Source of the DNA: an uncultured Litoreibacter sp.
GTDB lineage: Bacteria > Pseudomonadota > Alphaproteobacteria > Rhodobacterales > Rhodobacteraceae
Length of the DNA stretch: 64,000 bases
NCBI GenBank assembly: GCA_947494435.1
Contig: CANLUY010000001.1
Coordinates: 1,354,001 to 1,418,000 of the forward strand
Reading direction: 5' to 3'
Made by a program: the position numbers and the translations under genes. The notes below the pieces were generated by a model. It was not told the DNA's origin. It ran no database searches and was given only the letters and a program-made list of their open reading frames with translations. Below are positions 1 to 64,000 of the stretch, in pieces. Position 1 is the stretch's first letter; the number at the start of each line of letters is the position of its first letter.

Positions 1-2651
1 ATAAGGACGAGAAAGGCTACCGCAGCGATGGAAATTGCCGGGCCTGTATGGTCGGCATTGAGGGCGAGCGGGTTTTGGCTGCGTCTTGTATCCGTGAACC
101 GTCTGAGGGGATGGTCGTATCCTCGCAAGGCGAGCGGGAAACCAACGCACGCCGCATGGTGATGGAGATGCTCGTCACCGATCAGCCAGAGCGTGACGTG
201 GCGCATGATAAATCTTCGCATATGTGGGACATGGCGGATGCTCAGGGCGTTTCTGCCAGCCGTTTGCCGGTGCTTGAGAAAGAGCGTGTGCCGCTGTTGG
301 ATGACAGCCATGTCGCGATGAGCGTGAATTTGGATGCGTGCATTCAATGTGGGCTTTGCGTTCGTGCCTGCCGCGAAGTGCAGGTCAATGACGTGATCGG
401 TATGGCCGGTCGCGGGCATGATGCCTATCCGGTGTTTGATATGGATGATCCGATGGGCGCGTCTTCTTGCGTGGCTTGTGGCGAGTGCGTGCAGGCTTGT
501 CCGACGGGGGCTTTGATGCCGTCGACAGCCGTGGATGCAGCGCAGATTGGTGATAGCAAAGACTATGATCGCGAAGTGAAATCGGTTTGCCCCTATTGCG
601 GGGTTGGCTGCCAGCTGTCTTACAAGATCAAGGACGACAAGATCGCTTGGGTGGACGGTATTGATGGCCCGGCCAACGAAAACCGCTTGTGTGTGAAGGG
701 ACGCTTTGGGTTTGATTACGTGGCCCATAGTCACCGTTTGACCAAACCGCTGATCCGCCGCAAAGATGCGCCTGCGAAGGGTCTGAATGTGGATCCGGCG
801 GATCTGAGCACACATTTCCGCGAAGCGTCATGGGAAGAAGCGTTGGATTTTGCCGCCAATGGCATGAAGGGTCGGGGTCGCGAGATTGCGGGCTTTGGGT
901 CCGCCAAATGCTCGAACGAGGAAGCCTATCTGTTCCAAAAGCTGATCCGTCAGGCCTTCCAGCATAACAATGTCGATCACTGCACGCGACTGTGCCATGC
1001 GTCGTCTGTTTCGGCTTTGCTCGAAAACGTAGGCTCTGGCGCTGTGACCGCGACGTTTAACGAGATTGAAAACGCGGATGTGGCGATTGTGATTGGGTGT
1101 AACCCGCTCGAAAATCACCCTGTGGCGGCGACCTATTTCAAGCAATTCACCAAGCGCGGCGGCAAGTTGATCGTGATGGACCCGCGCGGCCAAGGGCTGA
1201 AACGCTATGCGAGCCATATGCTGCAGTTCCGGCCCGGCGCGGACGTATCAATGCTGAACGCGATCATGAATGTGATCGTGGAAGAAGGCTTGTATGACGA
1301 GCAGTATATCGCGGGCTATACGGAGAACTGGGATGAGATGAAATCTCACCTTGGTGCTTTTACGCCGGAGAAGATGTCGGAGATTTGCGGCATCGAACCG
1401 GATGTTTTGCGCGACGTCGCGCGGACCTTTGCTGGTGCTAAAGCGGGTATGATTTTCTGGGGGATGGGCATTTCGCAGCACATCCACGGGACGGATAATT
1501 CGCGTTGCCTGATTTCCTTGGCGCTGATGTGCGGCCATATCGGGCGACCCGGTGCTGGCCTCCATCCGCTGCGCGGGCAAAACAATGTGCAAGGTGCCTC
1601 CGATGCGGGGCTGATCCCGATGTTCTTGCCGGATTATCAATCGGTGACGGATGATGGCGTGCGTTCCGCCTTTACGGATGTGTGGGGGACGGAAGATTTC
1701 TCCAACGAAAAAGGTCTAACGGTCGTTGAGATCATGGATGCGATCCATGCAGATGAAATCAAGGGCATGTATATTCTGGGCGAAAACCCGGCCATGTCTG
1801 ATCCCGATGTGGATCATGCGCGTGATGCCTTGGCGAAGCTCGATCACCTCGTGGTGCAGGATATCTTCCTAACGGAAACGGCGAATTATGCGGACGTTAT
1901 TCTACCTGCCTCTGCGTGGTCCGAGAAGACGGGAACCGTGACGAATACGAACCGTCAAGTGCAGATGGGTCGGCCTGCGGTGCCGCCTCCGGGTGAGGCG
2001 AAGGAAGACTGGTGGATCGAGACGGAACTGGCCAAGCGGCTGGGTCTAGATTGGACATATACGCATCCTCGCGAGGTCTTCGCGGAGATGAAGATGAATA
2101 TGGGCTCGCTCAACAACATCACGTGGGAGCGTTTGGAGGGTGAGGCGGTGACCTATCCGTCGCTCAGCCCTGAAGACCCCGGTCAGCCGATTGTGTTTGG
2201 TGACGGGTTCCCGCGTCCTGATGGCCGCGCACGGTTCACGCCTGCGAACGTGATCGCGCCGGATGAAAGCCCGGATACGGAATATCCGTTTATCCTGATC
2301 ACGGGGAGGCAGTTGGAACATTGGCACACGGGCTCTATGACCCGTCGTGCAACGGTGCTGGATGGGCTGGAGCCAGAGGCGAACTGCTCCTTGCATCCCA
2401 AGACATTGCGTCGTTTGGGTATTGAGCCGGGCGGGATGATCCAGCTGACCACGCGGCGTGGCTCCATTACTGTGATGGCGCGGGCTGATAGGGCGGTCTC
2501 GGAAGACAATGTGTTCTTGCCGTTTGCCTATGTGGAGGCTGCGGCGAATGTCTTGACGAACTCCGCGCTGGACCCATTTGGCAAAATCCCCGAGTTCAAA
2601 TTTTCTGCTGTGCGGGCGGAGAAACCCGTCGAGGCGGTTGCTGCCGAATAA
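1..2651 (+). CDS. fdsA: Formate dehydrogenase alpha subunit, 5'-truncated by window edge
   Basis: Catalytic subunit of a soluble NAD-type formate dehydrogenase (formate to CO2, electrons through Fe-S clusters to partner subunits). The frame is open from base 3, so the N-terminus lies outside; 882 residues are present. In order: the CRAC part of a 2Fe-2S ferredoxin domain, two 4Fe-4S motifs (CIQCGLCVRAC, CVACGECVQAC), the CPYCGVGC cluster motif of the molybdopterin oxidoreductase domain, CTRLCH, whose second Cys matches the Mo ligand of Cys-type enzymes, and a C-terminal guanine-dinucleotide binding domain. The internal ATG at base 48 is not the start, because the ferredoxin cysteines precede it. 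Beta and gamma subunit genes are probably upstream, outside the window. Confidence 0.95.
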   Translation, partial: KDEKGYRSDGNCRACMVGIEGERVLAASCIREPSEGMVVSSQGERETNARRMVMEMLVTDQPERDVAHDKSSHMWDMADAQGVSASRLPVLEKERVPLLDDSHVAMSVNLDACIQCGLCVRACREVQVNDVIGMAGRGHDAYPVFDMDDPMGASSCVACGECVQACPTGALMPSTAVDAAQIGDSKDYDREVKSVCPYCGVGCQLSYKIKDDKIAWVDGIDGPANENRLCVKGRFGFDYVAHSHRLTKPLIRRKDAPAKGLNVDPADLSTHFREASWEEALDFAANGMKGRGREIAGFGSAKCSNEEAYLFQKLIRQAFQHNNVDHCTRLCHASSVSALLENVGSGAVTATFNEIENADVAIVIGCNPLENHPVAATYFKQFTKRGGKLIVMDPRGQGLKRYASHMLQFRPGADVSMLNAIMNVIVEEGLYDEQYIAGYTENWDEMKSHLGAFTPEKMSEICGIEPDVLRDVARTFAGAKAGMIFWGMGISQHIHGTDNSRCLISLALMCGHIGRPGAGLHPLRGQNNVQGASDAGLIPMFLPDYQSVTDDGVRSAFTDVWGTEDFSNEKGLTVVEIMDAIHADEIKGMYILGENPAMSDPDVDHARDALAKLDHLVVQDIFLTETANYADVILPASAWSEKTGTVTNTNRQVQMGRPAVPPPGEAKEDWWIETELAKRLGLDWTYTHPREVFAEMKMNMGSLNNITWERLEGEAVTYPSLSPEDPGQPIVFGDGFPRPDGRARFTPANVIAPDESPDTEYPFILITGRQLEHWHTGSMTRRATVLDGLEPEANCSLHPKTLRRLGIEPGGMIQLTTRRGSITVMARADRAVSEDNVFLPFAYVEAAANVLTNSALDPFGKIPEFKFSAVRAEKPVEAVAAE

Positions 2652-2664
2652 GCTTTGGGCGGCG

Positions 2665-2829
2665 TCAGTAGCCGCCCAGCGCACCTTTGATGAGGGGCAG
2701 AACGATGGCACAAAGGCCGCCGATTGCAGCGCCTATGCCGAAGCGTATGAAAGCTGTACCGAATTGCGGGGCGAATATACTCAGCAGACCGCAAATACCT
2801 GCATAAAAAACGAACGCGATGTAATCCAT
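2665..2829 (-). CDS. Small membrane protein, 54 residues, unknown function
   Basis: An ATG on the minus strand opens a 54-codon frame of two hydrophobic segments (about residues 3-20 and 29-48) separated by a short polar turn, ending GALGGY. It lies convergently 13 bp after the formate dehydrogenase stop. Composition and codon use look like a real small integral membrane protein, although no strong Shine-Dalgarno is visible. No family is recognised and no function is assigned. Confidence 0.55.
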   Translation of the reverse strand: MDYIAFVFYAGICGLLSIFAPQFGTAFIRFGIGAAIGGLCAIVLPLIKGALGGY

Positions 2830-2884
2830 GTTGGATGTTTAGCACAATTGGTGTGTCTCGCCTAACTCTGTGCAATGCGTGCGG

Positions 2885-4111
2885 TCAGGATTGCCAGTCG
2901 ACCTCTCCAACGAAGATATAGCCAGAGCCATAAATCGTTCGGATCAGCTTTGGGGATTTAGCATCGTCGCCAAGCTTTTGACGCAGGCGAGAAATACGAA
3001 TGTCGAGGGCGCGGGGGGTGTCGAGGTCGATACCTGGCGCCGCAAAGATATCTTCGCGGGTGAGCAATCTGTTGGGCATGGTGAGGAACAGCCGTAGTAG
3101 CTGTGCCTCTGCCACGGTGAGGCGTTGGGTGTCGGCGCCGTTAATTTGGCGAAGTTCAAACAGATCGAAGAGGATGCGCCAGTGTCCGAATTGCGCAACG
3201 CGTGTTGTGAGTGTGTCAGCTGCATCTTCCGTCTGCGTGGCGGAGACATCCATCGACAAGACATACACGCCAGTGACCGCATTTGTAGCGCTGGTATCTG
3301 GGGTAAATGCGGAGCGGATGTGCCGGCCATTTGAGGGGGCGGTGAATTCGACGACCTTTGCGTGACCCGCAAGTGCTGAATGCAGGGCAGGCGCGATCTC
3401 TCGGTAAATGTCGGGCCCGAGGATGTCATAGGCGGAGTGGCCAACGATGTTGTCAGCGCCGTTGGACGCCACGATGGGCAAGCGTTGGTTGGTATATGTA
3501 TAGCGCTCGCTGCGATCCAGACGCGCGATATGAGCAGGCGTGGTTTCTGCGGCGAGCCTGACGCGCGCTTCAGCCGCTTCGAGATGTTGTTGGGTTTCAT
3601 GGAGGCGACTGATCGTCGCCTCTAAAGCGCGGTTGGCGCGTGCGAGTTCTTCGGACCGGTCGAGAAGTTTGCCTGACAGCTCGTCAGAACGTGTGCGCAT
3701 CATCTCTTCCTGACGTTTGATGTCGGTGATGTCCGTATAAACCGCCACCCAGCCGCCTTGCCTGAGCGGTCCGCCTTCCACAGAGATCCAGCGGCCGTTG
3801 GAGCGTTTGCGCTCTACATAGTGCTGCTCGAATGTCAGCGCTTGTTGGACGCGTTCGTCAATAAACGCTTCGACATCCTCGATCTCGCCGTATTCGCCTG
3901 TTTCTGCAAGGAATCTGATCGTATCCGGGAATTCTGCGCCAGGTTCACAAAGATGTTGCGGCAGTCCGAACATCGCGCGGAACCTTTGGTTCGTGAACAC
4001 CAGTTTCAGGTCGTTGCTGTAAATCGAGAGGGCCTGTTGGATCAGGTTCAGGCCGGATTTCAGGAGCACTGATGTGTCGCGCGTCCTGTGGAAGATATCA
4101 GCGGATTGCAC
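2885..4111 (-). CDS. PAS-PAS-winged-helix transcriptional regulator
   Basis: 408-residue one-component regulator. An N-terminal PAS domain (about residues 20-135) is followed by a charged coiled coil (about 136-185, rich in E/R/L), a second PAS domain (about 186-300) and a C-terminal OmpR-type winged helix (about 310-403, with TVAEAQLLRLFL, RISRLRQKLGDD and RTIYGSGYIF). There is no kinase or receiver domain, so ligand sensing by the PAS domains probably controls DNA binding directly. It is divergent from the acyl-CoA synthetase/LIV operon, and the 145-bp gap between them holds a 9-bp-arm inverted repeat. That makes it the best local candidate regulator of the operon, which is inference from position. 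Confidence 0.8.
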   Translation of the reverse strand: MQSADIFHRTRDTSVLLKSGLNLIQQALSIYSNDLKLVFTNQRFRAMFGLPQHLCEPGAEFPDTIRFLAETGEYGEIEDVEAFIDERVQQALTFEQHYVERKRSNGRWISVEGGPLRQGGWVAVYTDITDIKRQEEMMRTRSDELSGKLLDRSEELARANRALEATISRLHETQQHLEAAEARVRLAAETTPAHIARLDRSERYTYTNQRLPIVASNGADNIVGHSAYDILGPDIYREIAPALHSALAGHAKVVEFTAPSNGRHIRSAFTPDTSATNAVTGVYVLSMDVSATQTEDAADTLTTRVAQFGHWRILFDLFELRQINGADTQRLTVAEAQLLRLFLTMPNRLLTREDIFAAPGIDLDTPRALDIRISRLRQKLGDDAKSPKLIRTIYGSGYIFVGEVDWQS

Positions 4112-4194
4112 GTCACCTCACTTAGAAACATTTCAATAGAATTTTGAAAGTATAACGAAAGATTTGACAGGTCTAGGGTGAGCCGCGACGGTGT

Positions 4195-4220
4195 AGTGTG
4201 GGAATCACGTATCCCACACT
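4195..4220. promoter_or_regulatory. Inverted repeat, candidate operator before the acyl-CoA synthetase operon
   Basis: Arms AGTGTGGGA (4195-4203) and TCCCACACT (4212-4220) are perfect inverse complements around an 8-nt spacer. TTGACA lies upstream at 4164-4169, a possible -35. The repeat sits 37 bp before the GTG start of the synthetase gene, so it could be an operator or a 5'-UTR hairpin. Confidence 0.5.
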
Positions 4221-4256
4221 GGACAAGCTCAAACTTGCCACAAGGGAGGACATTAC

Positions 4257-6221
4257 GTGACTGCCAATCAGGCTCAAAAAGGGATGCATTCAATCCCTGC
4301 GTTGCTTGCGCGCAACGTTGCAGAACACGGGGCGCAACATGCGTATCGTGAGAAGGAATTTGGCATTTGGCAAAGCTGGACCTGGGCAGAGACCGCGGAT
4401 GAAATAAAAGCGCTCGCCCTCGGTTTGATGACACTGGGCGTGAATGAAGGCGATCATATCGCCATCATCGGCCGCAACCGTCCATATATGTATTGGTCCA
4501 TGGTCGCGGCGCAGATGTGTGGCGCAGTTCCCGTTCCACTTTATCAGGACGCCGTGGCCGAAGAGATCGCTTACGTGCTTGATCATTGCGGCGCACGGTT
4601 CGTGATCGCGCAAGATCAGGAGCAGGTTGATAAGGTGATTGATGTCCAAGACCAGCTGACCGGCATGGATCACATTATTTACCTCGATCCGCGGGGCTTA
4701 CGGAAGTACGACCACACGATGCTGACAAAGTATCAGGATTTGCAAAAGAACGGCCTTGATGCGCGTGGCCAGCATGAAGCCGAACTGGACGCCCGGGTAG
4801 CACGGCAGACTTACGATACGACCTGCGTGATGCTTTACACCTCCGGCACGACGGGACGGCCCAAAGGCGTTGTGTTGTCGAACAGGAATGTCATCGAGAC
4901 ATCGAAAAACTCGTCCGAGTTTGACCAACTGAGGGCAGGCGACGAGATTTTGGCCTATTTGCCGATGGCGTGGGTGGGCGATTTCATTTTCTCTATAGGG
5001 CAAGCCTATTGGACGGGGTTCTGCGTCAACTGCCCTGAAAGCCCGGACACCATGCATAGTGATTTGCGTGAGATCGGGCCGACTTATTATTTCGCCCCAC
5101 CACGTGTGTTCGAGACCCAGCTGACCAATGTGATGATCCGGATGGAAGATGCGGGGAAGTTCAAGCAGTGGTTGTTTCACCACTTCATGGCGCATGCCAA
5201 GAAAGTGGGACCGGATATTCTGGATGGCAATGACGTCAGTTTCGGCGACCGGTTGAAATATCGGTTGGGCGAGTTGACGGTCTATGGGCCGTTGAAAAAT
5301 ACGCTTGGCTTCAGCCGTGTGCGCGTGGGCTACACAGCGGGCGAGGCGATCGGGCCGGAGATTTTCGATTTCTATCGTTCGCTTGGGATCAATTTGAAGC
5401 AGCTTTATGGCCAGACAGAGGCCTGCGTGTTCATCACTCAGCAACCGGACGGGGAAGTGCGCTCCGACACTGTTGGGGTGGCGTCACCGGGGGTCGAGTT
5501 GAAAATCGCTGAGAGCGGGGAGGTGTATTACCGCTCGCCGGGTGTGTTCATGGAGTATTTCAAGAACGCTGAAAGTACGGCTGACACGAAAGATGCCGAA
5601 GGTTGGGTGGCCACGGGTGATGCAGGTTTCATCGAAGAGGGCTCTGGTCATTTGCGGATCATTGATCGCGCGAAGGATGTCGGCAAGATGGCTGATGGGG
5701 CGTTGTTCGCGCCGAAATACGTCGAGAACAAGCTGAAGTTCTTTCCTAACATTCTGGAGGCTGTCGTCTTTGGGGATGGCAAGGATCGCTGCGCGGCCTT
5801 TATCAATATTGACCTGACAGCTGTCGGAAACTGGGCGGAACGGAATAATATCGCTTATGCGTCCTATCAGGAATTAGCAGGGCACCCGCAGGTTCTTGAA
5901 ACAATCCAGTCCCATGTTGAAGAGGTGAACGCCTCTGTCGCGCAGGACCCGATGCTGGCGGGTTGCCAAATTCATCGTTTCTTGGTGCTACACAAGCAAC
6001 TTGATGCGGATGATGGTGAGTTGACGCGGACATTGAAAGTGCGGCGGCGGATCATTGAAGAGAAATATGCCGATCTGATTGTCGCGTTGTATGACGGGTC
6101 CTCGACCGTCTCGACCGAGACTGAGGTGACATATGAAGATGGGCGCAAGGGGTCGATCAAGGCGACGTTGGAATTGCGCGACGCGGCGGTGCAGGTGCCC
6201 GTGAAGATGGCGGCGGAATGA
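4257..6221 (+). CDS. AMP-forming long-chain acyl-CoA synthetase
   Basis: 654-residue ANL-family enzyme that activates a carboxylate with ATP and CoA. The P-loop YTSGTTGRPKG is near residue 193, the A5 motif YGQTEA near 383 and the GDAG motif near 454; a long C-terminal domain follows, as in long-chain fatty acyl-CoA synthetases. The start is GTG, chosen because AAGGGAGGA ends about 6 nt before it. It is the first gene of an operon with a complete LIV-type transporter. Such linked synthetases are usually thought to activate the imported acid; whether this is a fatty, dicarboxylic or aromatic acid cannot be read from the sequence. Confidence 0.9.
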   Translation: MTANQAQKGMHSIPALLARNVAEHGAQHAYREKEFGIWQSWTWAETADEIKALALGLMTLGVNEGDHIAIIGRNRPYMYWSMVAAQMCGAVPVPLYQDAVAEEIAYVLDHCGARFVIAQDQEQVDKVIDVQDQLTGMDHIIYLDPRGLRKYDHTMLTKYQDLQKNGLDARGQHEAELDARVARQTYDTTCVMLYTSGTTGRPKGVVLSNRNVIETSKNSSEFDQLRAGDEILAYLPMAWVGDFIFSIGQAYWTGFCVNCPESPDTMHSDLREIGPTYYFAPPRVFETQLTNVMIRMEDAGKFKQWLFHHFMAHAKKVGPDILDGNDVSFGDRLKYRLGELTVYGPLKNTLGFSRVRVGYTAGEAIGPEIFDFYRSLGINLKQLYGQTEACVFITQQPDGEVRSDTVGVASPGVELKIAESGEVYYRSPGVFMEYFKNAESTADTKDAEGWVATGDAGFIEEGSGHLRIIDRAKDVGKMADGALFAPKYVENKLKFFPNILEAVVFGDGKDRCAAFINIDLTAVGNWAERNNIAYASYQELAGHPQVLETIQSHVEEVNASVAQDPMLAGCQIHRFLVLHKQLDADDGELTRTLKVRRRIIEEKYADLIVALYDGSSTVSTETEVTYEDGRKGSIKATLELRDAAVQVPVKMAAE

Positions 6222-6288
6222 TGATGCGACGCTCGGTTTCACCTTCGCCCCGCCCACCATCCCGTTTTATTGCCCGTGAGGTCTTCCG

Positions 6289-7110
6289 ATGAATGATATG
6301 AGTGGCGGGAATTATGTGACGTCTGATGGGCGTCAGATCGGCGACACGCTTATGGAGATGAAGAACATCACTCTGCGCTTTGGCGGAGTGGTGGCGATCA
6401 AGGATATCTCCTTTGATATTCACGAAGGTGAAATCCGCGCGATCATCGGGCCGAACGGGGCGGGTAAGTCTTCGATGCTCAATGTGATCTCGGGATTTTA
6501 TCATCCGCAAGAGGGTGAAGTTTGGTTCCGTGGCTCTAAGCGGCCTGCAATGAAACCCTATCAGGTGGCTGAACAGGGGATCGCGCGGACGTTTCAGAAC
6601 ATTGCTTTGTTCAACGGGATGAGCGTTCTTGACAATGTCATGACCGGTCGACTGACCCACATGAAAACGGGGCTTTTTGCGCAGTCTTTTTGGAAGGGCA
6701 AAGCAGAGCGGGAAGAGGTTGAGAATCGCGAGGTCGTAGAGAAGATCATTGATTTCCTAGAGATTCAGGCGATCCGTAAGACACCTGTGGGGCGATTGCC
6801 TTACGGCTTGAAGAAGCGGGTGGAATTGGCGCGCGCGTTGGCGGCAGAGCCGAAGCTGCTGCTGCTGGATGAGCCGATGGCGGGGATGAATGTCGAGGAG
6901 AAAGAAGACATGTCGCGCTTCATCCTCGACGTGAATGATGAGTTCGGTACGACGATTGCGCTGATCGAGCATGATATGGGCGTGGTGATGGATCTGTCGG
7001 ACCGAGTGGTTGTGATGGATTACGGTCGTAAGATTGGCGACGGAACGCCGGATGAGGTGCGCAACAACCAAGAGGTGATTGATGCGTATCTGGGGGTGTC
7101 GCATGATTAA
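6289..7110 (+). CDS. livG: LIV-type ABC transporter ATP-binding protein (LivG)
   Basis: 273-residue ATPase of a branched-chain-amino-acid-type (HAAT family) transporter, working in the cytoplasm with LivF to drive uptake. Walker A GPNGAGKS is near residue 54, the Q-loop falls in ARTFQNIALF, an atypical signature reads PYGLKKRVELARAL near 167, Walker B is LLLLDEP, and the H-loop is in ALIEHDMGVV. The C-terminal YLGVSHD ending is typical of LivG. The gene overlaps the next one by 8 bp. Its place between an acyl-CoA synthetase and LivHM argues for a carboxylate substrate rather than leucine or valine; that is inference from context. Confidence 0.92.
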   Translation: MNDMSGGNYVTSDGRQIGDTLMEMKNITLRFGGVVAIKDISFDIHEGEIRAIIGPNGAGKSSMLNVISGFYHPQEGEVWFRGSKRPAMKPYQVAEQGIARTFQNIALFNGMSVLDNVMTGRLTHMKTGLFAQSFWKGKAEREEVENREVVEKIIDFLEIQAIRKTPVGRLPYGLKKRVELARALAAEPKLLLLDEPMAGMNVEEKEDMSRFILDVNDEFGTTIALIEHDMGVVMDLSDRVVVMDYGRKIGDGTPDEVRNNQEVIDAYLGVSHD

Positions 7111-7564
7111 AGCGGTGCTGTTGATCCTGGCCGTGACCAGCCCCGCTGACGCCGGTGATTGGGAGCTGTTTGAGCAGCGATGCCTACGCCCAATGGAAGA
7201 TGTTGCATTGCAACAGCCGCATGATCTTGAGCCGTTCGCGACCGTCAAGCGCGATGATGCCGCATTTTCCGCGTACCGGCTTGTGGATCAGAAGGTGCTT
7301 TATGTGTCAGATTGGCGGTCCGATCTGTCGCAATGGTGTGCGCTGACGGAGGTCGAGCAAGTGGCTATCGAACAGGCCTTGAATTGGGCGCAGTCCGAGC
7401 TTGAAAAGGGTCACTATGTGAACGTCACACCTGATACCACCCACGCCCCGATCACCTTGCAATCGGCAGAGTGGCGTGAACCTCGAATCGAGGTGTCCAT
7501 TCAGGTGCTGGCTAATGACGACGGGCCATCCCTTGCGGTGAAGGAGACGGATCTTGAATCTTAG
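7103..7564 (+). CDS. Small secreted protein inside the LIV operon, unknown function
   Basis: 153 residues. The ATG at 7103 lies inside the end of livG and gives a short signal peptide (MIKAVLLILAVTSPADA, cleavage probably after ADA). The mature part is acidic and has two cysteines, in EQRC and SQWC, that could form a disulfide. No family is recognised. Tight overlap with livG and an 18-bp gap to livH make it part of the operon, so an accessory periplasmic role in uptake is plausible but unproven. It is not a normal component of LIV transporters. Confidence 0.65.
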   Translation: MIKAVLLILAVTSPADAGDWELFEQRCLRPMEDVALQQPHDLEPFATVKRDDAAFSAYRLVDQKVLYVSDWRSDLSQWCALTEVEQVAIEQALNWAQSELEKGHYVNVTPDTTHAPITLQSAEWREPRIEVSIQVLANDDGPSLAVKETDLES

Positions 7565-7581
7565 ACTGACAGGAGGCGCGC

Positions 7582-8568
7582 ATGCCTGACCAACTTCTCT
7601 TTGCGATGGAAGTGACGCTGAACGGGCTGATGGCAGGGGTGCTGTATGCGCTGGTTGCGCTGGGTTTTGTGCTGATCTTCAAAGCATCAGGTATTTTCAA
7701 CTATGCGCAGGGCGTGATGGCGCTGTTTGCGGCGCTGACCCTTGTGGGGATCATGGACGGGCAGGTGCCGTTTGCGCATCTGATCAATGCGGTGTTCGGA
7801 ACCGACATCCATCATTTTGGATGGCACGTGCCGGCGTTGTTGGCGATCTTCTTGACGATGGTGGTGATGGTGGCGTTGGCCTGGGCGGTGCAGCGGTTCA
7901 TTTTTCGGCATTTGGTCAATCAAGAACCGATTTTGTTGTTCATGGCGACGATCGGGCTGGCTTTTGTGATGGAAGGTGTCGGCGATATTATGTGGGGCGC
8001 CGACATCAAGAAGCTTGATGTGGGCCTGCCGCAAGGGATCAATGAATGGATTGATATCACGACCTTTGAGGCCTTTGGATACGGGTTCTTTATCGATAAT
8101 CTTGATATCTCTGCCACGATCGTAGCGATCATACTGGTTGCCGCTTTGATTGCTTTTTCGCAGTACACGAAACAGGGTCGTGCCTTGCGCGCTGTCGCTG
8201 ATGATCACCAAGCGGCGTTGTCTGTCGGGATCTCGCTCAACTTTATCTGGATCCTCGTATGGTCGATTGCCGGATTTGTTGCGCTGGTCGCGGGCATCAT
8301 GTGGGGTGCTAAATCCGGGGTTCAGTTTTCTCTCTCCTTAATTGCTTTGAAGGCGCTGCCGGTTCTGATGCTGGGTGGGTTCACCTCCATCCCCGGCGCG
8401 ATTATCGGCGGTTTGATTATCGGCGTGGGTGAGAAGCTGTTCGAGTTTCTCATCGGGCCAATGGTTGGCGGCGCGACAGAGAACTGGTTCGCTTATGTGT
8501 TGGCTCTGCTGTTTCTGGTGTTCCGGCCGCAGGGGCTGTTTGGGGAGAAGATCATTGAACGTGTTTGA
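7582..8568 (+). CDS. livH: LIV-type ABC transporter permease (LivH)
   Basis: 328-residue inner-membrane permease. The N-terminal GLMAGVLYALVALGFVLIF followed by GIFNYAQGVMALFAAL is the LivH hallmark, several further hydrophobic helices follow, and the C-terminus carries FRPQGLFGEK. ACAGGAGGC lies just before the ATG at 7582. It pairs with LivM encoded 75 bp downstream to form the membrane channel. Confidence 0.92.
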   Translation: MPDQLLFAMEVTLNGLMAGVLYALVALGFVLIFKASGIFNYAQGVMALFAALTLVGIMDGQVPFAHLINAVFGTDIHHFGWHVPALLAIFLTMVVMVALAWAVQRFIFRHLVNQEPILLFMATIGLAFVMEGVGDIMWGADIKKLDVGLPQGINEWIDITTFEAFGYGFFIDNLDISATIVAIILVAALIAFSQYTKQGRALRAVADDHQAALSVGISLNFIWILVWSIAGFVALVAGIMWGAKSGVQFSLSLIALKALPVLMLGGFTSIPGAIIGGLIIGVGEKLFEFLIGPMVGGATENWFAYVLALLFLVFRPQGLFGEKIIERV

Positions 8569-8643
8569 TTTGTTGCCGGATGACCGCGTCTCGCAGGGCT
8601 CGACGACACCCACCCGCCCACAAACCTTCATGGAGATTGGCTG

Positions 8644-9720
8644 ATGTTTTATCGCGAGGCAGGTGATTTCTCGACCACCTATAGTCAAGACAGCCAGACC
8701 TTTCCGATCAAATTCGATCGCTACAGGTATTATGTCGTGCTGGCCGTGGCGTTCCTGGTCGTACCATTTTTCATCAATGACTACTGGGCGAACGCGGTCT
8801 TCGTGCCGTTCCTAATCTATGCGATTGCTGCGATCGGGCTGAATATTCTGACGGGATATTGTGGACAGGTCTCGCTGGGTACAGGTGGATTCATGGCCGT
8901 GGGGGCCTATGCGTGCTACAAACTGATGACCGGATTTCCGGATGTGTCGATTGTGATCCATGTGCTTTTGTCAGGTGGGATCACTGCGGCCGTTGTGACC
9001 TTGTTTGGTCTGCCGTCGCTCAGGATCAAGGGGTTCTATTTGGCTGTGGCGACATTGGCGGCACAGTTTTTTCTGGTCTGGTTGTTCAATAAGGTGTCTT
9101 GGTTTTACAACTACTCCGCCTCTGGCCAGATTTCTGCGCCGGAGCGGTCGGTCTTTGGTGTGATTGTCACGGGGCCAAACACCGAAGCCTGGGCGAAATA
9201 TCTGATTTGCCTCGTCTTCGTGACCTTCTGCGCGATTGTAGCGCGCAATCTGACGAGGGGCTCGGTTGGCCGGAAGTGGATGGCGATCCGAGATATGGAT
9301 ATCGCTGCAGAGATTATCGGGGTGAACCCGATGGCCGCGAAGCTGACAGCGTTCATGGTGTCGGGCTTTTTCGTGGGTATCGCGGGCGCCTTGTTCTTTG
9401 CGGTCTATCTGGGCGCCGCTGAAGCGAACGATAGCTTTGGGATCGATAAGTCGTTCCTCGTGTTGTTCATGGTGATTATTGGGGGCTTGGGCTCGATCTT
9501 CGGCTCCTTTGCGGGAGCCGCCTTCATGGTGTTGTTGCCTGTATTGTTAAAAAACGTGTTGGTTGGTGGACTTGGCTGGCCCACAGATTTGGCGGCGCAT
9601 TTGCAATTCATTATTTCGGGCAGCCTGATCATTATTTTCTTGATCATGGAGCCGCATGGCCTCGCGCAATTGTGGCGGTTGGCGAAAGAGAAATTGAGAT
9701 TGTGGCCATTCCCGCATTAG
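8644..9720 (+). CDS. livM: LIV-type ABC transporter permease (LivM)
   Basis: 358-residue inner-membrane permease. After a polar N-terminal extension of about 30 residues come multiple helices, the LivM motif LNILTGYCGQVSLGTGGFMAVGA split over two segments, GLPSLRIKGFYLAVATLA, and GGLGSIFGSFAGAAF near the C-terminus. A GC-rich hairpin (GCCGGG-TGAC-CCCGGC, 9741-9756) lies between this gene and the binding protein, and may help set their relative expression. Confidence 0.92.
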   Translation: MFYREAGDFSTTYSQDSQTFPIKFDRYRYYVVLAVAFLVVPFFINDYWANAVFVPFLIYAIAAIGLNILTGYCGQVSLGTGGFMAVGAYACYKLMTGFPDVSIVIHVLLSGGITAAVVTLFGLPSLRIKGFYLAVATLAAQFFLVWLFNKVSWFYNYSASGQISAPERSVFGVIVTGPNTEAWAKYLICLVFVTFCAIVARNLTRGSVGRKWMAIRDMDIAAEIIGVNPMAAKLTAFMVSGFFVGIAGALFFAVYLGAAEANDSFGIDKSFLVLFMVIIGGLGSIFGSFAGAAFMVLLPVLLKNVLVGGLGWPTDLAAHLQFIISGSLIIIFLIMEPHGLAQLWRLAKEKLRLWPFPH

Positions 9721-9740
9721 CGGCGTGGCGCAAATAACGA

Positions 9741-9756
9741 GCCGGGTGACCCCGGC
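9741..9756 (+). other. Intercistronic hairpin between livM and the binding protein gene
   Basis: GCCGGG (9741-9746), loop TGAC, CCCGGC (9751-9756), followed by four A residues and no T-run. It is not a terminator. It may stabilise the 5' end of the abundant binding-protein message after processing. Confidence 0.4.
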
Positions 9757-9789
9757 AAAATCGGATAAACCAATGGGAGGTATCAACCG

Positions 9790-11064
9790 ATGAAACTACT
9801 TAGCATGACCGTGGCAGCTGTGATGGCCGCCAGCCCGGTGATGGCGGACCTCGTGTTCCCATCGCTGAGCTACCGGACCGGCCCTTACGCGGCCAACGGC
9901 ATTCCATTTGCGGATGGCTATGAGGATTACTTCACGCTGCTCAACGAGCGTGATGGCGGTATTGGTGGTGTCCCTGTGCGCGTCATCGAGTGCGAAACGG
10001 GGTATAACGCTGAGAAAGGGATTGAATGCTATGAGGCCACCAAAGGCGAAGGCGCTTTGGTTTACCAGCCTTTGTCGACGGCGACGACCTACCAGATGAT
10101 CCCGAAAGCGACTGCGGATGGGATCCCTGTGCACTCGATGGGTTATGGCCGGACATCTGCCAAGAACGGCGCGGTCTTTTCGAATATCTTTAACTACCCG
10201 GCGAACTACTGGGATGGCGCGAGCCACGCGATCAATCACATCTTGGATGTGAATGGCGGCGATATCTCCGGCAAGAAAATCGCGTTGGTCTATCATAACT
10301 CTGCCTATGGCAAGGAGCCGATCCGGACGCTTGAGGAGCTTTCCAAGAAGCACGGCTATGAGTTGATGCCTGTGGCCGTAGACCATCCGGGCCAAGAGCA
10401 GAAGTCGCAATGGTTGCAAATCCGTCAGCAGCGTCCGGACTATGTTCTGATGTGGGGCTGGGGTGTGATGAACCAAGTTGCGATCCAGGAAGCCGCGAAC
10501 ATTCGCTACAACATGGAGAACTTCATTGGTATCTGGTGGTCTGGCTCTGAAAATGACGTGCTGCCAGCCGGTGCTGGTGCGGATGGATATAAAGCGCTGA
10601 CCTTCCACAATATTGGTCGTGATTATCCGCTCTATGACGATCTGCAGAAATATGTTGTTGATGCAGGCAAAGCGGCGGGTGCAGGCGATCAGGTCGGCAC
10701 AGTGCTTTACAACCGTGGCATGTACGCCGCGATGTTGGCAGCAGAAGCTGCGAAGACGGCACAAGAGCTGTCTGGCAATGCTGATATCACGCCTGCAGAG
10801 ATGCGCGCAGGTATGGAAGCCTTGGAAATGACGGAAGCCAAAATGGCGGCACTTGGTCTGCCGAACTTTGGGCCGGAGTTCAAAGTCTCTTGCGAAAACC
10901 ACGGCGGGAACGGCCTTGGAGCTGTAAAGCAGTGGGATGCAAGTGCCGGTGAATGGAGCCTAATCACAGGATATGAAGCCTCTGATCAGGACGTGATTGG
11001 CCCGTTGGTTGAGGAAGACTCAGCAGCATTCGCGGCTGAAAGCGGCATTACACCAAGCTGCTAA
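9790..11064 (+). CDS. LIV-type ABC transporter periplasmic substrate-binding protein
   Basis: 424 residues. The signal peptide MKLLSMTVAAVMAASPVMA is followed by a Peripla_BP_6-type fold: LSYRTGPYAANGIPFADGY at the start of the mature protein, then KIALVYHNSAYGKEP and PDYVLMWGWGVMNQVAIQEA. Cysteines in VIECETGY, KGIECYE and VSCENHG could form disulfides. GGGAGG sits 11 nt before the ATG. It belongs to the branch of LIV-binding proteins found beside acyl-CoA synthetase and PaaK-like genes, so an organic acid or lipid-derived ligand is more likely than an amino acid. A perfect hairpin follows the stop. Confidence 0.9.
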   Translation: MKLLSMTVAAVMAASPVMADLVFPSLSYRTGPYAANGIPFADGYEDYFTLLNERDGGIGGVPVRVIECETGYNAEKGIECYEATKGEGALVYQPLSTATTYQMIPKATADGIPVHSMGYGRTSAKNGAVFSNIFNYPANYWDGASHAINHILDVNGGDISGKKIALVYHNSAYGKEPIRTLEELSKKHGYELMPVAVDHPGQEQKSQWLQIRQQRPDYVLMWGWGVMNQVAIQEAANIRYNMENFIGIWWSGSENDVLPAGAGADGYKALTFHNIGRDYPLYDDLQKYVVDAGKAAGAGDQVGTVLYNRGMYAAMLAAEAAKTAQELSGNADITPAEMRAGMEALEMTEAKMAALGLPNFGPEFKVSCENHGGNGLGAVKQWDASAGEWSLITGYEASDQDVIGPLVEEDSAAFAAESGITPSC

Positions 11065-11080
11065 AACGCAGATGAGCATT

Positions 11081-11125
11081 CCTCCGGCCAGCGTGTGATG
11101 TTGGCCGGAGGGTTTCGAATTTTTT
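11081..11125 (+). terminator. Hairpin after the binding protein gene; partial terminator
   Basis: A 10-bp perfect stem, CCTCCGGCCA (11081-11090) with TGGCCGGAGG (11102-11111), is followed after eight bases by a six-T run (11120-11125). Downstream genes of the operon continue on the same strand, so it may act as an attenuator that lets the binding protein be made in excess. Confidence 0.6.
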
Positions 11126-11154
11126 CCCTTAGCTGTTGGCGATCTCCTGTTGAT

Positions 11155-12399
11155 ATGAAACGCGCTGCGTCCCTTTTGATGACACCATTTCTTGCGCTGG
11201 GCCTTATCGGCTGCGTTGGTAGCAGCGGTGTGTCTGATAATATGTGCGAGGGGCTGACGCATGGGGGTACACCCTCTGCGGCTTTGGTCAGCCAAGGAGC
11301 AACGTCATCAGGTGAGATGGATGACGCACTTGGAAACATGATGTTGCGTGTGGTGCAGGGCGAGGCCGCGCCTTTGGAAGAAGCCATTGTGCTTGGCACC
11401 GGACCCGCATCTACGCGTCGCGCTCCGAAACGCAGGGTCGTGACGCTGAACCTCTTGGCGTTATCGACCGGTGGACAATATGGGGCGTTTTCGAGCGGAT
11501 TTCTTGCCGGTTGGACGAAGTCAGGCACGCGGCCTGATTTCAATGTCGTCACCGGGGCCAGTGCCGGTGGGCTGATTGCGCCTATTGTATTTGCGGGCCC
11601 GCAATTTGATGACCGTTTGCTATTGAATACCGGTGTGGATGATCGCGACTTGGTGCGAGAACGCGGAATTCTGGAACTTCTGTCCGCCAATGCGCTGTTT
11701 GATGTGAAGCCCTTCGAGGCACGGATCCGCGATGCGGTTGATGCGGAACTGATCGACGCGATCGCGACCCAGTGGCTTTCCGAAAAAGAGCTCATAGTCG
11801 GTGCGACAAATATCGACACAGGGCGGTTCTCGTTGCTCGATATTGGTAGCCTCGCGGCGGATGGGACTTTGTCTTTGGAGGCGAAGCGCGCCTGTCTGAC
11901 CGAGGCGATGCTGGCAACAAGCGCAATTCCGGGGTTCTTTCCACCGAGGCGGATCAACGGGCAGCTTTATACGGATGCCGGCGTGCGCGAGCATATCTTT
12001 CTTGATGGCGTCGACAGGGGCCTGCGCGCAGGTGCGAACCTGTTGAACGTGGATATCAGGGTGAATGCCTATCTGCTGATAAACGATGATCTGCGTGTGC
12101 GGGAGGTCAAAACGGGGACGAAGCTGACCGATCTTGCGGAGCGCAATATTGATCTGATCATTGATGAAGGTATGCGAAACTCCTTGCTGCGCACCGTTGA
12201 TATCGCGGAGCGCGCGGGATGGCGTTTGCGGGCCATCAAAGCACCCGATTTCGAAGATCTTGGCTGTCCTGATCAGGGCAATGTTTCATCGGCCTGTGTG
12301 ACCCGCGCGCTTTATGCTCGGGGTGAGGCGCTGGCCCTGAGTGGTAATATTCCGTGGAAGGGCCCGAGAGATGTGCGGGCTGCCGCGAGAGAATTTTAG
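11155..12399 (+). CDS. Patatin-like phospholipase lipoprotein
   Basis: 414 residues. The ATG at 11155 gives a lipoprotein signal with lipobox LIGC (Cys20); an upstream ATG at 11095 would start inside a terminator-like hairpin and spoil the signal. The patatin fold is shown by an oxyanion-hole loop (STGGQYGAFSSG, about 107-118), the nucleophile elbow GASAG (Ser near 134) and the catalytic Asp in TDAGV (near 273). The family hydrolyses acyl esters of phospholipids or other lipids. Anchoring at the cell envelope within a transporter/acyl-CoA synthetase operon suggests that it releases the acid the transporter takes up. This is inference; the substrate is unknown. Confidence 0.85.
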   Translation: MKRAASLLMTPFLALGLIGCVGSSGVSDNMCEGLTHGGTPSAALVSQGATSSGEMDDALGNMMLRVVQGEAAPLEEAIVLGTGPASTRRAPKRRVVTLNLLALSTGGQYGAFSSGFLAGWTKSGTRPDFNVVTGASAGGLIAPIVFAGPQFDDRLLLNTGVDDRDLVRERGILELLSANALFDVKPFEARIRDAVDAELIDAIATQWLSEKELIVGATNIDTGRFSLLDIGSLAADGTLSLEAKRACLTEAMLATSAIPGFFPPRRINGQLYTDAGVREHIFLDGVDRGLRAGANLLNVDIRVNAYLLINDDLRVREVKTGTKLTDLAERNIDLIIDEGMRNSLLRTVDIAERAGWRLRAIKAPDFEDLGCPDQGNVSSACVTRALYARGEALALSGNIPWKGPRDVRAAAREF

Positions 12400-12413
12400 G
12401 AGAGGTCTGACAA

Positions 12414-13235
12414 ATGCTGGACGGTGCAAAAAGCGACACGTTGCTTGAGGTCAACAATATCGAGGTGATTTATAATCACGTCATTTTGGTTCTGAAGGGC
12501 GTTTCGCTGAAGGTAGCAGAGGGTGGTATTACTGCCCTGCTAGGTGGCAATGGTGCAGGAAAAACTACCACTCTGAAAGCGGTGTCAAACTTGCTGCATT
12601 CGGAACGTGGTGAGGTCACCAAAGGCTCCATCGCGTATCGCGGGGATAGTGTTGCGGGGCTTGATCCCGCAGATATGGTCAAGCGGGGCGTTATTCAGGT
12701 GATGGAAGGGCGTCATTGCTTTGAGCACCTCACTGTAGAAGAAAACCTGATGACAGGGGCATATACGCGCAGCGACGGTCGTGGTGCGATCTCAGCCGAT
12801 CTGGAAAAGGTCTATACCTATTTCCCACGCCTAAAGGAGCGCCGCACCTCGCAAGCGGGTTATACATCGGGGGGCGAACAGCAAATGTGTGCCATTGGGC
12901 GTGCATTGATGAGCCGGCCGGAAACCATTCTTCTCGATGAGCCGTCGATGGGTTTGGCGCCGCAATTGGTGGAGGAGATTTTTGGCATCGTCAAAGACCT
13001 CAATGAGAAAGAGGGTGTTTCCTTTCTGTTGGCTGAGCAGAACACCAATGTGGCGCTACGGTTCGCGCATTACGGCTATATTCTGGAATCCGGGCGTGTC
13101 GTGATGGACGGACCTGCATCGGAATTGCGGGAGAACCCTGATGTGAAGGAATTTTATCTTGGCGTCTCAGAAGAAGGGCGGAAATCTTTCCGCGATGTGC
13201 GCTCCTACCGGCGGCGTAAGCGCTGGTTGAGTTAA
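12414..13235 (+). CDS. livF: LIV-type ABC transporter ATP-binding protein (LivF)
   Basis: 273-residue second ATPase of the LIV-type transporter. Walker A GGNGAGKT is near residue 44, the LivF hallmark VIQVMEGRHCFEHLTVEENL near 87, signature TSGGEQQM near 151, Walker B ILLDEPSMGLAP, and the H-loop region reads LLAEQNTNVAL. The C-terminus carries a basic extension (SYRRRKRWLS) beyond the usual ending. AGGAGAGG lies 14 bp upstream of the ATG, just after the patatin gene. Confidence 0.92.
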   Translation: MLDGAKSDTLLEVNNIEVIYNHVILVLKGVSLKVAEGGITALLGGNGAGKTTTLKAVSNLLHSERGEVTKGSIAYRGDSVAGLDPADMVKRGVIQVMEGRHCFEHLTVEENLMTGAYTRSDGRGAISADLEKVYTYFPRLKERRTSQAGYTSGGEQQMCAIGRALMSRPETILLDEPSMGLAPQLVEEIFGIVKDLNEKEGVSFLLAEQNTNVALRFAHYGYILESGRVVMDGPASELRENPDVKEFYLGVSEEGRKSFRDVRSYRRRKRWLS

Positions 13236-13278
13236 AGCTGATTTGAATATTTTTGCCAAAAACGAAACAGAGGCCATT

Positions 13279-14466
13279 ATGAGCTATTTCGACAATCTGG
13301 AGACGCGGAGCGCTGATGCGCGTGAGGCGGATCAACTGGCCCAGCTACAAGCGCAGGTCCGGCGTGTCGAAACTGGGGAAGGGTCTTGCTTTCCCGATGG
13401 TGATGTTATGGCTCTATCGGACTTGGCTCAGTTCCCTGTTTTGCGGAAATCGGCATTGGTCGAATGGCAGGCAGCGCAACCACCCTTTGGTGGCGTGCGG
13501 ATGGGGGAATATACGCATGTCTTCCAATCACCTGGGCCCATTTACGAGCCGGGCGGTGTGTCGCATGACTGGTGGCGCTTTGGCCGGTTTTTGCATGCCG
13601 CCGGGATTGGATCGGGTGATATTGTTCAGAATTGCTTTGGATACCATCTAACGCCAGCGGGTATGATGTTTGAGAATGGCGCCCGCGCCGTTGGCGCCAG
13701 GATCCTTCCTGCTGGGACAGGTCAGACGGAACTGCAGGTGCGCGCGGCAGTAGATATTGGCTGCACGGCTTATGCGGGTACCCCCGACTATCTCAAAGTG
13801 ATCTTGGACAAAGCGGACGAGATGGGCGCGACACTGGCCTTCACCAAGGCGGCGGTTTCAGGCGGCGCGCTATTCCCCAGTCTGCGCGAGGCTTACGCCG
13901 CGCGCCGCATCTCCTGCCTACAGTGCTACGGTACAGCTGATCTGGGGCATATCGCGTATGAGAGCCCTGCGATGGAAGGTATGATCCTAGACGAAGGCGT
14001 GATTGTTGAGATCGTGATCCCCGGAACGGGTGATCCCGTGGCCGATGGCGAGGTGGGGGAGATCGTTGTGACATCCCTCAACCCGGACTATCCGCTTATA
14101 CGGTTTGCGACAGGCGATATGAGTGCCTTTATGAGCGGGACAAGCCCTTGTGGGCGGACGGGCCGCCGGATCAAAGGCTGGATGGGGCGTGCGGATCAGA
14201 CCACGAAGATCAAGGGCATGTTTGTCCGCCCGGAACAGGTTGCGGAACTTGTGAAGCGTCATGATGAGATTTCACGGGTGCGCGTTATCGCATCGCGTGA
14301 TGGCGATGCGGACCAGATGACGGTCCGTATCGAGGCGCCGGACGGGGGTGAGTACGCCGATAGTGTACAGTCCGTTCTCAAACTGCGGGGCCAAATAGAA
14401 GTGGTTGCACCCGGGACCCTTGCCGCGGATGGCGTGTTGATCGAAGATCAACGCAGCTACGACTAA
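13279..14466 (+). CDS. PaaK-like AMP-binding protein with degenerate P-loop
   Basis: 395 residues, related to phenylacetate-CoA ligase. The ATG at 13279 is preferred over 13243 because it has CAGAGG upstream and begins MSYFDNLETR like the family. It has QCYGTADLG (A5-like), a GDMSAF segment and a C-terminal PaaK domain with GRADQTTKIKGMFV. The usual Ser/Thr/Gly-rich ATP-binding loop (TSGTTGxPT) is replaced near residue 80 by a segment reading VFQSPGPIYEPGG. Catalysis may therefore be altered or lost. It is the last gene of the operon and its partner role with the first-gene synthetase is unknown. Confidence 0.8.
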   Translation: MSYFDNLETRSADAREADQLAQLQAQVRRVETGEGSCFPDGDVMALSDLAQFPVLRKSALVEWQAAQPPFGGVRMGEYTHVFQSPGPIYEPGGVSHDWWRFGRFLHAAGIGSGDIVQNCFGYHLTPAGMMFENGARAVGARILPAGTGQTELQVRAAVDIGCTAYAGTPDYLKVILDKADEMGATLAFTKAAVSGGALFPSLREAYAARRISCLQCYGTADLGHIAYESPAMEGMILDEGVIVEIVIPGTGDPVADGEVGEIVVTSLNPDYPLIRFATGDMSAFMSGTSPCGRTGRRIKGWMGRADQTTKIKGMFVRPEQVAELVKRHDEISRVRVIASRDGDADQMTVRIEAPDGGEYADSVQSVLKLRGQIEVVAPGTLAADGVLIEDQRSYD

Positions 14467-14512
14467 AGCGCGACACGAGCCTTTTTCTGCCAAAACCCCC
14501 AACATTTCATCA

Positions 14513-14718
14513 TTCTCACGGATTGTGAGCCGGTTCTCACGCGCGCGTTATGGCGTTGGCTGTTGCACACGACATCTGTGCGCAAGCGCACCAATCGTGG
14601 CATATTCTCACGCTCTGGTGAGTTCAAGTGAGCCAGAACCTGCCCCATATTCATCTCATCAAACGGCAACACGCCGACACACACTGCCGCAAGGCAACAC
14701 ACAAACTGGAGAAACAAC
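14513..14718 (+). promoter_or_regulatory. Promoter and leader of repeat-protein gene 1
   Basis: Four elements recur at the same distances before all three repeat-protein genes. Block A is TTCTCACGGATTGTGA with CTCACG following (14513-14540). Block B is TGTGCGCAAGCGCA (14577-14590). A -35-like TTCAAG (14623-14628) and CATATT (14646-14651) are 17 nt apart. The conserved leader begins at ATCAAACGGCAACACGCC. Blocks A and B start 64 bp apart; A to CATATT is 133 bp. Confidence 0.65.
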
Positions 14719-15012
14719 ATGAAAACCATCATCGCAACAACCGCCCTCGCCCTGTCCCTCGCTGCTCCTGCAGTCGCTGCTGACAAGTCGGTCCAACAGT
14801 TCTTCGCCCTGAGCAACGACTCCGCCGCCGAGCGCATCGTCCGCGACACAACAGGTGGCGATACAGCCGCAGCGTTGGAAAAATTCGTAGCAACAAAAGA
14901 CAGCGCCGCCGAACGTAACATCGTCATCGACCAAGACGCTCAAGTCAGCCGCGACGTCGTCTCGTTCTTCGCCCTGAGCAACGACTCCGCTGCCGAGCGC
15001 ATCGTCAAGTAA
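14719..15012 (+). CDS. Secreted repeat protein 1 (three ND-S-A-A-E-R motifs)
   Basis: 97 residues. A clear signal peptide ends AAPAVA at residue 20; the mature chain of about 77 residues has no cysteine. It carries three copies of a motif at about 27-residue spacing: FFALSNDSAAERIV (28-41), FVATKDSAAERNIV (56-69) and FFALSNDSAAERIV (83-96), the last almost at the C-terminus. Copies one and three are nearly identical in DNA (14800-14841 and 14965-15006). Codons are strongly biased to C-ending forms, suggesting high expression. Paralogues lie at 16539 and 25614. The family is not recognised; a secreted structural, signalling or precursor peptide are all possible. Confidence 0.8.
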   Translation: MKTIIATTALALSLAAPAVAADKSVQQFFALSNDSAAERIVRDTTGGDTAAALEKFVATKDSAAERNIVIDQDAQVSRDVVSFFALSNDSAAERIVK

Positions 15013-15050
15013 CTCTCAAAGGTTTTGCCTCCCACAAAACCCGAAGATCA

Positions 15051-15086
15051 ACGGCCTCCCCCAATCCCCCGGGGAGGCCGTTTTTT
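15051..15086 (+). terminator. Rho-independent terminator of repeat-protein gene 1
   Basis: The stem ACGGCCTCCCC (15051-15061) pairs with GGGGAGGCCGT (15071-15081), followed by a T-run to 15086. It lies just before the end of the convergent peptidase-like gene. Confidence 0.9.
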
Positions 15087-15091
15087 GTTGC

Positions 15092-16240
15092 CTAAAGCTC
15101 GAATAGTGCAGGGTCGTGGCGAGATAGCCTTTCGCAGCCATCAGATGTGACCAATACGGAATGACCAAGGCACATTGCGTGACCGGCGTCGCTGTCCATC
15201 AGAACCATATGCAGAAAAAATACCTGGCTTTCTTGCATAAGTAGGGGATTGCCCTCGTAAAACATCGGGAAATCGACCCAGATAGGGTTGTAGACAGCGC
15301 CCATCCCATAACCGCAGGCCTGTAAACGAGCATGCCCCATTCCAGCGGCATCAAAGACGGACGCATGCGCGCTATAGACATCTCCCATCGGCTTGTCTGG
15401 TTTGATGGCATCTTCGCACGCTTCAAGGGCATCCCGCGCCAAGCCATGCATCCGTTTTTCGCCCTCAGTTGCATGACCGACAATCAATGTTTGCATCATT
15501 GCGGCGTGGTAACGCGCGTAGGTGCCGGACCATTCCAGAGTGAGTTGGTCGGTGGCGTCGAGATGTCGGCGCCCTGAGAAATACCTGCACAAAAGAGCGC
15601 CTGGTCCTGAGCCGATAACAAACTCATTGCCCGCGTAATCCCCACCGCCCTTGAAGACGGCACCTTGCATGGCCGCAAGGATATCACCCTCAAACGCGCC
15701 AGCCTGCGTCGTCGCCAAAGCGGCATCAAACGCATCATCTGACAAAGCTGCTGCGCGGCGATGCATGTCGATCTCGGCCGGAGATTTGATACGGCGTAGG
15801 CCGCGGATAAGGTCTGAGGCGTCTTCAAGATCGCCCAAAGCGGCGCGGACCATGCGACCGTTGTAATCAGTGAGGCCTGCGGTTTGGCCCTCAATGCCGA
15901 TGCGTCCAGATACAAGACCCATCTTCGTAAGAAGCTCCTTAAGGTCATCGGCAGGTGTCGCGCCTTCGCGCTCATGCCAGATATGAATGTCGGCATCACG
16001 AAGCGTGGACGTATGTTGGGCTTGTCTTAAATCAGGCATTCGGGTCAGCAGGGCGAGCTGGCCGTCTTGGGTGAGGACCATGCATTGGAACATGGCAAAG
16101 CCGAAGGTGTCATAGCCGCTGATCCAATATTGGCTTTCTGGCGCGAACATGAGCAGAGCGTCGAGCTGGGCGTCCCTCAAAGCGTGAACAGCGGATGATT
16201 TGCGAGCGTTGAATTCAGCGTCACTAAAGTGGAGCGGCAT
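15092..16240 (-). CDS. M24-family creatinase/Xaa-Pro peptidase-like protein lacking metal ligands
   Basis: 382 residues: an N-terminal creatinase-type domain (about 1-135) and a C-terminal pitta-bread domain (about 150-370). In metal-dependent M24 enzymes two aspartates bind the metal (DxG, then a second Asp about 11 residues on). Here the segment near residue 225 reads LTLEWSGTYARYHAAMMQT, with Glu-Trp-Ser-Gly at the first site and Ala at the second. That pattern fits metal-independent members such as creatinase or ectoine-hydrolase-like proteins rather than a true Xaa-Pro peptidase. It lies on the minus strand between repeat-protein genes 1 and 2; whether they are linked is unknown. Confidence 0.8.
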   Translation of the reverse strand: MPLHFSDAEFNARKSSAVHALRDAQLDALLMFAPESQYWISGYDTFGFAMFQCMVLTQDGQLALLTRMPDLRQAQHTSTLRDADIHIWHEREGATPADDLKELLTKMGLVSGRIGIEGQTAGLTDYNGRMVRAALGDLEDASDLIRGLRRIKSPAEIDMHRRAAALSDDAFDAALATTQAGAFEGDILAAMQGAVFKGGGDYAGNEFVIGSGPGALLCRYFSGRRHLDATDQLTLEWSGTYARYHAAMMQTLIVGHATEGEKRMHGLARDALEACEDAIKPDKPMGDVYSAHASVFDAAGMGHARLQACGYGMGAVYNPIWVDFPMFYEGNPLLMQESQVFFLHMVLMDSDAGHAMCLGHSVLVTSDGCERLSRHDPALFEL

Positions 16241-16330
16241 GGGAAAGTCCTAAGAGGTTGGTCCATCAAAGCATAAAAGAGAATCGGCGAGGGGCGTGAT
16301 TCCATTCGCGACATTGGGCTGATTTCACTG

Positions 16331-16538
16331 TTTTCACGCTTTGTGATCGGGTTCTCACGCGGGCGTGACGTTATGGTCGGCTTTGAACTCCTTATGTGCG
16401 CAGGTGCACTTAAGTTTCGCAAATTTCTAATTTGGGTGCGTTGATGGCGCGGGTTGCAGGGCGCATATTAGGTCCATCAAACGGCAACACGCCGCACACA
16501 CAACGCCCCAGAGGCACACACTAAATTGGAGACCTAAA
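16331..16538 (+). promoter_or_regulatory. Promoter and leader of repeat-protein gene 2
   Basis: Block A TTTTCACGCTTTGTGA (16331-16346) continues to CTCACGCGGGCGTGA. Block B is TGTGCGCAGGTGCA (16395-16408). The -35 TTGATG (16441-16446) and -10 CATATT (16464-16469) are 17 nt apart, then the ATCAAACGGCAACACGCCG leader and TTGGAGACC before the ATG. Block spacings (64 and 133 bp) match gene 1 exactly. Confidence 0.7.
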
Positions 16539-16835
16539 ATGAAAACTGTAATCGCATCCGCCCTCGTCGCCCTGTCTTTCGCTGCACCTGCTGCGGCTGA
16601 CGTCTCAAACGTTCAAGCCTTCTTCGCACTGGGCAATGACAGCGCTGCTGAGCGCATCGTCCGCGACACATCAAATGGCGACATCTTCGCAGCACAAACT
16701 GTCGGCGCTTTGTCGAATGAATCCGCTGCCGAGCGCAAAGTCTTTGCAGAAGCTGATGTTGCAACACGCAACTCCAGCCTGTTGAGCTTCTTCGCACTAA
16801 GCAACGACTCGGCTGCTGAGCGCCACGCTAAATAA
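16539..16835 (+). CDS. Secreted repeat protein 2 (three ND-S-A-A-E-R motifs)
   Basis: 98 residues. A signal peptide ends APAAA at residue 20. The mature part has FFALGNDSAAERIV (28-41), a diverged central copy VGALSNESAAERKV (55-68) and FFALSNDSAAERHAK at the very C-terminus (84-98). No cysteine. It is closest to the copy at 25614, with the same MKTVxASALVALSFAAP start, and more distant from gene 1. It is preceded by the shared promoter/leader and followed by a GC-rich terminator, so it is transcribed alone. Function unknown. Confidence 0.8.
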   Translation: MKTVIASALVALSFAAPAAADVSNVQAFFALGNDSAAERIVRDTSNGDIFAAQTVGALSNESAAERKVFAEADVATRNSSLLSFFALSNDSAAERHAK

Positions 16836-16906
16836 TTGAAACAACCTAGATGGACCGAGCTTTTAGGTTGATCCATCTCCAGTGACCCAAAGTTTTTGGG
16901 TCGAGG

Positions 16907-16934
16907 CGGGCCCTGGTGATGCGGGGCCCGTTTT
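16907..16934 (+). terminator. Terminator of repeat-protein gene 2
   Basis: CGGGCCC (16907-16913) pairs with GGGCCCG (16924-16930), followed by TTTT. A second small hairpin, GACCCAAAG...GGGTC, lies just before it (16884-16902). Confidence 0.75.
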
Positions 16935-16958
16935 GGTTTCGTACCACTCATCACGCAT

Positions 16959-16988
16959 AAAAAAACCGCCCTCAACGGGGCGGTTTTT
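16959..16988 (-). terminator. Terminator downstream of rpmJ
   Basis: An A-rich stretch and CCGCC pair with GGCGG and a T-rich stretch around a short loop, so the hairpin has A/T tails on both sides. On the minus strand it lies about 20 bp after the rpmJ stop and can also act on the plus strand. Confidence 0.75.
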
Positions 16989-17009
16989 CCAATTGTATTC
17001 AGCGATCGT

Positions 17010-17135
17010 TTAGCCTTGGCGGGCCTTGAAACGAGGCTGTGTTTTGTTGATCACGTAGACGCGGCCCTTGCGGCGCACAATCCGGCAATCCCGGTGGCGC
17101 GACTTCAGGGAGCGAAGCGAGTTCTTGACCTTCAT
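17010..17135 (-). CDS. rpmJ: 50S ribosomal protein L36, 41-residue type
   Basis: A small component of the large ribosomal subunit. Translation of the minus strand gives a 41-residue basic protein starting [17 protein letters not shown] and ending [12 protein letters not shown], which is the longer, zinc-motif-poor L36 type of alphaproteobacteria and some gammaproteobacteria. A GGAGAACGGAC sequence precedes the ATG. It is alone, between a tRNA gene and a repeat-protein gene, as is usual when this L36 copy lies outside the ribosomal-protein operons. Confidence 0.95.
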
Positions 17136-17211
17136 GTCCGTTCTCCATTTCGTCCAGCGCGCTTGCGCCTTCTGGTTTCAGTTTGCCCCCGGGTGAGGGG
17201 CGAAATTTCGA

Positions 17212-17286
17212 TGGTGGGCACTACTAGGTTCGAACTAGTGACCCCTTCGATGTCAACGAAGTGCTCTACCACTGAGCTAAGCGCCC
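17212..17286 (-). tRNA. tRNA-Val (anticodon GAC)
   Basis: On the minus strand a 75-nt cloverleaf starts GGGCGCT and ends AGTGCCC-A-CCA, with CCA encoded. The D-arm has AGCTCAGTGGTAGAGC, the anticodon arm is CTTCG-TTGACAT-CGAAG with GAC at 17252-17254, and the T-arm contains GGTTCGAAC in the plus orientation. All stems pair. Confidence 0.95.
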
Positions 17287-17434
17287 ATCTAACCCCCAAT
17301 TTCCGGTCTGTCCACATCAAATAGGACGTGCCAAAGCACGGGAGGTCCGCGCTCTATAAAAGGAGTCGGAATGCGGTTCAAGGGCTTTCGATACTGCCAC
17401 AAAAAGGCCTATACTATATTGTAGAGGAGACGGG

Positions 17435-18295
17435 ATGCTGACGCGTGCTTTCAAATTGTCGCTGCCCACCGTGCAGACGACCAGTGTGATCTTCGCTAGC
17501 CCACATAGTGGGCGCGAATATCCACGTGCATTCCTCAGGAAATCAGTGCTGGATGAGCTTGCGATCCGGTCCTCCGAAGACGCATTTATGGATATGATCG
17601 TCAATAGTGCGCCGTCTTGTGGTGCGCCGCTTTTGCTGGCGCGTATGCCGCGCGCATTCCTCGATCTGAACAGATCTTGCGATGAAATGGACCCCGCTGT
17701 TGTTGAGGGCGTGCGTCAGGTTACCCATAATCCCCGTATCTCTAGCGGCTTGGGTGTGGTGCCGCGTGTTGTCTCGAACGGACGGGCCATCTATCGCGGT
17801 AAATTGAAAATGGCGGAAGCCCAAGCTCGATTGGCTGATTACTGGCACCCCTATCATAATCAACTGGCGAGCTTGGTCAGAGAGACGCGCCGTGACTTTG
17901 GCGAAGCAATTCTGATCGATTGCCACTCGATGCCCCATGAGGCTGTCGATGCGATTGCGCAAAAAGGGCTGCTCCGTCCTGAAGTTGTCTTAGGTGATCG
18001 GTTCGGAGCGTCGGCTGAAGGCGGAATTGTGGATCGGATCGAGCAGATATTTTTGGATGCAGGGCTTCGGGTCAGCCGCAATGCACCTTTTGCCGGTGCT
18101 TACACGACCCAGCAATATGGCCGGCCTTCTCAAAATCAACATGCTGTTCAGATTGAAATTGACCGTGCGCTTTATATGAACGAGCTGCGCGTGCGTCCGA
18201 ATGGAAATTTTGACAATTTCCGCGCCATCATGACCCGGATCATTGCGGAGCTGTCAGATATCGGACGTAAGAAAGTGTCCATGGCCGCCGAATAA
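17435..18295 (+). CDS. N-formylglutamate amidohydrolase family protein
   Basis: 286 residues. Conserved blocks include FASPHSGREYP (about 21-31), RMPRAFLDLNRSCDEMDP (about 69-86), ILIDCHSMPHEA (about 154) and NAPFAGAYTTQQYG (about 214). These histidine- and acid-containing blocks are the metal-site motifs of the N-formylglutamate amidohydrolase family, which hydrolyses N-formylglutamate or related N-acyl amino acids. No hut genes are next to it, so a role in histidine breakdown is not supported locally. It is convergent with dinB with one base between the stops. Confidence 0.85.
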   Translation: MLTRAFKLSLPTVQTTSVIFASPHSGREYPRAFLRKSVLDELAIRSSEDAFMDMIVNSAPSCGAPLLLARMPRAFLDLNRSCDEMDPAVVEGVRQVTHNPRISSGLGVVPRVVSNGRAIYRGKLKMAEAQARLADYWHPYHNQLASLVRETRRDFGEAILIDCHSMPHEAVDAIAQKGLLRPEVVLGDRFGASAEGGIVDRIEQIFLDAGLRVSRNAPFAGAYTTQQYGRPSQNQHAVQIEIDRALYMNELRVRPNGNFDNFRAIMTRIIAELSDIGRKKVSMAAE

Positions 18296-18296
18296 C

Positions 18297-19550
18297 TCAG
18301 CGCAACGCACGTCCTTTTACGATCGCATCGGGGCCAAATCTATTGCGGATCGCGTCGGTCGCACGCTCTGCATTGGTCCGTTTTGTCGAGTCTGGATCAA
18401 GCAAGTCACCTGAGCGGTCGGCATCTGTTTCCGGGGTAAGATCAGAAATCCCGACACCCAGCAGCCGATAGGGCCCTTTATGGCCGGTACTGTCGAACAG
18501 ATCACGCGCGGTCCGATAAATTTTGTCGGCAATCTGTGTCGCATCTCTCAGTGAATGACGGCGCGTGATGAGTTTGAAATCAGCCGTCTTCAGTTTGAGC
18601 GTCACAACACGACCTGCAATACCTTTAGCCTTGGCGCGATCAGACACTTTTTCCGACATCCGCCAGATGTGGCCGTCCAGAATGTCTATGTTGGCCGTGT
18701 CATCATGAAATGTCGTCTCATTGGAGATACCTTTTACCGGTGTGTGGGCGGAGACGCGACGCCTGTCCTGTCCTCGCGCCAAATGCCATAGTCGATCTCC
18801 CATCGAGCCAAATTTCGCACCAAGGTCTTTTCTGTCCCATCTCAGCAGATCAGAGAAGGTACGAATGCCAGCTTTCTCTAAGCTTTCGCGAGTGACTGCC
18901 CCAACCCCCCAGATCATCGAGACAGGTTTGTCTCGTAGGAACGCGTCGGTTTCTGCTTTGCCAATCACGGACAACCCCCGTGGTTTGTCGAGGTCGGAGG
19001 CCACTTTCGCGAGAAACTTGTTATGGCTGAGACCTACAGAGCCAGAGATACCCAGCTCGCTCTCCATTTGATTGACCAGTTTCGTCATCATGACGGCTGG
19101 GGGGTGGCCGTGCAGAGTCTCAGTGCCAGTAAGGTCGAGGAAGGCCTCGTCAAGTGAGAGGGGTTCGATTGATGGGGTCAGGTTTTCCATCATCTGCCGG
19201 ATTTGTTGTGAAACTTGGACATAAACGTCCATGCGTCCGCGCACGACGACCGCTTCAGGGCACAGCTTGAGCGCTTTGAACATTGGCATGGCGGAGCGGA
19301 CGCCTTTGATCCGAGCGATATAGCAGGCGGTTGAGACGACGCCGCGACGCCCGCCGCCGATGATGACGGGCTTGTCGCGGAGTTCAGGATTGTCGCGTTT
19401 TTCGACTGACGCGTAGAAGGCGTCGCAATCCATGTGGGCGATGGATAGGTCGAACAGTTCGGGGTGAGCGATCACGCGCGGCGACCTGCAGGACGGGCAG
19501 CGGGGGCCGTCTTGGAATTCGGTCAGACATGTGCGGCAGAGTGCGGGCAT
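18297..19550 (-). CDS. dinB: DNA polymerase IV with N-terminal zinc ribbon
   Basis: 417-residue Y-family translesion polymerase. The start at 19550 gives MPALCRTCLTEF: cysteines 5, 8, 18 and 21 form a CxxC...CxxC zinc ribbon ahead of the catalytic core. The core has the metal-binding HMDCDAFYASVE (about 41-52), SLDEAFLDL (about 138-146), the helix-hairpin-helix region WGVGAVTRESL and a little-finger domain ending KGRALR. It copies past lesions at low fidelity. No alphaproteobacterial LexA box (GTTC-N7-GTTC) is visible in the 82-bp gap to the next gene. Confidence 0.92.
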   Translation of the reverse strand: MPALCRTCLTEFQDGPRCPSCRSPRVIAHPELFDLSIAHMDCDAFYASVEKRDNPELRDKPVIIGGGRRGVVSTACYIARIKGVRSAMPMFKALKLCPEAVVVRGRMDVYVQVSQQIRQMMENLTPSIEPLSLDEAFLDLTGTETLHGHPPAVMMTKLVNQMESELGISGSVGLSHNKFLAKVASDLDKPRGLSVIGKAETDAFLRDKPVSMIWGVGAVTRESLEKAGIRTFSDLLRWDRKDLGAKFGSMGDRLWHLARGQDRRRVSAHTPVKGISNETTFHDDTANIDILDGHIWRMSEKVSDRAKAKGIAGRVVTLKLKTADFKLITRRHSLRDATQIADKIYRTARDLFDSTGHKGPYRLLGVGISDLTPETDADRSGDLLDPDSTKRTNAERATDAIRNRFGPDAIVKGRALR

Positions 19551-19632
19551 GGCTATGATTTTAGCACGCGCTTGGATGGGTGGACAGCGGGCTACTGACA
19601 GATATCGTGTGGAGAGATCGGGAGGGGATACC

Positions 19633-20499
19633 ATGAAGCTGGGTGTGATTTGTGACGGGATCAGTCGGGACCTGAGCCGTGCCGTCGACGTAATGGATGA
19701 GTTCGGGTTGGAGTATGCGGAACTTCAGTACGTTTGGGATACCGAGGTCGGGGATCACTCGCGGGCTGAGGTGATGGAGATGGATGCGCTGCTGAGGGAC
19801 CGAGGGAAGCCGGTGGCGTGTGTGTCGCGGCATCTCTTTGCGGGGATGACGGTGGCGAATGAACCCGGGGATGCGCTGCATCTGAAGCACATGGATGCGT
19901 TGAAGCGGGTGATTGGGGTGGCGGATGTTTTGGGATCGCCGCTGGTCAGGATCATGACGCCGAAGAAAGAGCAGATACTTTGGGGATCGCATGGCGCTGA
20001 GGTCTGGAATGTAGCGCAGGGGGCGTGGGAGAGGGTTCTGCCGTTGATCGCGCCGGCTGTGGAGGTGGCGCGGGATGCGGGGGTTCGGTTGGTTGTTGAG
20101 ACGGGCAACGGGACGATGGTGAACTCAAATTTCACGGCGCGGAAGTTGATTGATGAGCTGGATGCGAAGGATGTGCTGCAGGTATTGTGGGACCCGGCGA
20201 ATAATTGTTGGTGCCATGAGCGGGCGTATCCTGAGGGGTATGAACTGGTTCGGGACGGATATCTTGGGCATGTTCATATCAAGGATGTCGTGGCTGATAC
20301 GGCGCGGGCTTATCTGGAGGTGAAACCGCTGGGTGAGGGGCAGTTGGGGGCTTTGTTTGAGCCGATGGCTGAGGCGATGCGGGGGGATTTATATGACGGG
20401 GTGATCTCGTTCGAGAGTGTGTATCACCCCGGAAATCTTGATTTCGAGGCGGGATTTCGGGGGTCGATTTTGAGGTTCAAAGAGATTTTCGGAAGGTGA
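19633..20499 (+). CDS. Sugar phosphate isomerase/epimerase-type TIM-barrel protein
   Basis: 288 residues of the xylose-isomerase-like/AP-endonuclease 2 superfamily. The start at 19633 follows a GGGAGGGG Shine-Dalgarno. Barrel strands include KLGVICDGISR, VRLVVETGNGTM, VLQVLWDPANNCW and GHVHIKDV; the Glu, Asp and His residues at strand ends are the usual divalent-metal ligands. The substrate is unknown. It is divergent from dinB and followed by AT-rich DNA, so it marks the left edge of the island next door. Confidence 0.8.
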   Translation: MKLGVICDGISRDLSRAVDVMDEFGLEYAELQYVWDTEVGDHSRAEVMEMDALLRDRGKPVACVSRHLFAGMTVANEPGDALHLKHMDALKRVIGVADVLGSPLVRIMTPKKEQILWGSHGAEVWNVAQGAWERVLPLIAPAVEVARDAGVRLVVETGNGTMVNSNFTARKLIDELDAKDVLQVLWDPANNCWCHERAYPEGYELVRDGYLGHVHIKDVVADTARAYLEVKPLGEGQLGALFEPMAEAMRGDLYDGVISFESVYHPGNLDFEAGFRGSILRFKEIFGR

Positions 20500-20750
20500 T
20501 GGGGCCCCGGATGTGCCCTCCCCCGCATGCGGGGAATTGCATATCATACTGATTTTATGTGTTTTTCTTGTTTTTTAGGGATTTGTTAAGGTGGCGTTTT
20601 AGAGTTGTGTTCCCCAACGCTTCGGCTGATGCGAGGGTGTTGCCCTGATGAAAAAGATATACAGGCATTTGTATATATACTTGAAATCAAGATACTTAGT
20701 CTGGAGGTTTTTTCTTCTTTTTAATTACTTAAGGCATTTTGGAGTTCCTT
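20500..20750. other. Non-coding, AT-rich left flank of the TIGR04141 gene
   Basis: About 250 bp without a credible gene. It begins with the perfect palindrome CCCCGCATGCGGGG (20521-20534) and then becomes AT-rich. A segment with CTTCGGCTGAT and GGGTGTTGCCCTG (20610-20647) resembles one at 23002-23056 on the far side of the island. GGAG at 20741-20744 serves as Shine-Dalgarno for the next gene. Confidence 0.5.
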
Positions 20751-22487
20751 GTGGACAATCACGAAATCGAAATATCACAGATGTCATTCTTCTTAGCTAA
20801 GCCCGGAAATGATTTTGAAAGCGTAATAGTCGGAGCAAAGGAACTAAAAGGTAATTTAGCGTTCTCGCAGCATGATTTTAAGGTTGATGGTTCAAAATGC
20901 AGATTCATGTACTTCGAGACCAGTACAACAAAGAATAATCCTAAGTGGCTTGATTTTATCAACATTCAGATTGACAAAAACCAACCCAAGTTTAGCGGTA
21001 CTGCACGAAGTCCGAACGGAATTCTCCTGACGCATATAAATGACAGGGTATTGCTAACAACCTTTGGGCGAGCGTCAATCAGCTACGTTCTCCGACTGAA
21101 TTTAGAGAGTGATTTTGGAATTAGAACTTCGATGAACATGTGTGGGAATGAAGAAATTCGTCAAACCAAAAGTCAAAATAGTTCGATTACTACTACCCAG
21201 ATTGATCGCCAAGTAAGCAAGCCGTCAGATACATTCGCGTTTGGACTTAGCGAGTCAGAGGACCTTAAATATATTTCCGCTCGAATGAAGGGGAGCCCAA
21301 ATATCACGCTCCAAGGCAGAGACCGGCTTACGGTCAAAATTACTGAGAAGGACAGGCTAACTTGGGATAACATTATTACAAAATGTACGGAATTTCTGGT
21401 CGCCTATGAGAAAGAAGATTTCAAGAAGCTATTCCCAAACTACAAAAATTTTGCACCAGCGACAGAGGAGGATGTTAAAAAACTAGATGTAATCTTGATG
21501 GATGTGCTCAAAGCAAAGGATACTGAGAGGCTCCAATTGTGCATTCCGGAATTCGTACAGGATGATGACTTTTGTTTTACTTACACCAACAAGAAGAAGC
21601 AGGATAACATTGTTTACCCCCATTTAGATGTCGTTCAACTTTATCATCATCTCCAGTTGAGCAAACTAACTTCTAACTACCTAAAAAACAAAGATATCTT
21701 CGCCTACTCTTTGGAGGAGGACCAAGTGTTGTCTTATAAGAAATGGTCCATCTACAGCTGCTTGCTATTTGAAACGGAGCTTGATGATCGGTTTTTTATT
21801 TTGTCAGATGGTGCTTGGCGTGAAGTCGAAAAGGACTTCTACAAGTCGATAATAGAGTTCACCAACAACCAAATAACGGTAACTGATTGTGTTAGTAACT
21901 GCCTGAACATTGCGATTAATGATGATAAGAAAATGCAAAATAGAGAAGAAATTTTTAATAACGAAGCCTGCAATCGAAATCCTAGTTGGGTAAAGTTTGA
22001 CCAAGCCAGGCTCAGAATCGGCTCCGGTCGTTCGGACAAAGAGTTTTGTGATATTCTAGCTATGCTTGACGAGGAATTCGTTGATATCATTCATTGCAAG
22101 CCGCTAAAGAACTCTACCTCAATCAATTATCTGTTCTCTCAAGCTAAATTTTATGGTGATGCATTTTTGCAGGACGAAGAGTTCTTAAAGCAGATAAGAG
22201 CTCACATTGAGAAGTCTGAGTGCACTAAAAAGCAAAAATACCTCGATCATATTGGTGATGATATCGAAGCGATCTATGGTCAAGATTATCAGATTAGGTT
22301 GTGGTTATTATATGACAACGCCAAGTCAGCCCCGACCGTTGACGACATTCCACTCATAGCAAAATACGAATTGATGCTGATGCATGATCATCTACGGCGT
22401 GTTTCAAAATTTCATAAGGTCTTGCTTAGTTTTGTTCCTGTCAAACGCGTGAACTACCAGTCGGCAAAGAAACCAAAGGCTGCGTGA
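20751..22487 (+). CDS. TIGR04141/DUF6119-type sporadically distributed protein
   Basis: 578 residues from a GTG at 20751 (GGAG seven bases upstream); a TTG at 20739 is the alternative. It has no signal peptide or membrane helix. Resemblance to TIGR04141 rests on the long mixed architecture, FILSDGAWREVEKDFY (about 360, family form close to LSxGKWYEIDKDF) and CDILAM, VDIIHCKPL and STSINYLFSQ (about 435-460, family form close to FIHVKRxxxSSxLSHLFSQG). The family has a patchy distribution and is often suspected of a defence role. Codon use and base composition are strikingly AT-rich compared with neighbours, which points to horizontal transfer. No partner gene is adjacent. Biochemical function unknown. 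Confidence 0.75.
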   Translation: MDNHEIEISQMSFFLAKPGNDFESVIVGAKELKGNLAFSQHDFKVDGSKCRFMYFETSTTKNNPKWLDFINIQIDKNQPKFSGTARSPNGILLTHINDRVLLTTFGRASISYVLRLNLESDFGIRTSMNMCGNEEIRQTKSQNSSITTTQIDRQVSKPSDTFAFGLSESEDLKYISARMKGSPNITLQGRDRLTVKITEKDRLTWDNIITKCTEFLVAYEKEDFKKLFPNYKNFAPATEEDVKKLDVILMDVLKAKDTERLQLCIPEFVQDDDFCFTYTNKKKQDNIVYPHLDVVQLYHHLQLSKLTSNYLKNKDIFAYSLEEDQVLSYKKWSIYSCLLFETELDDRFFILSDGAWREVEKDFYKSIIEFTNNQITVTDCVSNCLNIAINDDKKMQNREEIFNNEACNRNPSWVKFDQARLRIGSGRSDKEFCDILAMLDEEFVDIIHCKPLKNSTSINYLFSQAKFYGDAFLQDEEFLKQIRAHIEKSECTKKQKYLDHIGDDIEAIYGQDYQIRLWLLYDNAKSAPTVDDIPLIAKYELMLMHDHLRRVSKFHKVLLSFVPVKRVNYQSAKKPKAA

Positions 22488-23082
22488 GTCGGGGCATACA
22501 GTCAAAAGGTTAGAATACAGCGGCCGACCCGGGAGGCATCTGAGGCGTGTGGGTGGCTGGATGTGGTCTCAGATTTTCCGGCGGTATTTCTATTTGAGAC
22601 GGTACAAAAGCGCTCTCCGGGGGAGCGTCTCGGGCATCTTTGATGCCCTGCAGGTAAGGGTCGGGCGCTGCCCGTCGGTTCCCTCCGGGCGGGAGATTGG
22701 TTCTGCTGGTTTGCAAGTGGTGATGGGTTTGGTGGGCGAACATTTTTGTACTGCACGCGTTAGATTGCTCCACCCTACAAGCTGAGAATTGAGCCGGGGC
22801 AATGCCTGACCGAGGGCTGGTGTTCCAGCGGTGGTGCGGTAGTGCTTTATGGTGGCATAGTACATTCCTCAGAAATTCTGTAGGCGAGGGGTGGAAAAAC
22901 ACCTGCCGTCAAACCGCAGGTTTGCCTTCGGCAAAACGGGGCGCCTCTCGGGCATCTGCGATGCCCTGCCGGTCATAGTCTGGCATTGGTCCGGCGCCTT
23001 CGGCTTGATTCCGGACCCAAGTGGGACATCGAATATCGGTTGGGGGTGATGCCCTGCTAAGCGGCAGTTGCTTCGCCCCCAC
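22488..23082. other. Palindrome-rich non-coding region (595 bp)
   Basis: No credible gene. It contains many small inverted repeats, including two copies of a CTCGGGCATC-NNN-GATGCCCTGC hairpin (around 22631-22652 and 22938-22959), CGCTCTCC/GGGGAGCG near 22611, a GTCCGG/CCGGAC pair around 22990-23018 and a GGGGG...CCCCC pair at 23042-23080. It sits at the right edge of the AT-rich island and may be remnant element DNA. Confidence 0.5.
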
Positions 23083-23925
23083 CTAATTCACTGGCGATAG
23101 TTTGTAGATGACCTCGTCCATGGCCATTTTGCACAGCATACCAGTCGCATCGGGGCCGGTGAGGATGAGGGCCCAGCCGTCGGGGCGGAGTTCTCGGCGA
23201 ATGTGCAGATTTTTGGCGAGCTCGGCGGAGCGGGTCGGGTTTTTGGGGCGTTTGAGCCGCGGCGCACCGGCGAGGATTTGTTCGGCCTCGTCAATGATGG
23301 GGGCGATCAGGGCGTAGGCTGTCTCCGTATCTTTGGGCTGGTGGCGGGCGATGGCCTCGAACGCCAAATCCTGCAGGCCCGCGCGTTGCAAGGTGGCGAG
23401 GCGGAGGAGTTTGCGCTCTGACAGGCCATGCGGTTCGCGCAAGACGCCGCTGAAATCCTGAACGACGGAGGCGAGCGTGCGCAGGCGGCTGGTTTTCTGT
23501 GTCGTGGCGAGCGGGTGAAGGGCGGCGATGGCCTCGTCCGGGGTGTTGAAGAGTTGGCGGTCCACGGCCTCCACGATGGTGCGGGCGCGGTCCCATGGGG
23601 AGAGTTGGGCGCGGATCTCATTTTCGGCAACCATGTCGGCCATGGCTTCCGAGATGGTGTCGGGCGTGCGGATGAAGGCGGGGATGGTGGCCCAGCGGTC
23701 ATTCATGTCGTGCAAGGCTTGATAGGCGGTGAGGCGGCGGTAGCCGGAGATCAGGGCGAAGGGGATGTCGCCCTCAATCGGGAAGACCTCGATGGGTTGG
23801 CGCAGGCCGGTTTTGGCGATGGAGTTGAGCAGCTCAGCCGCGGCGTCGGGCGTGTCGTGGGAGCGGTCACGGGGCAGGGCGTCTTTGTCGATGTCATGGA
23901 GCGGGAGATGGGTGATGTCGTGCAT
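23083..23925 (-). CDS. Orphan ParB/RepB-like DNA-binding protein
   Basis: 280 residues from the ATG at 23925; the frame stays open further upstream but that stretch is low-complexity and runs antisense into the SPFH gene. An N-terminal ParB/Srx-type domain has LRQPIEVFPI and ISGYRRLTAYQAL, then ENEIRAQLSPWDRA (helix-turn-helix entry region) and a long helical C-terminus. ParB proteins bind parS and hydrolyse CTP. No parA and no obvious parS is near, so this is more likely a plasmid-derived or regulatory ParB homologue than the chromosome partition protein. Confidence 0.75.
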   Translation of the reverse strand: MHDITHLPLHDIDKDALPRDRSHDTPDAAAELLNSIAKTGLRQPIEVFPIEGDIPFALISGYRRLTAYQALHDMNDRWATIPAFIRTPDTISEAMADMVAENEIRAQLSPWDRARTIVEAVDRQLFNTPDEAIAALHPLATTQKTSRLRTLASVVQDFSGVLREPHGLSERKLLRLATLQRAGLQDLAFEAIARHQPKDTETAYALIAPIIDEAEQILAGAPRLKRPKNPTRSAELAKNLHIRRELRPDGWALILTGPDATGMLCKMAMDEVIYKLSPVN

Positions 23926-24076
23926 GGGCGGCCTTGTCCTGTTGGGCTTCGGCGGCTTGGGTATCTGAGTGTGGTTAACGTGCCATGACGCGTGCGAACG
24001 GTGTGTTTCCAGCGGATTTTCCTTCAAAACCGGGGGGTGAGGCCCCATATGGAGGGGAAACACGAGAGGAATTGGT

Positions 24077-24970
24077 ATGGATATTGAGAGCTTTGTGACG
24101 GGATTTGTGTCCAATGGTGGCTGGCTGCTGCTGTTGTTTGTGCTGCTTGTGGTGGTGGTGCTGGCGAGTGTGCGGATCGTGCCGCAATCGCAGAAATACG
24201 TGGTGGAGCGGTTTGGCAAGCTGCGGTCGGTGCTGGGGCCGGGGATCAATCTGATCATGCCGTTCTTTGACCGTGTGGCGCACAAGATATCCATTCTGGA
24301 ACGGCAGTTGCCGACAAATTCGCAGGACGCGATCACGAGTGACAACGTGTTGGTGCAGGTGGAGACGTCGGTGTTTTACCGGATCATCGAGCCTGAGAAG
24401 ACGGTGTATCGTATCCGTGACATTGATGCGGCGATTGCGACGACGGTTGCGGGGATTGTGCGCTCCGAGATCGGGACGTTGGAATTGGACGAGGTACAGT
24501 CGAACAGGGCGCAGTTGATCACGCGGATTCAGGGCGCTTTGGAGAAGGTCGTGGATGACTGGGGGATCGAGGTCACGCGGGCCGAGATTTTGGACGTCAA
24601 TCTGGACGAGGCGACGCGGGCTGCGATGTTGCAGCAGTTGAATGCGGAGCGGGCGCGGCGGGCGCAGGTCACAGAAGCCGAAGGGTCGAAGCGGGCTGTG
24701 GAATTGAACGCGGATGCGGAGCTTTATGCGGCGGAGCAGACGGCGAAGGCGCGGCGGATCGCGGCGGATGCGGAGGCTTATGCAACGGGTGTCGTGGCGC
24801 AGGCGATTGCGGAGAACGGGCTTGAGGCGGCGCAGTATCAGGTGGCGCTGAAGCAAGTTGAGGCGCTGACGGCTGTGGGCTCTGGCGATGGCAAGCAGAC
24901 GATCTTGTTGCCGGCGCATGCTTTGGAGGCCTTCGGTGATGCGTTTGGATTACTGAAGGGGCGTAAGTGA
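24077..24970 (+). CDS. SPFH/Band 7 membrane protein (stomatin/QmcA type)
   Basis: 297 residues. An N-terminal transmembrane helix (about 12-32, Leu/Val rich) is followed by a Band 7 domain: VPQSQKYVVERFGKL, GPGINLIMPFFDRV, ERQLPTNSQDAIT and VETSVFYRI. A long Ala/Glu-rich coiled coil (about 180-260) and the conserved tail ILLPAHALEAFGD follow. Family members form large rings in membrane microdomains and act as scaffolds for proteases and transporters. It overlaps the NfeD gene by one base, the usual partner. Confidence 0.9.
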   Translation: MDIESFVTGFVSNGGWLLLLFVLLVVVVLASVRIVPQSQKYVVERFGKLRSVLGPGINLIMPFFDRVAHKISILERQLPTNSQDAITSDNVLVQVETSVFYRIIEPEKTVYRIRDIDAAIATTVAGIVRSEIGTLELDEVQSNRAQLITRIQGALEKVVDDWGIEVTRAEILDVNLDEATRAAMLQQLNAERARRAQVTEAEGSKRAVELNADAELYAAEQTAKARRIAADAEAYATGVVAQAIAENGLEAAQYQVALKQVEALTAVGSGDGKQTILLPAHALEAFGDAFGLLKGRK

Positions 24971-25257
24971 TGGGGTGGTCTGAGTACTGGGTTTGGTTTG
25001 CTGCCGCCATCGTGCTGGGCATTCTGGAGATACTTGCGCCGGGTTACATCTTGCTGGGCTTTGCGATTGCTGCCGGATTGATCGGGTTTGTGTTTTTGTT
25101 TGAGGGCGGGCTTGCGGGCTACCTTGCGGGCAGTTTGCCGGTGACGCTGGTGGTCTTTGCCGCTGTGGCTTTGGTGGTTTGGGTCGTCATGCGTAAACTG
25201 TTTGGCGCACGAGAAGGCTCGGTGAAAGTCTGGGAAAAAGACATCAACGACAACTGA
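24970..25257 (+). CDS. Short NfeD-family membrane protein
   Basis: 95 residues, starting at an ATG that overlaps the SPFH stop (TGATG). Two or three hydrophobic helices (WVWFAAAIVLGILEILAPGY, then LLGFAIAAGLIGFVFLF, then LVVFAAVALVVWVVM) match the membrane part of NfeD proteins. The C-terminal OB-fold of full-length NfeD is absent. SPFH and NfeD proteins typically work together in membrane quality control. A strong terminator follows. Confidence 0.85.
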   Translation: MGWSEYWVWFAAAIVLGILEILAPGYILLGFAIAAGLIGFVFLFEGGLAGYLAGSLPVTLVVFAAVALVVWVVMRKLFGAREGSVKVWEKDINDN

Positions 25258-25283
25258 TCCCTTCGCGGAGTTAAAAGAATTGA

Positions 25284-25319
25284 AAAACCCCCGGCGGTCT
25301 GACGACCGTCGGGGGTTTT
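25284..25319 (+). terminator. Terminator of the SPFH/NfeD operon
   Basis: A 16-bp perfect stem (25284-25299 with 25304-25319) starts AAAACCCCCGG, has loop TGAC and ends GGGGGTTTT. Confidence 0.92.
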
Positions 25320-25404
25320 GCGTGAGGCGTCTTTCGGGCCTCGAGTCGCTTCGACCAGCGACGGGATTGCATATTTTTGGCAGGCAGAAGTCTGTGTTTC
25401 ATCC

Positions 25405-25613
25405 GTTTCACAGGATGTGAGGGAAATCTCACGGGGGCGTGAGGGTGTGGGCCGAAGTGGAGATATGTATGTGCGCAAAAGCGCAGAAGTTTGATATTTT
25501 TCAGTAAAACGTGCATTGAGGGCGGTGCTCGCAGGATGCATATTCGTCTCATCAAACGGCAACACGCCGCACACACACCGCCCCATAGGCACACACAAAA
25601 TTGGAGACCTAAA
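25405..25613 (+). promoter_or_regulatory. Promoter and leader of repeat-protein gene 3
   Basis: Block A reads TTTCACAGGATGTGA followed by CTCACGGGGGCGTGA (25406-25442). Block B is TGTGCGCAAAAGCGCA (25470-25485). The -35 TTGAGG (25516-25521) and -10 CATATT (25539-25544) are 17 nt apart, then the ATCAAACGGCAACACGCCG leader. Block spacings (65 and 134 bp) match the other two copies although 9 kb separates them. Confidence 0.7.
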
Positions 25614-25910
25614 ATGAAAACTGTACTCGCATCCGCCCTCGTCGCCCTCTCTTTCGCTGCACCTGCTGCGGCTGACGTCTCAACCGCTCAAGCCTTCTTT
25701 GCGCTGGGCAACGACAGCGCTGCTGAGCGCATCGTCGGTAAAACATCAACCGGCGACGTATTTGCCGCTCAAGTGATCGGCGCTGCTGCAAATGAAAGCG
25801 CGCTGGAACAAAACGTTTCTGTTGAAGCCGATATTGCAACACGGAATGCAGCTGTCTTGAGCTTCTTCGCGCTGAGCAACGACTCCGCCGCAGAGCGTCA
25901 CGTAAAGTAA
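25614..25910 (+). CDS. Secreted repeat protein 3 (three ND-S-A-A-E-R motifs)
   Basis: 98 residues. The start at 25614 gives the MKTVLASALVALSFAAP signal peptide, cleaved after residue 20. FFALGNDSAAERIV (28-41) and FFALSNDSAAERHVK (84-98) are well conserved; the middle copy is IGAAANESALEQNV, the only copy of nine in the family without AAER. No cysteine. The 5' region is nearly identical to gene 2, implying recent duplication that included the promoter. Function unknown. Confidence 0.8.
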   Translation: MKTVLASALVALSFAAPAAADVSTAQAFFALGNDSAAERIVGKTSTGDVFAAQVIGAAANESALEQNVSVEADIATRNAAVLSFFALSNDSAAERHVK

Positions 25911-25944
25911 AATCCCAAGGTCGTTTCCTCCCTAGATGACCTCA

Positions 25945-25975
25945 AAGACGGGTCCGCTTCACGCGGGCCCGTCTT
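25945..25975. terminator. Bidirectional terminator between repeat-protein gene 3 and a membrane protein
   Basis: AAGACGGGTCCGC (25945-25957) pairs with GCGGGCCCGTCTT (25963-25975), with one G-T pair. It lies between convergent genes and covers the stop of the minus-strand gene. Confidence 0.8.
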
Positions 25976-26705
25976 CTTGTGTGAAGAGGGCTTTCATACC
26001 ACCGCTGAGATCCCCTTTGACGATCCATGAAATGCCAAAGGCGATGACACCCACGGTTTCCCACCAGAAGACCCAGTGCACCTCGGCCAGTGCCTCTTTT
26101 CGAGCCTCGCCCGCGAGGAAATAATAGCCGAGCATCACCATCGCCGTGAGGATCGCCGCGCCGCAGGCAACGTAGGTCTTGTTTTCAAGTGTTGACCAGT
26201 CGCGCTTTGCATCTGGGCCGCTGCTGTTTTTGGTAAAAAGAAATACGCAGATGATAAAGATGCAAACAAAAAACAGGATCGCGAAGAGGAAGTGGATCAC
26301 CGGAAAGCTGGTCCAATGGGCGACAAATCCAGTGGTGGGGCAGGTGAAGCCATTGGCCGCGTCCATTGTTCCGGGTGGGCAAGGTGCGTCCACGGGTTGC
26401 GTGGTGGGGAAGAGGGCCACGCCAATAGCGCCGATGCCTGCAAAGGTGGATATCCAGAAATCGGACAGAGTTTCCCCTTCGGCGCGGGGGTAGCCGAGAT
26501 AGGCGATCAAAAAGATGCCCACGGTGATTAACGAGCCTACGAAATAGTCGCCCATTGCGGTGTGATAGAACTCCGAGATTGAGGGCTGCATATCGCCGCC
26601 AAACAAGCGGGCTTGTGCATAGAGGGCGATAGGAAGGGCCAGACCAGTCAGACCAATCACCCGGCGCACGGCGCGAAAGGACAAGATGCGAGGATCAACT
26701 TGCAT
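25959..26705 (-). CDS. Multi-pass membrane protein, unknown function
   Basis: 248 residues with about six hydrophobic segments (near 15-30, 50-70, 85-100, 133-158, 180-197 and 210-227). A loop between the third and fourth carries CPPGTMDAANGFTCPTTG, whose two cysteines could form a disulfide outside the membrane. ISEFYHTAMGDYFVGSL near residue 43 looks like a conserved signature, but I cannot assign a family. It is transcribed alone and convergent with repeat-protein gene 3. Confidence 0.7.
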   Translation of the reverse strand: MQVDPRILSFRAVRRVIGLTGLALPIALYAQARLFGGDMQPSISEFYHTAMGDYFVGSLITVGIFLIAYLGYPRAEGETLSDFWISTFAGIGAIGVALFPTTQPVDAPCPPGTMDAANGFTCPTTGFVAHWTSFPVIHFLFAILFFVCIFIICVFLFTKNSSGPDAKRDWSTLENKTYVACGAAILTAMVMLGYYFLAGEARKEALAEVHWVFWWETVGVIAFGISWIVKGDLSGGMKALFTQEDGPA

Positions 26706-26810
26706 GAGGTTTCTCCAATAGTGTTTTTCAAATTAGTTTTCTAAAATACCGGATAGTATAGCGTATAAGCCCCTTTGCTCAAAGCGGGCAGATGGGGGAC
26801 GGGGCAGGGA

Positions 26811-27065
26811 ATGGCGACTTTTATCACAGCAGTGTTGGTGTTGCTTTATGCTGGTTGGGCGCTGTGGTTCAGGCGGGGTGGAGCACCCTCACGCATGGGC
26901 GGGCGTGGGCTGAAAGCCAAACGCAACCCGTGCAAATGGTCGGAAACCGGAGACACAAAAGGCCGGTTTGTGGAGTATCGCTGCGCAACCTGTCTGGTTG
27001 TAGCGTTGAGCCATACCGGTGCGCCGCCGCAGGATTGCAAGAAAGTGCTAGCGGACCCTAAGTGA
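26811..27065 (+). CDS. Small membrane-anchored cysteine-containing protein
   Basis: 84 residues. The ATG at 26811 follows GGGGCAGGGA and opens a single N-terminal helix (about 2-19), then a basic stretch and a compact domain with four cysteines (NPCKW, YRCATC, QDCKK) that could bind metal or form disulfides. The 3' end overlaps convergent pyrF by 8 bp. No family is recognised. Confidence 0.6.
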   Translation: MATFITAVLVLLYAGWALWFRRGGAPSRMGGRGLKAKRNPCKWSETGDTKGRFVEYRCATCLVVALSHTGAPPQDCKKVLADPK

Positions 27066-27753
27066 ATTCTGCGACTGCGGCTTTCGCGGCGGCCACTGGG
27101 TCTGTGGCCTGCCAGATGGGGCGACCGACGACGATGTGATCGGCTCCGTTTTTGATGGCGTCGCCCGGAGTGGCTGTGCGCTTTTGATCATTCGCCGCAC
27201 TGCCTGCGGGGCGCACGCCGGGGGTGACGATCAGGCGGTCTTTGGCCTCTGGTAGCGCGCGGATTGCAGCAGCTTCTTGGGGGGAGGCGATGATACCGTC
27301 AGCGCCTGCGTTGAACGCGTTGCCTGCCCGTTCCAGCACAAGGTCTTGCATGTCGCCTTGTTTGATTAGGCTGGCGTCGAGGTCTTGGCGGTCCAGCGAT
27401 GTCAGGATCGTGACGCCGAGGATTTTCATATTGCTGCCTGCGGCGCCTTCTTTGGCGGCGCGCACCACGTGCGGATCACCGTGGACTGTGAGGAAGTCGA
27501 GATCGAACTGGGCGAGGCCCTTCACGGCTTTCTCGATCGTCGCGGAGATGTCGAAGAGTTTCATGTCGAGGAAAATGCGTTTGCCGTGCTCTTGCTTGAG
27601 CTCATTGGCAAGCGCGAGGCCCCCGGTCGTCAACATGCCGAGGCCGATTTTGTAGAAAGAGACGCTGTCTGCCAGCTTCATTGTCAGCTCATGCGCAGCG
27701 ATGGCCGTAGGCAGGTCGAGGGCAACAATCAGGCGGTCGTCAGAATTGGACAT
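27058..27753 (-). CDS. pyrF: Orotidine-5'-phosphate decarboxylase
   Basis: 231 residues. It catalyses the last step of UMP synthesis, decarboxylating OMP. IVALDLPT (about 9-16) starts the barrel, FLDMKLFDISATIEKAV (about 56-72) is the active-site block with the Asp-Lys-Asp set, and IVTPGVRP and HIVVGRPIW form the phosphate-binding end. Length matches the bacterial enzyme. No other pyrimidine gene is adjacent. Confidence 0.93.
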   Translation of the reverse strand: MSNSDDRLIVALDLPTAIAAHELTMKLADSVSFYKIGLGMLTTGGLALANELKQEHGKRIFLDMKLFDISATIEKAVKGLAQFDLDFLTVHGDPHVVRAAKEGAAGSNMKILGVTILTSLDRQDLDASLIKQGDMQDLVLERAGNAFNAGADGIIASPQEAAAIRALPEAKDRLIVTPGVRPAGSAANDQKRTATPGDAIKNGADHIVVGRPIWQATDPVAAAKAAVAEFT

Positions 27754-27818
27754 ATCAGGGCCTTCCTATTCGGGTCGGCCCTGATTGATACGGTTGTTTG
27801 GCCGCGTCAAGCTGTGTG

Positions 27819-28127
27819 TCAGGCTGCGCGCTTAGCCGAGAAGGTCAGTGTGTCTGTCAATTGGCGTGCCAGATCGCCCAGATGCGCCAGTTTGCTTTGG
27901 CCCGTTGGCGTGCGCGCGACGAGGTGATTGGCTTTGCGGGCGCGGTGCTTTTTGGCTTGGGCCACCAATTTATGGCTGACGAAGCTGAAATCGCTGTCGA
28001 TGGGGAGGCGTAGGGAGGTGGGGTATTTCGTGGCCTCGGTCCCTTCATAGAGGACGACCATTGCGTCAAAGCTGCGGCTTGCTGCGTTGTAATGCAGGTT
28101 TTGGACTTCTGTTTTATATCTGCTCAT
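27819..28127 (-). CDS. Conserved small protein of unknown function
   Basis: 102 residues, basic C-terminal half (KKHRARKANHLVARTP), no signal peptide or membrane helix. It starts MSRYKTEVQNLHYNAASRSF, which reads like the start of a compact alpha/beta domain. It sits 65 bp upstream of pyrF on the same strand. A weaker EcfG-like promoter lies before it at 28149-28174. No function assigned. Confidence 0.6.
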   Translation of the reverse strand: MSRYKTEVQNLHYNAASRSFDAMVVLYEGTEATKYPTSLRLPIDSDFSFVSHKLVAQAKKHRARKANHLVARTPTGQSKLAHLGDLARQLTDTLTFSAKRAA

Positions 28128-28148
28128 GGATTTGCTCCTTTTCGCCTT

Positions 28149-28174
28149 AACTCACGTATACATGGGAAAGTTCC
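28149..28174 (-). promoter_or_regulatory. Weaker EcfG-like promoter candidate before the 102-residue protein
   Basis: On the minus strand GGAAC (28174-28170), an 18-nt gap, and GTT (28151-28149), preceded by A rather than the usual C. The spacing is one base longer than in the six clear sites in this window. Confidence 0.35.
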
Positions 28175-28260
28175 GTCGAAATTAAACATTTGTTCACCTA
28201 GGCGTGAATCTACGTCACCATCGGGACGGTTTTCTGACATCGCAAAATTAACGGTATCCT

Positions 28261-28290
28261 CTTGAGTGTGGGCGTAAGGGTTCCCATTTG
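28261..28290 (+). promoter_or_regulatory. Sigma-32 (RpoH)-type promoter of clpB
   Basis: CTTGAGT (28261-28267), a 14-nt spacer and TCCCATTT (28282-28289) closely match the heat-shock consensus CTTGAAA-N14-CCCCATNT. It lies about 75 bp before the clpB start. Confidence 0.7.
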
Positions 28291-28366
28291 ATGGGGTGAG
28301 GTTTGTTGCCTCCGCGTGCTGCCTGGCGGGCGCGGGACGGACAGACGCTTATTGAAAGGACGAGAT

Positions 28367-30982
28367 ATGAACTTGGAAAAGTTTACCGAACGGTCGCGCG
28401 GTTTCATACAGGCGGCCCAAACGATTGCCATGCGCGAAGACCATCAGCGTCTGGCGCCTGAACACCTTCTGAAAGCTTTGATGGATGACGAGCAGGGCTT
28501 GGCATCTAACTTGATCACCTCGGCTGGCGGTGCACCTGCGCGGGTGCTGGAGGCTGTGGATTTGGCCATCGCGAAGATGGCGAAGGTCTCTGGTGATACG
28601 GGGCAGGTCTATCTGGATACGCAGACCGGCAAAGTGTTGGCGGAGGCTGAGAAGCTGGCCTCGAAAGCTGGCGATAGCTTCGTGCCGGTGGAACGGCTTT
28701 TGACCGCGTTGTGCATGGTCAAATCGAAGGCGCGGGATGCGTTGGAGGCGGGCGGAGTTTCGGCTCAGGCGCTGAATTCCGCGATCAATGATGTGCGCAA
28801 GGGGCGGACGGCGGATAGCGCCTCGGCTGAGGACAGTTATGATGCGTTGAAGAAATACGCGATGGATCTGACGGAGAGGGCGAGAGAGGGCAAGATTGAC
28901 CCGATCATCGGTCGTGATGAAGAGATCCGGCGCACGATGCAGGTGCTGTCGCGGCGCACGAAGAACAACCCGGTTCTGATCGGTGAGCCCGGCGTCGGTA
29001 AGACGGCGATTGCGGAAGGTCTGGCCTTGCGGATCGTGGACGGCGATGTGCCGGAGAGCTTGCGCAACAAGAAGCTGATGGCGCTGGATATGGGCGCGTT
29101 GATTGCGGGCGCGAAGTATCGTGGTGAGTTTGAGGAGCGTTTGAAAGCGATCCTTAATGAGGTCACGGATGCCGCCGGTGAGATCATTCTGTTCATTGAC
29201 GAGATGCACACGCTTGTCGGTGCCGGGAAAGGCGAAGGGGCGATGGACGCATCGAACCTGCTGAAGCCTGCTTTGGCGCGGGGTGAGTTGCACTGTGTGG
29301 GTGCCACGACTTTGGATGAGTACCGCAAGCATGTTGAGAAAGACGCGGCTTTGGCGCGTCGGTTCCAGCCTGTTTTGGCGGAAGAGCCGACGGTGGAGGA
29401 TACGATTTCCATCCTGCGCGGCATTAAGGAGAAGTATGAGCTGCACCATGGGGTGCGGATTTCAGACAGCGCCTTGGTGGCGGCGGCGACGTTGTCGCAT
29501 CGCTATATCACGGACAGGTTCCTGCCGGACAAAGCCATCGACCTGATGGACGAAGCGGCGAGCCGTTTGCGGATGGAAGTGGACAGCAAGCCGGAAGAGT
29601 TGGACGCGTTGGATCGTCAGATCATGCAGTTGCAGATTGAGGAAGTCGCGTTGTCGAAGGAAGATGACGAGGCCTCCAAAGACCGGCTGGAGACGTTGCA
29701 GAAAGAGCTGGCTGACTTGCAGGAGAAATCCCGCGAGATGACAGCGCAGTGGCAGTCGGAACGCGACAAGCTGGAAGGCGCGCGTGAGCTGAAAGAGCAG
29801 TTGGATCGTGCGCGCGCTGAGCTGGATATCGCGAAACGTGAAGGCAATCTGGCCAAGGCGGGCGAACTGTCTTACGGCGTGATCCCCGAGCTTGAAAAGA
29901 AGCTGGGCGAGGCCGAGGCGTCAGAAAATGATGTCGTGGTCGAGGAAGCCGTGCGGCCGGAACAAATCGCGCAAGTGGTCGAACGCTGGACTGGCATTCC
30001 GACAACCAAAATGCTGGAAGGCGAACGCGATAAGCTGCTGCGAATGGAAGAAGAGATCGGTCAACGTGTGATCGGTCAACGCTCTGCCGTGTCTGCGGTC
30101 GCGCGCTCTGTGCGGCGTGCGCGGGCGGGGCTGAACGAGGAATCGCGGCCTTTGGGCTCGTTCCTGTTCCTCGGGCCAACCGGCGTTGGTAAGACTGAGC
30201 TGACCAAGGCTGTGGCGGAGTTTCTGTTTGATGATGACAGCGCGATGGTGCGCATTGATATGTCGGAATTCATGGAGAAACACGCGGTTGCGCGTCTGAT
30301 CGGCGCCCCTCCGGGCTATGTTGGCTATGATGAGGGCGGTGTTCTGACCGAAGCTGTGCGGCGCAGGCCATATCAGGTTGTGCTGTTCGACGAGGTCGAA
30401 AAGGCGCATCCGGATGTGTTCAACGTGCTGTTGCAGGTTTTGGACGATGGTGTGCTGACCGATGGTCAGGGCCGCACGGTCGATTTCAAGCAGACGCTGA
30501 TCATTCTGACCTCAAACCTTGGCGCGCAGGCGCTGAGCCAGCTGCCGGAGAATGCCGACAGCTCAGATGCGAAACGCGATGTGATGGACGCGGTGCGGGC
30601 GCATTTCCGGCCTGAGTTCCTGAACCGTCTGGACGAGACGATCATCTTTGACCGTCTGGCGCGTGCCGATATGGCGGGGATTGTCGACATCCAGCTTGGT
30701 CTTTTGGACAAGCGCTTGGCTTCGCGCAAGATCACGCTTGATCTGGATGAGGGCGCGCGGGTTTGGCTGGCTGACGAAGGCTATGATCCAGTCTTTGGTG
30801 CACGGCCATTGAAACGCGTCATCCAGCGGGCATTGCAGGACCAGTTGGCTGAGATGCTGCTGGCCGGTGACGTCAAAGACGGCGAGACCATTCAGGTCAG
30901 TGCTGGGGCTGACGGGCTGATCGTGGGCGACCGTGTGTCGGCGTCAAACCGGCCGAAGCCGGACGAAGCGACGGTTCATTAA
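28367..30982 (+). CDS. clpB: ATP-dependent disaggregase ClpB
   Basis: 871-residue AAA+ chaperone that extracts proteins from aggregates together with DnaK. The start at 28367 follows GAAAGGA. The N-terminal Clp domain begins [16 protein letters not shown]-1 has Walker A GEPGVGKT near 205 and Walker [10 protein letters not shown]; a long middle-domain coiled coil covers about 400-530; AAA-2 has GPTGVGKT near 602, with [12 protein letters not shown]. No ClpP-binding loop is evident, consistent with ClpB rather than ClpA. A sigma-32-like promoter precedes it and a terminator follows. Confidence 0.97.
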
Positions 30983-30988
30983 TGACAA

Positions 30989-31024
30989 GAGGGCCCGCGC
31001 AGTGATGCGCGGGGCCTCATTTTT
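30989..31024 (+). terminator. Terminator of clpB
   Basis: GAGGGCCCGCGC (30989-31000) pairs with GCGCGGGGCCTC (31007-31018) with one mismatch, followed by ATTTTT. Confidence 0.85.
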
Positions 31025-31062
31025 ATCAGGCGCAGACTGAAACCACAGACGATTTTCAGGCC

Positions 31063-31392
31063 CTATTGAATGCGATATGTCGTGGTTCGGCTACCATCTA
31101 CAGTGGTGAACTTGATTATCCCGTTTCTCATCGTGATGGTCTGACAGGCTGTCCCGAAGTTTTCTCCTCCGAGAGAGACTTTCCGGCAAAAATTCCCATT
31201 CTCCGTCCACCAACGACCGCGCAGCTTTTTGCCGTCGAACACGCCGTTAATCGTGCCATTGCCGTTGATCGTGACAAAGCCTTGGTCACTGACAAGTTTA
31301 CGGCCATAGACATCACTGAGACTTTGGGCCGAGGCGGACACGGCCACCGTTGAAAGCGCGATTGCGATCAAGCCAAATTTTACAAAACTCAT
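31063..31392 (-). CDS. Small secreted protein, unknown function
   Basis: 109 residues. A signal peptide ends VSASA near residue 22. The mature part is a short beta-rich chain: SDQGFVTINGNGTINGVFDG, then LRGRWWTENGNFCRKV, and a C-terminal strand pattern. Two cysteines (FCRKV, TACQT) could form a disulfide. The layout of repeated short strands around a Trp-Trp pair resembles small lipocalin-like periplasmic proteins, but no family is assigned. It is convergent with clpB. Confidence 0.65.
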   Translation of the reverse strand: MSFVKFGLIAIALSTVAVSASAQSLSDVYGRKLVSDQGFVTINGNGTINGVFDGKKLRGRWWTENGNFCRKVSLGGENFGTACQTITMRNGIIKFTTVDGSRTTTYRIQ

Positions 31393-31650
31393 TATTCCCT
31401 CCTTAAAAACTGCGCAAATTCTACCCTTGGTAAGGGTTAAGTCAATGAAACTCAGGAGCTGAATGCAGTGTGTGTTTACATATTGAGAGGCCCTCCTGCG
31501 TGTTCTGTGGGGCTTTTTCGACGCAAGAGAGAGCGTTGCAGCGATTGCGCTGATGCCGCCCGGGACGTTAGGGTTCTGTCATGACACATGACAATTCCCC
31601 CCTGTTTCGCCCCTTCCATAATTGCCTGCATATCCGGTTAGGACGCAGCG

Positions 31651-32565
31651 ATGGGTAAGGTCGTTGTCCTTGGTGTTTTCGTGGCTGACACGGTTTATCG
31701 CGCGGATCGGATGCCCAAGATGGGTGAGACGCTATTGGGTAATAGTTTTGCGCTCGGCCCCGGTGGGAAGGGTTCAAATCAGGCTGTCGCCTCCGCCCGG
31801 ATCGGGGCGGAAACGCATATGATCTCTAAACTAGGGCGCGATGATTTCGGGAAGCTGGCGCTGGAGACATGGGCGGAGGCGGGGGTGATCCCGCATGCCG
31901 AACAGGTTGAGACCTCCTACACAGGCGCGGCTTTTGTTTTTATCGAAGAGCGCTCGGGCGATAATGCGATCATCATCTCGCCCGGCGCGGCCGCATTGAT
32001 TGGTCCCGATGATATTGAGGCGCAGGCGGAGCTGATTGCGGGGGCAGATGTGTTTCTGACGCAATTGGAGCAACCGATGGATGCCGCGATGCGCGGGTTG
32101 CAGATTGCGAAAGAGGCGGGTGTGACGACGATGTTGAACCCCGCACCGGCGGCAGAGTTGCCTGACGGTATGCTGGCGCTCTGTGATTATGTGACCCCGA
32201 ATGAGACGGAGTGCGAGGCGCTGACCGGCGTTGCTGTTCATGATGTGGAAGACGCGGCGCGGGCGTGTGCAGCGCTTAAAGCGTTGGGCGTGCAGACGCC
32301 GATAATCACGATGGGTGAGCAAGGCGCGTATCTGGATGGTCATGGCCTTGTTCCGGCGGTGTGTGCCGGCGCGGTAGTTGAAACCACGGGGGCAGGCGAT
32401 GCGTTTAATGGCGGATTTGCAGCGGCTTTGGCGGAGGGTATGACGCCCCTTGAGGCCGCTCGGTTCGGCTGTGCCACTGCGGGGCTGTCGGTGACCAAAG
32501 CGGGCGCTGCCGCAGGGATGCCGCACCGCAAAGATGTTGACGCATTGATCAAAAAACAGGGCTAA
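31651..32565 (+). CDS. rbsK: Ribokinase (PfkB-family carbohydrate kinase)
   Basis: 304 residues. ATP-dependent phosphorylation of ribose or a related sugar. GPGGKGSNQAVASARIG near residue 37 is the PfkB signature 1 region of ribokinases, NPAPAAELP and TPNETECEALTG are typical of RbsK, and the catalytic Asp is in TTGAGDAFNGGF near 247. No ribose transporter or mutarotase gene is adjacent, so the physiological sugar is inferred from the family only. Confidence 0.88.
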   Translation: MGKVVVLGVFVADTVYRADRMPKMGETLLGNSFALGPGGKGSNQAVASARIGAETHMISKLGRDDFGKLALETWAEAGVIPHAEQVETSYTGAAFVFIEERSGDNAIIISPGAAALIGPDDIEAQAELIAGADVFLTQLEQPMDAAMRGLQIAKEAGVTTMLNPAPAAELPDGMLALCDYVTPNETECEALTGVAVHDVEDAARACAALKALGVQTPIITMGEQGAYLDGHGLVPAVCAGAVVETTGAGDAFNGGFAAALAEGMTPLEAARFGCATAGLSVTKAGAAAGMPHRKDVDALIKKQG

Positions 32566-32677
32566 GTGCAGACGTTTTGTGCTGCTTTTGATGGTGAGTG
32601 ACGTAAAAATTTTCAGAAAATTATTGTTTTGAAACAGGTAATTGATCTATTTTTTCTGATTTTTCGAGCGGATCTTC

Positions 32678-32703
32678 GGAACTATCAAGATTGTGGCGCG
32701 GTT
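32678..32703 (+). promoter_or_regulatory. Weaker EcfG-like promoter candidate before a secreted protein gene
   Basis: GGAAC (32678-32682), an 18-nt gap and GTT (32701-32703), preceded by G rather than C. It lies about 40 bp before the start at 32744 and just left of the stress response cluster, which raises its plausibility. Confidence 0.4.
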
Positions 32704-32743
32704 CTTTCTCCATACAGCATCTATGCTGAGAAGGAGAAGACAA

Positions 32744-33229
32744 ATGACATTCAAGATGAAAGCAACAGCAACAGCCGCAGCCCTGATTATCGGTGGCAGC
32801 GCAATTGCAGCAACTCCAATCCAGAATGTGGACGTGGACGTTGATCTAGACGCTGTGCAGAACGCAACAGCCGCCGCATATTGGACTGATGTTGCCGACG
32901 ATCTGGAAAATGAAATCGTATCTCGTCTGACATCGCAAATCGACAATGACGGTGCTTCCTTGTCCATCGACATTGATGAGGTGTCCTTGGCCAACACTTT
33001 TGAGAAAACATTTGGCTGGGAAGAAAACTTCCTGATCGGTGACGTGTTGATTTCTAATCCGTTGGACGCATCTGCGCACGAATTCTACACGCTGAAGGTC
33101 AGCTTTGAGAACGCGAAGTCGTACCTGCCGGAGGACATGGACCTGGCAACTGTCACCAACGACAGCCCGTACTACTATGAGAGCATGATTGAAGCGTTTG
33201 CCGACAACGTCGTCGCGAAACTGAAGTAA
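32744..33229 (+). CDS. Secreted protein of unknown function
   Basis: 161 residues. The start at 32744 has AAGGAG upstream and yields a signal peptide ending GSAIAA. The mature protein opens with an acidic alternating run (NVDVDVDLDAV) and then mixed helices and strands with many Asp residues (SLSIDIDEVSLANTF). No cysteine. No family recognised. It is monocistronic, with a terminator right after, and possibly under EcfG control. Confidence 0.7.
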   Translation: MTFKMKATATAAALIIGGSAIAATPIQNVDVDVDLDAVQNATAAAYWTDVADDLENEIVSRLTSQIDNDGASLSIDIDEVSLANTFEKTFGWEENFLIGDVLISNPLDASAHEFYTLKVSFENAKSYLPEDMDLATVTNDSPYYYESMIEAFADNVVAKLK

Positions 33230-33251
33230 CAGTGCGCCGATTTAGATTTAG

Positions 33252-33282
33252 AACCGCCCGGCATTTTTGTCGGGCGGTTTTG
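33252..33282 (+). terminator. Terminator after the secreted protein gene
   Basis: AACCGCCCG (33252-33260) pairs with CGGGCGGTT (33271-33279), followed by a short T-run. Confidence 0.88.
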
Positions 33283-33323
33283 TGTCGGAAGGCACGTATC
33301 TCCCACAAAATGCGGAATTCACG

Positions 33324-34157
33324 ATGACCACGTCCCAGATTCACAGCGATAAGAAAAGATCAAACGGGGAGGCGGATGCGTCCAGCATGTCCTCCAAAGA
33401 AATTTTTGAAGTTATCCGTGAAGAGGGTGAGGAAGAGCTGGCGCGCCCCAACGCTTCCTTGTTCTGGTCGGGGATTGCTGCGGGTATTCTGATCTCTTTC
33501 TCCGTCTTGGGAGAGGCGATCTTTCGGACGTATCTGCCGTCTGCGGATTGGGCCTATCTGGTTGAAAATCTTGGCTACAGCTTCGGGTTCTTGGCGGTGA
33601 TCCTCGGGCGGATGCAGTTGTTCACGGAGAATACTATTACGACCGTGTTGCCGGTGGTGCATGAGCGCTCACTGACTATCCTGAAACGGCTATTGGTCCT
33701 GTGGAGCGTTGTTTTATTCGCCAATGTGATTGGCGCGTTTCTGGTTGCAACGCTGATGGCGCATTCCTCCGCTATTCCATCGGAGTTACTGCCCGCGATT
33801 GAAGAACTGTCGCGTCACGCGACGGGTTTCCCACCGTTTGAGGGTTTCCAGAGAGCGATCCCTGCGGGGCTGCTGGTGGCTGCCATTGTCTGGATGCTGC
33901 CGCAATCGGAGGGCTTTGGCTTTTTCGTGATCATCGTGTTCACGTGGCTTATCGCGGCTGGTGATTTCACGCATGTGGTCGCAGGATCGGTAGAGATGGC
34001 GTTTCTGGTGGTTCAGGGCCTGTTGCCTTGGGATCAGGCAATCTTCGGTTTTTTCCTACCCGTATTGGCAGGCAATATCGTAGGCGGGACGGCAATCTTT
34101 GCACTGCTGGCCTTCGGGCAAGTGCGGCACGAGTTGGATGATGACGAAATCAAATAA
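33324..34157 (+). CDS. Formate/nitrite transporter (FNT) family protein, YfdC-like
   Basis: 277 residues. The ATG at 33324 is preferred because upstream codons fall in a terminator. A polar N-terminus of about 45 residues (with EIFEVIREEGEEEL) precedes six membrane helices. GIAAGILISFSVLGEA and GDFTHVVAGSVEMAF resemble the two FNT half-signatures, and LFTENTITTVLPV matches the family's conserved loop. The YfdC-like branch is large and poorly characterised, so the anion moved (formate, nitrite or other) is uncertain despite the formate dehydrogenase elsewhere in the window. Confidence 0.82.
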   Translation: MTTSQIHSDKKRSNGEADASSMSSKEIFEVIREEGEEELARPNASLFWSGIAAGILISFSVLGEAIFRTYLPSADWAYLVENLGYSFGFLAVILGRMQLFTENTITTVLPVVHERSLTILKRLLVLWSVVLFANVIGAFLVATLMAHSSAIPSELLPAIEELSRHATGFPPFEGFQRAIPAGLLVAAIVWMLPQSEGFGFFVIIVFTWLIAAGDFTHVVAGSVEMAFLVVQGLLPWDQAIFGFFLPVLAGNIVGGTAIFALLAFGQVRHELDDDEIK

Positions 34158-34165
34158 CTAATTAG

Positions 34166-34190
34166 GGAACTCTTTTCTGTTTGTTGCGTT
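34166..34190 (+). promoter_or_regulatory. EcfG-type promoter of the PLDc_N peptide gene
   Basis: GGAAC (34166-34170), 17 nt, GTT (34188-34190) preceded by C, a full match to GGAAC-N16-CGTT. It lies 38 bp before the ATG at 34229. Confidence 0.75.
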
Positions 34191-34228
34191 GAGCGGTAAC
34201 GCAACCCCGACATTAGGAGTTACACGTC

Positions 34229-34417
34229 ATGGAATATGCAGGTTTTGGTGGATTTATTGTCCTTGCCCTCAACATTTGGGCTATCGTTTCAATCATTGGA
34301 TCAGGAGCGTCGACCGGCGCGAAGGTCGTTTGGACCTTGCTCGTGCTGGTTCTGCCAATCGTCGGATTTATCATCTGGCTGATTGCCGGACCGCGGTCAC
34401 GTACCTCGATCGCTTAA
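34229..34417 (+). CDS. PLDc_N-domain small membrane protein
   Basis: 62 residues, two transmembrane helices. VVWTLLVLVLPIVGFIIWLI followed by AGPR is the hallmark of the phospholipase D nuclease N-terminal (PLDc_N) domain, found alone in small membrane proteins. AGGAGTT lies just upstream of the ATG. An EcfG promoter precedes it and a terminator follows, so it is a stand-alone general stress response gene by prediction. Confidence 0.85.
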   Translation: MEYAGFGGFIVLALNIWAIVSIIGSGASTGAKVVWTLLVLVLPIVGFIIWLIAGPRSRTSIA

Positions 34418-34434
34418 ACGCAAGACAAAATCTG

Positions 34435-34462
34435 AGCCTGCGCATCCCAGCGCGGGCTTTTT
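34435..34462 (+). terminator. Terminator of the PLDc_N gene
   Basis: AGCCTGCGC (34435-34443) pairs with GCGCGGGCT (34450-34458) with one G-T pair, then TTTTT. Its position argues that the next gene starts after 34462. Confidence 0.8.
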
Positions 34463-34493
34463 CTATTCTCATAGACTGATAGGCTTTGGCTCC

Positions 34494-35474
34494 GTGCAAC
34501 TCGCATTGTTCACTGTGTTTTGGATCATCTTTGCGCTGGTCATTTTCACGACGGTGGTCCCTCTGACCAATAGCGTACAGTGGTGGGTCAGAGGTTGGGA
34601 TTTTCCGCGGGTTCAGATTGCCGTCGTGGCTGCGGCACTGGCTATGATCGGCCTGATTATCTGGACGCCTGCGACGCAGCTGGCGAGCCTTATCCTTTTG
34701 GTCTGCGTGGGATACCAGTGTTTTCGTGTGTTCCCATACACTCAACTGGCGACCCCAGAAATTGCGCTGAAAGCGGACGTGCCTGAGGACGAACAGGTGA
34801 AGGTGATCGCCTATAATGTCTTGAAGGAGAACACCGATCACGCCGCGGTCGCTGCGCTTCTGGATCGTCACAAGCCTGATGTCGTTTTTCTCATGGAAAT
34901 TGATGATGCATGGGTCGACGGCTTGGACGGGCATCTTAAGAAATACAAGACCGTCATACGCCATCCGATGGACAATCATTACGGACTGATCTTTGCAACA
35001 GACCTAGAGGTCATCGCGGCAGAGATTGTGGAGTTGGCAGATGACGCAGCGCCCGCAATCCTTGCTGAATTGGTCGGGCCAACGGGGCCGTTTTTCTTTG
35101 TAGGTTTGCATCCCAGACCGCCGGTGCCAGGCCACACGACGATTGAGCGTGACGAACAGATTAAACGCGCGGCGCAGATAGCGGATCGCAGCCGGTTGCC
35201 TGTTGTCGCAATGGGCGATTTTAACGATGTTGCATGGTCGCGCAGTTCTGAGCGGTTCAAGGAATATGGTGAGTTTCGCGATCCGCGTGTCGGGCGGGCG
35301 ATGCTGCCAAGCTTTGATGCACGATCTTGGATCATGCGGTTCCCTATTGACCAGCTTTATCTGACGGAAGGCTTGGATTTGGTCAGCTTCGACCGGCTTG
35401 AGCCTGTCGGGTCGGATCATTTTCCGATGTCGGCGCGGTTTGCGGTTCAACAGAACCAGATTGCGGCGGATTGA
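34494..35474 (+). CDS. Membrane-anchored endonuclease/exonuclease/phosphatase family protein
   Basis: 326 residues from a GTG at 34494; the frame extends upstream to 34383 but that part overlaps the PLDc_N gene end and its terminator. Three N-terminal membrane helices (about 1-80) precede an EEP domain: AYNVLKENTDH, VVFLMEIDD (catalytic Glu), VGLHPRPPVPG, MGDFNDVAWS and a C-terminal VGSDHFPMSARF with the catalytic Asp-His. Enzymes of this fold cut phosphodiesters of nucleic acids, sphingomyelin or inositol phosphates; the substrate here is unknown, and the catalytic domain is likely periplasmic. Confidence 0.82.
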   Translation: MQLALFTVFWIIFALVIFTTVVPLTNSVQWWVRGWDFPRVQIAVVAAALAMIGLIIWTPATQLASLILLVCVGYQCFRVFPYTQLATPEIALKADVPEDEQVKVIAYNVLKENTDHAAVAALLDRHKPDVVFLMEIDDAWVDGLDGHLKKYKTVIRHPMDNHYGLIFATDLEVIAAEIVELADDAAPAILAELVGPTGPFFFVGLHPRPPVPGHTTIERDEQIKRAAQIADRSRLPVVAMGDFNDVAWSRSSERFKEYGEFRDPRVGRAMLPSFDARSWIMRFPIDQLYLTEGLDLVSFDRLEPVGSDHFPMSARFAVQQNQIAAD

Positions 35475-35489
35475 TTTCGCGTGGTGCCG

Positions 35490-35514
35490 GGAACTTTTGC
35501 ATCCCTGGTGCGTT
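35490..35514 (+). promoter_or_regulatory. EcfG-type promoter of mscS
   Basis: GGAAC (35490-35494), 17 nt, GTT (35512-35514) preceded by C. It lies 62 bp before the mscS start. Confidence 0.75.
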
Positions 35515-35576
35515 CTTGTGCGAGTAAGTTTGGCTGCCGCCGTGGCCTTTCACCGCAATTAGAAGACTGAAAGACC

Positions 35577-36533
35577 ATGGAACAGATTGATCAAACAGCA
35601 ACCGGTATTTGGGACCAGATGACGGGCGTCCTGAATACCGAAATTTACAACGGAAAATCCTTTTCCGATTACCTGACATTTGAAGCTCTCATCTCGATTA
35701 CGACTAGCGCAATCGCCGCTGGCCTTATTGTGCTTGCGGGATTTGTTCTGGCAGGCCTTCTAAGTCGTCGCATTCGAGGTCTGAGCGAAAACCATGCTAG
35801 CCTCGACAACACGCTGTTTAGTTTCTTGGGCAATATCGCGCGATATATCGTGCTCGCGTTTACAGCGCTGTTTGTGTTGAACACATTTGGTATCCAGACG
35901 ACGTCTATCATTGCGGTAATCGGTGCGGCCGGTCTTGCCATAGGTCTTGCGCTGCAAGGGACGTTGTCCAATGTCGCGGCTGGTGTGATGCTGATCTTGT
36001 TCCGGCCGCTAAAGGTTGGTGACTTCGTGACAGTCGATGGTGTCAGTGGGACCGTGCGCGAGATCACGTTGAATTACACAGAAATCGCTGATCTCGGCAA
36101 TGTTATGGTTGTCGTGCCCAATTCCGAAGTTTGGGGCAATAAAATCAAGAATTTCTCTGCCTATCCGACGCGCCGTGCGGAATGGACTTTTGGCGTCGGC
36201 TACGGTGTCAATCTGGCCGACGCGGAACGCGTTATTCTTGACACGATCATGTCCGACGAGCGGTCGCACAGTGAACCGGAGCCCTTTATTCAGGTGAACA
36301 ATCTGGGTGACAGCAGCGTCGATTTTCTGGTGCGGGTCTGGTGTGCGTCTGACGCGTATTTTGCCTATCAGGCTGATATGAAACGGAACGTAAAAGAAGC
36401 GCTAGATCGCGCTGAGATCAACATCCCGTTCCCTACGAGAACAATTACAACCGACCCGCAGGCCTTGGTTTCTATCCGCTCAGTGGATGAAGACGATGTG
36501 CCGGGCGGGAGCACTTCAATCGCAGCTGAGTAG
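35577..36533 (+). CDS. mscS: Small-conductance mechanosensitive channel (MscS family)
   Basis: 318 residues. Three N-terminal transmembrane helices end in the Gly/Ala-rich pore helix IGAAGLAIGLALQGTLSNVA (about residues 114-133), followed by the beta domain with RPLKVGDFVTVDGVSGTV and a C-terminal alpha/beta domain. The channel opens under membrane tension to release solutes in hypo-osmotic shock. A perfect EcfG-type promoter is upstream, linking it to the general stress response. The AI-2E family gene follows after 32 bp and is probably cotranscribed. Confidence 0.92.
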   Translation: MEQIDQTATGIWDQMTGVLNTEIYNGKSFSDYLTFEALISITTSAIAAGLIVLAGFVLAGLLSRRIRGLSENHASLDNTLFSFLGNIARYIVLAFTALFVLNTFGIQTTSIIAVIGAAGLAIGLALQGTLSNVAAGVMLILFRPLKVGDFVTVDGVSGTVREITLNYTEIADLGNVMVVVPNSEVWGNKIKNFSAYPTRRAEWTFGVGYGVNLADAERVILDTIMSDERSHSEPEPFIQVNNLGDSSVDFLVRVWCASDAYFAYQADMKRNVKEALDRAEINIPFPTRTITTDPQALVSIRSVDEDDVPGGSTSIAAE

Positions 36534-36565
36534 TCGAAACGCTAAAAGCGGACACCGGAGGTCCC

Positions 36566-37609
36566 ATGTCTCAAGTTACCCTCGGTCGGGCCAGTGCCGC
36601 GATCATCGCGGTCATCATGGTGTTTGCAGTTCTCAAATTCGCAGAGAACATCTTTGCCCCGATGGTATTGGCAATGGTTCTGGGGATCATTCTGTCGCCG
36701 GTACGTGACTTTTGGGACAGGCTTGGGTGCCCGAGTGCAATCTCGGCTTTTGCGACGTTGATTATCGGCTTCACCGTCTTCTTGATCGTCGGCCTCTTGC
36801 TGGAGCCGTATATTTCCAGCGCGATAGAACAGGCCCCCGCAATTTGGGACGAAGTGCGGTTCGCGTTGGTTGAGCTGAAGGCTGTGCTGCGTGGATTGGA
36901 TGAGATCAGCGAGAACGTCGCTGAGGCTATCGGGCCGGATGGAGCAGGAGATGCAGAGGCGAATGCCGCAGTTGCAATCCCAACCGCCGCGCAGGCTGCG
37001 ATTTACGCGCCGCAATATTTAGCGCAGTTGATGGTGTTGATCGGGACGCTTTATTTCTTCTTGCTGGTCCGGACAGACATTTACCGGTTCTTCGGTCAAA
37101 CGCTCGTCTCGTTGCAGGAGAGCGATTTGCACTTCGCGGAGTCGCAGGTGTCGCGTTACTTCCTGACTGTGTCGATCATCAATGCCAGCTTTGGTGTGAT
37201 CGTCACCGCAGTGATGAGCCTGCTTGGGATGCCGTCCCCGGTCTTGTGGGGGATGCTCGCGTTTTTGGTGAACTTTATCCTCTATATCGGACCGGCAACG
37301 CTGGCCGTTGCGCTGCTTTTGACGGGCATCATCGTGTTTGATGGGCCGTATAGTTTCCTGCCAGCCGCACTGTACATGGCGATGAACGCAACAGAGGGGC
37401 AGTTTGTCACGCCGGCGCTTGTCGGCAAGAGCATGTCCGTCAATCCGCTGCTCGTGTTTTTGTCACTGGTGTTCTGGCTTTGGCTTTGGGGGCCGCTGGG
37501 CGGGTTTGTGGCTATTCCGATCCTGATTTGGATATTGGTGATCCTGAAGACAGTGATGGCTCACAACGCGGGGGCTGTGGTCCCGGCGCAAGTGAATGTG
37601 GACGCGTAA
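36566..37609 (+). CDS. AI-2E family transporter (PerM/YhhT type)
   Basis: 347 residues with about seven hydrophobic segments. The N-terminal FAENIFAPMVLAMVLGIILSP in two parts, a central amphipathic insert (about 75-130) and the C-terminal conserved blocks FLVNFILYIGPA, VTPALVGKSMSVNPLLVFLS and WGPLGGFVAIP are typical. Members export small molecules or ions (AI-2 and Na+/H+ have been reported for different members); the substrate here is unknown. Cotranscription with mscS under an EcfG promoter suggests an osmotic or stress role. Confidence 0.85.
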   Translation: MSQVTLGRASAAIIAVIMVFAVLKFAENIFAPMVLAMVLGIILSPVRDFWDRLGCPSAISAFATLIIGFTVFLIVGLLLEPYISSAIEQAPAIWDEVRFALVELKAVLRGLDEISENVAEAIGPDGAGDAEANAAVAIPTAAQAAIYAPQYLAQLMVLIGTLYFFLLVRTDIYRFFGQTLVSLQESDLHFAESQVSRYFLTVSIINASFGVIVTAVMSLLGMPSPVLWGMLAFLVNFILYIGPATLAVALLLTGIIVFDGPYSFLPAALYMAMNATEGQFVTPALVGKSMSVNPLLVFLSLVFWLWLWGPLGGFVAIPILIWILVILKTVMAHNAGAVVPAQVNVDA

Positions 37610-37622
37610 ACGTTCAGAGTGT

Positions 37623-39359
37623 TTAGAAATCGGCGCTTTCTTCTAAGAAGTCGGCGATTTGGAACTGGAGGGTCATGATGTAGTGGTCGACGGCGTGTGA
37701 CACTTCCACTGTTCCGCCGAGCTGCATCGCAAACGCATTGATAAGCTGCGCGCCAAGGCCGGTGCTTTCGACGTCGTTTTCGCCGGATGCGGAGTTCTTG
37801 AACGTCATGGTGCAGGTGTGCTTGTCGTCAACCTTTAGCGAGAAGTCGATCCACTGCTCGCCGGATTTGTCGGGTCCGAGATATTTCATAGCATTGGTGC
37901 TGGCTTCGGCGACGAGAAGGGACAGCGGCACGGCCTGATCGGGGTAAAGCAGGATCGGGTCGACATCGACTGTGCGCGTTACTTCTTTGTTGGTGTCTTC
38001 ACCAATTTCGACGGATTTTTCTACGATTTCAGAGACGAGAGAGGATGCATCCACGCGGCCACCGGATTGCGACTGGTATAGGTCGCGGTGGATCGTGGCG
38101 AGGCTCAGAACGCGATCTTGTAATCTGGCTAGTACATCACGGGTTTCGGTTTGGGTCGCGCGGCGGCGCTGCATATTCATGATCGAAGAGATCAGTTGAA
38201 GATTGTTTTTGACGCGATGATGCACTTCTTTGAGCAGTACGTTCTTGTCGCGAATATTGTCTTCCAGCTCAGCCTCGTCTTGCAGAATGGTCGCGGCCAT
38301 GGCGAAAAAGTCATCCTCCATATCAGCGAGTTCGACCGACGGTGCAAAGGTTGTGCGGGTGGATGGTAAGGTTCTGTCGAGCGCGAACTGTTTCATGGTG
38401 CTGCCCAGCAAACGGACGTGGCGGATGACCAATCTATGCACGGCAAAAAGTGCAACGGCCAGACTGGCGATCCACATCAGAACCGGAAAGACCCAAGGCG
38501 GCAGCGGGCCGAGGAAGCGTTGTGCCGTTTTTGATGTTTTGTCCCAAACGCCGAGCGTGAAAACGGTACCGTCGATGATCGGGACAACTGAGAAGATCCG
38601 CTCTTGCTGGAGCTTATCCTGAGCGGAGAACGAGTATGCGTCGCTTCGCGCGAGTTCGCCAAGCTTCCAGCCGTTTGGCGTGTCGAGATAGGCCGAGTCC
38701 AGACTTCTTGACGACGTGAGAATGTCCCCCTGGGCATTGAAGGTCAGGACATTAATGAGGCCCTCAAAATCTGTGTTGCCATCCCCGGCAGGCAAGGCGG
38801 AGTGTGGGACGGAGATTGTGATCATGCCCTGAAACACGCCAAGCTCATAATAGGGCTCTGAAACGATAATGACGGACTTGCCACTAAGGGGTGCATCTTG
38901 ATTGACCGTTACATTCGCTGTTTCGGCGGCCATCTGGGCGTCAAAACCCTCAAACCCTGAAAAATCGTAGCTTTGCCCGGCGGAAGAGCACTCCATCTTT
39001 CCAGATTTCGGCAGAACCCCGACAAAACTGAAACGGGCGTTGGCGGCGACGAAAGCGCGCAGATACTCTTCGCATTCGGCAGCATCGTTGAGTTCGTCTT
39101 GCAATGCGCCCAAGAGGCGCGCGGCCCCTCTTGCCTGCTCAATTACAATGCGTTCGTTAAAGGAAGCCTTCTCTGTCCGCGTTAGAAGCACAAGTTCGGA
39201 CGCTTCCCGTTGCGCGGTTGCGACCTGTCTTGTCTGACTTACGGCAATGAGCCCGATGGGAAGCAACGCGACCGAGAGCATTGCAAGGACGCGAAATCTC
39301 AGGCTTCCGAAGAAGCGATCGGCCGCCGTGCCTTGCTCGCGCGCGTTTCGTTCAATCAC
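37623..39359 (-). CDS. Sensor histidine kinase, HisKA_2 family, of the general stress response (PhyK/PhyT-like)
   Basis: 578 residues: TM1 (about 24-43), a periplasmic sensor region of about 240 residues, probably Cache-like, TM2 (about 289-308), a HAMP-like linker, a HisKA_2 H-box LLKEVHHRVKNNLQLI (phospho-His near 380) and an HATPase domain with EASTNAMKY and TGLGAQLI. Kinases of this family phosphorylate PhyR. The start codon overlaps the stop of the sigma factor gene, so it is the third gene of the nepR-ecfG operon. Two cysteines in the sensor region (AAECEEY, MECSSAG) could respond to redox state; that is speculation. Confidence 0.88.
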   Translation of the reverse strand: MIERNAREQGTAADRFFGSLRFRVLAMLSVALLPIGLIAVSQTRQVATAQREASELVLLTRTEKASFNERIVIEQARGAARLLGALQDELNDAAECEEYLRAFVAANARFSFVGVLPKSGKMECSSAGQSYDFSGFEGFDAQMAAETANVTVNQDAPLSGKSVIIVSEPYYELGVFQGMITISVPHSALPAGDGNTDFEGLINVLTFNAQGDILTSSRSLDSAYLDTPNGWKLGELARSDAYSFSAQDKLQQERIFSVVPIIDGTVFTLGVWDKTSKTAQRFLGPLPPWVFPVLMWIASLAVALFAVHRLVIRHVRLLGSTMKQFALDRTLPSTRTTFAPSVELADMEDDFFAMAATILQDEAELEDNIRDKNVLLKEVHHRVKNNLQLISSIMNMQRRRATQTETRDVLARLQDRVLSLATIHRDLYQSQSGGRVDASSLVSEIVEKSVEIGEDTNKEVTRTVDVDPILLYPDQAVPLSLLVAEASTNAMKYLGPDKSGEQWIDFSLKVDDKHTCTMTFKNSASGENDVESTGLGAQLINAFAMQLGGTVEVSHAVDHYIMTLQFQIADFLEESADF

Positions 39360-39913
39360 CGTGTCACGGGTCCACTGTCTGTAACGACTGCCATGGTCGC
39401 GGGATCGGTAAGTTCCATCGCGGTGTCGTCATCATGGTCCAATAGATCGGCAAGTTTGGCGCGGCCACGGTTGGCCCGGCTTTTAATTGTTCCTACAGCA
39501 ACACCGCACATTTCTGCGGCCTCGTCATAAGAAAAGCCGGATGCGCCAACCAAAATCAAGGCTTCGCGCTGTTCGTCTGGGAGTTGTTCAAACGCGTTTT
39601 TGAAGTCGGCCATCTGCAACTTACCATCGTGGTCCGGTTTCACAGACAGGCGTTCTGTAAAGGCACCATCAACATCGGCGACTTCGCGTTTTGATTTACG
39701 ACGACTGGAATAGTAGGTGTTACGCAGAATGGTGAATAACCATGCACGCATGTTGGTGCCGACTTCGAATTTCTCGATATTGGTCCAGGCTTTGACCACT
39801 GTATCTTGCACCATGTCATCAGCCGTCGCACCGTTGCGGGTCAGGCTTAGGGCGAACGCCCGCAAGGCTGGTAAATGACTTACCAGCTCGTCTCTCGGTT
39901 CAGGGGTGCTCAT
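39356..39913 (-). CDS. ecfG: EcfG-type general stress response sigma factor
   Basis: 185 residues. Region 2 holds LPALRAFALSLTRNGATADDMVQDTVVKAW in pieces, with LFTILRNTYYSSRRKSKRE; region 4 is FEQLPDEQREALILVGASGFSYDEAAEMCG with TIKSRANRGRAKL. It matches the ECF15/EcfG group, which recognises GGAAC-N16/17-CGTT and is held inactive by NepR. A C-terminal tail of about 20 residues extends past region 4. The gene overlaps nepR by 4 bp upstream and the kinase gene by 4 bp downstream, indicating translational coupling. Confidence 0.92.
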   Translation of the reverse strand: MSTPEPRDELVSHLPALRAFALSLTRNGATADDMVQDTVVKAWTNIEKFEVGTNMRAWLFTILRNTYYSSRRKSKREVADVDGAFTERLSVKPDHDGKLQMADFKNAFEQLPDEQREALILVGASGFSYDEAAEMCGVAVGTIKSRANRGRAKLADLLDHDDDTAMELTDPATMAVVTDSGPVTR

Positions 39914-40074
39914 TTCTTTGAGCCCTGCTGTACGTCTTGATCTTTGAGCTGTGACAATAGATCTTTAAATCGATCCGGCAGGTCCTCTTGGACAAGGTCC
40001 GAATAAAGCCGCTTCAAATTATCATCAATCATCGCCTCAAAGCGTTGTTGTTTGCGCTTATCTTCTTGACCCAT
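39910..40074 (-). CDS. nepR: NepR anti-sigma factor
   Basis: 54 residues from the ATG at 40074 (MGQEDKRKQQRFEAMI); an upstream start would be inside the promoter. The central block IDDNLKRLYSDLVQEDLP, then DRFKDLLSQL, is the NepR signature of two helices that clamp EcfG. Phosphorylated PhyR binds NepR and releases the sigma factor. It is the first gene of the operon and overlaps ecfG by ATGA. Its own EcfG-type promoter (40129-40153, minus strand) implies positive feedback. Confidence 0.92.
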   Translation of the reverse strand: MGQEDKRKQQRFEAMIDDNLKRLYSDLVQEDLPDRFKDLLSQLKDQDVQQGSKK

Positions 40075-40121
40075 ATTCCAACTTAGCCTGTTTCGGTTAG
40101 ATAAAAAAAGTGATTCAGTAC

Positions 40122-40146
40122 GGAACCAAACGCATAATCTGGTGTT
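40122..40146 (+). promoter_or_regulatory. EcfG-type promoter of phyR
   Basis: GGAAC (40122-40126), 17 nt, GTT (40144-40146), 35 bp before the phyR start. It overlaps the minus-strand nepR promoter almost completely. Confidence 0.8.
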
Positions 40147-40153
40147 AAGTTCC
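40129..40153 (-). promoter_or_regulatory. EcfG-type promoter of nepR-ecfG-kinase operon
   Basis: On the minus strand GGAAC (40153-40149), 17 nt, GTT (40131-40129) preceded by C. It lies 55 bp before the nepR start. With the phyR promoter it forms an imperfect palindrome. Confidence 0.8.
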
Positions 40154-40181
40154 ATAAAACTTCAAAAAAAGGTTGTAGAAA

Positions 40182-40997
40182 ATGACAACAACACATGACG
40201 ATCTTGATTTTTCGGAGCAGGTCGGAACTGTTTTGCCCTATTTACGTCGCTACGCGCGGGCGCTGACGGGGTCTCAAAAATCGGGTGATACATATGCGGT
40301 TGCTACACTTGAAGCGATTCTTGAGGATCGGTCAATGTTCGAAGATGGGATGTCCGTAAAGGTCGGCCTGTTTAAGTGTTTCCATTCAATCTGGAACAGC
40401 TCGGGTGCGATTGTGGACGCGCCAGAAGATCCCCTGCAATCGCGTGCGCAGACCTTGTTGGGGAGGCTGACACAAAACACACGTGAAGTTCTTCTGCTGC
40501 GCACGATTGAAGATTTTAACTTTACTGATATCGCGAAGATCATTGACGCTGAGATTTCCGAAGCGCGCAACCTTTTGGCGATTGCACAAGAAGAGATGGC
40601 ACATGGTGTGTCGGGTAAAGTTCTGATCATTGAAGACGAGGCGATTATTTCTGCTGATCTGCATGCGATTGTAACGGAGCAGGGACATGATGTGACCTCC
40701 ATCGCGCGGACGCGGGATGAGGCGGTGATTGCGGGGTCAAGCACGAAGCCCGATCTGATCTTGGCTGATATTCAACTGGCCGACAACTCTTCTGGTATTG
40801 ATGCCGTGAACGACTTGCTGGCAATCTTGGGCAACGACGTTCCTGTGATTTTCATCACCGCCTTCCCAGAGCGGTTGTTGACTGGCGAGCGGCCTGAGCC
40901 GGCCTTCCTGATTTCGAAGCCTTACCGTGAAGAGCAGGTCAAATCGGCGGTCAGTCAGGCGATGTTCTTTGCATCGACGCAAACGCTGAAGAGCTAA
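40182..40997 (+). CDS. phyR: PhyR anti-anti-sigma response regulator
   Basis: 271 residues. Residues 1-140 form a sigma-like domain (LPYLRRYARALTG, LLGRLTQNTREVLLLRTIE, FTDIAKIIDAEISEARNLL) that mimics EcfG to capture NepR. Residues 146-262 form a receiver domain with acidic pocket E151-D152, phospho-acceptor D196 in LILADIQLA, Thr in FITAFPERLL and Lys in ISKPYREEQV. Phosphorylation exposes the sigma-like domain. It is divergent from nepR-ecfG-kinase with overlapping EcfG promoters, the classic arrangement. Confidence 0.95.
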   Translation: MTTTHDDLDFSEQVGTVLPYLRRYARALTGSQKSGDTYAVATLEAILEDRSMFEDGMSVKVGLFKCFHSIWNSSGAIVDAPEDPLQSRAQTLLGRLTQNTREVLLLRTIEDFNFTDIAKIIDAEISEARNLLAIAQEEMAHGVSGKVLIIEDEAIISADLHAIVTEQGHDVTSIARTRDEAVIAGSSTKPDLILADIQLADNSSGIDAVNDLLAILGNDVPVIFITAFPERLLTGERPEPAFLISKPYREEQVKSAVSQAMFFASTQTLKS

Positions 40998-41024
40998 GCG
41001 CGATACACTGTAGATATACAAAAC

Positions 41025-41056
41025 AAGGGCCGCAGTCATTTCTGATCGCGGCCCTT
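41025..41056. terminator. Bidirectional terminator between phyR and the DUF1328 gene
   Basis: AAGGGCCGC (41025-41033) pairs with GCGGCCCTT (41048-41056). The two genes are convergent here. Confidence 0.8.
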
Positions 41057-41075
41057 AGTTGTGTTGTGTCATCTT

Positions 41076-41243
41076 TTAACTTGTCCGTCTTATCAGCCGC
41101 GCCAATATCGCAATGGCGAAGAGCGCCAAAAAGATAAAGAACAGAACCTGCGCGATCCCTGCGGATGCGCTCGCGATGCCGCCAAAGCCAAAGACGGCGG
41201 CGATGATCGCGACGATGAAGAAGACGAGTGCCCAATGTAGCAT
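41076..41243 (-). CDS. DUF1328-family small membrane protein
   Basis: 55 residues from the ATG at 41243 ([20 protein letters not shown]). Two transmembrane helices separated by [12 protein letters not shown] match the DUF1328 (YtjA) family of stress-associated inner-membrane peptides. GAAAGGAAAATG gives a good Shine-Dalgarno. An EcfG-type promoter lies 52 bp upstream, on the opposite strand from the DUF883 promoter. Confidence 0.88.
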
Positions 41244-41294
41244 GTCATTTTCCTTTCTCTTTAAGATCATTTGGTGATCGAGACATGGAAGACC

Positions 41295-41319
41295 AACACA
41301 CGCTTTGCGACTGAGTTCC
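41295..41319 (-). promoter_or_regulatory. EcfG-type promoter of the DUF1328 gene
   Basis: On the minus strand GGAAC (41319-41315), 17 nt, GTT (41297-41295), preceded by T. It is divergent from the DUF883 promoter 24 bp away. Confidence 0.72.
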
Positions 41320-41342
41320 CCGAAAAGCCGGAAAACTTTTAT

Positions 41343-41367
41343 GGAACCTTCAATGGCTGCGGGCGTT
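41343..41367 (+). promoter_or_regulatory. EcfG-type promoter of the DUF883/holin-like genes
   Basis: GGAAC (41343-41347), 17 nt, GTT (41365-41367) preceded by C; 40 bp before the ATG at 41407. Confidence 0.78.
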
Positions 41368-41406
41368 GGGTAGATGACAATGAATTGAACATAGGAGAGC
41401 AACACC

Positions 41407-41748
41407 ATGGCACGTAAACTAGCCGAAGTTACGAACACCGAGCCTTCAGCAGAAGACTTATCCGCGCAAGTAGCAACACTCCGAGCAGACGTCTCCGCGC
41501 TGACAGACATGTTAGGTGAGTTCAGCAAAGCGAAGACCTCTGAGCTGACGGGCGCGGCGAAGGAAAAGCTGGCCGCCGTTCAAAATGACACGAAAGAACG
41601 TGCGGCTGCTGCAGCAAATCTCGCGAGCGAGCAAGCCGCGCAGTTGCAAGGCCAAGCGAATGATTTCGTCAAGAACCAACCCGCGACGGCCATGGGCGTC
41701 GCTGCAGGGATCGGCTTTCTGATCGGTTTCATGAGCGGCCGCAAGTAA
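41407..41748 (+). CDS. DUF883 (ElaB/YqjD-type) membrane-anchored protein
   Basis: 113 residues: a polar, Ala/Glu/Lys-rich helical N-terminal part (about 1-85, coiled coil) and a C-terminal glycine-rich helix, [21 protein letters not shown]. This is the ElaB/YqjD layout; E. coli members are stationary-phase inner-membrane proteins that associate with ribosomes. An EcfG promoter precedes it and the next gene overlaps by one base (TAATG). Confidence 0.88.
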
Positions 41749-42101
41749 TGTTGGATGGTCTGAAATCAAAGGCCACGCGAACCGCAAAGCGGGCGGGCCT
41801 CCTGAGTGGGGGTCTGCTTGCGATCTGTGTGGGTCTTGCGTTTTTTACAGGCGCGGCTTGGCTCTATTTGTCCGCTGTCACTGACCCGCTCACCGCCGCA
41901 CTCGTCCTGGGTGGCGCGTATTTAGGGTTAGGACTTCTGACAATCGGGATTGCTTTGTCTGGTGGGTCTGAGGACCATCACGCTGCAACGTTGGCGCATG
42001 GTCCTGCTCGACAAGAACCACAGGCGGCACAGCCTCCATTGATGCAGGCATTTCTACATGGCATGCAGGCGGGCGTTAGCGCAACTCAGCACCGGCGTTG
42101 A
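41748..42101 (+). CDS. YqjE/holin-superfamily-like membrane protein
   Basis: 117 residues with a basic N-terminus (GLKSKATRTAKRAG), two transmembrane helices (about 18-43 and 49-70) and a polar C-terminal tail. The layout, and linkage to a DUF883 gene, match the yqjD-yqjE pair of enterobacteria, whose YqjE belongs to the phage-holin-like superfamily III. Probably cotranscribed with the DUF883 gene under EcfG. Its 3' end overlaps the convergent receiver-like gene by 26 bp. Confidence 0.72.
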   Translation: MLDGLKSKATRTAKRAGLLSGGLLAICVGLAFFTGAAWLYLSAVTDPLTAALVLGGAYLGLGLLTIGIALSGGSEDHHAATLAHGPARQEPQAAQPPLMQAFLHGMQAGVSATQHRR

Positions 42102-42435
42102 GAAGCGCGTCGCGTACTGTTTCATCTGTGAACGGCATCGTAAGGGGCACCCAGCCCCGCTGAGCGATCTGCTCCACGGTCGTGCCGTCGCCGAAATGTG
42201 ATACGACAATCCGGCCTTGCTTCTGTTCGATCAGATCTTGAAGGCCGGTTTTCTCGATATCGGCGACGGGCAGTCCAATTACGGCGCAGCTGATTTCTTT
42301 CAGATTTGTGGCCGCTTTGCGAAAGTCGGCGAGGCTCATGGATGCTTCGACAGCGGCATTAGGCCATGTGTTCCGCATGATCCCGATCATATCCAGCAGG
42401 ATCACAGGGTCTGAGTGAAAAACGAGAAAGTTCAT
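42076..42435 (-). CDS. Degenerate receiver-domain-like protein
   Basis: 119 residues from the ATG at 42435 (AGGGGG eight bases upstream). The fold pattern is that of a single receiver domain: MNFLVFHSDPVILLDMIGIM as strand and helix 1, SCAVIGLPVADI as strand 3, RIVVSHF as strand 4 and LTMPFTDETV as strand 5. The acidic pair is reduced to SDP, no Asp follows strand 3, and Lys is replaced by Met, so phosphorylation is unlikely. It lies beside the general stress response genes and may act as a phosphorylation-independent adaptor; that is speculation. Confidence 0.6.
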   Translation of the reverse strand: MNFLVFHSDPVILLDMIGIMRNTWPNAAVEASMSLADFRKAATNLKEISCAVIGLPVADIEKTGLQDLIEQKQGRIVVSHFGDGTTVEQIAQRGWVPLTMPFTDETVRDALLNAGAELR

Positions 42436-42522
42436 ACATCCCACCCCCTATGCTTCGCGACTTTCAGGATGCACGTAAACGCGCGAAGTTTCATTAATAA
42501 ATGACATAGCGAGTACGATATA

Positions 42523-43251
42523 ATGTCGACAAAATGTACGAATTGCCCCCTACGGCGTAAACCTCTATTTGCTGCGATGTCGAAAGACGACGTCTCGGTG
42601 ATGAACAAATTCAAAGTCGGCGAACTGGTCATTGACGCAGGCACGCCTATCATGATGGAGGGATCTAACAGCCCCCAGCTTTACACGGTTTTGCACGGTA
42701 TGGGGCTTCGTCAAAAGACGCTTCAAACGGGCGACCGGCAAGTCCTAAATTTTGTCTTTCCAGGTGACTTCATCGGGCTGCAAGCTGGCGTGATGGGAGA
42801 AATGAACCATTCGGTCGAGGCGTCAACGCGCATGACGCTTTGTGTGTTCGACCGATCGGAATTTTGGAATTTCTTTAAGCAAAATACCGAACGTGCCTTT
42901 GATCTTACATGGCTGGCCGCGGTGGAAGAACGCTTGCTTGGCGATGCGTTGGCCACGGTCGGTCAACGCTCAGCATTGGAGGCGACCGCGTGGGCCTTTG
43001 TGCGGATTTATCAGCGAGCCGAACTGTTGGGCTTGGCGCAAAAACAGTCTGTCCGGTTCCCGTTCAAGCAACGCGACCTCGCGGACGCTCTTGGCTTGTC
43101 TTTGGTTCACATGAACAAAACACTTAAGAAGCTGCGAGACCTCCAGCTCGCGACATGGAGCGAGAACACATTGCAAATCGCGAATTTGCAGGCGCTCGCC
43201 GATGTTGGAAAATTCGATCTTGAGCCATTGGCAGAACGGCCGTTGTTCTGA
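42523..43251 (+). CDS. Crp/Fnr-family transcriptional regulator
   Basis: 242 residues: a cyclic-nucleotide-binding-like domain (about 25-140) and a C-terminal helix-turn-helix (FPFKQRDLADALGLSLVHMNKTL, about 180-203). The N-terminus has CTNCPLRRKPLF like FNR, but only Cys5, Cys8 and one in TLCVFD are present, so the four-ligand FNR Fe-S cluster is incomplete. It probably senses something else or binds a cluster differently. It is divergent from the receiver-like gene, and target genes cannot be named. Confidence 0.85.
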   Translation: MSTKCTNCPLRRKPLFAAMSKDDVSVMNKFKVGELVIDAGTPIMMEGSNSPQLYTVLHGMGLRQKTLQTGDRQVLNFVFPGDFIGLQAGVMGEMNHSVEASTRMTLCVFDRSEFWNFFKQNTERAFDLTWLAAVEERLLGDALATVGQRSALEATAWAFVRIYQRAELLGLAQKQSVRFPFKQRDLADALGLSLVHMNKTLKKLRDLQLATWSENTLQIANLQALADVGKFDLEPLAERPLF

Positions 43252-43346
43252 CGCGAATATCTTCCGACATGCGTCGAGGGCCGGCTTGCGTTTTTGGGTG
43301 ACGTTACGCATGCTTAAGATCAAATATTTGGATCGAAAGCTGTGTA

Positions 43347-44255
43347 GTGATAAAGAGCCGGATCACCCTGAAACAGTTGGAGGCATTTACGTTTGTCGTT
43401 GATACCGGCACGTTTCGCGCTGCAGCCCAAGCGCTTGGCACGACACAGCCCAACATTTCGGCGCGGATTTCTGCATTAGAAGGTGCGCTTGATACCACTT
43501 TGTTGATCCGCGACGCAGGATCCCTGCGGCTGACAGCAAAGGGGGAAAGCCTGCTTGCGAAAGCGCGTGACGTGTTGTGGGCAGGAGAGGCGCTGTTAGA
43601 GGAGGCCGGACAGCAAGTTCTGATCGAAGAACGTTTGCGCCTTGGTGTTACTGAGTTGGTGGCATGCACATGGTTGCGCCATTTCCTAAGGTTGCTCAAA
43701 GAAGCCTATCCGCGCTTGCGTGTTGAACTGGAGGTGGACTTGTCCACAGTGATTGACGCGCGGCTGATGGAAGGTCAGTTGGACTTGGCGTTTCAGACCA
43801 TGCCTTTCAAGACGGCGTCCTTCCTAAGTGCGCCTTTGGGAAAGGCTAATTACTGCTGGGTTGCAAACTGTGATCTCACCTCGGTTTTGGAAGGCCGGCC
43901 ACCTGTAGAAGACATCTTCCGACATATTATCCTGACCCACGCCAAACATACTCAAGCCGGACACGAGCTGCATGAGATGGCAAATACGAGGGAGTTGGAC
44001 CCGGGGCAAATTGTACATTCCAGTGCTCTGTCAGCCTGTGTCCCCATGGTTTTGGAGGGGCTTGGAGTTGGCTTGCTGCCTGAAGATTTGGTGCGTGCCG
44101 AAGTTGCGTCTGGGGAGTTGCGGGTTTTGACCTCGGACTGGCTACCGTCGCCACTATCGTTCTTTGCGAGATATGCTGCGAACCGTGCCCCTTTATTCGT
44201 GGGACATGCTGCCAACTTGGCCGAAGAGGCCGCGCGCATGACAGATCGTCAGTAA
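43347..44255 (+). CDS. LysR-family transcriptional regulator
   Basis: 302 residues from a GTG at 43347. The N-terminal helix-turn-helix, LKQLEAFTFVVDTGTFRAAA then LGTTQPNISARISALE, is typical of LysR; the effector-binding domain follows from about residue 90 (LRLGVTELVACTW, GLGVGLLPEDLV). It lies 95 bp upstream of hyuA on the same strand, with AATCAATTT repeats between them, so it is the likely regulator of hyuAB. The effector is unknown. Confidence 0.88.
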   Translation: MIKSRITLKQLEAFTFVVDTGTFRAAAQALGTTQPNISARISALEGALDTTLLIRDAGSLRLTAKGESLLAKARDVLWAGEALLEEAGQQVLIEERLRLGVTELVACTWLRHFLRLLKEAYPRLRVELEVDLSTVIDARLMEGQLDLAFQTMPFKTASFLSAPLGKANYCWVANCDLTSVLEGRPPVEDIFRHIILTHAKHTQAGHELHEMANTRELDPGQIVHSSALSACVPMVLEGLGVGLLPEDLVRAEVASGELRVLTSDWLPSPLSFFARYAANRAPLFVGHAANLAEEAARMTDRQ

Positions 44256-44298
44256 ATCAATTTTCTTTATCGGGTCAAGAAATTTAATCAATTTGATT
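44255..44298 (+). promoter_or_regulatory. AATCAATTT repeats before hyuA, candidate LysR operator
   Basis: AATCAATTTT at 44255-44264 and the perfect palindrome AATCAATTTGATT at 44286-44298 start 31 bp apart, about three helical turns. They sit between lysR and hyuA. Confidence 0.42.
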
Positions 44299-44350
44299 TC
44301 TGTGCCGACTCTGCGCATTTGGAGATTGGACTATTGTGACGGAGTTTCTC

Positions 44351-46438
44351 ATGAACCCTATGGCGATCCGGCTTGGCGTTGATATTGGCGGAACATTTAC
44401 CGATGTTGTGCTGGAAAAAGATGGTGCTGTCTTCTCGACCAAGGTGCTGACAACTTACGCTGCGCCAGAGACGGCGATCATAGACGGGATGCATCAGGTG
44501 TGCGGCAAAGCGGGTGTCGACCCGTCGCAAATCGATCAGATCATTCATGGAACGACATTGGCAACGAATGCCTTGATCGAGCGGCGTGGTGCGAAGACCG
44601 CGTTGATCACGACGGAAGGGTTCCGTGATGTGATCGAGATGCGCACGGAGAGCCGGTTTGAGCAATATGATTTGAACCTTAACCTTCCCGATCCTCTGCT
44701 GCCGCGTCAGATGCGATTTACGGTCGGGGGGCGTGTGGATGCCAATGGGGCGGTGCTGGTTGATGTTGATCGAGCGGAGGTTGAAGCGGTTGTCGACAAG
44801 ATCGCCGAGGGCGGGTTTGAAAGCGTTGCTGTCGGGTTGATCCATTCTTATCTCAACCCCGCTCATGAGGAACTTGTGCGTGACGTGCTGGCGGAAAAAC
44901 TGCCCAATGTGTCCGTGTCGATTTCGTCCGAGGTCAGCCCGCAGATGCGTGAATACGAGCGGTTCAACACGGTCGTGGCGAACGCCTATATCAAGCCGTT
45001 GATGGCGTCGTACTTGGGCCGTCTTGAAGACAAGTTGGGAACGGAAGGTGTGACTTGCCGGATTTTCCTGATGCATTCTGGTGGCGGCATCATTTCTATC
45101 CAGAATGCGGCGGAGTTTCCGGTGCGTCTGGTCGAATCCGGTCCCGCTGGTGGGGCAGTGTTTGCGGCCCATATCGCTGCCCGCTATGGCCTCGATAAAG
45201 TGTTGTCATTCGACATGGGTGGCACGACTGCCAAGATTTGTTTGATCAAGAACCAGACACCCAAGACGTCTCGGGTGTTTGAAGTGGCGCGGACGTATCG
45301 GTTCAAGAAAGGGTCCGGCATGCCGATCTCTATTCCTGTGATTGATATGGTTGAGATCGGGGCCGGGGGCGGTTCCTTGGCGCATGTCGATGCGATGCGG
45401 CAAATTCGGGTTGGACCGGAAAGTGCTGGGTCTGAGCCGGGCCCAGCCTGTTACGGCCGCGGTGGTGCGCGACCTGCGGTGACGGATGCTGATTTGGTTT
45501 TGGGTAAGCTCGACCCTGACAATTTTGCGGGGGGCTCAATCCAGCTACATGCTGATGCATCCAAATCTGCGTTGGTTACACAGGTGGGCGATGTGTTGGA
45601 TATGGACGCCGTAGAGGCGGCGTTCGGTGTCGCAGAGGTCGTAGATGAGAACATGGCGAATGCTGCGCGGGTCCATGCCGTGGAGAATGGCGAAGACCTG
45701 AGTGAATATACGATGATTGCCTTTGGCGGTGCGGCCCCGCTGCATGCGGGACGGCTTTGTGAGAAGCTGGGCGTTGATCGTTTGTTGGTGCCGCCGGGGG
45801 CTGGCGTGGGCTCTGCCATTGGGTTTTTGCGCGCACCGTTCAGTTTTGAGGCGAACCGGTCTGTCTATATGAAACTATCAGATTTTGATGCAGTTAAGAT
45901 CAAAACCCTGCTTCGTGACCTGCAGGTGGAAGCCACAGGATTTGTGCGCACATGTGATGAGGTCAGCCCGATCCTGTCAGAGTTCAAGGTCTACATGCGC
46001 TATATAGGGCAGGGGTGGGAGATCCCGATTGATCTGACCGAAGAACAAGCCATGGCACCAGATGCTGCTGTGTTCGAGGCGCGGTTCATCGAGGATTACA
46101 CCAAGCTGTTCGGGCGTCCTGTTGCAGGCATGGATATCGAGATCACAGTGTGGTCGGTGAACGCGACGACACCGCCGGAAGAGGTCACGCGTGTTGCTGA
46201 GGCGGAGCGTTTGGGGGACGCTGTAACTGAAGGCTCGCGCGCTGTGTTTGATCCAGCGACGGGCGCATATCAGGAGGCGGATATCGTGTTGCGCGAGCAA
46301 ATGGGCGTGGGAGATTGCGCCTCTGGCCCGGCGGCTGTGACTGAGGACGAAACAACGATCATTGTACCTGCGAGCAGACAGGTCATTCGTCAGCCTGACG
46401 GATGTATTGATGTGATCGTGAAAGGAGCCGTGCAATGA
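44351..46438 (+). CDS. hyuA: Hydantoinase/oxoprolinase subunit A
   Basis: 695 residues from the ATG at 44351 (GGAG six bases upstream); a GTG at 44336 is the alternative. The N-terminal HyuA domain begins RLGVDIGGTFTDVVLE, the ATP phosphate-binding motif; HGTTLATNALIERRGAKTAL and FDMGGTTAKICLI are the other actin-like nucleotide motifs; GEDLSEYTMIAFGGAAPLHA follows in the C-terminal half. ATP-dependent hydrolysis of a cyclic amide (N-methylhydantoin, 5-oxoproline) or ATP-dependent carboxylation are the known family activities. It overlaps hyuB by 4 bp. Confidence 0.9.
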   Translation: MNPMAIRLGVDIGGTFTDVVLEKDGAVFSTKVLTTYAAPETAIIDGMHQVCGKAGVDPSQIDQIIHGTTLATNALIERRGAKTALITTEGFRDVIEMRTESRFEQYDLNLNLPDPLLPRQMRFTVGGRVDANGAVLVDVDRAEVEAVVDKIAEGGFESVAVGLIHSYLNPAHEELVRDVLAEKLPNVSVSISSEVSPQMREYERFNTVVANAYIKPLMASYLGRLEDKLGTEGVTCRIFLMHSGGGIISIQNAAEFPVRLVESGPAGGAVFAAHIAARYGLDKVLSFDMGGTTAKICLIKNQTPKTSRVFEVARTYRFKKGSGMPISIPVIDMVEIGAGGGSLAHVDAMRQIRVGPESAGSEPGPACYGRGGARPAVTDADLVLGKLDPDNFAGGSIQLHADASKSALVTQVGDVLDMDAVEAAFGVAEVVDENMANAARVHAVENGEDLSEYTMIAFGGAAPLHAGRLCEKLGVDRLLVPPGAGVGSAIGFLRAPFSFEANRSVYMKLSDFDAVKIKTLLRDLQVEATGFVRTCDEVSPILSEFKVYMRYIGQGWEIPIDLTEEQAMAPDAAVFEARFIEDYTKLFGRPVAGMDIEITVWSVNATTPPEEVTRVAEAERLGDAVTEGSRAVFDPATGAYQEADIVLREQMGVGDCASGPAAVTEDETTIIVPASRQVIRQPDGCIDVIVKGAVQ

Positions 46439-48144
46439 CGCAACAGCATTCGAATGTCGTCTATCAGGTCATGTGGAACCGCTTGATCTCAGTCGTGGAA
46501 GAACAGGCGCAAGCGTTGGTACGCACGGCGTTCTCGACTTCCGTTCGGGAAGCGGGTGATCTTTCGGCTGGTGTGTACGACACGCAAGGTCAGATGCTTG
46601 CACAGGCAGTTACAGGCACACCGGGGCATGTGAATGCGATGGCAGATGCGGTCGCTCATTTCATACGTCGTATCGGGCGGCAGAATATCTTTGAGGGTGA
46701 TGTCTATATCACGAACGATCCGTGGGAAGGGACGGGGCATTTGCATGACATCACCATGGTCACGCCGTCCTTCCATAAGGGTGTGCTGGTCGGGTTCTTC
46801 GCTTGCACTGCGCATATCGTTGATATTGGCGGTCGCGGTTTTGGAGCGGATGCGCAGAGTGTGTATGAGGAAGGCCTCTATATTCCGATTATGAAATTCG
46901 CTGACAAAGGCGAAGTGGACGAGACCCTGACCCGAATTATTCGGGGCAATGTGCGTGAACCGGATCAGTTGATTGGCGACGTTTATGCGCTTGCAACCTG
47001 TAATGAGATCGGCCACCGGCGTCTTGTCGATATGATGGAGGAGTTCGGGCTGGATCACCTAGATGGGATTGCTGAGTTTATTCTAGAGAATTCCCGACGA
47101 GCAACGATCGAGCGGATCGCAGCACTGCCCCAAACGTCTGCCGAAGGCTCAATGACCATGGATGGGTTTGACGTACCGATCACCTTGAAGGTGAAGATCA
47201 GCGTCGAAGGGGACCGGATCGTTTCCGACTTCACTGGAACATCTGGCGTAGACAAAAAGGGTATCAACTGTCCGTTGGTCTACACCAAGGCATATGCGTG
47301 CTATGCTTTGAAAGTAGCAATTGCGCCTGAAATTCCCAACAACGCGGCCTCGCTGGCTCCGTTCGAAGTGACGGCTCCGGACAATACGATTGTGAATGCG
47401 TTACATCCCGCGCCAGTCGCGTTGCGCCACATTGTCGGACATTTCGTACCGGATGCTATGTATGATGCGTTCGACAAGATTGTACCGGGCCTCGTGCCTG
47501 CTGAGGGGGCGGGGTGTTTGTGTAACTTCCAAGTTTCCCTGCGTCCGCGCATGGATGCGCCCGCTCCACCAAACGCCCGTCGCTCTGAGGTTCTGACGTT
47601 CAATTCCGGCGGCTCTGGTGCGCGGCCAGAGCATGATGGTCTGAACGCGACAGCGTTCCCGTCCGGCGTGATGACAATGCCAATTGAAGCGACGGAACAT
47701 GCTGGTCCGGTCATTATCTGGCGCAAGGAGTTGCGCCCAGACTCGGGCGGGGCAGGAAAAACGCGCGGCGGTCTTGGTCAATATATGGAAGTCGGTGCTC
47801 AAGAGGGGCATGAATTTGACATTCAGGCGATGTTTGACCGAGGGCAGCATCCGGCGCGCGGGCGTCGCGGTGGGCAAAATGGTGCACGGACGATGATCGT
47901 TCGTAGTGACGGGGCTGAGATGCGCGTCAAAGGCAAACAATTTGTGCCACATGGCGAGCGGGTGATCATGGCGTTTCCGGGTGGCGCCGGATACGGCAAT
48001 CCTGCGGAGCGTTCCATAGAATTGGTGAAGCGCGACCTAGCACGCGGCTATATTAGCGCGGAAACGGCGAAAAACGCCTATGATCTGTCCGCCGAGGATG
48101 TTGCTGAAGTCGCGGCGGCTGTCGCCCGTGGCGATCCTATTTGA
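46435..48144 (+). CDS. hyuB: Hydantoinase/oxoprolinase subunit B
   Basis: 569 residues of the HyuB family, partner of HyuA. The N-terminus has VYQVMWNRLISVVEEQAQAL and REAGDLSAGVYDTQGQMLAQ; NDPWEGTGHLHDITMVTP near 97 is the family's metal-binding block; GGAGKTRGGLGQ and the C-terminal FPGGAGYGNPAERS follow. The pair forms the enzyme described for hyuA. No permease or amidohydrolase is adjacent to narrow the substrate; the next operon, downstream on the same strand, has its own regulatory region. Confidence 0.9.
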   Translation: MTQQHSNVVYQVMWNRLISVVEEQAQALVRTAFSTSVREAGDLSAGVYDTQGQMLAQAVTGTPGHVNAMADAVAHFIRRIGRQNIFEGDVYITNDPWEGTGHLHDITMVTPSFHKGVLVGFFACTAHIVDIGGRGFGADAQSVYEEGLYIPIMKFADKGEVDETLTRIIRGNVREPDQLIGDVYALATCNEIGHRRLVDMMEEFGLDHLDGIAEFILENSRRATIERIAALPQTSAEGSMTMDGFDVPITLKVKISVEGDRIVSDFTGTSGVDKKGINCPLVYTKAYACYALKVAIAPEIPNNAASLAPFEVTAPDNTIVNALHPAPVALRHIVGHFVPDAMYDAFDKIVPGLVPAEGAGCLCNFQVSLRPRMDAPAPPNARRSEVLTFNSGGSGARPEHDGLNATAFPSGVMTMPIEATEHAGPVIIWRKELRPDSGGAGKTRGGLGQYMEVGAQEGHEFDIQAMFDRGQHPARGRRGGQNGARTMIVRSDGAEMRVKGKQFVPHGERVIMAFPGGAGYGNPAERSIELVKRDLARGYISAETAKNAYDLSAEDVAEVAAAVARGDPI

Positions 48145-48398
48145 TGGCTGCAAAGGTTAGGGCGTTTGACCGCAAAAACGGGTCATAAACTGCTGTAGGG
48201 CGCTGAGACATCCTTCTTCGATTTGTGACCGTGGTGCCGGTCTTTCGCCGCCAGAGATGGTGCGGATTAGCCATTTCAGCGACGTCGGGATTGTGCGATG
48301 CCAAGCTCAATGGGCATATCCTCACAGTGTCTTTGGAAGCCAAATTGAAAAAATTTAATTGTTTTCTTTCATCATCATGCGTACGTATCGTCACGTTA

Positions 48399-48414
48399 TG
48401 AGGTACGCACCTCA
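48399..48414. promoter_or_regulatory. LacI-type operator, left copy
   Basis: TGAGGTACGCACCTCA is a 16-bp palindrome with a central CG and one mismatched pair, the form bound by LacI-family repressors. Its exact reverse complement is the right copy. Confidence 0.8.
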
Positions 48415-48429
48415 AAAAATATGTAGACT

Positions 48430-48445
48430 TGAGGTGCGTACCTCA
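48430..48445. promoter_or_regulatory. LacI-type operator, right copy
   Basis: TGAGGTGCGTACCTCA is the exact reverse complement of the left copy. Centres are 31 bp apart, about three helical turns, so both face the same side of the DNA. Confidence 0.8.
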
Positions 48446-48516
48446 AATAGCGTTAAGGAACGATTTAGGATTCGGCATCTCATGCATGTTCGAATTTCAC
48501 TTTGGGAGGAATAATT

Positions 48517-49836
48517 ATGAATAACTTGAAGCTGGCATCCGTCAGCGCGCTGTCGATTGCGGCGGCATCTATGGCAAGTTCTGCGCAAGCCGAAGACCTG
48601 ACACTTTGCTGGGCGGCGTGGGATCCTGCGAACGCATTGGTCGAACTGTCGAAGGAATTCGAAGCGCAATCTGGTCATACCATGAGCTTTGAGTTCATCC
48701 CGTGGCCAAACTTTGCGGACCGGATGCTCAACGAGTTAAATTCCGGCGGGAAGCTTTGCGATTTGCTGATCGGCGACAGCCAATGGATCGGTGGTGGTGC
48801 TGAGAACGGTCACTACGTCAAGCTAAATGACTTTTTCGACAGTGAAGGCATCTCTATGTCTGACTTCGCTGATGCGACAGTCTACGCTTATTCTACGTGG
48901 CCAAAGGGCACACCGAATTACTACGCTCTGCCAGCAATGGGCGATGCGAACGGGTGGTTCTACCGCAAAGACTGGTTTGCACGCGATGATATCAAGGCCG
49001 CGTTCAAAGAAGCGACGGGTCGCGATTTAGCTGAACCTAAGTCGCAGAAAGAGCTGCTGGAAATTGCGCAATTCTTCCAAGGTCGCGAGATTGACGGCAA
49101 GACTGTCTATGGCGCTTCGATCTTTACAGAGCGTGGATCCGAAGGGATCACGATGGGGATCACGTCAGCCCTCTATCCTTGGGGCTTCAAATATGAGAAC
49201 ACACCCGGTTCTTATGACATGGATGGCGCGGTGAACTCTCCAGAGGCTGTTGAGGCGCTAGAGTTCTACAAAGAATTCTACGAAACAGCGACACCTCCGG
49301 GCTACACGAACAGCTACATGGGCGAGAGCCTTGATGCGTTTAAATCCGGCCAGGTTGCAATGGCGATGAACTGGTTTGCGTTCTTCCCCGGCCTTTATGC
49401 CGATCCGAACACCGGCGGTGAGAAGATCGACTTCTTCGTGAACCCGCCGCAAAATCAGGCTGGATCAACTTTGGGAGGTCAGGGCATTTCGGTCGTGGCT
49501 TATTCCGACAAGCAGGATGCTGCGCTTGAATACATCAAGTGGTTCGCAAATCCCGATGTGCAGGCGAAGTGGTGGTCCCTTGGTGGGTATTCCGCGCATA
49601 ACTCTGTGCTGAACGATCCGGGCTTCAAAGACAGCGCGCCGTTTGCGGGCGACTTCCTTGAAGCCATGGGTTCGGTGCAGGATTTCTGGCAAGAGCCAGC
49701 CTATGCCGAGCTTTTGTTGGCTATGCAGAAACGCATGCACGACTACGTTGTTGCCGACCAAGGCACTGCGCAAGAAGCCCTAGACAAGCTGGTCGAAGAC
49801 TGGACCGAGGTCTTCGAGGACGAAGGCAAGCTGTAA
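48517..49836 (+). CDS. Carbohydrate ABC transporter substrate-binding protein
   Basis: 439 residues. The ATG at 48517 follows GGGAGGA; the signal peptide ends SSAQA near residue 26. The mature protein is a family-1 (MalE-like) solute binder: TLCWAAWDPANALVELSKEF, NFADRMLNELNSGGKLCDLL, and the C-terminal YIKWFANPDVQAKWW. Two cysteines (LCWAA, LCDLL) could pair. It opens a 10.8-kb operon controlled by twin operators. Its context (DhaKL kinase, sugar isomerase, Gfo/Idh oxidoreductase) suggests a polyol or ketose ligand. Confidence 0.9.
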   Translation: MNNLKLASVSALSIAAASMASSAQAEDLTLCWAAWDPANALVELSKEFEAQSGHTMSFEFIPWPNFADRMLNELNSGGKLCDLLIGDSQWIGGGAENGHYVKLNDFFDSEGISMSDFADATVYAYSTWPKGTPNYYALPAMGDANGWFYRKDWFARDDIKAAFKEATGRDLAEPKSQKELLEIAQFFQGREIDGKTVYGASIFTERGSEGITMGITSALYPWGFKYENTPGSYDMDGAVNSPEAVEALEFYKEFYETATPPGYTNSYMGESLDAFKSGQVAMAMNWFAFFPGLYADPNTGGEKIDFFVNPPQNQAGSTLGGQGISVVAYSDKQDAALEYIKWFANPDVQAKWWSLGGYSAHNSVLNDPGFKDSAPFAGDFLEAMGSVQDFWQEPAYAELLLAMQKRMHDYVVADQGTAQEALDKLVEDWTEVFEDEGKL

Positions 49837-49883
49837 TCTCCCTGATGGCCTTCCTCCTGGGGGCCTTCACACAAGACGGGCGG

Positions 49884-49904
49884 CCCCGGACATTTTGTCC
49901 GGGG
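49884..49904 (+). other. Intercistronic hairpin after the binding-protein gene
   Basis: CCCCGGAC (49884-49891), loop ATTTT, GTCCGGGG (49897-49904), no T-run. It is the usual kind of 3'-stabilising stem that raises binding-protein levels over the permeases. Confidence 0.65.
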
Positions 49905-49942
49905 TATGCCCTCCCTTTACCCTCACGACCGGATCACGCGAC

Positions 49943-50890
49943 ATGTCTGAGACACCCGCCACCCGCGCCGCAAGCGCCACGCCGCCAAGCGTTGCGCGCA
50001 AGATCAAGGGTCTAAGCGACCGCGCGATTGCGTGGATATTCGTTGGCCCCACGATCTTTCTGCTGCTGGCCATCAACATTTTTCCGCTGATCTGGACGAT
50101 CAATCTGAGTTTCACGAATTTCAAAGCCAACCGCATTGGGCGCGAGGTCAAGAATGTCGGTCTGCGCAACTACGAACGCATTTTGAGTGACAGCGACATC
50201 TGGCTGAACATGCAGGCTACGGCGCATTTCTTGTTCTGGACGATCTTCTTTCAGGTGCTCATCGGCTTCACGCTGGCATACCTGATCAACAAGAAATTCA
50301 AGGGTAATGATCTGTGGACGACAATTATTGTGTTGCCGATGATGTTGTCCCCCGCAGTGGTCGGGAACTTCTGGAAGTTCCTCTATCAGCCGCAAATCGG
50401 TTTGTTTAACTACATCGTTGCTTTCTTCACCGGCAAGGAGCCGTCCAGCTTTGAGATGCTTGGGTCTGTGCAATTGGCCCCGTGGTCGATTGTGATCGTG
50501 GACACATGGATGTGGACGCCGTTTGTAATGCTCATCTGCCTCGCGGGCCTCAGGTCCATCCCTGACTACATCTATGAGGCCGCCGAGGTCGATCGCGCCT
50601 CCAAGTTGCGTCAGTTCTTTACGATCACCATTCCGATGGTGCTGCCATTCCTAATGTTGGCAGTTCTGTTCCGCGGGATTGAGAACTTCAAGATGTTCGA
50701 CTTGGTGGTGCAGCTGACTGGCGGCGGGCCGGGATCGACGACGGAACTGACCTCCATCAACCTCAAGCGCGAGGCATTTGAGAAGTGGCGAACGGGCTAC
50801 GCGTCAGCATATGCAATCATCCTCTTTGTCACGGTGTTCGGGCTGGCCTCGATCTACGTCAAAGCGTTGAACAAGGTGAAAGAAAGATGA
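49943..50890 (+). CDS. Carbohydrate ABC transporter permease 1 (MalF type)
   Basis: 315 residues, six membrane helices. The start at 49943 gives MSETPATRAA, a polar N-terminus before FVGPTIFLLLAINIFPLIW. The cytoplasmic EAA loop is EAAEVDRASKLRQFFTITIP, with Arg in place of the usual Gly after Asp. The C-terminus shows QLTGGGPGSTTELTSINL. It pairs with permease 2, whose start overlaps the stop (ATGA). Confidence 0.92.
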   Translation: MSETPATRAASATPPSVARKIKGLSDRAIAWIFVGPTIFLLLAINIFPLIWTINLSFTNFKANRIGREVKNVGLRNYERILSDSDIWLNMQATAHFLFWTIFFQVLIGFTLAYLINKKFKGNDLWTTIIVLPMMLSPAVVGNFWKFLYQPQIGLFNYIVAFFTGKEPSSFEMLGSVQLAPWSIVIVDTWMWTPFVMLICLAGLRSIPDYIYEAAEVDRASKLRQFFTITIPMVLPFLMLAVLFRGIENFKMFDLVVQLTGGGPGSTTELTSINLKREAFEKWRTGYASAYAIILFVTVFGLASIYVKALNKVKER

Positions 50891-51825
50891 GCAGTTTCTC
50901 CGTCACAGAGCCGTCTACGCGATCCAAGTGGTTCGCTGGCACGATGGTCATCATCTATGCCTTGGTCACAATGGTGCCGTTGGCGTGGATCATGCTGACC
51001 GGGTTCAAGTCACCCTCTGACGCAATCAGTTATCCGCCAAAGGTCGTGTTCGAGCCAACGTTGGAAGGCTATGTAAACCTGTTCACAACCCGCACGCGTC
51101 AAACGCCTGAATACCTTGAGGCCAATCCGCCGCAAACGTGGTATGATGAAATTGTCCGTGAGTATGACATGGTCATCGCTGGGCCATCAAAGTTTGGTGA
51201 GCGGTTCCTGAATTCTGTCATCATCGGATTTGGCTCAACTTTCCTCAGTATTTTCTTGGGGACGCTTGCGGCCTACGCTTTCTCAAGGTTCAAAATACCT
51301 TTTGCCGACGATTTGCTGTTCTTCATTCTCAGTACGAGGATGATGCCCCCCATCGCTGTCGCGATCCCGATTTTCCTGATGTACCGTCAGCTTGGTCTAT
51401 CAGACACGCATCTGGGCATGATCCTACTCTACACGGGCGTGAATATTTCACTCGCAGTTTGGTTGCTTAAAGGCTTTATCGACGAAATCCCGCTTGAGTA
51501 TGAAGAAGCAGCTTTGATCGACGGCTATACAAGGTTCCAAGCGTTCTACAAAGTTGTGCTGCCACAAGCGGCCACTGGTATTGCGTCAACCGCCATCTTC
51601 TGTCTGATCTTCGCGTGGAACGAATACGCCTTCGCGGTCTTGCTGACCTCAGGCACGGCGCAAACCGCGCCGCCCTTCATCCCAACCATCATCGGCGTTG
51701 GCGGGCTGGATTGGCCTGCAGTTGCTGCAGGGGCCACTATCTTCCTGCTGCCGGTCATGATTTTCACCATCCTGCTGCGCAAACACCTGCTGCGCGGGAT
51801 CACTTTCGGAGCGGTACGCAAATGA
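50887..51825 (+). CDS. Carbohydrate ABC transporter permease 2 (MalG type)
   Basis: 312 residues, six membrane helices, with a long periplasmic stretch after the first (about 45-95, containing TLEGYVNLFTTRTRQTPEY). The EAA loop EEAALIDGYTRFQAFYKVVLP is complete. The start and stop overlap neighbours by ATGA, so translation is coupled from permease 1 to the small membrane protein. Confidence 0.92.
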   Translation: MSSFSVTEPSTRSKWFAGTMVIIYALVTMVPLAWIMLTGFKSPSDAISYPPKVVFEPTLEGYVNLFTTRTRQTPEYLEANPPQTWYDEIVREYDMVIAGPSKFGERFLNSVIIGFGSTFLSIFLGTLAAYAFSRFKIPFADDLLFFILSTRMMPPIAVAIPIFLMYRQLGLSDTHLGMILLYTGVNISLAVWLLKGFIDEIPLEYEEAALIDGYTRFQAFYKVVLPQAATGIASTAIFCLIFAWNEYAFAVLLTSGTAQTAPPFIPTIIGVGGLDWPAVAAGATIFLLPVMIFTILLRKHLLRGITFGAVRK

Positions 51826-52010
51826 GCAACTTTTTCTCTGGCCTAATGCGGCTTCGTCGCGGCCCTTGGGAGATGTTGGCCACGATCCTCATCGGCGTTG
51901 GCGTCTTCATGCTGATGCAGCCCTTCGCGCTGTGGCTATACACCTATTCGTTCATCGTCACTCTGGTCGGCACAGTGATGTTCATCATCGTGTCGCATTT
52001 CAAGGAATGA
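51822..52010 (+). CDS. 62-residue membrane protein of the sugar transporter operon
   Basis: Two hydrophobic helices (about 17-37 and 40-57) after a basic start MSNFFSGLMRLRRGPWEM; ends VSHFKE. It occupies the position of the small membrane protein (GlpU) in the GlpSTPQUV glycerol transporter, though it is shorter and not clearly the same family. ATGA overlaps on both sides show it is a true operon member. It may be an extra transporter subunit; that is inference. Confidence 0.75.
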   Translation: MSNFFSGLMRLRRGPWEMLATILIGVGVFMLMQPFALWLYTYSFIVTLVGTVMFIIVSHFKE

Positions 52011-52378
52011 GCATGCTTGAGCAAATATGCCCAATCCTTCCATCCCGTGACTTCGATGTGACGGAGGCGTTTTACGCCAGTTGGGGGTTTGAGACTTGGT
52101 TCCGGCAAGATGACCAATATTTGCTGATGAACCGTGATAAGGTCGAAGTGCACTTCTTTACGCATTCGAAGAACGATCCAGCAACCAGTTGTCATGGTGC
52201 GTATCTTCGCCCTGATAACGTTGATGCAATTTCGCAAGAGCTTGAGGCGCTAGACCTGCCGTCTCGGGGTGCGTTTCCAAGTTTTGGCCCTGCGGAAGAC
52301 AAACCATGGGGTATGCGGGAAGCCACATTAATTGACCCAGACGGAAATCTCATCCGCATCGGGCAGGAGATTGCCTGA
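52007..52378 (+). CDS. VOC-fold (glyoxalase/bleomycin-resistance-like) protein
   Basis: 123 residues. Strand pattern and blocks ICPILPSRDFDVTEAFYASW, VEVHFFTHS, and GMREATLIDPDGNLIRIGQ match the VOC superfamily of the bleomycin-binding type, which often sequesters rather than converts its ligand. Placed within the transporter genes (ATGA overlap upstream, one-base overlap downstream), it may bind or isomerise a substrate of the pathway. It is not a usual component of ABC operons. Confidence 0.82.
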   Translation: MSMLEQICPILPSRDFDVTEAFYASWGFETWFRQDDQYLLMNRDKVEVHFFTHSKNDPATSCHGAYLRPDNVDAISQELEALDLPSRGAFPSFGPAEDKPWGMREATLIDPDGNLIRIGQEIA

Positions 52379-53475
52379 TGGCGCAGATACAGATCAAAAA
52401 CATCCGCAAGGACTTCGGCGATTTCAATGCGGTGAAGGAATCCAGCTTCACTATCGAAGACGGTGAATTCTTCATGCTGCTCGGCCCATCGGGCTGTGGC
52501 AAGACCACGACTTTACGCATGATTGCGGGGCTGGAATTGCCAACGTCGGGCGAGATTTACCTTGATGGGGAAGAGATTAGTCAATTGCCGCCGTCCCAGC
52601 GCGACATTGCATTCGTGTTTCAAATGTTTGCGCTCTATCCACATCTCAATGTCGGTAAGAACCTCAGCTATCCGCTGGTCAGTCAAGGCATGCCGCGCGC
52701 GCAGGTGAAAGCGAAGGTTGATGAGGTTGCTAACATTCTGGGTATTCAGGACATCTTGAAACGGCCGGTCGGCGGCCTGTCTGGTGGCGATCGTCAGCGT
52801 GTCGCTTTGGGGCGCGCTATCGTCCGGGACCCGAAGGCCTTCATGATGGATGAGCCATTGGGCGCGTTGGATGCTGAGTTCCGTGAGCATATGTCCGAAG
52901 AGCTGCGCGCGCTGCATGACCGGATGAACGCCACGACCGTTTATGTGACCCATGACCAACTTGAAGCCATGCAGATGGGCGACAAGATCGTAGTGATGAA
53001 CAACGCTGTGGTTGAGCAATTTGGAACGCCGCAACAAATCTACGACAAGCCCGCGACGATGTTTGTAGCGGATTTCATTGGTTCGCCGTCAATGAACTTC
53101 CTGCATTTTGACGGTGCCGTATCCGAAGGCGCTGATGCAGTTGAACTTCATGGCCAATCGCTGGGCATCCCGAAACAAATGCAAGGCGCGTCCGGAAAGA
53201 TGGTTTATGGCGTCCGGCCCGAGCATATCACCCTTTCAGATAGCGGCGGGTATCGCGGTGAAGTGCTGGCATCGGAGTATTTGGGCACAACGCAGATCAT
53301 CACGCTGGACACGCCAAACGGCGAGGTGAAAGCACGGATCGACAGTGCGCAAGTAGCCACTGTTGGCGAAAAGGTTGGTCTGAATTTTGACGCCAGAACT
53401 GTCACGCTTTTTGATGAGACCAGTGGTCAGGCGCTGCGCTCCGAACTGAATAACGAGGTGTTGGCTCATGGCTGA
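52378..53475 (+). CDS. Carbohydrate ABC transporter ATPase 1 (MalK/UgpC type)
   Basis: 365 residues: nucleotide-binding domain with Walker A GPSGCGKTT (near 37), signature LSGGDRQRVALGRA (near 135), Walker B AFMMDEPLGALD and switch His in YVTHDQLEAMQM, then a C-terminal TOBE/OB region from about 240 (YGVRPEHITLS). The usual Gln of the signature is Asp here. It overlaps ATPase 2 by 8 bp. Two different ATPases suggest a heterodimeric motor. Confidence 0.92.
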   Translation: MAQIQIKNIRKDFGDFNAVKESSFTIEDGEFFMLLGPSGCGKTTTLRMIAGLELPTSGEIYLDGEEISQLPPSQRDIAFVFQMFALYPHLNVGKNLSYPLVSQGMPRAQVKAKVDEVANILGIQDILKRPVGGLSGGDRQRVALGRAIVRDPKAFMMDEPLGALDAEFREHMSEELRALHDRMNATTVYVTHDQLEAMQMGDKIVVMNNAVVEQFGTPQQIYDKPATMFVADFIGSPSMNFLHFDGAVSEGADAVELHGQSLGIPKQMQGASGKMVYGVRPEHITLSDSGGYRGEVLASEYLGTTQIITLDTPNGEVKARIDSAQVATVGEKVGLNFDARTVTLFDETSGQALRSELNNEVLAHG

Positions 53476-54463
53476 GGTTATCCTGAAAAACCTGTCTAAA
53501 TCCTTCGGTGCTGATGTGGGTGTCGAAGATATTTCTATGACCATTCCAGACGGCGCTTTTGTTGTCCTGTTGGGACCAACCGGGGCCGGGAAGACGACCA
53601 CGCTGCGGCTCATCTCCGGCCTTGAAAAGGCGGATAAGGGAGAGGTTTGGATCGGCGGGCGTAACGTCGCTACAGAGACGCCTGCGCAGCGAGATGTTGC
53701 AATGGTCTTCCAGCAATATTCGCTCTATCCGCATTTAACGGTGCGCGACAATCTTGCCTTTCCGCTGAAGTCACCGATCCTAAACACGCCTGCGGATGAG
53801 ATCGCCCGCAAAGTGGCCGAAGTGGCTGAGGTTCTGCAAATCAGCCACAAGCTCGATAACAAAGCGACAGCCTTGTCAGGCGGTGAGATGCAACGTGTCT
53901 CCATCGGTCGTGCGCTTGTGCGAGAGCCGTCGATCTATCTGATGGACGAGCCGCTCAGCTCGCTTGATGCGAAGCTCCGCACAGACCTGCGGGTCGAGCT
54001 GAAGCGCATTCAAGCCAATCTTGGGGCTACGTTGCTCTATGTGACGCATGACCAGATCGAAGCGATGACAATGGCCACGCATGTCGGTGTTTTGAATGAA
54101 GGCAAGCTCGTTCAGTTTGGCACCCCGCGCGAGATTTATGAGAACCCGAACTCGCTCTATGTTGCCAGTAGACTTGGCCTACCACGTATCAACATTTTGC
54201 CTGCGGATGTGTTCGGTAACGTCCCCGCGGGGACCAACCAAATTGGACTACGCCCTGAAAATATTGCGCAAGGAACTGGCCAAGATGCGGAGATCAAAAG
54301 GATCGAACATCTTGGTGATCAAACACGCCTGCATCTGAATTTGCAGGGCCATGCAATAACGACGATTGCCAATCCAGAGACCACTTACACGCCCGGTGCG
54401 CAGATCAAGATTGCGCCCAAAGATCCGCTCTGCTTTGACGCCGCTGGCAACCGCATTCGCTGA
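53468..54463 (+). CDS. Carbohydrate ABC transporter ATPase 2 (MalK/UgpC type)
   Basis: 331 residues: Walker A GPTGAGKTT (near 38), signature LSGGEMQRVSIGRA (near 136), Walker B IYLMDEPLSSLD, switch His in YVTHDQIEAMTM, and a shorter C-terminal TOBE region (IGLRPENIAQ). It differs clearly from ATPase 1. The GlpS-GlpT pair of rhizobial glycerol transporters is a precedent for such a mixed pair. Confidence 0.92.
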   Translation: MAEVILKNLSKSFGADVGVEDISMTIPDGAFVVLLGPTGAGKTTTLRLISGLEKADKGEVWIGGRNVATETPAQRDVAMVFQQYSLYPHLTVRDNLAFPLKSPILNTPADEIARKVAEVAEVLQISHKLDNKATALSGGEMQRVSIGRALVREPSIYLMDEPLSSLDAKLRTDLRVELKRIQANLGATLLYVTHDQIEAMTMATHVGVLNEGKLVQFGTPREIYENPNSLYVASRLGLPRINILPADVFGNVPAGTNQIGLRPENIAQGTGQDAEIKRIEHLGDQTRLHLNLQGHAITTIANPETTYTPGAQIKIAPKDPLCFDAAGNRIR

Positions 54464-54474
54464 GGAGATTTACA

Positions 54475-56091
54475 ATGAGCCAATTCATCAACGCCAAAGA
54501 GACACTGGTCACAGATGCTGTGGACGGGTTGATTGAGACATCAGGCGGCACGCTGATGCGGTTGGACGGATACCCGCATATCAAAGTGGTTTGCAGGTCT
54601 GATTGGGACCACTCCAAGGTGGCGCTGATATCGGGAGGCGGTTCCGGGCACGAGCCGTCACATGCGGGTTTTGTGGGCAAAGGCATGCTGACCGCAGCAG
54701 TCTGTGGTGAAGTTTTCGCCTCGCCGTCGGTAGATGCGGTGCTTGCGGCGATTTTGGCTGTGACAGGTGACGCCGGTTGCTTGCTGATCATCAAGAACTA
54801 CACTGGCGACCGTCTGAATTTTGGCCTTGCGGCTGAACGTGCGCGTGCATTCGGGTTGAAGGTTTCGCTCGTGATCGTTGGCGATGACATTGCGCTTCCA
54901 GACCTGCCGCAACCGCGCGGCGTTGCGGGGACACTCTTCGTTCATAAGATCGCGGGCGCGTTGGCTGAGCAAGGCGCGGATTTGGGCACGGTTCACAAAG
55001 CCGCGCAAAGCACGATTGATGCAACAGCCTCCATCGGGATGTCGCTTGATACCTGCACCATGCCGGGGTCCGGGAAAGAGGATCGTATCCCGGATGGCAA
55101 AGCCGAGCTGGGTTTAGGAATCCATGGCGAGGCCGGAGTGGAGCAAGTCGCACATGAAAGTGCGAAGAAGGCGATGGACATGATGCTGGACAAACTCAGT
55201 CCGCGTATCGGTGACATGCCGCATGTTGCGATCTTAAATAATCTTGGGGGCACGACACCTTTGGAAATGAGTGTGCTTGCGCATGAGTTGGCGAGCAATC
55301 CGAAGGCTGCTCAGATTAAGCATATAGTCGGGCCTGCCTCGCTCATGACAGCTTTGGACATGCACGGATTTTCTGTCTCAGTATTGCCAGTGACATCGCA
55401 GAACAAAGAACCGTTGCTGGCAGATGTCGACGTATCTGCGTGGCCCGGAATGAAGTCTATTTCGCCAGTGACAGTTGCGCCATTGCCGGACGGGCTTTCG
55501 CCTATTCAACCGATTGCCTCAGAAAACCCAGAGGTGCGGGCTTTGATCGAAAAGGTCTGCGATCTGTTGATTGCGTCTGAAGCGGATCTTAACGCGCTCG
55601 ACGCCAAGTCAGGGGACGGTGACACAGGAAGCACGTTGACCAAGGCGGCGGTTGCCATGAAAGGCGCGCTAGACCGGATGCCACTGGCAGATCTGACCCA
55701 GCTTTTCCGTGCGATCAGCAATGAGTTGAGCCAGACGATGGGTGGCTCCTCTGGTATTATTCTGTCGATCTTTTTCGGGGCAACAGGGGATGCGTGTGCG
55801 AATGGGAAACCCACGACTGCAGCTCTGTTGGCCGGGCTCAAAAGGATCAGTGAAGTTGGGGGCGCAGAGGTTGGGGACCGCACAATGATTGACGCTTTGG
55901 ACCCTGCGCTCCCTGCACTGCCAGAAGGCTTAGAGGCGGCTGCGAAAGCGGCGCGGGAGGGAGCTGATAAAACGGCCACGATTGGCCAAGCCAAGGCGGG
56001 ACGGTCAAGCTATGTGCCCGAGGAAAACCTCATTGGTCACAACGATCCCGGCGCTGAGGCAGTAGCGCGCCTATTTGAGGGGTTGCGGTAA
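54475..56091 (+). CDS. Dihydroxyacetone kinase family protein (fused DhaK-DhaL)
   Basis: 538 residues. The DhaK domain (about 1-325) has SGGGSGHEPSHAGFVG, NYTGDRLNF and GIHGEAGVEQ, whose His217 matches the residue that binds the ketose as a hemiaminal. The DhaL domain (about 345-538) has the metal-binding GDGDTG (near 381) and MGGSSGIILSIFFGA. The fused form is ATP-dependent and phosphorylates dihydroxyacetone or a C4 ketose such as erythrulose. With the isomerase-like and oxidoreductase genes downstream, a tetritol or triose ketose pathway is plausible, but the substrate is not proven. Confidence 0.92.
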   Translation: MSQFINAKETLVTDAVDGLIETSGGTLMRLDGYPHIKVVCRSDWDHSKVALISGGGSGHEPSHAGFVGKGMLTAAVCGEVFASPSVDAVLAAILAVTGDAGCLLIIKNYTGDRLNFGLAAERARAFGLKVSLVIVGDDIALPDLPQPRGVAGTLFVHKIAGALAEQGADLGTVHKAAQSTIDATASIGMSLDTCTMPGSGKEDRIPDGKAELGLGIHGEAGVEQVAHESAKKAMDMMLDKLSPRIGDMPHVAILNNLGGTTPLEMSVLAHELASNPKAAQIKHIVGPASLMTALDMHGFSVSVLPVTSQNKEPLLADVDVSAWPGMKSISPVTVAPLPDGLSPIQPIASENPEVRALIEKVCDLLIASEADLNALDAKSGDGDTGSTLTKAAVAMKGALDRMPLADLTQLFRAISNELSQTMGGSSGIILSIFFGATGDACANGKPTTAALLAGLKRISEVGGAEVGDRTMIDALDPALPALPEGLEAAAKAAREGADKTATIGQAKAGRSSYVPEENLIGHNDPGAEAVARLFEGLR

Positions 56092-56103
56092 GCGATAGTT
56101 CAA

Positions 56104-57162
56104 ATGAGCAAACACGATCGATCCACATCAAAACCGACCGCACATGATGTGGCACGCGAGGCGCGTGTCAGTCTTGCGACTGTTGATCGTGTGCTCAACG
56201 GGCGTGATGGTGTACGTGAGGCGACTGTCAAACGTGTCAACGGCGCGATTGAGAAGTTGGGCTACGTACGGGACCTGACCGCAGCCAACCTTGCGCGCCA
56301 GCGGATGTACCGCTTTGTCTTTGTGCTTCCTGATGGGCAAGGACAGTTTTTGGAAGGCTTGCAGAAGTCGATATCTGAGGCCGTCGAAAATGCGATCTAT
56401 GAGCGTATCTCTGCGCGGATTGTGCTGATTTCCAACCGCAACCAAACCGCCATGACCCGCGACCTGAAAGCGCTTGATCCAAGTGAGATCGACGGCCTTG
56501 CGATTATGGCCCATGAGACCCCGATTGTGCGCGATACGATCGCTAGATTAAAAAAGCAGGGCGTTGCCGTCGTCTCGTTAGTTGCGGACCAACCGAATTC
56601 AGACCGTGATCATTTCGTCGGATTTGACAATGTGTCTGCAGGTCGGACTGCTGGGACGCTTTTAGGACGGTTCGTCGGTCCTAAGACAGGCAAGGTTGCT
56701 GTGGTCGTCACATCCATGCACGCACGGGATATGATTGAACGGCGGCTTGGATTTGACCGCGTCGTCGCTGAGCACTTCCCTGAGCTCACTCCTTTACCAA
56801 GTATCGAAGCCTATGATGATCCGAAAATGGCGCGTGAGTTGACGCTACGATGCCTTGAGCAAAACCCGGACGTGGTTGCTGTCTATTCCGTCGGGGCCAG
56901 TGTGCGTGGTGTGGCCGATGCGTTGAAAGAGCATGCAGCGCCAGAGCGCATCATTTGCATTGACCATGAGTTGACTGACAATTCACGCGACTTGCTTGAG
57001 CAAGGCGTCCTGGACGCGGTGATCAATCAAAACACAGGGCATTTGGCGCGCAGTGCAATGCGGGTGATGCGCGCAAAATGCGACAACGCACCGGTACTGG
57101 CATCGCAAGAACATATCCGCATCGAAGTCTTGATCCGGGAAAACCTACCCATCCGACCATGA
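56104..57162 (+). CDS. LacI-family transcriptional regulator
   Basis: 352 residues. The N-terminal helix-turn-helix, TAHDVAREARVSLATVDRVL (about 12-31), is followed by a hinge with NLARQRMY and a periplasmic-binding-protein-like effector domain (about 63-345). The second helix SLATVDRVLNGRDGV is typical of sugar repressors. It lies inside the operon it probably controls through the operators at 48399-48445, giving autoregulation. The inducer is presumably the imported sugar or its phosphate. Confidence 0.92.
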   Translation: MSKHDRSTSKPTAHDVAREARVSLATVDRVLNGRDGVREATVKRVNGAIEKLGYVRDLTAANLARQRMYRFVFVLPDGQGQFLEGLQKSISEAVENAIYERISARIVLISNRNQTAMTRDLKALDPSEIDGLAIMAHETPIVRDTIARLKKQGVAVVSLVADQPNSDRDHFVGFDNVSAGRTAGTLLGRFVGPKTGKVAVVVTSMHARDMIERRLGFDRVVAEHFPELTPLPSIEAYDDPKMARELTLRCLEQNPDVVAVYSVGASVRGVADALKEHAAPERIICIDHELTDNSRDLLEQGVLDAVINQNTGHLARSAMRVMRAKCDNAPVLASQEHIRIEVLIRENLPIRP

Positions 57163-57190
57163 ACCAAACGACACCCCAAGGAGGACCAAC

Positions 57191-58246
57191 ATGAAAAACA
57201 TCAAAGGGCCCGCGCTCTTTTTGGCGCAATTTGCTGGCGATGATGCGCCGTTTAACTCTTGGGATGCGATAACAAAATGGGCGGCCGATTGTGGCTATAA
57301 GGGTGTGCAAGTTCCTAGCTGGGACGCGCGTTTGTTTGACTTAGCGAAGGCTGCGGAGAGCAAAGACTATTGTGACGCGTTCAAAGGTCAGGCGGCTGAA
57401 AACGGTATCGAAGTCACCGAATTGTCCACTCACTTGCAGGGGCAGCTTGTCGCTGTGCACCCCGCTTATGACGCGGCATTTGATGGCTTTGCTGACCCTT
57501 CCGTACACGGCGATCCAAAAGCGCGTCAGGAATGGGCTGTTGATCAAGTGATGAAGGCGATTTCGGCTTCCGCCAACATGGGGATCAAGAACCATGTCTC
57601 TTTCTCGGGCGCACTAGCTTGGCCCTACGTTTATCCATGGCCGCAACGCCCTGCCGGATTGGTAGAAACCGCATTTGACGAACTGGCACGCCGGTGGCGT
57701 CCGATCTTGGATCACGCCGACGAGAACGATGTGAACATCTGCTATGAAATCCATCCTGGTGAAGACCTGCATGACGGTGTGACGTTTGAGATGTTTTTGG
57801 AGCGCGTCGACAATCATGCACGCTGCAACATGCTTTACGACCCGTCGCACTACGTGCTGCAATGCCTCGATTACCTCGACAATATCGACATCTACGCGGA
57901 TCGGATAAAAATGTTCCACGTCAAAGATGCGGAGTTCAATCCGACAGGACGCCAAGGGGTCTATTCGGGCTATCAGCCTTGGGTTGATCGCGCTGGTCGC
58001 TTCCGCTCCTTGGGTGACGGGCAGGTGGATTTCAAAGCGATCTTCTCCAAGCTCGCGGCGATCGATTTTGATGGCTGGGCTGTTGTGGAATGGGAGTGCT
58101 GTCTGAAACATCCAGAAGATGGCGCGCGCGAAGGGGCGCAGTTTGTCAAAGATCACATTATTCGTGTGACCGAACGCGCTTTTGACGATTTCGCAGATGG
58201 TGGAACGGACGAGGCGGCCAATCGCAAGATGCTGGGGATTTCGTAA
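57191..58246 (+). CDS. Sugar phosphate isomerase/epimerase-type TIM-barrel protein
   Basis: 351 residues of the xylose-isomerase-like superfamily. Metal-site blocks are VNICYEIHPGEDLHDG (Glu near 191), NMLYDPSHYV (Asp/His near 219), RIKMFHVKDAEF (His near 243) and WAVVEWECC (Glu near 300). It likely isomerises or epimerises a keto sugar made by the neighbouring oxidoreductase. AAGGAGG lies 9 bp before the ATG. The next gene begins one base after its stop. Confidence 0.88.
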   Translation: MKNIKGPALFLAQFAGDDAPFNSWDAITKWAADCGYKGVQVPSWDARLFDLAKAAESKDYCDAFKGQAAENGIEVTELSTHLQGQLVAVHPAYDAAFDGFADPSVHGDPKARQEWAVDQVMKAISASANMGIKNHVSFSGALAWPYVYPWPQRPAGLVETAFDELARRWRPILDHADENDVNICYEIHPGEDLHDGVTFEMFLERVDNHARCNMLYDPSHYVLQCLDYLDNIDIYADRIKMFHVKDAEFNPTGRQGVYSGYQPWVDRAGRFRSLGDGQVDFKAIFSKLAAIDFDGWAVVEWECCLKHPEDGAREGAQFVKDHIIRVTERAFDDFADGGTDEAANRKMLGIS

Positions 58247-58247
58247 G

Positions 58248-59372
58248 ATGGGACGTATCAGATTAGGAATGGTGGGCGGCGGCAATGACGCATTTATTGG
58301 TGGCGTTCACCGCATTGCCTCGCGAATTGATGACCGGTTCGAATTGGTTGCCGGGGCGTTGTCATCGACGCCTGAAAAGTCCCAAGCCTCTGGTGAGGCG
58401 CTCGGCCTTCCGCGCATCTATGATGACTTCAAACAGATGGCGATACGAGAGGGTCGCCTTAAGGCGGGGATCGAAGCCGTTGCCATCGTCACACCGAACC
58501 ACGTGCATTACGCTGCGGCGCGTGAGTTTCTGAAACGCGGTATTCATGTGATCTGCGACAAGCCTCTGACCTCGACACTGTCTGATGCCAAGAAACTGGT
58601 TAAAGCCGCTGAACAATCAGACGCTTTGTTTATTTTGACACATAACTACACGGGCTACCCGATGGTGCGCCAAGCGCGGGAGATGGTGGCAAACGGTGAT
58701 CTTGGAAAGATCCGTGTTGTTCAAGTCGAATACCCGCAGGATTGGTTGACCCAGCACGAAGATTTCAAGCAAGCGGAGTGGCGCACGGATCCTGCGCGTT
58801 CCGGTGTGGGCGGCTCGACGGGAGATATTGGTACACATGGTCACAATCTCGTCCGGTTCATCACGGGGCTTGAGGTCACCAGCCTTGCGGCAGATTTGGA
58901 TGCGTTCGTTCCGGGGCGTCAGGTGGATGACAATGCACATGTCATGCTGCGGCTTGAGGGTGGCGCAAAGGGCATGCTGTGGTGCTCGCAAGTTGCGCCG
59001 GGTAACGAAAACGCATTGCGCATTCGTGTTTATGGCGAGAAGGGCGGACTGGAATGGGAGCAAGAAAATCCCAATATCCTTTGGCATAGCCCCTTTGGCG
59101 AACCCAAGCGCGCCATTACAAGAAATGGCGCGGGTGCTGGAGGTGCTGCCGCTCGTATGAGCCGCATTCCACCGGGGCATCCTGAAGGGTATCTTGAAGC
59201 CTTCGCGAATATCTACAGTGAGGCTGCTGAGGCAATTGTGGCACATCGCGAGGGAGCGAATGTGTCGAGCGATGTGATGTATCCGACAATCCACGATGGT
59301 CTGAAGGGGGTTCAATTCGTAGATGCCTGTGTCAGATCCTCTGCACGTAACGCGGCTTGGGTCGACCTTTAG
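58248..59372 (+). CDS. Gfo/Idh/MocA-family oxidoreductase
   Basis: 374 residues. The Rossmann start RIRLGMVGGGNDAFIGGVHR holds the NAD(P)-binding glycines; VAIVTPNHVHYA and HVICDKPLTST (usual Glu-Lys-Pro is Asp-Lys-Pro) follow, with Lys as the catalytic base; the C-terminal domain has GGSTGDIGTHGHNLVRF, whose Asp-His supports catalysis. It probably oxidises a sugar or polyol hydroxyl. It is the last gene of the operon. Confidence 0.9.
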   Translation: MGRIRLGMVGGGNDAFIGGVHRIASRIDDRFELVAGALSSTPEKSQASGEALGLPRIYDDFKQMAIREGRLKAGIEAVAIVTPNHVHYAAAREFLKRGIHVICDKPLTSTLSDAKKLVKAAEQSDALFILTHNYTGYPMVRQAREMVANGDLGKIRVVQVEYPQDWLTQHEDFKQAEWRTDPARSGVGGSTGDIGTHGHNLVRFITGLEVTSLAADLDAFVPGRQVDDNAHVMLRLEGGAKGMLWCSQVAPGNENALRIRVYGEKGGLEWEQENPNILWHSPFGEPKRAITRNGAGAGGAAARMSRIPPGHPEGYLEAFANIYSEAAEAIVAHREGANVSSDVMYPTIHDGLKGVQFVDACVRSSARNAAWVDL

Positions 59373-59411
59373 ACTCACAAACTTTTTTGGCGATGGTGAT
59401 AGCAAAGCTTG

Positions 59412-59431
59412 TTGGTTACAAAAGCAACCAA
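59412..59431. promoter_or_regulatory. Inverted repeat, candidate operator of hmgA
   Basis: TTGGTT (59412-59417) and AACCAA (59426-59431) with an 8-nt spacer, 34 bp before the hmgA start. Size and spacing suit a MarR- or IclR-type regulator. Confidence 0.45.
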
Positions 59432-59464
59432 TAGATAGGGGGTGGTTTCACAAAGGACTATCTC

Positions 59465-60826
59465 ATGAACAAAGATATTGCCCCCGCTGAACTTCGTAGC
59501 GCTGCAAAACCGACGGATACGCATCCGGGCTATATGCCTGGATTTGGCAACGATTTCGAAACTGAGGCGCTTCCGGGTGCTTTACCTCAAGGCATGAACT
59601 CACCCCAGAAAGTGAACTACGGTCTTTATGGCGAGCAGTTGTCCGGAACCGCCTTCACTGCGCCAAGCCATCAAAATGAGAGGACATGGTGCTACCGCAT
59701 TCGTCCCTCGGTGAAGCACACACATAGGTTTGAAAAGATCGACCTACCATTTTGGAAATCAGCGCCACATGTGAATCCGGATGTCACGTCACTGGGTCAA
59801 TATCGCTGGAACCCGGTGCCTCATTCAGAGAAAAAGCTGACTTGGTTGACGGGTATGCGCACCATGACGACGGCCGGTGATGTGAACACACAGATCGGGA
59901 TGGCATCGCATATATACCTCGTCACGGAATCGATGGTGGATGCGTATTTCTACTCAGCAGACAGTGAATTGCTTGTCGTGCCGCAAGAAGGACGATTGCG
60001 GTTCGCGACCGAGCTCGGTGTCATTGATATTGAGCCGCAGGAAATTGCAATCATTCCGAGGGGTCTTGTGTACCGCGTGGAGGTGCTTGAGGGGCCGTGT
60101 CGGGGATTTGTTTGCGAAAATTATGGTCAGAAATTTGAACTTCCTAGTCGTGGTCCGATCGGGGCAAATTGCATGGCCAATCGGCGGGACTTCAAAACTC
60201 CGGTTGCCGCCTTTGAAGAACGCGAATTGCCGTCGACTGTTACGGTTAAATGGGCCGGTCAATTCCATGAAACCCACATCGGGCAAAGCCCATTGGATGT
60301 GGTCGCGTGGCATGGAAATTACGCACCAGTCAAATATGACCTGCGGACCTACTGTCCCGTTGGCTCTATCCTGTTTGATCATCCCGACCCGTCGATATTT
60401 ACTGTTCTGACCGCTCCATCTGGTGTCGACGGAACGGCTAATATCGACTTCGTTCTGTTCCGAGAGCGTTGGCTGACCATGGAAGATACGTTCCGCCCGC
60501 CTTGGTACCATAAGAACGTGATGTCCGAATTGATGGGCAACATCTACGGGCAATATGATGCCAAGTTGGAAGGCTTTGTTCCCGGTGGGATGTCATTGCA
60601 CAATATGATGCTACCGCACGGCCCGGATCGTGATGCGTTTGAAGGCGCGTCGAATGCGGACCTCAAACCCGAAAAACTCGACAATACCATGAGCTTCATG
60701 TTCGAGACGCGCTTCCCACAGCACCTGACACATTTCGCAGCCAAAGAAGCGCCGCTACAGGACAATTATATTGATTGCTGGACGTCGCTTGAGAAGAAAT
60801 TCGATGGGACGCCGGGGCGTAAGTGA
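59465..60826 (+). CDS. hmgA: Homogentisate 1,2-dioxygenase
   Basis: 453 residues. Opens the aromatic ring of homogentisate to maleylacetoacetate using Fe(II) and O2. The N-terminal [18 protein letters not shown] is diagnostic. Fe ligands correspond to H349 and E355 in [12 protein letters not shown] and H379 in [15 protein letters not shown]. Length matches the family. It leads a cluster with fahA, a metallo-beta-lactamase-fold protein and a flavin monooxygenase; no maleylacetoacetate isomerase is seen in the window. Confidence 0.97.
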
Positions 60827-60870
60827 GTGCCAGCATCCACCCACACCAGTCGAACAAAGAAAGATCATAG

Positions 60871-62124
60871 ATGCCACTTTTGAAAAGCTGGGTCGTTTCT
60901 GCAAACTCCTCAGAAACGCTCTTCCCTTTGAACAACCTACCTTACGGTGTCTTTTCCATTGGAGATGAAGACCCGCGCTGTGGCGTTGCAATTGGCGATA
61001 TGATTTTGGACGTAGCAGCCTGCGAAGAAGCTGGCTTGATCGCGCTTGACGATGACGGCGTGTTTGACTTGCCGTTCTGGAATGACGTCATGGAGTTGGG
61101 GCCAGCGGTCTGGGACGCGCTGCGTGTCAGGCTGATCGAGTTGTTAGAAGAAGGATCGCCCCATCAATCATCGGTCGAGGCACACCTTGTTTCCTCCAAG
61201 TCAGCTAGGCTGCATTTACCTCTTTTGGTGAGTGAGTTCACTGACTTCTATGCTGGCAAAAATCACGCAACAAATGTGGGCACCATGTTCCGTGGGCCAG
61301 AGAATGCCCTTCCGCCAAATTGGCTACATATTCCTATCGGTTATAATGGGCGTGCGTCGACGGTTGTCGTGTCCGGAACAGATATCACGCGACCCAACGG
61401 GCAGACCAAAGCACCTGACGCCGAGATACCGAGCTTCGGACCTTCCAAGCGCCTCGATATCGAACTGGAGATGGGCGCGATTGTGGGTGGCTCTTCTGAG
61501 ATGGGTCAGCCGATTACGGTGCAGGACGCCGATGACCTGATTTTTGGATATGTGTTGCTCAACGACTGGTCTGCACGCGACATTCAAGCGTGGGAGTATC
61601 AACCGTTAGGGCCATTTCAAGCCAAGGCTTTTGCGACATCTATATCTCCTTGGATCGTGACGAAGCCGGCGCTTGAACCGTTCCGCACGTCAACGCCAGA
61701 GCGTGAAGTGGGGTTGTTGCCGTTTCTGCGTGAGCCTGGCCCAATGCTCTATGATATTGAGCTTGCCATCACTATGGCGCCTGCTGGTAAAGAGGCCACG
61801 ACAATCGCGCGGACGAACTACAACCAAATGTACTACTCCGCAGCTCAGCAACTGACGCATCACGCGAGTTCAGGATGTGCTATGAACGCTGGCGATCTGT
61901 TGGGCTCTGGTACGATCTCAGGCCCAACGAGGTCAGAATGTGGCAGCTTGCTTGAGCTTACATGGGGCGGGAAAGAACCGATCACGCTCGACACCGGGGA
62001 AACCCGCAGCTTCATTGAAGATGGCGACACACTGACATTGAGCGGGGTCGCTACTGGCGATGGTTATCAAGTTGGCTTTGGTAACTGCACCGGCACAATC
62101 AAGCCAGCTGTAGACTTTCCCTAA
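60871..62124 (+). CDS. fahA: Fumarylacetoacetase
   Basis: 417 residues. Hydrolyses fumarylacetoacetate to fumarate and acetoacetate, the last step of the homogentisate pathway. The N-terminal SH3-like domain (about 1-115) has NNLPYGVFS; the catalytic domain has FTDFYAGKNHATNVGTMFRG (metal Asp and catalytic His), RLDIELEMGAIVG (metal Glu), VLLNDWSARDIQAWEY (metal Asp) and NAGDLLGSGTISGP. It lies 44 bp after hmgA. Confidence 0.96.
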   Translation: MPLLKSWVVSANSSETLFPLNNLPYGVFSIGDEDPRCGVAIGDMILDVAACEEAGLIALDDDGVFDLPFWNDVMELGPAVWDALRVRLIELLEEGSPHQSSVEAHLVSSKSARLHLPLLVSEFTDFYAGKNHATNVGTMFRGPENALPPNWLHIPIGYNGRASTVVVSGTDITRPNGQTKAPDAEIPSFGPSKRLDIELEMGAIVGGSSEMGQPITVQDADDLIFGYVLLNDWSARDIQAWEYQPLGPFQAKAFATSISPWIVTKPALEPFRTSTPEREVGLLPFLREPGPMLYDIELAITMAPAGKEATTIARTNYNQMYYSAAQQLTHHASSGCAMNAGDLLGSGTISGPTRSECGSLLELTWGGKEPITLDTGETRSFIEDGDTLTLSGVATGDGYQVGFGNCTGTIKPAVDFP

Positions 62125-62202
62125 CAAGACACCTTTTCAGAACACATTGCCGGAGCTTTTCAAACCGCACCCGGCTCAGACGCAAAAAAGGAAGACACGC
62201 CC

Positions 62203-63153
62203 ATGGCAAAAGCATTCGCATCGCAAGGCGACCTGACGGAAAAGAAAATCACCTTTGATGAAGTGGGGCGCGATCTGTGGGCTTTTACTGCGGAAGGCGA
62301 TCCGAACTCAGGCATTATCATTGGTGATGAAAGTGTCATGATTGTTGAAGCGCAGGCCACTCCACTTTTGGCAGAAAAGGTCATTGGTAAAGTGCGCACG
62401 GTCACCGACAAGCCGATCAGCCACGTCGTTCTCACGCATTATCACGCCGTGCGGGTTCTAGGTGCGTCCGCGTTCGGCGCGGATCAGATTATCATGGGCG
62501 ACGCCGCGCGCGGTATGGTGGTTGAGCGAGGACAAGAAGATTGGGACAGCGAGTTTCAACGCTTCCCCCGCCTTTTTGAGGGACATGAAAGCATTCCGGG
62601 TTTGACGTACCCGACGACAACTTTCAGCGACAGCATGACCGTCTATCTTGGAAAGAGGCGGGTTGATTTGCATCATTTGGGTCGCGCGCATACAGCCGGT
62701 GATATCGTAATTCACGTCCCAGATGAGAATGTGATGTTCACAGGGGATATCGTCGAAGACCATTCCGCCTGCTATTGTGGTGACGGTCATTTCGCGGATT
62801 GGGGTGACACGCTTGATAACATCAAAGCGTTTGACGTTGACGCGATAGCACCCGGTCGCGGTGCGGCTCTGGTCGGAAAAAAAGCCGTTGAACGTGCCAT
62901 CGAAAGCACGCGTGATTTCGTCTGTTCGACTTATGAGCCTGCCGCCAAAATCGCCGCGCGTGGCGGGTCATTGAAGGAAGCATGGGATGCAGTCCGCGCA
63001 TCCTGCGACCCAAAGTTCAAAGATTATGCGATCTACGAGCATTGCCTGCCATTTAACGTCGCCCGTGCCTATGACGAGGCTCGAGGTATCGAGACACCAC
63101 GTATCTGGACTGCTGAGCGTGATCTGGAGATGTGGGCTGCTCTTCAGGGCTAA
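62203..63153 (+). CDS. Metallo-beta-lactamase-fold protein with altered HxHxDH motif
   Basis: 316 residues. An MBL-fold hydrolase pattern: SGIIIGDESVMIVEAQATP, VVLTHYHAVRVLGASAF, HLGRAHTAGDIVI and NVMFTGDIVED. The first zinc motif normally reads HxHxDH; here it is HYHAVR, so the Asp and His of the second zinc site are missing, whereas the later His and Asp ligands are present. A single-metal or altered chemistry is expected. It sits between fahA and the flavin monooxygenase and is probably part of this aromatic pathway, role unknown. Confidence 0.82.
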   Translation: MAKAFASQGDLTEKKITFDEVGRDLWAFTAEGDPNSGIIIGDESVMIVEAQATPLLAEKVIGKVRTVTDKPISHVVLTHYHAVRVLGASAFGADQIIMGDAARGMVVERGQEDWDSEFQRFPRLFEGHESIPGLTYPTTTFSDSMTVYLGKRRVDLHHLGRAHTAGDIVIHVPDENVMFTGDIVEDHSACYCGDGHFADWGDTLDNIKAFDVDAIAPGRGAALVGKKAVERAIESTRDFVCSTYEPAAKIAARGGSLKEAWDAVRASCDPKFKDYAIYEHCLPFNVARAYDEARGIETPRIWTAERDLEMWAALQG

Positions 63154-63179
63154 GCGACAATTCAAGGGAGGATTTCAGC

Positions 63180-64000
63180 ATGGTTGCGACGCGATACGAG
63201 ACCGCTTTCAAGCTTTACCCATATGAAAGAGTCGCGGCTCAGGCAGGCAGTGTGCACCGCCACCCGGTTGTTATTATTGGCGGTGGACCGGTTGGGCTCG
63301 CGTTGGCGCTTGATCTTGGAAAGCGGGGCACGCCAGCTTTGGTCCTTGATGATCACGAAGGGGCGGGCTTGGGTTCAAAGGCGATTTGCTTTGCCAAACG
63401 CACTCTCGATATCGCCACACGTCTTGGCGCTGGACAGGCGATTGTCGAAAAAGGTGTGGTCTGGAACGTCGGCAAAGTCTTCCACGGCGAAAGCAAAGTG
63501 TTCGAATTCAACCTTCTTCCCGAGGAAGGTCACCGGAATCCTGCCTTTATCAATCTGCAGCAGCCCTATGTCGAAAAGTTCTTCTTTGAGGCCATCCAGG
63601 CGGCGCAAGACAACGGCGCGCCCATCGAAATACGCGGTTGCAATGAAGTTACGTCCGCTACACCGCATGATGGTTATGTGACTGTAGATGTCGACACTCC
63701 GGATGGACCTTATACGCTCGAAGCGAATTGGGCTGTGGCATGTGATGGCGCGAGATCTGCGACCCGCGATCTGCTGGGATTATCGTTTGACGGTCGGGTA
63801 TTTGAAGACAATTTTCTGATTGCTGACGTGAAGATGAAGGCGGATTTTCCAACAGAACGCTGGTTCTGGTTTGAACCTCCGTTTGAAGGGGCAGGGCAGT
63901 CCGCCCTGCTACACAAACAACCTGACGATGTCTGGCGTATTGATTTTCAATTGGGTTGGGACATTGATCGCGAGAAAGAGTTACAAGTAGAGCGCATCAG
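63180..64000 (+). CDS. FAD-dependent aromatic monooxygenase, 3'-truncated by window edge
   Basis: 273 codons are present from the ATG at 63180 (AAGGGAGG upstream), open to the last base. VVIIGGGPVGLALALDLGKRG (in two parts near 31-51) is the FAD-binding Rossmann motif, and WAVACDGARSATRDLLG (near 183-199) is the DG motif of class A flavoprotein hydroxylases. An N-terminal extension of about 28 residues precedes the fold. Location after hmgA-fahA suggests it hydroxylates an aromatic acid toward homogentisate, for example a hydroxyphenylacetate, but the substrate is inferred only. Confidence 0.85.
   Translation, partial: MVATRYETAFKLYPYERVAAQAGSVHRHPVVIIGGGPVGLALALDLGKRGTPALVLDDHEGAGLGSKAICFAKRTLDIATRLGAGQAIVEKGVVWNVGKVFHGESKVFEFNLLPEEGHRNPAFINLQQPYVEKFFFEAIQAAQDNGAPIEIRGCNEVTSATPHDGYVTVDVDTPDGPYTLEANWAVACDGARSATRDLLGLSFDGRVFEDNFLIADVKMKADFPTERWFWFEPPFEGAGQSALLHKQPDDVWRIDFQLGWDIDREKELQVERI

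What the first reader, a model, noticed from the sequence alone, without database searches (positions are those of the whole stretch)
14719..25910. Three-member family of secreted proteins built from an ND-S-A-A-E-R repeat
Genes at 14719, 16539 and 25614 encode 97-98-residue exported, cysteine-free proteins. Each carries three motif copies at about 27-29-residue spacing (consensus F-F-A-L-S/G-N-D-S-A-A-E-R), and the last copy ends at the C-terminus. Eight of nine copies keep S-A-A-E-R. I recognise no described family. Three copies in 11 kb with codon bias toward C-ending codons suggest an abundant secreted product: peptide precursor, surface or matrix protein, or signal.
Basis: partly seen in the sequence, partly recalled or inferred. 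Interest (0 to 1): 0.82.

Follow-up and report, generated by a model that had tools for sequence, protein, structure and literature searches.

The report
Promoter-linked small exported repeat proteins
Three small exported proteins built from a three-fold repeat belong to a ten-gene family in this marine bacterium; their unusual promoter also stands before differently built small exported proteins in related genera, and a sister branch of the family is paired with a protein-repair enzyme.

Summary
In detail: genes at 14719, 16539 and 25614 encode 97-98-aa exported, Cys-free proteins with three motif copies; 8 of 9 keep SAAER. But the family is larger: 10 members in this genome, matches in 20 of 21 genomes of the genus (Litoreibacter, by named relatives) and in 0 of 40 genomes of other genera. 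It is under purifying selection (dN/dS 0.03-0.23 in 14 of 16 pairs) and spreads as promoter-gene-terminator cassettes.

Two results go beyond the finding. (1) Seven of the ten share a stereotyped promoter. A model trained on this genus alone finds it at E<=1e-4 in 20 of 392 genomes of other Rhodobacteraceae genera, mostly before small exported Cys-free proteins whose mature sequences are not detectably related. (2) A Met-containing sister branch lies directly upstream of a Tat-exported MsrB: 21 pairs in 18 of 21 genomes; 0 of 31 canonical MsrB genes are so placed. No Pfam, NCBIfam, PHROGs, PADLOC or PDB match passed a cut-off.

Most likely: regulated, non-enzymatic envelope-stress proteins; the Met branch an oxidation sink or MsrB client. 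Function, regulator and TSS are inferred; AlphaFold gave no confident fold.

The parts
14719..15012 (+). family member A (97 aa), exported, motif copies at residues 33, 60, 88
16539..16835 (+). family member (98 aa), motif copies at residues 33, 60, 89
25614..25910 (+). family member (98 aa), motif copies at residues 33, 60, 89 (second copy degenerate)
14575..14671 (+). promoter of 14719: operator TGTGC-N6-GCAC at 14577-14591, -35-like 14623-14628 (TTCAAG), -10-like CATATT 14646-14651
   Evidence: R1 hit E 8.6e-20; -35/-10 labels are inferred
16393..16489 (+). promoter of 16539: operator 16395-16409, TTGATG 16441-16446, CATATT 16464-16469
   Evidence: R1 hit E 3.9e-18; labels inferred
25468..25564 (+). 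promoter of 25614: operator 25470-25484, TTGAGG 25516-25521, CATATT 25539-25544
   Evidence: R1 hit E 4.1e-20; labels inferred
14536..14551 (.). second palindrome, CTCACG-N4-CGTGAG type, 10 of 12 (a further 11 of 12 copy at 14607-14622)
16354..16369 (.). second palindrome, 11 of 12
25428..25443 (.). second palindrome, 12 of 12
14664..14676 (+). 5' UTR hairpin CGGC-AACAC-GCCG
   Evidence: fold
16482..16494 (+). 5' UTR hairpin CGGC-AACAC-GCCG
   Evidence: fold
25557..25569 (+). 5' UTR hairpin CGGC-AACAC-GCCG
   Evidence: fold
15053..15087 (+). terminator-like inverted repeat with T run after 14719 (seen by eye; loop too long for the scan, which does not list it)
   Evidence: sequence
14490..15091 (+). 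duplicated cassette: 602 aligned nt, 96% identical to the copy at G000:C2:818492 (-229 to +372 from the ATG)

Best explanation
The three genes are members of an undescribed family of small Sec-exported proteins, confined in sequence to the genus apart from one member elsewhere. Each mature chain of about 77 residues is three units of a short helix started by an S-[AP]-A-E capping box. I think they are non-enzymatic envelope-stress proteins: made on demand from a regulated promoter with two palindromic operators, exported, and working by number rather than catalysis, as a flexible helical buffer or client shield in the periplasm. The collinear Met-containing sister branch, with Met at motif positions where the window proteins have L, T/N or D/E, is placed in an operon with a Tat-exported MsrB, often beside a divergent AraC/Cupin_6 regulator; there it most likely acts as a methionine oxidation sink or as an MsrB client. 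The multi-copy Met-free branch (the window genes) would be a relative that kept the envelope role and acquired its own promoter. Shown: family, selection, cassette duplication, promoter conservation, MsrB adjacency. Inferred: co-transcription, location, stress regulation, helix-cap reading, buffer role.
For: Family and copy number. Purifying selection: (14 of 16 pairs 0.03-0.23). Fixed promoter geometry: operator to GTGCATTGAG 41 nt in 40 and 40 nt in 7 of 52, then CATATT at 28 nt in 44 of 52; R1 hits 7 of 10 members, next place E 0.037. Second palindrome: 62 sites against 7.8 in base shuffles, in 49 of 54 upstream regions. Met branch and MsrB: 21 of 38 branch-B/C hits >=100 bits have SelR within 1200 nt downstream on the same strand, in 18 of 21 genomes; 21 of 29 divergent SelR against 0 of 31 canonical SelR; SelR and Cupin_6 by Pfam; AraC neighbour in 8 of 12 paired loci. 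Low-confidence AlphaFold models start helices right after the S of the motif. No Cys in 51 Litoreibacter and 47 other-genus mature sequences.
Against: The window proteins have no Met in the mature chain and no MsrB neighbour, so the Met chemistry cannot be theirs. 17 of 38 branch-B/C hits >=100 bits are not paired with SelR; many of these lie by eye beside pntB, without MsrB. Branch B/C genes lack the R1 promoter. Two Met-branch proteins (L236, L247) contain Cys. Two of 16 dN/dS pairs are 0.40 and 0.50; the median pN/pS over 1487 pairs is 0.48. The general E. coli-type promoter scan finds no promoter in 14400-17100. Models are low confidence (pLDDT 49.2 and 47.7). No expression, localisation or stress data.
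Confidence: 0.4

Rival explanations
1. Peptide precursor: the exported protein is cut between repeats and releases two or three copies of a short peptide around (F)FALxNDSAAER that acts as a signal or pheromone.
For: Three near-identical copies, the last at the C-terminus, strong conservation of the motif (S and E in all 118 extracted copies; copies were extracted with a pattern that requires S and E, so this is partly by construction), several gene copies per genome.
Against: No conserved cleavage site between repeats is apparent in A1; linkers are also conserved and alignable; no receptor, protease or transporter gene travels with the cassettes (duplicated unit is one gene). Sister branch pairs with MsrB, not with a signalling gene.
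Confidence: 0.15
2. Structural surface or matrix protein: the repeats stack or polymerise into fibres or a coat, as in functional amyloids or small surface-layer proteins.
For: Repeat architecture, export, multi-copy, no Cys; lineage-specific sequence.
Against: No curli or other surface-protein Pfam match; helical rather than beta prediction (low confidence); no secretion or nucleation partner gene in the cassette.
Confidence: 0.15
3. Diversifying secreted effector or antimicrobial: a conserved promoter drives exported proteins that change quickly between genera because of an arms race.
For: Promoter conserved across genera while mature sequences are not detectably related; lineage-specific multi-copy expansions; gene-loss remnants.
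Against: Within the genus the protein is under purifying selection; no immunity gene in the cassette; PADLOC and PHROGs give nothing.
Confidence: 0.12
4. The conserved thing is the transcript leader (operator plus 5' hairpin, an RNA function), and the protein is incidental.
For: Leader more conserved than the protein between genera.
Against: Purifying selection on the coding frame; no Rfam match but a tRNA in 14000-26500.
Confidence: 0.04

Closest known systems
MrpX/BcrX methionine-rich peptide with MsrPQ (Azospira, Brucella; abstract and passages of PMC8315932 seen, Melnyk 2015 itself not read)
   Same: Met branch: small exported protein with several Met, genes next to a periplasmic-type methionine sulfoxide reductase, often a dedicated regulator nearby.
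   Different: Reductase is SelR/MsrB with a Tat signal, not MsrP; regulator is AraC/Cupin_6, not an ECF sigma; Met content is modest (3-8 per 78-86 residues after residue 20, the low end being the unpaired L098 and L066); window proteins have none.
RclR regulon of E. coli (passages of PMC7464077 seen)
   Same: AraC-family regulator beside genes for an envelope stress response (rclB is a periplasmic protein).
   Different: Membership of the Litoreibacter AraC in the RclR group was not tested; no rclA or rclC seen.
Hydrophilins / LEA proteins (definition recalled)
   Same: Small, repeat-built, Cys-free, poorly folding model.
   Different: Gly 2.6-5.1% and near-neutral GRAVY fail the recalled hydrophilin definition.
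Spy periplasmic chaperone
   Same: Small helical envelope protein; one other-genus protein gives a weak NCBIfam Spy match (E 0.002, 18.4 bits, cut-off 174).
   Different: Window proteins give no Spy match; match lies far below cut-off and overlaps the signal peptide.

Membership tests
MrpX-type Met peptide / Msr system | exported Met-rich peptide | tested here: not met
   Window proteins: exported, but no Met after the signal peptide. Met branch: 3-8 Met
MrpX-type Met peptide / Msr system | gene next to a periplasmic methionine sulfoxide reductase | tested here: not met
   Not for the window genes. For the Met branch yes, with SelR/MsrB: 21 pairs in 18 of 21 genomes
MrpX-type Met peptide / Msr system | induced by and protective against hypochlorite | not testable with these tools
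   needs an experiment
Hydrophilin / LEA | Gly above 6% and strong hydrophilicity (recalled) | tested here: not met
   Gly 2.6, 3.8, 5.1%; GRAVY -0.21, -0.16, +0.13
Spy/CpxP chaperone | match to the curated family model | tested here: not met
   No match for the three window proteins; 18.4 of 174 bits for one other-genus protein
Pfam DUF4889 | score above the gathering cut-off | tested here: not met
   P0001 20.2 bits, cut-off 29.7; no match for the other two
Promoter-defined class of Rhodobacteraceae small exported proteins (this report) | R1/R2 promoter upstream | tested here: met
   7 of 10 G000 members
Promoter-defined class of Rhodobacteraceae small exported proteins (this report) | mature sequence homologous across genera | tested here: inconclusive
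   Profile of mature Litoreibacter sequences finds only L119 and L067 (E 3e-5, 1e-4), both from G004 of the same genus, above shuffles; L119 in turn matches L131 of another genus (BLASTP E 1e-8)

The most novel reading that the evidence does not exclude
Rhodobacteraceae carry an undescribed class of small exported, Cys-free, often triple-repeat proteins that is defined by its promoter, not by its protein sequence: one regulator, conserved over at least 20 genera, drives products that have been replaced or remodelled genus by genus and multiplied within genomes as promoter-gene-terminator cassettes. L119 and L067, which join the NDSAAE module to the LGV-x-YTLAEL module of other genera, would be the visible intermediates.
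Probability: 0.3. Interest if true: 0.8.

Novelty: new variant of a known kind. Interest (0 to 1): 0.62.

Why it matters
It gives a name-less set of 'hypothetical proteins' in a major marine family a testable definition (a promoter), and offers two concrete handles on function: find the protein that binds TGTGC-N6-GCAC, and test the Met-branch protein as substrate of its MsrB. If the promoter-defined class holds, it is a case where regulation is conserved while the exported product is remodelled, which sequence-based family libraries miss. I chose 'new variant of a known kind' because the only functional lead resembles Met-peptide/Msr envelope protection; the window branch itself fits no known family.

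Tried and rejected
Signal-peptide hits: profile A1 in 394 Rhodobacteraceae genomes gave 30 genomes at E<=0.01, but many rows match positions 1 to 22-36 only; I count only L066 (positions 4-97, E 6.9e-20) as a full-length member in another genus, besides the partial matches of G004 (same genus) and G341. A regulon of other genes in G000: rejected; R1 finds no other place below E 0.037, the operator pattern alone is not enriched (9 matches, control 8), and the exact second palindrome occurs at 5 places, 4 of them family promoters; my first operator pattern had the wrong spacing and found none of the promoters. Loose ORF criterion: first I counted 50 of 55 R2 places with a small exported ORF, but 842 of 1831 random places pass it too, so I use the strict criterion: 41 of 55 against 66 of 1831 (in one search I replaced one ORF by its internal MK start, G371). 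By eye 51-52 of 55 qualify; clear failures are G274:C1:1245170 (no gene), G353:C11:656179 (39-aa remnant) and G299:C237 (contig end). Internal repeats in other genera: 27 of 46 tested proteins pass (<=2 of 200 shuffles), so 'repeat protein' holds for more than half, not all. R2 is partly circular: 22 of the 27 other-genus genomes it finds at E<=1e-4 gave it training sequences; R1 is not circular. R2 lost G428, which R1 found. Structure: two AlphaFold jobs, pLDDT 49.2 and 47.7, so no fold search was run. Plasmid collection: one query found nothing, another 9 records, 'hypothetical protein'. Literature: nine searches gave no paper in their listings that describes the family or promoter; only PMC8315932 and PMC7464077 were opened (abstract/passages), and most subscription papers are not held.
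Full report
Observation. The three genes exist as described and the repeats exceed chance. The window lies in genome G000 at C1:1354001-1418000. Relatives of the same genus are named Litoreibacter (28 of 29 loci; contig NZ_RCCE01000001.1 of L. meonggei has the length of G012:C1).

Family size. Ten members in G000: besides the window genes, C2:93740, C2:238261, C2:96363, C2:818492, C2:1351050, C1:1635068 and C1:411552. Among 61 genomes, 20 of the 21 of the genus match at E<=0.001 with 1-10 matches each (some rows are pieces of one gene, so these are not gene counts), and 0 of 40 genomes of other genera. With the profile A1 over 394 genomes of the family, one full-length member lies in another genus (G143, L066), beside a multicopper oxidase-like fragment, a cupredoxin-like exported protein and a transposase (by eye).

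Selection and duplication. NG86 dN/dS is 0.03-0.23 in 14 of 16 pairs; the other two are 0.40 (16539 against 14719) and 0.50 (a very close pair). The copies at 14719 and C2:818492 share 602 aligned nt at 96% (-229 to +372), those at C2:93740 and C2:238261 711 nt at 91% (-355 to +355): the unit is promoter, gene and terminator. I saw no mobile gene in the duplicated units.

Promoter. In 52 upstream regions with a recognisable operator, the distance from TGTGC to GTGCATTGAG is 41 nt in 40 and 40 nt in 7; the next step to CATATT is 28 nt in 44 of 52. This reads as TTGAGR-N17-CATATT with an operator centred near -74 of an inferred start in the conserved CTCATC; that reading is inference, and a plain sigma-70 consensus scan finds no promoter here, which would fit a promoter that needs an activator. 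A second palindrome, CTCACG-N4-CGTGAG, lies about 40 nt further upstream: at least one site in 49 of 54 regions, 62 sites against 7.8 in base shuffles. The leader folds a CGGC-AACAC-GCCG hairpin. A sequence model of 30 of these promoters (R1) finds 7 of the 10 members in G000 and nothing else below E 0.037.

Beyond the genus. R1, trained on this genus only, finds places at E<=1e-4 in 20 of the 392 genomes of other genera in the sample. Of these 20, 18 have by eye a small exported protein downstream, G412 a longer exported one, and G189 a 66-aa exported ORF that I count as doubtful. A second model R2 with 23 promoters of other genomes and the 3 of the window finds 27 of 392 at E<=1e-4, 22 of them in its training. 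Control: in 385 genomes drawn from the class, the only matches at E<=1e-4 are the seven of G000; the best outside the family is 5.5e-4. At 55 R2 places with DNA held, 41 have a small ORF with a signal-peptide-like start by a strict rule, against 66 of 1831 random places. Several genomes hold many copies (R2: G341 8, G353 7, G262 5, G156 5).

What follows the promoter elsewhere. The products are 50-171 aa with by-eye signal peptides and no Cys in 47 distinct mature sequences. 27 of 46 have internal repeats at <=2 of 200 shuffles; for example G156 (three IFAxIxAxDxxNNxG units), G079 (three LGxxxxxYSFAxLAAIKG units) and G149 (three LGxTS[PA]AE units). The mature profile of Litoreibacter does not find them above shuffles. 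The exception is L119/L067 of G004, a deep member of the genus, which join YFAQFNDSAAEQIV to LAASLGVxxxxYxLAEL; L119 matches L131 of another genus (BLASTP E 1e-8 for the single comparison). So shared promoter and build are shown; common descent of the products is only suggested.

Sister branch with MsrB. C1:1635062 and C1:411549 in G000 encode collinear homologues (A4) with Met at the motif positions (FAMSN, TSMGD in one of the two, GNMSAAER). Each lies directly upstream of a Tat-signal protein with a SelR (MsrB) domain (74.4 and 63.0 bits, cut-off 24.9). In 21 genomes of the genus, 38 places score >=100 bits with the A5 profile; 21 of them have SelR within 1200 nt downstream on the same strand, in 18 genomes. 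Of 60 SelR places, 29 are divergent (<80 bits) and 21 of these are paired; 31 are canonical and none is paired. An AraC homologue of the Cupin_6 regulator of L099 lies in 8 of 12 paired loci held. The 17 unpaired places include a third branch that by eye lies near pntB (L098, L244, L246). Branches B and C do not carry the R1 promoter.

Mechanism. I commit to envelope-stress proteins acting by mass, with odds 0.4. The S-[AP]-A-E motif has the form of a helix N-cap box (recalled), and both low-confidence models begin helices at it. The MsrB pairing makes methionine oxidation in the envelope the likely job of branch B. For the Met-free window branch the chemistry must differ; a flexible helical buffer or client shield is my inference. 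The comparison with MrpX/BcrX and MsrPQ rests on the abstract and passages of PMC8315932, that with RclR on passages of PMC7464077.

Known or not. Pfam, NCBIfam, PHROGs, PADLOC and PDB gave no match above a cut-off for the proteins tested. Nine literature searches listed no description (see Tried and rejected).

Noticed in passing
G000:C1:1318959 (L150): A full TGTGC-N6-GCAC operator stands just beyond the end of truB with no family gene after it; in G341 a copy of that genome's exported protein lies beside truB (L105). Looks like a lost copy.
   Followed up: partly
L202 (G353:C11:656179) and L196 (G274:C1:1245170): Promoters whose gene is reduced to a 39-aa signal-plus-tail remnant or is absent: birth and death of cassettes.
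   Followed up: partly
L239:1505-1822 and 1900-2520: A family-like acidic exported protein with two S-A-A-E copies lies upstream of an exported L,D-transpeptidase (YkuD).
   Followed up: no
L098:664-2750: Two exported proteins of about 300 aa, the first with a PilJ domain, precede the third-branch member and pntB.
   Followed up: no
L225 (G000:C1:1308764): The only exact CTCACG-N4-CGTGA outside family promoters stands before an exported Spondin_N/PEP-CTERM protein gene.
   Followed up: partly
window 20739-22487: 582-aa DUF6119 protein (300 bits), not in PADLOC, between ordinary metabolic genes.
   Followed up: partly
window 23083-24345, minus strand: 420-aa protein with a weak ParB_N match (27.8 bits, cut-off 26.3).
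   Followed up: no
L236:1595-1909 and L247:1622-1918: Met-branch relatives with His, Met and Cys added near the C-terminus, perhaps metal binding; L066 in G143 lies beside copper-type genes.
   Followed up: no
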